Source of the DNA: a virus
Length of the DNA stretch: 24,173 bases
Direction: 5' to 3' (one strand)
IMG/VR virus record: IMGVR_UViG_3300002180_000046
Location: 1-24,173 of that record
Every line of letters starts with the position of its first letter. Position 1 is the stretch's first letter. Position numbers and translations under genes: made by a program. This document shows positions 1 to 24,173 of the stretch, one piece after another. Under the pieces are notes generated by a model that saw only the letters and a list, made by a program, of their open reading frames with translations, was not told the origin of the DNA and searched no databases.

Positions 1-135
1 TTATTTATATGGAAATGCTTCTGGGTACCCGGTGCAAGAGACCCCCCCCTGATACCCAGAGCTTTAGACGTCCAAAGCCCTTATTTATATGGAAATGCTT
101 CTGGGTACCCGGTGCAAGAGACCCCCCCCTGATAC
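1..135. repeat. 55-bp direct repeat in two copies, 80-bp spacing
   Basis: Positions 1-55 are repeated without change at 81-135. Each copy holds the palindrome GGGTACCC and a run of eight C. The 25-bp linker (56-80) contains an imperfect 18-bp palindrome at 61-78 centred on GACGTC. In the first unit TCTGGGTA (20-27) can pair with TACCCAGA (53-60). The window opens exactly at the repeat boundary, so more copies may lie upstream, or this may be a genome or contig end. Function is unknown; terminus, protein-binding array and assembly effect are all possible. Confidence 0.9.
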
Positions 136-167
136 AAAATTATATTGGAATTTATGGGTTTAGGGGG

Positions 168-196
168 TTTACAGGCCCCTTCTTTCGTCGTATCCT
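168..196 (+). promoter_or_regulatory. Candidate sigma70-type promoter for the left-end small genes
   Basis: TTTACA at 168-173 and TATCCT at 191-196 are separated by exactly 17 bp. Transcription would start near 203, leaving a short leader with AGGA (210-213) 8 bases before the ATG at 222. It is called from sequence match and position only. Confidence 0.45.
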
Positions 197-221
197 ATAT
201 TCATCAACTAGGAAAACGACA

Positions 222-419
222 ATGACTGACACAACAACAATCACCTTCGCTAATCGCCACCTGACTGAGGACTGCGTGGACGAATTGATGGAAGCCCTTT
301 ATGAGGATGGTGTCCAAGCGACATACGATTGCAACTCGACGGAGACACGCGTCCACGTCAGCAATACATTCCTAGTTGATGCAGTTGTGGTCCTCAAGGA
401 TAAAGGTCTTGTATCATGA
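222..419 (+). CDS. Small hypothetical protein (65 aa)
   Basis: The family is not recognised. The frame is open from position 9, but the upstream part would run through the direct repeats. I chose the ATG at 222, which has AGGA at 210-213. The product is acidic (start MTDTTTITFANRHLTEDCVD), has two Cys in 65 residues and no membrane segment. Its TGA overlaps the next ATG as ATGA (416-419), so the pair is probably translationally coupled. Position at the left edge behind a promoter candidate fits small phage accessory proteins. No function is assigned. Confidence 0.6.
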   Translation: MTDTTTITFANRHLTEDCVDELMEALYEDGVQATYDCNSTETRVHVSNTFLVDAVVVLKDKGLVS

Positions 420-553
420 TACCCCCAAACAACGAATGGGCCCTCTATTCTTATGAGGTAGGCTTCAACCACGGTGCAGACCTCTCAATCTCACCACCCA
501 CCAACGCTGACCCTTACTATCGGATCGGCTTCAAAACTGCAAGGAACCAATAG
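416..553 (+). CDS. Small hypothetical protein (45 aa)
   Basis: The ATG at 416 overlaps the previous stop as ATGA and the frame ends in TAG at 551-553. The 45-residue product begins MIPPNNEWALYSYEVGFNHG and ends near YYRIGFKTARNQ. It is rich in aromatic residues and has no membrane segment. Evidence for expression is its position: overlap upstream and only 2 bases to the next start. The aromatic, G-F-rich pattern is seen in many tiny phage proteins of unknown role. It could be non-coding, but without it a gap would break an otherwise tight three-gene group. Confidence 0.5.
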   Translation: MIPPNNEWALYSYEVGFNHGADLSISPPTNADPYYRIGFKTARNQ

Positions 554-555
554 CC

Positions 556-762
556 ATGAGCGACAACGTGACACCAATCAACCAACCAAAGATACCAAAA
601 TTCCCTGACCGTGCGGAGCCGACAGTTCAACTCTGTCTGAACGACGCCGAACTCAAGGCCCTCGAGGCACTTCTTGAGACGGTTCCAATTGTTCAGAATG
701 CCATTCTGATGCCTGTCCTCATCGACATCAAGGATGGAGACTACCTCACTTTAGACGAATGA
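556..762 (+). CDS. Small hypothetical protein (68 aa)
   Basis: Not recognised. The ATG at 556 has AAGGAA at 541-546. The N-terminal 20 residues are Pro-rich and polar. The rest (QLCLNDAELKALEALLETVP and onward) looks like an amphipathic helical hairpin, followed by an acidic end. There is no membrane segment. It is the third and last gene of the left-end group. The long gene-free regulatory region starts directly after its stop, with a terminator-like hairpin at 797-818. Confidence 0.6.
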   Translation: MSDNVTPINQPKIPKFPDRAEPTVQLCLNDAELKALEALLETVPIVQNAILMPVLIDIKDGDYLTLDE

Positions 763-796
763 ACGCTGACTGACTGACAGAACAAGACGGCGAATA

Positions 797-829
797 GGGG
801 GAGGCAACTGCTTCCCTCTATGTCTTTTC
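797..829 (+). terminator. Weak terminator-like hairpin after the left-end genes
   Basis: Positions 797-804 pair with 811-818 (8 pairs, two of them G-T) around a 6-base loop. A T-containing but interrupted tail follows. It lies 35 bases after the stop of the 556-762 gene. The interrupted T tract keeps confidence low. Confidence 0.3.
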
Positions 830-945
830 GGCGAGCAGCACCGAAATGAACGATTAGACCTAGTTGGAACATACTGCTTCTGATTGGACTTTAGTCTGGT
901 CTGGCATCAGAATGAGGCACAGAATTTCGGCGATGAGCACCGAAA
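826..945. repeat. Two related 21-bp stem-loops
   Basis: Positions 826-846 and 925-945 each consist of TTTCGG, a 9-base loop ending in GAGCA, and CCGAAA. The two loops differ at a few bases and the elements are 99 bp apart. A third TTTCGG at 990-995 lacks a close partner. Conserved arms in both copies suggest a repeated protein site or RNA hairpin. No other function is visible. Confidence 0.6.
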
Positions 946-1001
946 GACAGAGACCCTCTGTCCTAGAGAGTCCCTTGGATAGCTCGGACTTTCGGTGACA
1001 G

Positions 1002-1225
1002 TCTCACCCGTACGGATATTATGCAGCAAAAACATGCGCTTAGGGGCACCTGGATAGCCTGGATAGCCTGGACCGCCTGAGGTGTCCTTACGCGCGTGCG
1101 AAATCCCTATATACCAGATAAGGGGCTCTCCTTGCGTAAGAGACTTTTTACTAGTCCAGGCTATACAGGCTATCCAGGTATATATAAAGCTATGAAAACA
1201 AACGATAATATCCGTACGGGTGAGA
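1002..1225. repeat. 224-bp nested inverted repeat, three concentric arm pairs
   Basis: Three arm pairs share one centre at 1113.5. The outer arms (1002-1022 and 1205-1225) are 21 bp and perfect, and contain CCGTACGG. The middle arms (1049-1072 and 1155-1178) are 24 bp with one mismatch. The inner arms (1087-1093 and 1134-1140) are 7 bp, CTTACGC and GCGTAAG. The stretches between arms are mostly unpaired. Identical centring means equal spacing on both sides, as in an extruded cruciform or a symmetric multi-protein site. There is no credible gene here. A replication origin, recombination site or operator are the main options. Confidence 0.85.
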
Positions 1226-1252
1226 AACGCTCTGGAAGTCCAGGCTATACAG
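1050..1252. repeat. 9-bp motif cluster GCTATMCAG in both orientations
   Basis: CTGGATAGC occurs in tandem at 1050-1058 and 1059-1067, followed by a degenerate copy. The opposite orientation appears as GCTATACAG (1160-1168), GCTATCCAG (1169-1177) and GCTATACAG (1244-1252). A 17-bp direct repeat (1153-1169 and 1237-1253) carries the last copy. The motif builds the middle arms of the nested inverted repeat, so it is a likely recognition unit for a DNA-binding protein. Confidence 0.65.
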
Positions 1253-1277
1253 GGGGTAAATGGGACCGAAATAAGCT

Positions 1278-1366
1278 GTCAGTGCCGACTGATAAGGGGT
1301 CAGTGCCGACTGATAAGGGGTCAGTGCCGACTGATAAGGGGTCAGTGCCGACTGATAAGGGGTCAG
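1278..1366. repeat. Four perfect 21-bp tandem repeats (iteron-like)
   Basis: Identical 21-bp units lie at 1278-1298, 1299-1319, 1320-1340 and 1341-1361, with five bases of a fifth at 1362-1366. Each contains the dyad TCAGT-N4-ACTGA followed by GATAAGGGG. A single GATAAGGGG also sits at the centre of the nested inverted repeat (1117-1125). Twenty-one bp is two helical turns, so bound dimers would line up on one face. This is the usual form of replication iterons or tandem operators. Short open frames across it are repeat-encoded and not called. Confidence 0.9.
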
Positions 1367-1482
1367 CTTGATTGGACGACGGCTCGTTTCCTCCTCCACT
1401 CCTAGGTGACAAGTCACATCGCGTCACACGTGCACGTAAGGAAGCTCAATAAGATGAAAGGTTCTGACAGTTCACATAGATG

Positions 1483-1531
1483 CCGAGGAAGCCCGATTAG
1501 ACCTGGGCTTTTCAGTGAGCAGACTTCTCGG
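1483..1531 (+). terminator. Terminator-like hairpin inside a larger fold
   Basis: AAGCCC (1489-1494) pairs with GGGCTT (1505-1510) and runs into TTC. An outer pairing of CCGAG (1483-1487) with CTCGG (1527-1531) is also possible. The loop carries CGATTAGACCT, an 11-mer also found at 851-861. The short T tract makes termination uncertain. Confidence 0.3.
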
Positions 1532-1690
1532 TCCGTGCTTCCACATACTCGATCCGCCATGCAGCTACAGCCCGGACTTCAATCTCAAAGGTTTTCGTTG
1601 GCTCGGCTCCTGGTTGGTAGGAATACGATATGCCAACTCACCAGCGATATAAACCTCCTCAGGTCAAATAGTTCCACCGGGTTCGAGGGT

Positions 1691-1699
1691 TGCTATAAT
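1691..1699 (+). promoter_or_regulatory. Extended -10 promoter TGCTATAAT
   Basis: TGC followed by TATAAT at 1694-1699 is a perfect extended -10 element. No good -35 lies 16-18 bp upstream, which extended -10 promoters can do without. Transcription would begin near 1706, about 55 bases before the ATG at 1761, and would serve the rightward genes from 1761. Confidence 0.5.
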
Positions 1700-1760
1700 A
1701 TGGTCCAGAAGACATACTCAGACTGAGCACAATGCTCACACGACATCAAGGAGATTGACG

Positions 1761-2429
1761 ATGAACACCTCAACCAAGAAGCACCGTTCGACGCAGCAGG
1801 ACCGTAAGATGCGTATCGCTCTTAAGCCAGCAGGGATCGGGCGGGTCCGAATTTCGGGCATTTTGCCTATCGACCTGCGGGCCAAGCATGAAGGCTCTCA
1901 GTTCTATATCCACCCCCAGGACAGCGACGGCGCCAAGTGTAATCTGTTTCGGATGCGACCGGTCTCCCTGGCCCATGACCTGGATCGGTGCGAACGACCA
2001 ATGTCCTCAGGGGAGACAATCAAGTTCACCGTGCGGATGGCCCGTGGTAAGCTGATATTCGACACGACCGCTCTGGAGACACACCCCACAGTTCAACGGA
2101 TGCAGGAGCAATTTGACTGCAGGTATTTCAACTCCATCTGGCTCACTTGCAGCATCTACAAGAACGGGGCAACTGTCCCTAAAATCCCTAAGCTCTCTGA
2201 CGTCGTTCCCTTCTACCCCGACGACGAGGACCAAACTTCCCCTACGCCCAAACAGCCAGCACTAGACCTGCAAGCCCATGAGCCAGCGTTAAAGAGCAAC
2301 AGGCCTACTGGCGCCGACACAACCCAATTGCTCCGTCAGCTCCTGGTGGCAGAGGAAGCCGAGTGGGTTGGTGTCAATCCACGGATGGAGCTTCGTCAGG
2401 TCGCTGAACGCATTCGGAGGGAGATGTGA
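1761..2429 (+). CDS. Hypothetical protein (222 aa), first gene after the repeat region
   Basis: Not recognised. I chose the ATG at 1761 because AAGGAG (1748-1753) sits 7 bases before it; an in-frame TTG at 1755 is too close to that site. The first 30 residues are strongly basic (KKHRSTQQDRKMR). The middle looks like a beta-rich domain (about 35-150). It is followed by a Pro-rich acidic linker and a charged C-terminal helix ending ERIRREM. There is no membrane segment or clear helix-turn-helix. The basic N-terminus and position beside the iterons would suit a DNA-associated role, but nothing shows one. Confidence 0.75.
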   Translation: MNTSTKKHRSTQQDRKMRIALKPAGIGRVRISGILPIDLRAKHEGSQFYIHPQDSDGAKCNLFRMRPVSLAHDLDRCERPMSSGETIKFTVRMARGKLIFDTTALETHPTVQRMQEQFDCRYFNSIWLTCSIYKNGATVPKIPKLSDVVPFYPDDEDQTSPTPKQPALDLQAHEPALKSNRPTGADTTQLLRQLLVAEEAEWVGVNPRMELRQVAERIRREM

Positions 2430-2430
2430 A

Positions 2431-2616
2431 ATGAGTTACCCAATCAAGCCAGTCAACGCAGCAGGCAAGGTCTACGCCAGGGCAAAGAAGCCTATAGGTC
2501 CGGTCTGCCTCAAGTGTGGTGGTTACGGTTACACGCAACCCAAGTGGAAGTCAGGCCCTCGGCCAGCAAAGACCCAGTGCTACACCTGCAAGGGCAAAGG
2601 GCGGATAGGGGGATGA
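2431..2616 (+). CDS. Mini-protein with two CxxC pairs, DnaJ-type zinc knuckle (61 aa)
   Basis: The ATG at 2431 follows the previous stop by one base, with GGAGGGA at 2416-2422. The product has CLKCGGYG (Cys 26 and 29) and CYTCKGKG (Cys 50 and 53). These match the CxxCxGxG repeats of the DnaJ cysteine-rich domain, where two such pairs bind one zinc ion. There is no J domain or substrate-binding part, so it is an isolated zinc knuckle and not DnaJ itself. Its partner is unknown. The TGA overlaps the next ATG (2613-2616), so the two are likely coupled. Confidence 0.7.
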   Translation: MSYPIKPVNAAGKVYARAKKPIGPVCLKCGGYGYTQPKWKSGPRPAKTQCYTCKGKGRIGG

Positions 2617-2816
2617 GTTATATTCCAGCAAAAGGTGAAGTTTTGCATGAGGGGTATGTGTATACAGTTTCTCCTCGTGATTTCACCTGGTTTCTACACA
2701 GACATAGGCATGGGACTGACAAGCTGTCTTCCCTGTTCAGAGGCTCTTACAACTACAAAGAGTTTCCTGCTGACATGGATGAAACTCTCGTAATTAGAAA
2801 GATATTGAAGCTATAA
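2613..2816 (+). CDS. Small hypothetical protein (67 aa)
   Basis: The ATG overlaps the stop of the zinc-knuckle gene (ATGA). GGGCGGATAGGGGG just upstream can serve as ribosome site. The product (start MSYIPAKGEVLHEGYVYTVS) is aromatic and has a HRHRHG stretch; it is predicted soluble. It is more AT-rich than its neighbours. The first residues MSY(I)P resemble those of the preceding protein but the rest does not. No family is recognised. A strong hairpin starts 6 bases after the stop. Confidence 0.6.
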   Translation: MSYIPAKGEVLHEGYVYTVSPRDFTWFLHRHRHGTDKLSSLFRGSYNYKEFPADMDETLVIRKILKL

Positions 2817-2821
2817 AGTTC

Positions 2822-2866
2822 TCCGCCACATCAATCTGTGGACTATTCACAGATTGATGTGGCGGA
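2822..2866. repeat. Perfect 19-bp-arm hairpin with 7-base loop
   Basis: Positions 2822-2840 and 2848-2866 are exact reverse complements around GACTATT. Stop codons of 2613-2816 lie just before it. No T tract follows on either strand, so a simple intrinsic terminator is unlikely. It could be an operator, a recombination or mobile-element remnant, an RNA processing site, or a hairpin limiting translation downstream. Confidence 0.9.
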
Positions 2867-3126
2867 TCATGGTGCTTCCTGTTTTCCAGGCCTGGAAGAC
2901 TGCAGCGCTTATGGCCTCAGATGAAAGTGGCTGAGGCGGATATGTGGATATTGCCACCGCCTTCGGTGTGCCTGAGGAATACTTGGGCCAGGAAGAGAAT
3001 GGGCCATTGACGGGTGATGAGCTGTGTGCTATCATGGATCAACAGCCCTAGTTCCGCGAACCGAAACCTCGGGGCAAATGCAAGAACCCTTTCGCGGAGG
3101 GTTCAATCAAACGGTATTGTAAATGA
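2857..3126 (+). pseudogene. One reading frame broken by two stops (TGA 2932, TAG 3049)
   Basis: One frame from the ATG at 2857 gives 25 codons to TGA (2932-2934), then 38 to TAG (3049-3051), then 24 to TGA (3124-3126). The middle piece looks coding (ATAFGVPEEYLGQEENGPL) and could start on its own at GTG 2944, with GAGG at 2933-2936. The last piece contains GKCKNPF and KRYCK, a possible two-Cys zinc site, but has no start codon. Its TGA forms ATGA with the next start at 3123. It is either a decaying gene or very short coupled frames. No family is recognised. Confidence 0.35.
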
Positions 3127-3287
3127 AACCGCCTATCGACCTTGACGAACTACAGGCCTTGGCCAAGCGTAAAGGCGTTCCGTTCCTCCCGATAGCGGAC
3201 AGGGACTTCCGCTGCGGCTGGGTCCGGACTGAGTGGGGTCGATATGTCACCTGGGAAGAAATGGAGTATATGAATGACACCCCCTGA
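3123..3287 (+). CDS. Small hypothetical protein (54 aa)
   Basis: ATG at 3123 to TGA at 3285-3287. The product begins MKPPIDLDELQALAKRKGVP and is rich in Trp and charged residues, with the pattern CGWVRTEWGRYVTWEEME. There is no good ribosome site in the 15 bases before the ATG. Expression would therefore rely on coupling to the frame ending at 3126. It overlaps the next gene by 14 bases. Function is unknown. Confidence 0.5.
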   Translation: MKPPIDLDELQALAKRKGVPFLPIADRDFRCGWVRTEWGRYVTWEEMEYMNDTP

Positions 3288-3516
3288 AGTAGGACCCGCA
3301 AACGAATTGAGCTGGTTGCCCGAGGAGAGCTGCCGGCCAGACGGCCTTGAGGTTCTCGCATTCCACCGAGGCAAGTGGACACACGTCCGCTGGTCAATAA
3401 ATCCCAAGGGCTGGTCGCTCGGATACAGTGAGCCCTTCATTCATGACTGCGAACGGCCATTCGCTCCCCTGCCACCGAAGCCTGAGCCTTGCGATGGCTT
3501 CTTTGATTGGAAGTGA
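3274..3516 (+). CDS. Small Trp- and Pro-rich hypothetical protein (80 aa)
   Basis: ATG at 3274 with GGAG at 3264-3267, inside the end of the previous gene. The product has six Trp in 80 residues (for example KWTHVRWSINPKGWSLGY) and ends in a Pro-rich acidic tail (PLPPKPEPCDGFFDWK). It is soluble with no known motif. It lies in a run of short overlapping genes leading to the lysis group. Trp-rich one-domain proteins of this kind are common in phage accessory regions, but no function can be given. Confidence 0.6.
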   Translation: MTPPEVGPANELSWLPEESCRPDGLEVLAFHRGKWTHVRWSINPKGWSLGYSEPFIHDCERPFAPLPPKPEPCDGFFDWK

Positions 3517-3519
3517 TCC

Positions 3520-3678
3520 ATGGACATCAAAGGCCTCATCACAGCCATCCTGGTCGTCCTCACGCTAGCAGTGACCCAGGTGATTTATCATAACACTCTG
3601 GAGAACCCCCGGCACCTTCACCTGCTGCTGTGCCTCCAGGGCCACGAAGTCGAAGGAGCAAACTGCCATGAGCATTGA
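3520..3678 (+). CDS. Small membrane protein (52 aa), lysis-region
   Basis: ATG at 3520, 3 bases after the previous stop; TGA at 3676-3678. Residues 5-21 (GLITAILVVLTLAVTQV) form one membrane segment. The soluble tail after it is His- and Cys-containing (Cys 39 and 49). No lipobox is present, so it is not an Rz1-type lipoprotein. It overlaps the next membrane protein gene by 11 bases. Two single-span proteins just upstream of an endolysin could be holin, antiholin or spanin parts. That is inference from position. Confidence 0.5.
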   Translation: MDIKGLITAILVVLTLAVTQVIYHNTLENPRHLHLLLCLQGHEVEGANCHEH

Positions 3679-3850
3679 CCCAACACCTGGACCATACCGC
3701 TTCAAGATGCACGCCTCGGTCGTCTGGGTCACTTGCCTGGTGCTCTTCGGCGTCTGGCTTTGGGGCATTAGCATCCTTTATAATCAGATGGCTGAGACCG
3801 TCTGTGAGACAACTGCTCAAACATATGGGCTAAACGACGGTTGCCAATAG
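3668..3850 (+). CDS. Small membrane protein (60 aa), possible holin-like
   Basis: ATG at 3668 with GGAG at 3655-3658. The product has a polar N-terminus, one strong membrane segment at about residues 17-38 (VVWVTCLVLFGVWLWGISIL) and a short tail with two Cys (ETVCETTAQTYGLNDGCQ). Length and topology would fit a single-span holin or a host-envelope modifier. It sits between another single-span gene and the protease and endolysin genes. There is no family match by eye, so the lysis role is inferred from neighbours. Confidence 0.55.
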   Translation: MSIDPTPGPYRFKMHASVVWVTCLVLFGVWLWGISILYNQMAETVCETTAQTYGLNDGCQ

Positions 3851-3869
3851 CCAACACTCACGGCAGAGT

Positions 3870-4310
3870 ATGAGCTTTGTTAGAGCACAGGAGAAGCCCG
3901 CCGTGAGTAGCACATTCAACCAAGCTCAGATCGATCTAAACGGGCGTTTCAAATACACATCAGACGGCAAGCTTGACAGTTGGCAAATTCTAAAGAGTGA
4001 GGGTATTCTTAAGGGCGATTGTGAGGATTACTCTCTCACTCTCATATGGTTATCTGAGGGCAAATCGACCATGCGCTTTTGGTTGGCTCTTCTGACTTTC
4101 AAGTACCTCATATGGTACTGCAAGTCCCCAAGTGGAGTAGGCCATGCTTGCTTGTGGGTCCGAGGCCGTGGTTGGACTGACAATATTCAGCGCAAAGTGT
4201 TGAAGGACTATAAGGCAATGAATGGTAAAGGCTACAAGCTCGTATTCCCATATGTGGTCCCTATTGTCCTTCTTAAAATGCTCATAGGCAAGGTCCTGAG
4301 AGCATTTTAG
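3870..4310 (+). CDS. Transglutaminase-like cysteine peptidase (146 aa)
   Basis: Residues 49-54 (GDCEDY) match the catalytic Cys motif of bacterial transglutaminase-like cysteine peptidases (BTLCP, Pfam PF06035). His 92 in VGHACLWV and Asp 104 in WTDN complete a plausible Cys-His-Asp triad. The approach to the Cys (VN-like region, FKYTSDGKLDSW) also fits. Hydrophobic stretches lie at about 69-83 and 126-140, the second possibly membrane-interacting. The ATG at 3870 has no clear ribosome site. GTG at 3903 has AGGAG 9 bases upstream and may be the true start (135 aa). Its place before the endolysin suggests a cell-wall or lysis role. Confidence 0.7.
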   Translation: MSFVRAQEKPAVSSTFNQAQIDLNGRFKYTSDGKLDSWQILKSEGILKGDCEDYSLTLIWLSEGKSTMRFWLALLTFKYLIWYCKSPSGVGHACLWVRGRGWTDNIQRKVLKDYKAMNGKGYKLVFPYVVPIVLLKMLIGKVLRAF

Positions 4311-4365
4311 TGGTGTGCATTTTTTTGAGATTGCGTCAGTTTAGGTTACAATCGAAGGAATTGGT

Positions 4366-5025
4366 ATGACACCTAATCAAATCCGCAATCTCCAGCGCCA
4401 ATTGAACTGCATGGGTTATGGTCCTCTTGATGTAGATGGACGATATGGTCCTTTGACCCGAGCAGCTCACACAGCTGCTGCTGAGGACAAAGACGGTTCG
4501 GATACCCCTTACAAGCGTCCCCGCACTCACGTGATCCAGGCAACCGATTGGCCGGTCAACAGTGAGCAGGATATAGGCGCCTTTTATGGGCCAGCAGGTG
4601 GACCAGACAGCACGGCTGGCAAAGTCATTCTCCCAATTCCCTTTGTGATCGCTTGGAATACTGAGCAGACGGTCTCACGATTTTCCTGTCATATTAAAGT
4701 GCAGGCTCCAATGACAGGTATCTTCAATGATGCGATCCAACACTATGGGGAAGCTGAGTTCCGTCGTTTAAGGCTTCACTACTTCGGGGGCTGCTTCAAC
4801 AACCGGGCGATCCGGGGAGGCACTCGCAAGTCAACTCACGCCCGAGGCATTGCGGTCGACCTGGACCCTGCCAACAATAGGCTGCGGTGGGGTAGAGACC
4901 GGGCCACTTTCGCTCGGCCTGAGTATGTCCCATTCTGGAACATCGTCGAGAAGTATGGAGCTACGTCACTGGGCCGAGCTGCGAACTTCGACTGGATGCA
5001 CTTCCAATTCGCTGACCAAACCTAG
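4366..5025 (+). CDS. Endolysin: peptidoglycan-binding domain plus M15 peptidase (219 aa)
   Basis: The ATG at 4366 has AAGGAA at 4355-4360. Residues 5-35 (LQRQLNCMGYGPLDVDGRYG) match the PG_binding_1 fold. The C-terminal half carries the M15 zinc peptidase signature STHARGIAVDLDP, with likely ligands His 158 and Asp 165. WMHFQF supplies His 212, with Asp 209 as candidate catalytic acid. Such enzymes cut peptide cross-links or stem peptides of peptidoglycan at lysis. There is no signal peptide, so export would depend on a holin, perhaps one of the two small membrane proteins upstream. Wall-binding domain first, catalytic domain last is a usual order. Confidence 0.9.
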   Translation: MTPNQIRNLQRQLNCMGYGPLDVDGRYGPLTRAAHTAAAEDKDGSDTPYKRPRTHVIQATDWPVNSEQDIGAFYGPAGGPDSTAGKVILPIPFVIAWNTEQTVSRFSCHIKVQAPMTGIFNDAIQHYGEAEFRRLRLHYFGGCFNNRAIRGGTRKSTHARGIAVDLDPANNRLRWGRDRATFARPEYVPFWNIVEKYGATSLGRAANFDWMHFQFADQT

Positions 5026-5083
5026 GCTTGGCCAGGTATCAGAGCGCCTAATCTGTTGGCTTACAGGCCAGCAGAGATGCGAC

Positions 5084-5680
5084 ATGCTGGCGCTCATGAC
5101 AAACGCTGATGAAACTCCTCTTACTCCTGACCAGCGCCTGAACCAGGCTCGTCAGCTCCGTGCTGTCGAGGGTATGATCGCAAAAGGGACAAACGCTGCA
5201 GCCGCCAAAGCTGCAGGCGTTTCTTATTCCACCATCAGCCGGTGGAAGCAGGACGATGAGGAATTTCGCAAGGCAATGTGGGAAGCTCATGAGCAGCACG
5301 TCGACGAAGCGGTCGAGGAGCTACATGAGCGGGCGGTTGTCGGCGATGAGCAGCTGGTCTATTTCAAAGGCGAGCCAGTCCCCAAGCGTGATCCCTTGAC
5401 AGGGGAACCGCTGCTGGACGACGACTTCAATGTGATCTACTACACCCGCCAGGTGAAGTCTGATCCGTTGCTACAATTCTATCTCAAGTCTAAGCGGGCT
5501 GAGTTCCGCGAGAAGACCGAGCTGGCAGTCACAGGCCCCGACGGTGGCCCAGTTCAAACGGACAACAAAGTCACCTGGGAATTCGTGATGCCAGACGGGA
5601 AGACCGTCGAGGATTATGACAAGACTGAGAAAGCCCAGGACGAGAAAAACCCCGGGGAACGACAAGCCACAGGAGGCTAA
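5084..5680 (+). CDS. Terminase small subunit (198 aa)
   Basis: It recognises phage DNA and loads it onto the large subunit for packaging. A helix-turn-helix lies at about residues 30-56 (AAAKAAGVSYSTISRWKQDD). The acidic middle would make oligomer helices, and the C-terminal part REKTELAVTGPDGGPV is typical of these subunits. The start is uncertain: ATG 5084 and ATG 5096 both lack a strong ribosome site. The stop lies 3 bases before the TTG start of the large subunit, whose AGGAGG lies inside the end of this gene. The call rests on the HTH, the C-terminal pattern and adjacency to TerL. Confidence 0.85.
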   Translation: MLALMTNADETPLTPDQRLNQARQLRAVEGMIAKGTNAAAAKAAGVSYSTISRWKQDDEEFRKAMWEAHEQHVDEAVEELHERAVVGDEQLVYFKGEPVPKRDPLTGEPLLDDDFNVIYYTRQVKSDPLLQFYLKSKRAEFREKTELAVTGPDGGPVQTDNKVTWEFVMPDGKTVEDYDKTEKAQDEKNPGERQATGG

Positions 5681-5683
5681 CCC

Positions 5684-7039
5684 TTGGGCCGTATCCAAAT
5701 CCCTTATGCTTTCAGAGAATTGCACCACCCCTACCGCAACAAGGTTTTCCACGGCGGGCGGGGTGGTGCGAAGTCTCATTCGTTCGGCGAAGTCCTGGTC
5801 GACCGGGGGTATGAGCGCGGCAGAGGGGGCAGCACATTCCGCTGGCTCTTCGCTCGTGAAATCCAGGGCTCTCTCAAAGACAGTGTGAAGAAGCTCCTAG
5901 AGGATAAGATCAGGAAGCAAGGCCTTGGCCCGGTCGAGGACGGTGGGAATGGCTTCTACCGGATCACCGAGCGCTCAATCACCGGAGGAGACGGACGGAC
6001 TGAGTTCCTCTTCGCCGGTCTGCGTACAAACCCTGACAGCGTGAAATCCATGGAAGGCCTGGACGGAGTATGGGTTGAAGAAGCGAACAAGGTGTCACAG
6101 CGCTCGATCGATCTGCTCACTCCAACCGTTCGGAAACCTGGCTCAGAGCTCTGGTGGAGCTTCAACCGTGGATCGGTCAAAGACCCCGTCGACAATCGCT
6201 TCCTTGGTGGAACGCCTCCTCCTCGCTCGCTGATCCGCAAGGTCGGTTGGGAAGACAATCCTTGGTTCCCTGAGGACCTCCGCGAAGAGATGCTCTGGGA
6301 CAAGGCCCGTGACCACGACAAATGGCTACACGTCTGGGAAGGCCACCCGGTCACCATGTCTGAGAGCCGGGTTTTCAAGAACTGGAGAGTTGACGACATT
6401 GACGACCAGGTGCCAGCTGATTGTGTGCCAAGGTTTGGCGCTGACTGGGGCTTCGCGAATGATCCGAGCGTCCTGATCCTGGCCTATGTGTTCGGTCGGA
6501 CCCTCTACATCAGAGCTGAGCGGTGGAAGCTAAAACTGGAAGTCGATCACACACCGGCTTTCTGGGCTGGCAACGACTGGCGTGAAGAGAAGCGCTGGGA
6601 GAACCCGAACGCATTCCCGGGCATCGGCAATCCGCTCATGGGCCATAATGGTGGTCCTGCTTTGGACGACGATCCAATCTCACTGATGCAAACGGCCAAG
6701 GTGATCGCGGACAGTGCTCGCCCTGAAATCATCTCCTATATGCAAAAGCGGGACTTCCAGGTCGCCGCCTCCAAGAAGGGTCCAGGGTCGATCGTTGAAG
6801 GCGTTGAGTTCCTCAAGTCTTTCGACGTCGTGATCCATCCGGACTGTCAGCACGTCATTGACGAGTGGACCTATTACAGCTATAAGACTGACCCACTGAC
6901 TGATGAAGTTCTCGCTGTCCTGAAGGACAAAAAGAACCACACGATCGATAGTGTCCGCTATGCACTGGAAGCCATGCGACGCCGGACTAAGCGCCGAGGC
7001 TTCCAGCCTCCGGTTGCTATTCCTTTGCGAGATGAGTAG
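5684..7039 (+). CDS. Terminase large subunit (451 aa)
   Basis: This ATP-driven DNA packaging motor and nuclease docks on the portal. Walker A is GGRGGAKS (residues 24-31). Walker B is DGVWVEEAN (127-135). The nuclease half starts at GADWGFANDP (Asp 254), and a C-terminal acidic residue is in NHTIDSVRYALE (Asp 422). Length is normal for PBSX-type subunits. The start is TTG at 5684 with AGGAGG (5671-5676) 7 bases upstream. Oddity: residues 301-332 hold an insertion-like stretch with MGHNGGPALDD. The 3' end overlaps the antisense gene 7017-7283 by 23 bases. Confidence 0.95.
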   Translation: MGRIQIPYAFRELHHPYRNKVFHGGRGGAKSHSFGEVLVDRGYERGRGGSTFRWLFAREIQGSLKDSVKKLLEDKIRKQGLGPVEDGGNGFYRITERSITGGDGRTEFLFAGLRTNPDSVKSMEGLDGVWVEEANKVSQRSIDLLTPTVRKPGSELWWSFNRGSVKDPVDNRFLGGTPPPRSLIRKVGWEDNPWFPEDLREEMLWDKARDHDKWLHVWEGHPVTMSESRVFKNWRVDDIDDQVPADCVPRFGADWGFANDPSVLILAYVFGRTLYIRAERWKLKLEVDHTPAFWAGNDWREEKRWENPNAFPGIGNPLMGHNGGPALDDDPISLMQTAKVIADSARPEIISYMQKRDFQVAASKKGPGSIVEGVEFLKSFDVVIHPDCQHVIDEWTYYSYKTDPLTDEVLAVLKDKKNHTIDSVRYALEAMRRRTKRRGFQPPVAIPLRDE

Positions 7040-7283
7040 CCCAAGTGGCTCTCGGTCGTTTAGGGAGTTTATGTCCAGCATTGCGGAAAGAATAAGCCAA
7101 ATAAGTCACATTGACAGGGCTAATCTTAAATCCCCAGTGTCCGCATGTTTCGACCACTTCGTCATAGGTGAGCACTGGGTCAACTTGCTTTAGCAGCTCC
7201 AACACAGCTAATATTCCAGGGTTACGAGGCTCCGCATAATAGTTCAAATCATGTAGAGCCTGAGCTTCAGCTGAAAGTGTCAT
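7017..7283 (-). CDS. Hypothetical protein (88 aa), last gene of antisense cassette
   Basis: Reverse-strand ATG at 7283, directly after the TAA of the preceding gene, with GAGAGG before it. The product (start MTLSAEAQALHDLNYYAEPR) is helical. Residues 24-72 (ILAVLELLKQVDPVLTYDEV and on) could form a small winged-helix-like fold, but no clear recognition helix is seen. The C-terminus is basic (KLPKRPRATW). Its end runs into the 3' end of the terminase gene on the other strand. A DNA-binding role is possible but not shown. Confidence 0.65.
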   Translation of the reverse strand: MTLSAEAQALHDLNYYAEPRNPGILAVLELLKQVDPVLTYDEVVETCGHWGFKISPVNVTYLAYSFRNAGHKLPKRPRATWATHLAKE

Positions 7284-7583
7284 TTATCCTCTCCGTTCTT
7301 GGGCCTTCGCTCCGTGGTAGGCGTTCTGGAGCTTAGCCAGAGCTTCTGCTACGGACAGGCCTTTGTGGAGCCAAAGATCGAACGTCTTGTCGGTTCCAGG
7401 TGCTCGCAACGGCGAGTGCTCATAGTGCGTCACCGCGAACGTCTGGTCAGCGACGTCACAGCCAGATGGATCGACCGGGTCAGATAGCTCAGTAACTTTG
7501 GCGGGCGTCTCGAACCGCTTCGTGTTCCAGTTGTGATATTGCCCATCAAGCGGACCTCCGATGCACAATCCAAAATAGGTCAA
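7284..7583 (-). CDS. Hypothetical phage protein with GGPLDGQ motif (99 aa)
   Basis: The reverse-strand start is TTG at 7583, overlapping the previous stop as TTGA, with GGGAG 6 bases before it. That start gives MTYFGLCIGGPLDGQ, and the frame upstream of it lacks support. CIGGPLDGQ is a short motif I know from other small phage proteins of unknown role. The middle is acidic and Thr-rich; the end is a charged helix. There is no membrane segment. Coupling on both sides puts it in the antisense operon. Confidence 0.65.
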   Translation of the reverse strand: MTYFGLCIGGPLDGQYHNWNTKRFETPAKVTELSDPVDPSGCDVADQTFAVTHYEHSPLRAPGTDKTFDLWLHKGLSVAEALAKLQNAYHGAKAQERRG

Positions 7584-7837
7584 AACAATCTCCCTCTGTT
7601 GGTGATGTAGTCTTCTGCCACGTGGCGCTGATGCTCCCGTTGAGCGATCAGGTCCAGCAAGGCCTCGTTGCGGTTGTAGACTTCCTCCCTTGCCAGGACC
7701 ATAGCGGCAACATCCTGGTCCATACAGCAAGCCTTGAATTGGTCGGTCGCTATGACTAGACGTTCCTTTGCTCGCTGAACAAGAGAGGTCAGACGAGCAC
7801 CGTCACGGATTAGAGCTTGAGAACGTTTGTCCATCAT
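7580..7837 (-). CDS. Hypothetical coiled-coil protein (85 aa)
   Basis: Reverse-strand ATG at 7837 overlapping the stop of the previous gene (ATGA). Almost the whole product is predicted alpha-helical with heptad-like hydrophobics (LTSLVQRAKERLVIATDQF, then LDLIAQREHQRHVAEDYI) and many Arg and Glu. There are two adjacent Cys (residues 37-38) and no membrane segment. It is probably a short dimeric coiled coil. The partner is unknown; coupling to both neighbours suggests they act together. Confidence 0.65.
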   Translation of the reverse strand: MMDKRSQALIRDGARLTSLVQRAKERLVIATDQFKACCMDQDVAAMVLAREEVYNRNEALLDLIAQREHQRHVAEDYITNRGRLF

Positions 7838-8391
7838 TCTTCCTCTGGCTTGTCAAAGGCCCCGGATGTGGTCCCCCACAGATAGTGCGTCCAGGCCATT
7901 CCCAGTTGACGATCCTGGATCGCTCGCATCATCTCTTTGTGGCAGCGATCGTATTCGGCCTTGGCCGCTTCTTCGCTCTGCTGGCAAGCAGCTTGGTCCT
8001 CAACCATCTCCCAGACCTTCTGCTCGGTAGGGAGCGAGAGGTCACGAACGACGTGGACGTGGCCACCGCTTTCAGGGTGTTCGTAGCGGAACCCCTGGAC
8101 CTGTGTCGCGTAGCCAGCCACTTCACGAAGAGCGCGGGCATATAGCTTGGGGTCAAACGGTCGGCCAGGAGGTCCCTCGTACATCTTGAAGATCGCTTGG
8201 CAAACCAGGCGCTTCATCGATCCAAGCCATTGGCTCTCGCTGCACGAGGCGTCAGGATGGGCATTCATGCCTTCAGTGAAGCTGCAGCCAATAGTCTCCT
8301 GAGCGACTTCGTCGGCAAGAGCTGCGAAATGGGGATTGCGATTGTATTCGCCTTCCAGTAATTCAAGTATTGGGTTATCAGCCATTGTCAT
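7834..8391 (-). CDS. Hypothetical protein (185 aa), largest of the antisense cassette
   Basis: Reverse-strand ATG at 8391 with GGAG 8 bases upstream; a second ATG follows two codons later. The product (start MTMADNPILELLEGEYNRNP) is helical, with four Cys and an acidic end AFDKPEEE. A His-containing strand VHVVRDLSLP lies mid-protein. The segment EGPPGRPFDPKLYARALREV resembles a surface helix. I see no enzymatic motif and no membrane segment. It is the first gene of the tight four-gene part of the cassette, after a 118-base gap with a hairpin. Confidence 0.7.
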   Translation of the reverse strand: MTMADNPILELLEGEYNRNPHFAALADEVAQETIGCSFTEGMNAHPDASCSESQWLGSMKRLVCQAIFKMYEGPPGRPFDPKLYARALREVAGYATQVQGFRYEHPESGGHVHVVRDLSLPTEQKVWEMVEDQAACQQSEEAAKAEYDRCHKEMMRAIQDRQLGMAWTHYLWGTTSGAFDKPEEE

Positions 8392-8473
8392 TTTATTTTC
8401 TCCACTATAAGACGATCACCCGCTGGTCGCCAGTTAATAGGACACTCAGTCCTGGAATTCATACAGTTTTAGC

Positions 8474-8505
8474 CTACAAACCAAAATTCGTATTTTGGTT
8501 TGTAG
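8474..8505. terminator. Perfect 14-bp-arm hairpin after the 8510-8833 gene
   Basis: Positions 8474-8487 and 8492-8505 are exact reverse complements with a TCGT loop. On the reverse strand it begins 4 bases after the stop of the 8510-8833 gene, where a terminator or attenuator would stand. The tail after it is not T-rich and the stem is AT-rich, so it may instead stabilise mRNA or reduce readthrough into 7017-8391. Confidence 0.5.
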
Positions 8506-8509
8506 AGCA

Positions 8510-8833
8510 TTACACTAGTACCTCCTTTTGGATGGTGATGCACCCAATCAGCTCCTCACCGATGTTGGCGTAAATGGTGCGATGAGCACGTCCTTGCTTA
8601 GGAGTTACCCATCCACTGTCTTCCCAAATCACGTTTTCGAGGTCATCCTCTTCGTAGGTATATTCCCACTCGTCAGTTGCAGCTTCTTTCAGTGTATTTA
8701 TCCAATCTTGGGTTGGATTGGCCGTAGCGCTGTGAAACTGAGGAGAGCTCTCAATACCTAGGTTCGTGTCTGGGTCCTCGTTGAGGGTCTCTACGTCAAC
8801 CAGGCAGGCGAAGTTTGCTATGCAGAAGTCCAT
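8510..8833 (-). CDS. Acidic hypothetical protein (107 aa), first gene of antisense cassette
   Basis: Reverse-strand ATG at 8833 with AAGGAA 7 bases upstream, preferred over an unsupported GTG at 8851. The product (start MDFCIANFACLVDVETLNED) is very acidic in the middle (WEYTYEEDDLENVIWEDSGW). A possible beta-rich end follows (RTIYANIGEELIGCITIQKE). No family is recognised. Its base composition is more AT-rich than that of the structural genes around. Small acidic proteins in accessory cassettes sometimes mimic DNA or block host nucleases, but nothing here proves it. Confidence 0.65.
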   Translation of the reverse strand: MDFCIANFACLVDVETLNEDPDTNLGIESSPQFHSATANPTQDWINTLKEAATDEWEYTYEEDDLENVIWEDSGWVTPKQGRAHRTIYANIGEELIGCITIQKEVLV

Positions 8834-8864
8834 GTTTTTATTCCTTGTCACTGTTGATATAAAT

Positions 8865-8893
8865 AGGGTACACCGATAGACTTGGGAAGTAAA
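8865..8893 (-). promoter_or_regulatory. Candidate promoter of the antisense cassette
   Basis: On the reverse strand TTTACT (8893-8888) and TACCCT (8870-8865) are 17 bp apart, upstream of the ATG at 8833. This resembles the left-end candidate (TTTACA-N17-TATCCT). The -10 element is weak. Confidence 0.25.
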
Positions 8894-8950
8894 CGCCTAA
8901 TTTGAGAAAATCGGATAAAAGTTCAACGGTACTCGAAGCCAGCATCCTTG

Positions 8951-8959
8951 TGTTATGCT
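8951..8959 (+). promoter_or_regulatory. Candidate extended -10 promoter of the portal operon
   Basis: TGT followed by TATGCT at 8954-8959 has the TG-N extension and lies about 46 bases before the portal ATG. No recognisable -35 is present. A new promoter is expected here, because the antisense cassette separates the terminase from the portal genes. Confidence 0.3.
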
Positions 8960-9004
8960 GCAGCTGATCGATCAACCACGCTAGCACATAGAGAGGGGGC
9001 TTCC

Positions 9005-10447
9005 ATGGCGCCCAAGCCACTCGAGGCCTTTGGGTCTTTGTTCCAACGCAAGAAGACCGCTCCGACCGACACGGTGGGGGTTCCTGGCACAGCTGTCTAT
9101 GGCGGTGTGGTCCAGAGCGAAGAAAAGAACGCCAATCTCGCCAGTCGTGAAGAGCGTTACAAAGTCTATTCCGAAATCCTTGCCAACACGTCAATCGTCG
9201 CTGCTGGCACCCGATACTTCTTGAACCTGGCGGCGAAAGCTGAATGGTCCTTCACCCCATCTGATAAAGACACAGACGGGAAGTTCGCTGAGCTCGCTGA
9301 GGAGATGCTGACCAACGATCCGCGAACTCCCTGGCATCGGATTGTCCGGCGCTCTGCGATGTATCGCTTCTATGGGTTCTCAATCCAGGAATGGACTGCA
9401 CGGCGCCGTGACGATGGTCTCCTGACCTTCGCTGATGTGGCTCCACGTGCTCAAGCCACCATCTCCAAATGGGACCTGATGGACGACGGTTCCGTCAGGG
9501 GCATCATGCAGCAATCGCCACAGACCATGGAAGAGCTTTACATTCCCAGACAGAAATGCCTCTACCTGGTGGACGACACTCTGTCCGATAGCCCCGAAGG
9601 CTTGGGTCTTTTCCGTCACCTGGTTCAGTCGGCCCAACGTCTCGCTCGCTATGAGCAGCTTGAAGGCTTTGGGTTCGAGACGGACCTACGGGGCATTCCA
9701 GTCGGTCGAGCCCCGTTCACTGACCTCGCTGCAGCCGTGACGGCCGGGGACATCACCCAGGCTCAACGGATTGCGATCGAGAAGCCTCTGCGCGACTTCA
9801 TCCAGAACCACGTAAAGAGCGCCAAACTCGGGATGCTCCTGGACAGCATCACCTACGAGGCGAAGGATGAGGCCGGTCGGCCGTCGTCTGCTCGCCAGTG
9901 GGAAATCGAATTGCTTAAGGGGTCAGCCACGTCGTTCAAAGAGAACGCTGAGGCAATCTCCCGCATCAACCGCGAAATGGCTCGTGTCCTGGGGGTTGAA
10001 CAGCTTCTCCTGGGTGAAGGCTCAGGCTCCTATGCCTTGAGCACCGACAAGACGTCGAGCTTCTTCCTATTGGTTGATGGAGCTCTCACTGAAATTCGTG
10101 AGGCGGTTCAAGACGACCTACTAACTACACTCTGGCAGCTGAATGGCTGGGACCCAGAGATGATGCCTGAGCTGGCGACTGAAGCGGTCCGCCATACTGA
10201 CGTACAGGAGGTCGCTGCTGTCCTGCGCGATATGGCTTCTGCTGGGGCGGTCCTTGATCCACATGATCCTGTGATCAATGAGGTCCGTGATCTGATGGGC
10301 CTTAGCCACCAGCCTGAAACCCTGACGGGCCTGGAGGACGAGGACCTGGCCTTGACCGGAAAACCTGGCGGGAAGAAACAAGAGGGCTCGGTCGACAATG
10401 GTGAGGAAGAACTCCCTGACGACGAGACAAAAGAAGGGAAAAACTAA
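9005..10447 (+). CDS. Portal protein, DUF935 / Mu gp29-like (480 aa)
   Basis: This dodecameric ring at the head vertex passes DNA and holds the terminase and connector. Order and residues fit DUF935: an N-terminal arm, a body with RFYGFSIQEWTARRRDDG, and then WEIELLKGSATSFKENAEAI. After that come INREMARVLGVEQLLLGEG and SYALSTDKTSSFF, which are hallmarks of the family. The C-terminal 50 residues are acidic and disordered. ATG 9005 has GAGGGGG just upstream; the frame is open earlier but without a site. The stop overlaps the next ATG by one base (TAATG). Confidence 0.92.
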   Translation: MAPKPLEAFGSLFQRKKTAPTDTVGVPGTAVYGGVVQSEEKNANLASREERYKVYSEILANTSIVAAGTRYFLNLAAKAEWSFTPSDKDTDGKFAELAEEMLTNDPRTPWHRIVRRSAMYRFYGFSIQEWTARRRDDGLLTFADVAPRAQATISKWDLMDDGSVRGIMQQSPQTMEELYIPRQKCLYLVDDTLSDSPEGLGLFRHLVQSAQRLARYEQLEGFGFETDLRGIPVGRAPFTDLAAAVTAGDITQAQRIAIEKPLRDFIQNHVKSAKLGMLLDSITYEAKDEAGRPSSARQWEIELLKGSATSFKENAEAISRINREMARVLGVEQLLLGEGSGSYALSTDKTSSFFLLVDGALTEIREAVQDDLLTTLWQLNGWDPEMMPELATEAVRHTDVQEVAAVLRDMASAGAVLDPHDPVINEVRDLMGLSHQPETLTGLEDEDLALTGKPGGKKQEGSVDNGEEELPDDETKEGKN

Positions 10448-10986
10448 TGGCTCAATCTTCCATATTGAAAGACAAAGAGGGTGATGTACTCCAGATTGAT
10501 AAGTTCACTGGAGCTTTGGCTACTGAAAACCAGTGGCAAGCCTTACTCGAAGAGGGTCTGCTATTCACAGCCTCCCACGTTGCTACAGGTATCAACAACT
10601 CCTCCGATTTGGCAGTTCTTATAAAAGTAGGGGCAACTCCAATTCACCTAGGCTTTCGAGTAGAGGGTACTGGGGAGACAGAGATTAGAGTGCGTGAGAC
10701 TGTGTTGGTTAGTGGTGACGGTACAGCGGTTCCTGTATTCAACAGGAACCGCGTGGCAGCCAACACCCCGAGTGTGACAGTATTCGTCACACCAACCATA
10801 ACGGATGAGGGAACCGTGCTTCTTGACGAAATACTGGCTCAGTCTGGTGCTCGAGAAACCCGCGATGGTTTTGAGTTCATACTGGCAGCAAACACCAACT
10901 ACTCTATTGTGCTTGATAACATCTCAGGAGGCAGCGAAGATTTGGCTATAGTTCTCGACTGGTTCGAAGACACAAGCCTAGTCTAG
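10447..10986 (+). CDS. Possible virion accessory protein (179 aa)
   Basis: ATG at 10447 with GAAGGGA upstream. The product is predicted all-beta after a short helix, with SSDLAVLIKVGATPIHLGFR, TLVSG-type strands and a FNRNR turn followed by TPSVTVFVTPTITDEGT. This strand and NRNR pattern resembles a common family of phage structural proteins of uncertain role (head decoration or fibre). No enzymatic motif is seen. Codon use differs from its neighbours: more AGA, AGG, ATA and CTA. It may be an exchanged module placed between portal and connector genes. Confidence 0.6.
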   Translation: MAQSSILKDKEGDVLQIDKFTGALATENQWQALLEEGLLFTASHVATGINNSSDLAVLIKVGATPIHLGFRVEGTGETEIRVRETVLVSGDGTAVPVFNRNRVAANTPSVTVFVTPTITDEGTVLLDEILAQSGARETRDGFEFILAANTNYSIVLDNISGGSEDLAIVLDWFEDTSLV

Positions 10987-10996
10987 GAGAAACCAA

Positions 10997-11593
10997 ATGA
11001 CCATCTCAACGATCACAATCTCCTCCGTAAACTATGTGTCCTACGCCTCGGTGGCAGAAGCCGACGCATTGCTGGCGGTTGATGCTTCTCGAGCAACGGC
11101 CTGGGCGGCAAAAGACACCGACCAAAAAGGTGCTCTGCTGGTGCAAGCTACCAATCGGATGGACCTGCTTTCCTATGGGGGAAGCAAGACAGGGACTGAG
11201 ACCGCTCAGTCTAATAAGTTCCCTCGCTCAAGCCTGACTTACGCTTCGGGCGAAGACGTCAGCACAAGTGAGGTGCCAAAAGGTGTCGAGAGCGCGACGA
11301 TCCTCCTGGCCGGGTCAATTGCCCTGGACGCTGATGCTGGAGATGCCGGATCAAGCGGGTCGAACGTCAAGGGCATCAAAGCCGGTTCGACTGCAGTAGA
11401 CTTTTTCCGACAGACCACAGGGGTTCCTCTTGCAGACGAAACTGCCTATGCTTTGGTTAAGGAATTCCTCGAAGGATCATCGACCAGCACGGCCGTTGGA
11501 GCCATGTCCAGTGGGACAGACACCGACGACGAATATGCGAAGAGCTCTTTTGAGGACCGTGATGCTTGGGGCCGGAACGTCGGCTTCCCATAA
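10997..11593 (+). CDS. DnaT-like head-tail connector (adaptor) protein (198 aa)
   Basis: ATG at 10997 with AGGAGA 10 bases upstream. The start VNYVSYASVAEADALLAV, then KGALLVQATNRMDLLSYGG, NKFPRSS and VPKGVESATILLAG follow the pattern of the phage proteins annotated as putative DnaT-like. Those are usually connector adaptors below the portal, not replication proteins. The C-terminal third is Gly- and Ser-rich. Such genes most often follow the major capsid gene; here it stands before the minor head protein gene. Connector role is inferred from family pattern and context. Confidence 0.65.
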   Translation: MTISTITISSVNYVSYASVAEADALLAVDASRATAWAAKDTDQKGALLVQATNRMDLLSYGGSKTGTETAQSNKFPRSSLTYASGEDVSTSEVPKGVESATILLAGSIALDADAGDAGSSGSNVKGIKAGSTAVDFFRQTTGVPLADETAYALVKEFLEGSSTSTAVGAMSSGTDTDDEYAKSSFEDRDAWGRNVGFP

Positions 11594-11605
11594 TAGGAGG
11601 CCGAT

Positions 11606-11980
11606 ATGGGCAACAAACTATTTGGCGTGGACATCGCCAAAATTGTCAATGCAGAAATCGCTGGCGCAGGAGGTGTCCTCGATGGGACCCTCACCAAAAC
11701 CACCTCGGGAACACGAACTCCGGGCAATCTGACTGGCGGAACAAATCCCACAGATGCAACCTATGCCTTCAAGGGCTTCGCGGAAACCGCGGGCGAACGC
11801 CGTCCTGGGTCCACGTCTGCGTCAAGCATCTCCACAGTCTCGATCCTAGGGGACAGCATTACCGTTGTGCCTGAAGTCAATGACGAGGCGAATATCGAAG
11901 GGACCGACTGGACCTTGCTGGAGCTTATGAAACGAGACCCAGCCAAGGCCCTTTATGTGTTCAAAGCAGAGGAGCACTAG
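11606..11980 (+). CDS. Probable head-closure (stopper-like) protein (124 aa)
   Basis: ATG at 11606 with TAGGAGG 7 bases upstream. The N-terminus is helical (FGVDIAKIVNAEI). The rest is beta-rich, with TYAFKGFAE, SISTVSILGDSITVVPEVND and TLLELMKRDPAKALYVFKAE. These match the general strand pattern of small head-tail stopper proteins (a conversion strand, a nucleic-acid plug loop, then WxLLxxxRDP). It follows the DnaT-like adaptor, as expected for adaptor and stopper. Its stop is immediately before the next ATG. Family level is inferred. Confidence 0.55.
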   Translation: MGNKLFGVDIAKIVNAEIAGAGGVLDGTLTKTTSGTRTPGNLTGGTNPTDATYAFKGFAETAGERRPGSTSASSISTVSILGDSITVVPEVNDEANIEGTDWTLLELMKRDPAKALYVFKAEEH

Positions 11981-12943
11981 ATGGCCCTTCCAGCAGTAGA
12001 CCCAGCCTCCCGGCTATGGGCTCTCATCGGCAAAGCAGACGTCCGCTTCCAGCGTGCTCTCCTCAACGCCGTGAATGCAGCGAGGGACGAATACACATTG
12101 GCTGCACTGGTTCGCCTGTTGGAAGATGGAAATATCCAGGAAGCTCTCGAGCGTGTCGCTGCAACAGGAGCCATTCGATTGGCTGATGAGTTCGCAGCCG
12201 TCTACACTCTCGCGGGCCGAAGCACAGCTGACACCCTATCGGATGCTCTAGAGGTCCTCGTATCCTTTGACCAGGTGAACGATCGGGCTGTGTTCGTCAT
12301 GCAGCAAGAGCGTCTCCGGTTCATTCGGGAATTCAATGCCTCCCAACGTAACGCCACCAGGACTGCTTTGGTCGATGGGATTGAACGCGGTCTAAATCCC
12401 ATCGACCAGGCTCGCAATTTCCGGGCAAGTATCGGTTTGACCCAGCGTCAGCAAGAGGCCGTTATAAATTATCGTCACCTCCTGTCTGAAGGCAATTCTG
12501 AGGCCCTTAGCCGTCAGCTTCGGGACCGTCGCTTTGACCGAACCATAGCGCGAGCGATCCGAGAAGATAAACCTCTCACACGCAAGCAAATTGATACCAT
12601 GGTCTCCCGCTACAATGAGCGATATATCAAGTATAGGTCTGAGGTTATTGGTCGGACGGAAGCTCTCCGTGCTGTCCACTCTGGCAACGACGAAATGTAT
12701 CGCCAAGCCATCGACGCAAGTCAGGTTACAGTCGAGCAGCTTGAGCGAACATGGGTGACAGCTCGCGACGGTCGCGTCCGCGATAGCCACAGCGCATTGG
12801 GTGGGAAGAAGCGCAGGATTGACGAAACCTGGGACACCTCCAACGGTTCGCTGCGGTATCCTGGCGATCCAGACGGTCCTGTTGAGGAAACAGCCCAGTG
12901 CCGTTGTGCTCTTTCGACGCGGATTGTTGGGCCAATTAACTGA
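11981..12943 (+). CDS. Phage Mu F-like minor head / head morphogenesis protein (320 aa)
   Basis: The C-terminal 110 residues show the PF04233 signature: SEVIGRTEALRAVHSGNDEM, then TWVTARDGRVRDSHSALGGK and LRYPGDPDGPVEETAQCRC. The last motif includes the conserved CRC. The N-terminal 180 residues are helical. These proteins are packaged minor head components and in some phages are ejected with DNA. Position between connector genes and the head protease is usual for Mu/SPP1-like head modules. Confidence 0.9.
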   Translation: MALPAVDPASRLWALIGKADVRFQRALLNAVNAARDEYTLAALVRLLEDGNIQEALERVAATGAIRLADEFAAVYTLAGRSTADTLSDALEVLVSFDQVNDRAVFVMQQERLRFIREFNASQRNATRTALVDGIERGLNPIDQARNFRASIGLTQRQQEAVINYRHLLSEGNSEALSRQLRDRRFDRTIARAIREDKPLTRKQIDTMVSRYNERYIKYRSEVIGRTEALRAVHSGNDEMYRQAIDASQVTVEQLERTWVTARDGRVRDSHSALGGKKRRIDETWDTSNGSLRYPGDPDGPVEETAQCRCALSTRIVGPIN

Positions 12944-13032
12944 TTGAGCTGACCAACGCCGGTATGCGGACCAACATGCCCGCGCTATACTGTCCAGGAA
13001 CCATTGAAAATCATTGAAGGGAACACCACAAT

Positions 13033-13431
13033 ATGGCCGACGAAAAATCCGTCGATATTCGTGCTGAAGTCCTTAAGGTAGATGATACCCTGGGACTGGT
13101 GATGGGGTATGCCATTGTCTGCAAAGAAGCAGGTGAACCGTACTATGACCTCCATGGCGACTACATCACCGAGGACGCAATGCTCAAAGCGGCGCTGGAC
13201 TTTATGGAGAACAGCCAAGTCGCCAAAGAGATGCACGCTGGCGAACAAGCTGGCTCTGTTGTATTCGCCTGGCCAATGACAACTGAAATCGCCAAGGCGT
13301 TTAGCCTGGACGTCGAAAAGACTGGCCTCCTGATTGCTGTCCGCCCTGGTACTGAAATGCTGGCTAAGTTCCGTGATGGCACCTATACTGGGTTCTCGAT
13401 CGGCGGCTGGTGGTTGAAAGAGGAGGGCTAA
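13033..13431 (+). CDS. XkdF-like prohead protease domain (132 aa)
   Basis: It matches the putative phage serine protease XkdF family (Pfam PF14550): VMGYAIVCKEAGEPYYDLHG, DYITEDAM, VAKEMHAGEQAGSVVFAWPM and the final FRDGTYTGFSIGG. Likely catalytic residues are His 68 (KEMH) and Ser 122 (FSIGG), in line with herpesvirus-fold prohead proteases. It would cut scaffold and capsid N-termini during maturation. ATG 13033 has GAAGGGA about 11 bases upstream. The chain ends soon after the catalytic Ser, whereas related proteins continue; that continuation seems to be the start of the next gene. Confidence 0.85.
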   Translation: MADEKSVDIRAEVLKVDDTLGLVMGYAIVCKEAGEPYYDLHGDYITEDAMLKAALDFMENSQVAKEMHAGEQAGSVVFAWPMTTEIAKAFSLDVEKTGLLIAVRPGTEMLAKFRDGTYTGFSIGGWWLKEEG

Positions 13432-13432
13432 G

Positions 13433-14551
13433 ATGCCTGGAGAACGTAAAAAGCGCACAGCCCTCAAGATCGCTGAGATTAGCGGTGTTGATGTGCCAGC
13501 GCAAGAGGGTGCAAAATCCCTCATCATGAAACGCAAACGCCAGGAGCCCAACGTGAAGGTCACAGACCCGATTGCCAAGGGCTCCAAGGAAGACGTACAC
13601 GATGAGCGCGGGAAGCTGGCAAAGTCTGCTGCCCTGACAACCGAGATGGACGGTCACACCCACCTGATCTACACTTCTGGACCAGAAGGCGATTGGGATG
13701 CAGGAACAACTTCCTGGCATGACGAGCATTCTCACCCTTGGGTGCGGACGCCAGGTGGCGAGATTGTCCTCGGAGAGGTTAAAGGCCACACCCACCAAAT
13801 TGCTGCCATGACGAAAAACGTGGAAGCTGAAGAACCTGAAACCGCTGGCGCTGCCGGCACAGTCGTAGAAAAGGAGGCTCCCATGCCTAACGACAAAAAC
13901 GTGGCCACCGTGGAAGACCTGCAAAAGCAGCTCGACCGTGCCACAGCCGTTGGAACACTGACCGACGTTCAGAAAGTTCACTTCGAAACCCTGGACGAAA
14001 CTGCTCAAACCGCCTACCTCGCGAAGTCTGCGGACGACCGCCAGGCTGAGGTTGATGCGATAGCTAAGAACGCTGAAGACGCTGACCCGGTCGAATACAC
14101 GACTGCTGCGGGCATCGAAATTCACAAATCTGCGGGCGCTGCGATGATTGCTATGGCCAAGTCTGTTGACGCCACTGCAGCTGAGAATGCGACCCTTCGC
14201 AAGAACGCGGAAAGCGCTGAGCTGCGCAAGCGGGCGACAGACGACTTTGCTCACCTGCCTGGCAACGTTGACACCCGCATGGCCCTTATCAAATCAGTGG
14301 ACGGCATCGAGGACAAAACTCAGCGTGATCTGGCCATGACTGCTTTGAAGGCCCAGAACACAGCTCTCGGCAAAGCGTTCGATACGCTTGGGCATGGTGG
14401 TGCTGCTCCGACGAACTCGGCGACTGACCAGCTCGACGCGTTGGCCAAGAAGCACCAGGATGAGAATTCTGGTATGTCCTTTGCGAAAGCCTATGACGCA
14501 GTGTTGGAAACCCAGGCCGGTCAAGACCTCTACGCTCAGTCCCTTAACTAA
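13433..14551 (+). CDS. XkdF C-terminal-like, His-rich and scaffold multi-part protein (372 aa)
   Basis: ATG at 13433, 1 base after the protease stop, with AGGAGG at 13421-13426. Residues 9-33 (LKIAEISGVDVPAQEGAKSL) resemble the end of prohead proteases (L-x-EISxVDxPA). Residues 73-122 form a His-rich unit (DGHTH, HDEHSHPW, GHTHQI). From 151 onward the protein is acidic and helical, like scaffolding proteins. A strong internal start at 13883 would release that scaffold part alone. The role in capsid assembly is inferred from order (protease, scaffold, decoration, capsid). The function of the His-rich unit is unknown. Confidence 0.75.
   Translation: MPGERKKRTALKIAEISGVDVPAQEGAKSLIMKRKRQEPNVKVTDPIAKGSKEDVHDERGKLAKSAALTTEMDGHTHLIYTSGPEGDWDAGTTSWHDEHSHPWVRTPGGEIVLGEVKGHTHQIAAMTKNVEAEEPETAGAAGTVVEKEAPMPNDKNVATVEDLQKQLDRATAVGTLTDVQKVHFETLDETAQTAYLAKSADDRQAEVDAIAKNAEDADPVEYTTAAGIEIHKSAGAAMIAMAKSVDATAAENATLRKNAESAELRKRATDDFAHLPGNVDTRMALIKSVDGIEDKTQRDLAMTALKAQNTALGKAFDTLGHGGAAPTNSATDQLDALAKKHQDENSGMSFAKAYDAVLETQAGQDLYAQSLN
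13883..14551 (+). CDS. Nested in-frame scaffold protein (222 aa) from internal start
   Basis: AAGGAGG (13871-13877) lies 5 bases before an in-frame ATG at 13883, a better site than many true gene starts here. The product (start MPNDKNVATVEDLQKQLDRA) is almost wholly helical, Ala-, Lys- and Asp-rich, with no Cys, as typical for scaffolding proteins. A nested scaffold inside a protease-linked gene is known in lambda (C and Nu3). Here the longer form carries only the protease tail and the His-rich unit. Whether both forms are made cannot be seen from sequence. Confidence 0.6.
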   Translation: MPNDKNVATVEDLQKQLDRATAVGTLTDVQKVHFETLDETAQTAYLAKSADDRQAEVDAIAKNAEDADPVEYTTAAGIEIHKSAGAAMIAMAKSVDATAAENATLRKNAESAELRKRATDDFAHLPGNVDTRMALIKSVDGIEDKTQRDLAMTALKAQNTALGKAFDTLGHGGAAPTNSATDQLDALAKKHQDENSGMSFAKAYDAVLETQAGQDLYAQSLN

Positions 14552-14627
14552 GGGGCCACAGCCAACCCACAGGGATCAGGACCGCCTCCTGTGACCTATT
14601 CGAAACGACTTTTGAAAGGATCATTCC

Positions 14628-15053
14628 ATGTCGTATGAAAGCACCCGGGCGGTCACCCTGATCGCCGGCGAAGACCTCCGGTCTGACGTTTTTGAGCTTC
14701 TGCAGTTCGAGAACGACGGTGGTGTCGCCAAAGTTATTAAGACCACTGCTGTCACAGATGCCGCTATCGGTATCCTGGCAGAAAATCCTCGCTCCGATGC
14801 GACGACTGACGGCGAAGCCGTTTCGGTCGTTATGTTGGCTGGTGGTGGACGTGCCATGGTGAAAGCCGGCGCAACCATCACCGCTGGACAATTGGTCGTT
14901 GCTGACACAACTGCTGGCCGCGTGGCCAGTGTGGCCGATATTGCCACAATGGTTGCTGACAGCATGTGCATTGGTGTGGCTCTCGAGAGCGCCGTTGATG
15001 GTGACATCTTCGAAGTTCTGCTGCAGCCAATGACTTCTGCAACCGAAACCTAA
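14628..15053 (+). CDS. Capsid decoration / cement protein (141 aa)
   Basis: ATG at 14628 with AAAGGA 9 bases upstream. The start MSYESTRAVTLIAGEDL, then DAAIGILAENPRSDATTDGE, VVMLAGGGRAMVKAGATI and SMCIGVALES follow the DUF2190-like decoration protein pattern (small beta proteins binding the outer shell). Position directly before the major capsid gene agrees. No transport or enzyme motif is present. Decoration is inferred from pattern and location. Confidence 0.8.
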   Translation: MSYESTRAVTLIAGEDLRSDVFELLQFENDGGVAKVIKTTAVTDAAIGILAENPRSDATTDGEAVSVVMLAGGGRAMVKAGATITAGQLVVADTTAGRVASVADIATMVADSMCIGVALESAVDGDIFEVLLQPMTSATET

Positions 15054-15093
15054 TCCCAGTCGGGCCCAACTGAAACCTTAAGGAGGTTATACA

Positions 15094-16128
15094 ATGCCCT
15101 TTTCCCAACCGTCGCGGTCCGACGTTCACGTCAGTCGGCCACTCACCAACATCTCGATCGGATACGTCCAGGACGCTGCTCACTTCGTAGCAGGCATGGT
15201 CTTCCCTCAGGTGTCTGTCGGCAAACAGTCTGACGCTTATTTCACTTATGAGCGTGGTGACTTCAACCGTGACGAGATGCAAGAACGCACTCCCGGCACG
15301 GAAAGTGCTGGTGGCACCTACGAGATTGGCAACGACACCTACTTCGCGAAGACCCGCGCCTACCACCGCGATATTCCGGAGAGCATCCGCGCCAATGCCG
15401 ACAACCCTATCAGCCTTGACCGCGAAGCTGCAATCTTCGTCACTCAGAAGGGTCTCATCAACCGCGAAGTGAATTGGGCTGCTGCCTACTTCACCGCAGG
15501 CGCTCCTGGTGACACCTGGACATTTGACGTCGATGGCGTTTCGTCTGGTGCAACTGCTCCGGCTTCGTTCGATCCAACGAACGCTTCCAACAACGACAAG
15601 CTGCATTGGTCTGATGCTTCTTCGACACCGATCGAAGACATTCGCCAGGGCAAGCGCTACGTTCTGGAAGAGACTGGCTTCGAGCCGAATGTCCTGACGC
15701 TTGGCAAGCCCGTATATGACGCGTTGGTCGATCACCCGGACATCGTTGGTCGTATTGACCGCGGGCAGACTTCTGGTGCGGCGAAAGCCAATCTGGTAAC
15801 TCTGGCTGATCTGTTCGAAGTCGACAAGGTCCTGGTCATGAAGGCCGTGAAGAACACCGGTAAGAAGGGCCAGACTGCGGCTCATTCCTTCATCGGTGGC
15901 AAGCACGCTCTGTTGTCCTATGCTCCTGTGGTTCCTGGCGTCATGACGCCTTCCGCTGGTTACACCTTCAACTGGACTGGCCTGGTCGGTTCCGGCAACG
16001 AAGGGATGCGGATCAAGCGCTTCTACCTGGACGCAATCGAGAGCGATCGCATCGAGATTGATATGTCCTATGACCAGAAGAAAGTCGCTGCCGATCTGGG
16101 CTACTTCTTCGGGGGCATTGTGGCATAA
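15094..16128 (+). CDS. Major capsid protein, HK97-fold type (344 aa)
   Basis: It forms the icosahedral shell. ATG 15094 has AAGGAGG 8 bases upstream, the strongest site in the window. Typical parts: an N-arm with SRPLTNISIGYVQDAAHFVA and FPQVSVGKQSDAYFTY, an E-loop-like part, the spine-helix region with LDREAAIFVTQKGLINREVN, then GKRYVLEETGFEPNVLTLGK and VYDALVDHPDIVGRI. These last segments are hallmarks of one tailed-phage capsid family. The C-terminus (DLGYFFGGIVA) closes the P domain. No long N-terminal scaffold domain is present, matching a separate scaffold gene. Confidence 0.92.
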   Translation: MPFSQPSRSDVHVSRPLTNISIGYVQDAAHFVAGMVFPQVSVGKQSDAYFTYERGDFNRDEMQERTPGTESAGGTYEIGNDTYFAKTRAYHRDIPESIRANADNPISLDREAAIFVTQKGLINREVNWAAAYFTAGAPGDTWTFDVDGVSSGATAPASFDPTNASNNDKLHWSDASSTPIEDIRQGKRYVLEETGFEPNVLTLGKPVYDALVDHPDIVGRIDRGQTSGAAKANLVTLADLFEVDKVLVMKAVKNTGKKGQTAAHSFIGGKHALLSYAPVVPGVMTPSAGYTFNWTGLVGSGNEGMRIKRFYLDAIESDRIEIDMSYDQKKVAADLGYFFGGIVA

Positions 16129-16150
16129 GCCAAACCCAAACCAATAGCGC

Positions 16151-16176
16151 GAGGGAGCCTCTTGAAAGGCTCCCTC
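16151..16176 (+). terminator. Hairpin after the major capsid gene
   Basis: GAGGGAGCC (16151-16159) pairs perfectly with GGCTCCCTC (16168-16176) around an 8-base loop, 22 bases after the capsid stop. No T tract follows (CTCCCTC comes next). Partial termination or mRNA 3' protection of the highly expressed capsid message is likelier than a full stop. Confidence 0.5.
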
Positions 16177-16199
16177 CTCCCTCATGAAAGGATGCCCCA

Positions 16200-16844
16200 A
16201 TGCGCACCAAGATCAGAACACTCCGTCACTGGAAACAGCGTTTCCAAAAGGATGCAGAATTTATTTGGCGTCGGCCCGTCACCTGGCAAGGTAAGCAGGT
16301 GAAAGCTGGAGACCTCATCCCGAAATCCCTCGCAGAAAACCCCACAAAACTCCGTCGCTTTTGGGAGTCCCGTGCCATTGAGCTCGCACAGTTTGAAGAG
16401 CCTGATGTGCTGACCGGCCAGAAGCATGAGCCAACTCCAGAGCTGACCTTAGACTATGCTGCCGAATGGCCTGACACCGAAGAGAACGCTGAAATCCGTG
16501 GTCTGGCCATGGAAGAAGCGGGCCTTGACCAGGAAGCTTGGGACGCTCTATCCGATCTGGAACGTGCTGGCATGATGCAGGCCACACTGGGCGACACACT
16601 TGAGCCTGAAGATGAGGACGACGAAAAGGTTGAAGAGCCTGAAGTTCCGTCCATCGCTGACAAAGAGCCTGCTGATTTGGTTACCAAGGAAACCGATCGC
16701 AAGTGGCATGTCGAAGGTGTCGAAGAGGTCTTCCCGAGCAAGACCACAGCTATTGCGAAAGCAGCCGAGATGATCGCCGCGGCAAAAGCTGCTGAGAGCT
16801 CTGAGGACGACGCCTGGCTCGATGGGGGCAACCAGGAGGACTAA
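16200..16844 (+). CDS. Acidic hypothetical head-region protein (214 aa)
   Basis: ATG at 16200 with AAAGGA 10 bases upstream. The N-terminal 30 residues are basic with Trp and Arg (RHWKQRFQKDAEFIWRRP). A strongly acidic middle follows (EPEDEDDEKVEEPEV), then a small C-terminal unit (KWHVEGVEEVFPSKTTAIAK) that looks like a beta strand and helix. I do not recognise a family. Position between capsid and gp10-like genes suggests a head or neck part. The charge split suggests binding to another protein or to DNA. Confidence 0.7.
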   Translation: MRTKIRTLRHWKQRFQKDAEFIWRRPVTWQGKQVKAGDLIPKSLAENPTKLRRFWESRAIELAQFEEPDVLTGQKHEPTPELTLDYAAEWPDTEENAEIRGLAMEEAGLDQEAWDALSDLERAGMMQATLGDTLEPEDEDDEKVEEPEVPSIADKEPADLVTKETDRKWHVEGVEEVFPSKTTAIAKAAEMIAAAKAAESSEDDAWLDGGNQED

Positions 16845-16847
16845 GCC

Positions 16848-17261
16848 TTGAGCACCACCTACGAGGACGCACAGATCAAGGCAATCATTCAGGCCCTAGA
16901 GGAGACTGCAGAGAAAGTGGTCATTCGTTTGGGCCTGAATATAACGGCCAACCTGATCGAAGACACCCCCGTGGATACTGGCTGGGCTCGAGCTAATTGG
17001 GTTCCAGCCATTGGTGCATCTAGGGCTTCGCCTGCGGCAAGCCAACCGACCGGATCAATGGTCCAGACGCAAGCTGCGGTTCAGGCTGCAGGCCAAGCGG
17101 GTTTGTTGTCCTACAAGCTACCAAAAGGGGCCGTCTTAATTGCGAACAATGTCCCCTACATCAACCGTCTGAATGACGGCTCATCCACCCAGGCGCCAAC
17201 TGGGTTTGTCCAGGCTGCGATCCGCCGGGGAGTTCAACAAACGGAGGCTGACCTCAAATGA
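16848..17261 (+). CDS. HK97 gp10-like neck / tail completion protein (137 aa)
   Basis: The start is TTG at 16848 with AGGAGGA (16834-16840) 7 bases upstream. The helical start, then LIEDTPVDTGWARANW, ANNVPYINRLNDGSSTQAPT and FVQAAIRRGV are the standard signature of the HK97 gp10 family. These proteins sit at or near the head-tail junction. The stretch between (ASPAASQPTGSMVQTQAAVQ) is a flexible Ala- and Gln-rich loop. The stop overlaps the next ATG by 4 bases, so coupling is likely. Confidence 0.88.
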   Translation: MSTTYEDAQIKAIIQALEETAEKVVIRLGLNITANLIEDTPVDTGWARANWVPAIGASRASPAASQPTGSMVQTQAAVQAAGQAGLLSYKLPKGAVLIANNVPYINRLNDGSSTQAPTGFVQAAIRRGVQQTEADLK

Positions 17262-17674
17262 CAACATTGAATGAAGCCCGCGAAGCGATCTATCTGGCGT
17301 TCACAACCGCCTGGGGATCAGAGACAGACTTCACATTTGACAACGAAGATCACAAGCCTCCTACGTATGCCCCTTGGGTTCGGCTGGTCGTTCGTCACGA
17401 AGGTGGAGACCAAGAGACGCTTGGGTCAGTTGGCAACCGGAAGTTTTCCCGGACAGGCCGTGTGCTGGTTCAAGTTTTTGCCCCTGAGAATTCTGGCGTT
17501 GAGAGGACAGATGAACTTCTGACCAAGGCCCGAAACACCTTCGAGGGTGTAACGCTGGCCGGAACCACAGTAAGGTTTCACGGAGTTACAACGCGCGAAG
17601 TCGGTTCGAGCCGCCGGGAAAAGTGGTTCCAGGCTATCGTCGACGCGCCATTTGAATATGATGAAACCAGATAA
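17258..17674 (+). CDS. Tail terminator-like protein, DUF4128 type (138 aa)
   Basis: ATG at 17258 overlaps the previous stop. The pattern is a short helix (LNEAREAIYLAFTTAW), FDNEDHKPPTYAPWVRLVVR, TGRVLVQVFAPENSGVERTD and a final FQAIVDAPFEYDE. It matches the small alpha-beta proteins that cap the tail tube and join it to the head. Location between the gp10-like and tail tube genes is the standard one. No other family fits as well. Confidence 0.8.
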   Translation: MTTLNEAREAIYLAFTTAWGSETDFTFDNEDHKPPTYAPWVRLVVRHEGGDQETLGSVGNRKFSRTGRVLVQVFAPENSGVERTDELLTKARNTFEGVTLAGTTVRFHGVTTREVGSSRREKWFQAIVDAPFEYDETR

Positions 17675-17691
17675 ACGAAAGGAGCTCGGCG

Positions 17692-19212
17692 ATGGGTCGC
17701 GTTCTCACTAACAACATCACCGTCCAAGCTGCTCGTGAGGCAAGCCTGGGCGTTTTGCCAGGGTCTCCCGATTGGAAGCTCCTGGAACCAAACTCCGTTG
17801 GCACCTTTGGGGCCACGATCACCACTGTCAAACGCCAACCAATCTCCAAAGACAAGCAGAACCGCAAGGGCACTGTGACGGACTTGGACAGCTCGGTTGA
17901 ATTGGAAGCAGACCTCACAATGGACGTCTTCTCAGAATTCATCGAGGGCTTCTGCTTTGTGACAGCTGTCAACTCTGACTTGCTCTTCGAGAAGATTGAC
18001 GTCGGAGCCTCTGGCTTCACGATCCCCTCTGCCACTGCTGCTCAAGCTGCAAAGCTCCAGTTCACTTCTGGTGGGCCGATTAGCTTGCTCTATTCCCGTG
18101 GCTACGCGACTACCGCCAACAATGGTCTGAAGCCTCTGACCGTGGACGTTGCAGCCACTAACCTGGTCATGGAATTCTCTGGCGCTACCACTGAGACGGC
18201 TCCAGCCAAAGCGGTCGTTGAGATTGCAGGCATTCGCGCGGAAAGTGGAGACCTGGCCTTGACCGTATCTTCAGGCGTTGGCACTCTGACGTCAGGGAAT
18301 AATGCTGCCACAAACAACATCGACTTCACGACCCTTGGTCTTACAGTCGGTCAATTCATCCATGTTGGCGGGCTTACTGCCTCCGAGCAGTTTTCGGCCG
18401 GTGCTGGCTATGGTCGCATCACCTCGATTGCCACAGGAACCGTGTTACTGGACAAATTGGACAGCGCTCTGGTGACAGACCCTGGCGCTGGTGACCAGGT
18501 CGACCTTCTGTTCGGCCGGTTCATTCGCAACGTGGCTGTGGACGACAGTGACTATCTGGAAATAAGCTACCAGTTCGAAGGTTCCTATCCGAACCTGGAC
18601 AGCGGTGGCGCGACGGAATATGAGTATGCACTGGGCAACTATTGCAACCAGGTGACGTTCAATCTGCCGCTGACTGAGAAAGCCACTTGCTCCTTCGGCT
18701 TCATCGGGACCGACACGGAAGTTCCCACCACGACCCGCAAGTCGGGGGCTTCAACTGCTCGTGAAGTGGCCCGTGACGATGCTCTGAATACTTCAGCGGA
18801 CATTGCGCGCCTCCGGATCACTCAGGTCGATGAAACTGGTCTGACGACTGACTTCAAATCGTTCAGCCTGACATTGCTCAACAACGTGGCTGGTGAGAAG
18901 GTTCTCGCCCAGCTCGGTGCGAAGTATATGAACACAGGCAACTTCGAGGTAACTGCAGACGGTCAAATCCTCTTCACCAACTCGGACGTCGTTACTGCCA
19001 TTCGGAACAACACCACTGTGACGATGGACTTCGTCCTGGCTGGTGACAATGACGGTGCAATAGCAGTGGACATTCCGAGCATGACGCTCGGAGGTGGCGG
19101 GAAAGACTTCCCAGTAAATGAGAGTGTTCTTATCAACACCACTGGCACAGCGTTCAAAGACGGGACCCTGGACACGTCCTTGGGGGTATCCCTTTTCGCA
19201 ATCGTGCCGTAA
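17692..19212 (+). CDS. Major tail tube protein (506 aa)
   Basis: ATG at 17692 with AAAGGAG about 9 bases upstream. The start (NNITVQAAREASLGVLPGSP), then TDLDSSVELEADLTMDVFSE and the repeated beta-rich Ala, Thr and Gly pattern are typical of phage tail tube proteins. At 506 residues it is longer than usual (commonly 150-350). A central segment near residues 180-280 (AESGDLALTVSSGVGTLTSG onward) looks like an inserted beta domain. Two hairpins follow the gene. The next gene is the tail assembly chaperone, which confirms the context. Confidence 0.85.
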   Translation: MGRVLTNNITVQAAREASLGVLPGSPDWKLLEPNSVGTFGATITTVKRQPISKDKQNRKGTVTDLDSSVELEADLTMDVFSEFIEGFCFVTAVNSDLLFEKIDVGASGFTIPSATAAQAAKLQFTSGGPISLLYSRGYATTANNGLKPLTVDVAATNLVMEFSGATTETAPAKAVVEIAGIRAESGDLALTVSSGVGTLTSGNNAATNNIDFTTLGLTVGQFIHVGGLTASEQFSAGAGYGRITSIATGTVLLDKLDSALVTDPGAGDQVDLLFGRFIRNVAVDDSDYLEISYQFEGSYPNLDSGGATEYEYALGNYCNQVTFNLPLTEKATCSFGFIGTDTEVPTTTRKSGASTAREVARDDALNTSADIARLRITQVDETGLTTDFKSFSLTLLNNVAGEKVLAQLGAKYMNTGNFEVTADGQILFTNSDVVTAIRNNTTVTMDFVLAGDNDGAIAVDIPSMTLGGGGKDFPVNESVLINTTGTAFKDGTLDTSLGVSLFAIVP

Positions 19213-19263
19213 AGATAACGGCACGCCGTAGGGACCTGGCTTTCGTCGGGGAGGTCAGGTCCC
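19204..19263 (+). terminator. Two hairpins between tail tube and chaperone genes
   Basis: GTGCCGT (19204-19210) pairs with ACGGCAC (19218-19224) and includes the stop codon of the tail tube gene. GGGACCTG (19231-19238) pairs with CAGGTCCC (19256-19263). Neither runs into a clean T tract. They may lower expression of the tail chaperone and tape measure genes relative to the tube protein. Confidence 0.45.
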
Positions 19264-19296
19264 ACATTTCCCGACACCCCGATAGGAGAAAACACT

Positions 19297-19743
19297 ATGA
19301 GCCAATTTGGTCACCTTAAGAAGATGGAAGTCAAAGGCGGTTCCACCGCTGAATTCAAAATGCACGCCCTGGAAGGAACCCCGGTTCTGACGGTCAAGCC
19401 TGCGATGGAAAGCAACAAGGCCTACTTCAATGCCTCGCTGAAAGCTTCCCGCTCGAACATGCGTTCGATCCGCAACGGCAACGTCACCGCTGGCCTGCTG
19501 GATGAAACCCGCGAGACGGATCGTGAGCTGTATGGCAAACACGTCGTCGCTGGTTGGCACAACGTCCTGGACAGTGCGGGCAAGCCCGTTCAATTCACTC
19601 GTGATGTTGCCGTGGACTTCCTGGAAGCACTTCCCAACTGGCTCTTCGACGAGCTTCGTGAGTTCTGCGGAACGCCTTCCAACTTCATCGCTGACGACGT
19701 GGTGGACACGGAGAGCACAGCAAAAAACTCCAAGAGCGACTAG
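19297..19743 (+). CDS. Tail assembly chaperone, unshifted form (148 aa, lambda gpG-like role)
   Basis: ATG at 19297 with TAGGAG about 10 bases upstream. The product is helical after a short beta start (GHLKKMEVKGGSTAEFKM). It has no family signature by eye, but it lies between tube and tape measure genes and carries a frameshift site near its end. These are the features of gpG-type chaperones, which bind the tape measure protein and tube subunits during assembly and are not in the virion. It ends in TAG at 19741-19743, 13 bases after the slippery site. Confidence 0.85.
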   Translation: MSQFGHLKKMEVKGGSTAEFKMHALEGTPVLTVKPAMESNKAYFNASLKASRSNMRSIRNGNVTAGLLDETRETDRELYGKHVVAGWHNVLDSAGKPVQFTRDVAVDFLEALPNWLFDELREFCGTPSNFIADDVVDTESTAKNSKSD

Positions 19744-20102
19744 CCTTTGAGTTGCGCCTCGAACGGGACGGGTTCTCGATCGAGGCTGCAATCACTAAAG
19801 GCCGGTCGCTTCCCGATTGGTATGTAAACGAGCCAATTGTCCTTCCGGTGAATGAGTTTTACCTGAGGGCTTTTTATGAGCTCATCACGGGAAGGAATTC
19901 GGATGGACGCATTCCCTGGCGAGACATAGAAGACTATGCCGAAAGGTGCGGGCTAGACGAAGATATGCTCCCCCCTTTCAAAGAGATAATGAGGTCACTG
20001 GAACGAACGTTCTCTGAGTGGCTCAGTGGAGAGCAGGACAGACGAGCCCGTCAAGCTGAGATGCAAAGAGACCAAGGACCAAGGACCCGAGCGCCGAGGT
20101 AG
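19297..20102 (+). CDS. Tail assembly chaperone, -1 frameshift fusion (about 268 aa, gpGT-like)
   Basis: Joining 19297-19728 to 19728-20102 by a -1 slip gives one chain. Past the slip it reads KLQERLAFELRLERDGFSIE. The added part is about 124 residues, including LPDWYVNEPIVLPVNEFYLR and a charged Arg-rich end. A separate start for the second part (TTG 19752) has no ribosome site, so the shift is the likely route. In lambda the minor gpGT form recruits tube protein via its T part while G binds the tape measure. Typical shift rates are a few percent; the rate here is unknown. Confidence 0.85.
19722..19728 (+). promoter_or_regulatory. Programmed -1 ribosomal frameshift site A AAA AAC
   Basis: The heptamer lies in exact X-XXY-YYZ register with the upstream gene (codons GCA, AAA, AAC). 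A -1 slip enters precisely the frame open to 20102. An SD-like GGAG (19710-19713) lies 8 bases upstream. A possible stem GCCTCGA (19756-19762) with TCGAGGC (19780-19786) lies downstream, farther than usual. Confidence 0.9.
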
Positions 20103-20105
20103 AAA

Positions 20106-23100
20106 ATGGCAGACTTTCGCATCCGGGTCGTTGTCGATCCTTCGAGAGCAACCAGCGGCACCCGTAAAGTTGAGACAGACCTCAACAGAGTGGGAGCCGC
20201 GGCTACTCGGGTGCAAAGGCTCATAAATAGAGCCTTTGCCTTTAGTGTTGCGGGGGTTGGTGTAGCTTCTGTAATTCGGGTCCTTGCGAATTTCGAGCAA
20301 CAGATGAGTACAGTCAAAGCCATTACTAGCGCGACTGAGGCACAATTCCGCACACTCCGTTTGGAGGCTCAACGACTTGGGGCCACGACCAGGTTCTCTG
20401 CATCTGAAGCCGCTGAAGGGATGCAATTCCTCGCTCGCGCTGGCTTCGACGTGGATCAAGTCCTTGCCTCCATAAACGATACACTACTTCTTGCCCAGGC
20501 GGGAGCCCTTGATTTAGGTTCAGCGGCTGACATCGCTTCCAATATTCTGACAGGCTTCCGATTGAATGCCACAGAAGCTGGTCGAGTGGTTGATGTCCTG
20601 GCCTTGGCCTCAAACTCTGCCAACACAAATGTCTTCCAACTCGGAGAGGCGATGAAGTTCGTGGCACCTGTTGCTGCAGGTCTTGGCGTCTCACTTGAGG
20701 AAGCTGCTGCGGCAATCTCAGCCCTGTCTGATGCAGGTCTTCAAGGCTCTCTTGCGGGCACTGGCCTGAGGCGTGTTCTTGCCGAATTGGAAAGCCCTGC
20801 TTCCAAGACGCGTGATATTCTCGAAAGCCTGGGGGTTACCGCCCAAGAGGTCCGGGTTTCTCAAGTCGGTTTGACTACCGCTCTGACCCGCCTGCGTGAC
20901 GCCGGTGTGGACACAGGATTGGCTCTGGAAATCTTCGGTGACCGTGGTGGTCCTGCCTTCGAGGTTCTTTCGAACGCTATACCACGGGTCGAAGGATTGA
21001 CCGCAGCACTCGGCAACGCAGAAGGCACAGCTCTCCGGATCGCGACGGTCATGGACGACAACCTGAACGGCGCTCTCCTGTCTGTCAAGTCTGCTGCTGA
21101 AGGCCTGGTCTTGGCTATTGGTGAAGCGGGGGGAACGGGAAGCCTGACAGGGGCTTTCAAAGCTCTTGCTGGTGCTCTGCGGTTCATCGCGGAGAACGTC
21201 GACACATTCATTGCAACCCTGGAAGCCTTGACCGTTGTGATCGGTGTCCGTCTCGTTGGTTCGCTGCTGGTTGCATTCAAAGCTCAAATCTTCGCAATCG
21301 CTCTTGCCTTCCAATCTGGAACACTCTCGGCCTTCGCATTCTCTGGGGCTCTCAGTGTTGTACGAAGTGCTCTGCTGGCTATTGCAGCAAACCCAGTAAC
21401 AGCTATCTTTGTGGCGCTTGGAACAGTTGCTGTAGCCCTGACTACCATTGAAACACAGACTGAACGGGTAAGTCGTATAACTACCACTCTTGAGGGCCAG
21501 GTCCGTGATCTGCAACAAGCCTACAGAGACACCAATGGTGAGGTAGAAGATATTCGCGAAAACCTTGAGGGTTTGACGCTTTCTCAGGCGTTGGCCACCC
21601 AGACTGAAGCGGCCAATGAGCTTGACCGGTCGTTCAGGCAGTTAATTACAACAATTACACCTCTATTCAATCAAGCCCGGTACCAGGGTTTTGTGGAGCT
21701 GTCCCAAGACTTCTATGAATTGCAGTCAGCTATGATTGACGGAACAGTTACCATCGATGAAGTAATTACCACACTAGATCGTCTTGGTCAGCGGGCTCCA
21801 GAAGCTCTTCGTAAAATGGTCACAGAGACAATATCCGCCGCACAGGAAACCAGAAACCTGGGAAGTGTAGTTGAACGCTCAGAAGCAATCATCCGAGTTC
21901 TGTCCGGCACAGCTACTGCTGCGGATCGCACATTGCTAGGTTTGGGCAACTCTGCTGGCGTCGCGGCAGCTGAGGTAGACAACTTAGGGGACCAGGCCAT
22001 AAAAGCTATCTCAGCACTCCAGACACTGCAAGGCTTCATTCCCGAATTGGCGCGTGCTGCTAAGGTTACGGCTCAACTTGGTGAGGCTCAAGGGGCATAT
22101 GAAGCAGGTCGTCGTCAGATTGAACAGGGGCTTCGTAGCGGAGGCTCTATAGATCAAGCTGCTGCTGATTTGGAAGAGTTGTCTTCAACTTACGCAAGAG
22201 CCACAGCAGAAATAAATGGAACTGCAGCTGCTCAGCGAGATGCAGGCTCTGCTCTTGAGGCTTACACAAACTCCGCAGACTTGGATGCTCTTGAGGGCCA
22301 AAACCGTGCGATAGCAATTGCCACGCAGGAATACGAAGCATTAGTCACCCAGCTTGAGGCTGCTGGAGCTTCTCAAGAAGACCTCAATGCTGCTCGGGGT
22401 GCATATAACCAACAGCTGTCAAATATAGATCGGGACTTCGCAGATACTCCAGGAGGTTCTTCAGGAGGTGCGAGAGGGTCTGTTGCCACTAAGGATGAAA
22501 TCACCAATATGGCTTCGGTCATGGCGATGCTTGAGCAAGAAGCTGAAGTTCTGCGCATGGGTAATCAAGAGCGGGAAGTTCGTATGCGCTTGACAGAGCT
22601 CACCACCGAGCTGGCTGAGAATGGCATTGTTGTTGGACAGCGGGAGCTTGAAGTTATTCGCGCCAAGATCATTGAAAACCAGAAGCTTGAACAAGCCCTG
22701 AACTTTATTGGAGACGTGACTGAGGCGGTATTCGGGGGCATTGACGATGCACTGGCCGACTTCATTCGCTCTGGGGAGTTTAACTTCAAGACATTCGCCA
22801 CAAACATCGTCGCCGAGCTGGCGCGGATAGTAGCACAGGCAATGCTTATACAGCCTCTTATTGCAGGCATAGGTTCGCTACTTGGAGGCAACGGGTTCAC
22901 GTTCGATATGCCAAGTATAGGGAGTATCTTCAATGCTGGAGGAAACCAGTTTGGAGGCTCTCTCACAATGGGTGGTTCAGGAGGGCCAGATAGCCAGCTA
23001 TTTGTATCTAAGATCAGTCCAGGTGAAAGAGTAGACTTCACGCCTGAAGGTGAGGGTTCGCGAAGAGGTGGTTCTGGTGATACATTTAACTTCAATATCA

Positions 23101-23192
23101 GCACCCCAGACGTCGAAGGCTTCAAGCGCAGTTCAAGTCAAGTTGCGGCGATTGCAGCTCGCTCAATTGGCTCTGGTAGGAGGAATATGTAA
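20106..23192 (+). CDS. Tail tape measure protein (1028 aa)
   Basis: It sets tail length and is ejected with DNA. The N-terminal 35 residues are helical. From residue 60 the TP901-type core (PhageMin_Tail) is clear: MSTVKAITSATEAQFRTLR, then ATTRFSASEAAEGMQFLARA and EAAAAISALSDAGLQGSL. Hydrophobic helices span about 365-445 and could cross the host membrane. The middle is coiled coil. The end (about 800-935, with EAVFGGIDDALADFIRSGEF) matches the lambda gpH C-terminal domain. ATG at 20106 lies 3 bases after the chaperone stop. At 1028 residues, a tail of roughly 150 nm would follow from the usual 0.15 nm per residue. Confidence 0.93.
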   Translation: MADFRIRVVVDPSRATSGTRKVETDLNRVGAAATRVQRLINRAFAFSVAGVGVASVIRVLANFEQQMSTVKAITSATEAQFRTLRLEAQRLGATTRFSASEAAEGMQFLARAGFDVDQVLASINDTLLLAQAGALDLGSAADIASNILTGFRLNATEAGRVVDVLALASNSANTNVFQLGEAMKFVAPVAAGLGVSLEEAAAAISALSDAGLQGSLAGTGLRRVLAELESPASKTRDILESLGVTAQEVRVSQVGLTTALTRLRDAGVDTGLALEIFGDRGGPAFEVLSNAIPRVEGLTAALGNAEGTALRIATVMDDNLNGALLSVKSAAEGLVLAIGEAGGTGSLTGAFKALAGALRFIAENVDTFIATLEALTVVIGVRLVGSLLVAFKAQIFAIALAFQSGTLSAFAFSGALSVVRSALLAIAANPVTAIFVALGTVAVALTTIETQTERVSRITTTLEGQVRDLQQAYRDTNGEVEDIRENLEGLTLSQALATQTEAANELDRSFRQLITTITPLFNQARYQGFVELSQDFYELQSAMIDGTVTIDEVITTLDRLGQRAPEALRKMVTETISAAQETRNLGSVVERSEAIIRVLSGTATAADRTLLGLGNSAGVAAAEVDNLGDQAIKAISALQTLQGFIPELARAAKVTAQLGEAQGAYEAGRRQIEQGLRSGGSIDQAAADLEELSSTYARATAEINGTAAAQRDAGSALEAYTNSADLDALEGQNRAIAIATQEYEALVTQLEAAGASQEDLNAARGAYNQQLSNIDRDFADTPGGSSGGARGSVATKDEITNMASVMAMLEQEAEVLRMGNQEREVRMRLTELTTELAENGIVVGQRELEVIRAKIIENQKLEQALNFIGDVTEAVFGGIDDALADFIRSGEFNFKTFATNIVAELARIVAQAMLIQPLIAGIGSLLGGNGFTFDMPSIGSIFNAGGNQFGGSLTMGGSGGPDSQLFVSKISPGERVDFTPEGEGSRRGGSGDTFNFNISTPDVEGFKRSSSQVAAIAARSIGSGRRNM

Positions 23193-23813
23193 ATGGCATT
23201 TGACGAAGAACAATTCCCAACGGACATCTCTCGAGGCGCAACAGTCCGCCAAAGGCGTGTAGTTGACGTTGTGACCCTACGCTCCGGACACGAGGAACGG
23301 AATACAATATGGGCCAACTCCAGACGGACCTATGATGTATCCCTAGGTCTTCGAGACCTGGAGGACATATATGCTGTCATGGAATTTTGGGAAGCTCGCC
23401 GCGGTAGCTTGAGAGGCTTTCGCTTCAAGGATTGGGCGGACTTCACGTCCACTAACCCGACAACAACCCCGTCGAATACAGATCAGGCTATGGCCAGTAT
23501 CACATTGACAACTTACCAATTGCAGAAGGTATATTCAGCTGCCTCAAACCCTTGGACAAGGACGATCAATAAGCCAATTGACGGTACAGTCCTCGTAAAA
23601 GATAACACAGGTAGCCTCACAGAGGGTGTTGATTGGACTATGGACTACGCCACCGGGATCACAACCTTCTCAGTTGCTCCTACAGGAACTCCGACTGCAG
23701 GGTTTGAATACGATGTGCCAGTTCGCTTTGAAGCCGAGGAGCTTGAGGTGAATGTGGCTCTGTTTGACGTTGGCTCTATTCCGGCGGTCAACCTGGTAGA
23801 GGTTCGGATATGA
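23193..23813 (+). CDS. DUF2460 tail protein, GTA ORFG12-like (206 aa)
   Basis: ATG at 23193, immediately after the tape measure stop, with TAGGAGG upstream. The start (FDEEQFPTDISRGATVRQRR) and TLRSGHEERNTIWANSRRTY, with MEFWEARRGSLRGFRFKDWA, are the clear signature of DUF2460 (distal tail-type proteins of gene transfer agents and related phages). It would form the ring at the tail tip just below the tube. The ATGA overlap with the next gene (23810-23813) fits the conserved DUF2460-DUF2163 pair. Confidence 0.93.
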   Translation: MAFDEEQFPTDISRGATVRQRRVVDVVTLRSGHEERNTIWANSRRTYDVSLGLRDLEDIYAVMEFWEARRGSLRGFRFKDWADFTSTNPTTTPSNTDQAMASITLTTYQLQKVYSAASNPWTRTINKPIDGTVLVKDNTGSLTEGVDWTMDYATGITTFSVAPTGTPTAGFEYDVPVRFEAEELEVNVALFDVGSIPAVNLVEVRI

Positions 23814-24173
23814 GTAAGGTTCTAACACCCGGTCTTCAATCGCATCTTGACGGTGGTGCAACCACAATGGTTTATTGCTGGCGAGTTACCCGGACAGACG
23901 GGGTGATCCAGGGTTTTACTGAGCACGACGAGGACCTCACCTTTGACAGCACCACGTTCCTGGCCGCGAGTGGGTTCACTGGGACAAAGATCAATTCTGA
24001 ACTCGGGCTAACAGTTGACAATCTAAACGCAGAAGGAGCTCTCAGCTCAGACACTATAAACGAAGATGATCTTGCCGCCGGCCGATATGACGCTGCAGTC
24101 GTTGAGCTCTTCTGGGTGAACTTCGAAGATGTGGCCATGCGGGAGACACTCCTGAAGGGCACGATTGGGGAGG
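23810..24173 (+). CDS. DUF2163 tail protein, GTA ORFG13-like (partial, 121 codons seen)
   Basis: The ATG overlaps the DUF2460 stop; the frame is open to the window end, so the C-terminus is missing. The seen part has the hallmarks of DUF2163: MVYCWRVTRTDGVIQGFTEH, DLTFDSTTFLAASGF, LGLTVDNLNAEGALSSDTIN and EDDLAAGRYDAAVVELFWVN. It is a tail-hub component. In gene transfer agents an NlpC/P60-type peptidase gene and the large tip protein gene follow, so those may lie beyond 24173. Confidence 0.92.
   Translation, partial: MSKVLTPGLQSHLDGGATTMVYCWRVTRTDGVIQGFTEHDEDLTFDSTTFLAASGFTGTKINSELGLTVDNLNAEGALSSDTINEDDLAAGRYDAAVVELFWVNFEDVAMRETLLKGTIGE

Follow-up and report, generated by a model that had tools for sequence, protein, structure and literature searches.

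Iteron origins are known from P4 and the SaPIs, and in the SaPIs the iterons form opposed sets and are strain-specific. Origins of this type have an AT-rich centre between the iterons and an initiator that joins a helicase to a C-terminal DNA-binding domain with iteron specificity. The pRN1 origin is a 100-bp stem-loop located downstream of a PrimPol-SF3-winged-helix gene; its sequence is variable and its structure conserved, and the same arrangement has been proposed by the pRN1 authors for phage BIP-1, such initiators assembling at the stem-loop (PMC4234260). pRN1 is without iterons, unlike P4, whose alpha protein binds the repeats of the P4 origin by way of its winged-helix domain (PMC4234260). 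De novo priming by the NrS-1 primase-polymerase needs a specific 8-nt template sequence, found twice in the centre of the genome (PMC7102993).

The element described here resembles the pRN1/BIP-1 arrangement in that a large inverted repeat, variable in sequence with pairing kept, lies downstream of a PrimPol + SF3 helicase gene. It differs in its dimensions and composition. The single pRN1 stem of ~21 nt closes a 58-nt loop and sits 54 bp from its gene; the dyad here is built of four iteron tiers, measures ~280 bp, encloses a conserved motif of 17 bases and, in relatives, stands ~2 kb away from the gene. Iterons, absent from the pRN1 type, are present here as tandem ~9-bp repeats in both orientations. 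Short repeats are shared with P4 and the SaPIs, where they are bound by a primase-helicase or helicase initiator, and as in P4 and the SaPIs the iteron sets of the two arms have opposite orientation. The SaPI comparison rests on general knowledge together with a structural match of the gp47 model (below) to PriRep1 (7pds); the P4 alpha primase is of the Toprim type, whereas the protein here is a PrimPol. Since a dyad is combined with iterons, which the pRN1 type lacks, the element is distinct from both the pRN1 and the P4/SaPI types. To our knowledge an exact single-centre register across tiers, kept through replacement of the iterons, is unfamiliar from P4 or the SaPIs. By analogy, the NrS-1 recognition sequence may parallel the 17-base motif, although the two sequences differ and the consulted passages on NrS-1 mention neither an iteron array nor a dyad. 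An earlier, sequence-only reading of this DNA held that no named phage element has this layout, which is too strong given the known PrimPol-helicase stem-loop origins (pRN1, BIP-1) and iteron origins (P4, SaPI). The RDJL1 genome paper does not mention 'origin', 'repeat' or 'primase', and no paper describing the element surfaced in literature searches.

Geometry of the dyad

The window, meaning the whole stretch of 24,173 nucleotides that was analysed, is positions 1-24173 of a 31-kb IMG/VR virus record. Its morphogenesis genes are ~77-80% identical to those of the Roseobacter phages RDJL Phi1, RDJL Phi2 and RDJL6 (Xiamenvirus; the first two are RDJL1 and RDJL2 below), of which the window is a truncated relative. 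The sequence-only reading had described three concentric inverted repeats with a single centre, and computation places all arm pairs on that centre, 1113.5; the three tiers stand, and a fourth, imperfect and outermost tier had been overlooked (Table 1). The whole dyad extends over ~972-1255. Its outer, perfect arms belong to a longer, 51-nt pair (972-1022/1205-1255) with 78% complementarity, the middle arms are 26 nt long with one mismatch, and the inner arms are 7 bp. Within +/-150 bp of the centre, complementarity holds at 81 of 148 symmetric pairs (z 8.4), and in the part of the window tested as background z does not exceed 4.2; in a second symmetry test the dyad had a z of 8.28, versus at most 4.56 in 100 Markov shuffles. 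Folding of the region, a check proposed at the outset, gave single-strand energies with z -14.9 as RNA and -9.3 as DNA, and formation of a DNA cruciform by the dyad is possible. The only Rfam match with E<1 was to an unrelated microRNA family, MIR9486 (1055-1171, 29 bits where the cutoff is 100), which the inverted repeat produces spuriously.

The dyad arms consist of tandem iteron-like repeats of ~9 bp, CCTGGATAG on the left and its complement on the right. AT content is ~40-65% in the central dyad region and the central loop is without AT richness; a tract of 75-80% AT lies off-centre at ~1180-1209, and the right spacer reaches 80% AT per 20 bp at ~1180-1199.

Table 1. Features of the element and adjoining repeats, in window coordinates
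Feature	Position	Strand	Observation
Outermost (fourth) tier, left iteron copy TGGATAGCTCGGAC	976-989	+	Partner of 1238-1251, with 1113.5 again the centre
Outer tier, left arm, 21 bp perfect	1002-1022	+	Compensatory changes in RDJL1/2/6
Motif GCAGCAAAAACA-N4-CTTAG in left spacer	1023-1043	+	All 17 fixed positions identical in RDJL1/2/6; inverted iterons also flank it in phages that are otherwise unrelated
Middle tier, left arm, about three tandem 9-bp iterons CCTGGATAG	1048-1073	+	Arm computation; relatives
Inner tier, left arm CTTACGC inside conserved TCCTTACGCGCG	1087-1093	+	Kept in RDJL1/2/6
Central loop, dyad centre 1113.5	1094-1133	none	Takes up length changes among relatives
Inner tier, right arm GCGTAAG inside conserved CCTTGCGTaag	1134-1140	+	Arm computation; conservation
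Middle tier, right arm, iterons in opposite orientation	1154-1179	+	Arm computation; relatives
Right spacer, AT-rich, conserved TATGAAA; candidate unwinding element	1180-1204	none	AT content; conservation
Outer tier, right arm, 21 bp perfect	1205-1225	+	Arm computation; compensatory changes
Outermost (fourth) tier, right iteron copy GTCCAGGCTATACA	1238-1251	+	Pairs with 976-989
Tandem 21-bp unit ATAAGGGGTCAGTGCCGACTG, 4.6 copies, adjoining the dyad	1271-1366	+	Repeat computation

The 21-bp tandem unit is possibly an accessory repeat; by sequence inspection RDJL1 has about one copy of it, versus 4.6 in the window. The unit contains the word GATAAGGGG, which recurs in the dyad centre at 1117-1125. 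To the left of the dyad a palindrome-like word, TTTCGGCGA...CACCGAAA, occurs twice (826-847 and 924-945), with variants in RDJL1/2/6, and these words may be terminators or further protein sites. Near the contig end a direct repeat TTATTTATATGGAAATGCTTCTGGGTACCC... with a C run is found at 1-56 and 82-137 of the window, possibly an assembly artefact.

Fixed geometry and turnover of the arms among relatives

The element is found, unannotated, in the same gene gap of all three isolated relatives, RDJL1, RDJL2 and RDJL6 (~0.8 to 1.6 kb by annotation). In none of the three does an annotated gene extend across it, a point that the sequence-only reading had left to be checked. The arms of the window, RDJL1, RDJL2 and RDJL6 were compared ungapped from two anchors, the 17-base motif on the left and T[AC]TGAAA on the right, which replaced a whole-element MAFFT alignment that had gapped the outer arms. 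The true register has 273 complementary cells out of 432 and 41 compensatory columns; registers shifted by 1-6 have at most 127 such cells and 10 such columns in the same four phages. Paired structure is thus conserved without conservation of sequence, as in the pRN1 type. The distance between the anchors is 168, 179, 178 and 174 bp and the dyad centre nevertheless lies at an offset of -13.0 from the anchors in all four phages, so that length changes are confined to the central part. Arm symmetry, spacing and the shared centre are therefore kept in related genomes, a check that the sequence-only reading had proposed.

The iteron word differs between lineages, being CCTGGATAG in the window, CTTGTATAG in RDJL1/2 and CGGACCAG-like in RDJL6, yet it alters on both arms together. 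The inner blocks TCCTTAC.CGCG and CCTTGCGT are also conserved among the window and RDJL1/2/6. The earlier picture of equal spacers whose sequence had drifted is accordingly correct as to spacer length and has to be amended as to sequence: it is the arms that drift, in concert, and the sequence of the left spacer is conserved.

A single-centre dyad of this layout also occurs in Ruegeria phage Tedan, built of another iteron, GTAAGGC (z 10.1). The Tedan gap (L090 25371-26863) apparently holds two GTAAGGC-type clusters ~1 kb apart, and the best-scoring exact dyad covers the first only. Inverted iteron arrays of differing sequence are found downstream of gp47-type genes in RcSimone-Hastad, RcRudolph, ZQG1, L121, L122 and L141. 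Among these more distant relatives the inverted iterons of RcSimone-Hastad, RcRudolph and ZQG1 are without a long exact dyad, the Bradleyvirinae likewise lack exact dyad symmetry, and in L122 the register holds over a shorter span only. The exact dyad is thus a feature of Xiamenvirus and Tedan, and inverted iterons are more general. An exact 8-mer iteron scan of IMG/VR relatives gave some peaks in coding repeats and was replaced by an inverted 7-mer score; within the stretch examined, many IMG/VR relatives are without a clear iteron peak. A search of a plasmid collection gave no match.

The primase-helicase gp47 as candidate initiator

RDJL1, RDJL2, RDJL6 and Tedan each have a PrimPol + SF3-type helicase gene upstream of the element, as in the pRN1 type. 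The RDJL1 gene, gp47, is at 27764-30172, and the 17-base motif is at 32251, ~2.1 kb downstream; a mere 1 kb of the window record precedes the element, and the corresponding gene of the window phage would fall outside it. RDJL1 gp47 has Prim-Pol, PriCT_2, DUF5906 and VapE-like domains. Its GenBank label 'integrase' is wrong; the protein is a PrimPol + DUF5906 (D5/SF3-like) primase-helicase. The label appears in three Roseobacter phage records (HM151342 27764-30172, KT266805 27887-30295 and OK283306 28425-30836), the other two proteins being 82-97% identical to that of RDJL1, and the RefSeq versions of RDJL1/2 already name the gene DNA primase. For the Tedan primase-helicase the identity is ~47-50%.

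With 28 related sequences as input, AlphaFold gave a gp47 model (mean pLDDT 82) that matches the helicase region of NrS-1 PrimPol, AsfvPrimPol rings and the DNA-bound SaPI initiator PriRep1, the top match of the helicase region being NrS-1 (6k9c, E 1e-14). The C-terminus is modelled as strand-helix-helix-strand-strand-helix, consistent with a winged helix; a search of PDB folds with the C-terminal domain model, solved DNA-binding domains included, gave no significant match (E at least 0.3).

It is the C-terminus that varies with the iterons. RDJL1 and RDJL6, whose iterons differ, are 87% identical over residues 1-640 and 59% identical over residues 690-790, and for RDJL1 and RDJL2, which have their iteron in common, the values are 99% and 94%. 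Over 14 pairs of phages the ratio of C-terminal to core identity is 0.89-1.04 in the six with a common iteron, mostly close relatives, 0.38-0.77 in the seven with different iterons, and 0.75 in RcSimone/L141, the one pair whose iterons are partly in common. The 100 C-terminal residues of the primase-helicase thus diverge when the iterons differ, a correlation across sequences that is uncorrected for phylogeny.

Function of the element

The element is probably the replication origin of this marine phage lineage, operating in the manner of the pRN1, P4 and SaPI origins with its iterons set in an exact dyad, a function deduced from comparison of sequences: from the geometry, its conservation through turnover of the arms, the linkage to a primase-helicase gene, the family of that protein and the divergence of its C-terminus. 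Among the options named in the sequence-only reading (a cruciform origin, a resolution or recombination site, or a symmetric nucleoprotein switch), an origin in the form of a symmetric iteron nucleoprotein site is best supported, and a recombination site poorly so, no recombinase gene having been found beside the element. In the proposed mechanism the phage PrimPol/D5-like (SF3-type) primase-helicase, whose gene in the window phage would lie beyond the contig end (~2 kb upstream in relatives), would use its C-terminal domain to bind the tandem iterons on the left and right arms. With the dyad exact, two initiator assemblies would come to stand face to face around the centre, an arrangement that would suit a pair of helicase rings pointing in opposite directions. 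The DNA would melt first in an AT-rich spacer, the right one being the most probable place, and the left-spacer motif GCAGCAAAAACA-N4-CTTAG would serve as a site for single-strand loading or priming. GC skew, suggested earlier as a check and computed for RDJL1, shows no clear switch at the element; the AT-skew minimum of RDJL1 falls at the gene-orientation switch.

An operator, partition or other regulatory site, at which another phage protein would bind the iterons to control transcription or segregation, is unlikely. Operators do typically consist of inverted and direct repeats placed in non-coding gaps, a promoter could sit in the AT-rich right spacer, and the downstream genes continue on the + strand; however, iteron turnover tracks the C-terminus of the primase-helicase (the binders compared being the primase-helicase and TerS), comparable arrays occur near PrimPol/DUF5906 genes in distant phages, and a fixed-centre dyad of ~280 bp is unusually large for an operator. 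The comparison with TerS bears also on a packaging (pac/cos) site, which would be recognised by the small terminase subunit encoded ~4 kb downstream. The element does lie upstream of terS/terL, and the counterpart gap of the Bradleyvirinae directly precedes terS, but the N-terminal HTH core of TerS, AAGVSYSTISRWK, is identical in the window, RDJL1, RDJL2 and RDJL6 despite three iteron types. A strongly changing site should change its reader, which argues against a pac site and makes this explanation quite improbable.

That the hairpin is transcribed as a structured non-coding RNA is very improbable, even though the fold is very stable (z -14.9) and the arms carry compensatory changes. No family of Rfam 15 scores above its cutoff, each arm repeats one short word in tandem, and in more distant relatives the repeats persist without the pairing register. 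Moreover, pairing of RNA from one strand should favour one class of mismatch, and the balance seen in the well-matched blocks of five phages (20 G.T versus 16 A.C) argues against it; the symmetry is better read as an arrangement of protein sites in DNA. There is only the slightest likelihood of a recombination, resolution or mobile-element site, or of a cruciform so used: the inverted arms are perfect and the upstream gene is labelled 'integrase' in GenBank, but that neighbour is the primase-helicase, the same gene gap is occupied in relatives, and the arm sequence turns over, unlike insertion-sequence ends.

If the element is an origin, it would illustrate a possible route to altered origin specificity in PrimPol-helicase phages, in which the left and right arms exchange their iteron word simultaneously, with no base pair of change in the geometry, and the initiator C-terminus changes along with it. 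It would also offer a compact candidate origin in culturable phages (RDJL1, RDJL2, RDJL6 and Tedan) and a short motif for origin hunting elsewhere.

The 17-base motif in other phages

A first core pattern, CCTTACRCGCGYG..., had the wrong spacing and gave no matches. The exact IMG/VR scan for GCAGCAAAAACA-N4-CTTAG yielded 19 stretches, several of which are expected by chance alone, belonging by inspection to about nine lineages. The motif window ranks first in its locus for inverted repeats in L067, L069, L074, L079, L081 and L083, which represent four lineages outside Xiamenvirus (L067, L069, the L074/L079/L083 group and L081), and in L070 it is near the top, 2 of 110 windows being higher; in L068, L075 and L082 it is not enriched. 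Inverted-repeat scores are 23-55 in the enriched viral loci and 59-85 in Xiamenvirus. As controls, 55 matches in cellular genomes (GTDB) and 76 viral loci with CTT instead of CTTAG were used, and among the matches listed no control motif window exceeded 23; none of the 55 GTDB matches showed a strong iteron array.

The replication proteins of the motif-bearing phages differ. G009 (L081) encodes a PrimPol-DUF5906 protein whose aligned part has just 22% identity with gp47; the ends of this contig carry matching sequence, and as a circle it has the motif ~2.1 kb downstream of the rep gene, in the same orientation relative to that gene as in RDJL1. G003 (L069) has a DUF5906 protein with a DUF3854 domain (the G003 and G009 proteins are 22-25% identical to gp47 over the aligned part), and G001 (L067) a DUF7146-Toprim primase, with no PrimPol, DUF5906, D5_N or VapE match in the domain search. 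The motif is thus not tied to one enzyme class. It is conceivable, though doubtful, that GCAGCAAAAACA-N4-CTTAG is a portable replication-start element common to phages with scarcely related replication proteins or with ones of different class (PrimPol-DUF5906, DUF3854-DUF5906 and a TOPRIM primase without a detected SF3 helicase). Were this so, the motif would be read by a common host factor or would be a universal single-strand loading or priming site, and the surrounding iterons would give replicon specificity.

In L068 (472-492, minus strand) and its relatives L071 and L078 the motif lies ~15 bp past the stop codon of a Toprim/AAA_25 primase-helicase, without iterons, and is there due to chance or part of a different origin type. 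Many of the GTDB matches are one recurring locus of Myroides and related Bacteroidota with a terminator-like stem (L198, L216, L218, L233 and related loci), in which GCAGCAAAAACAGTARCTTAGTACTGTTTTTT...TTTGCTGCAT is conserved in many genomes; it resembles the stem of a terminator or attenuator and has no relation to the phage iterons.
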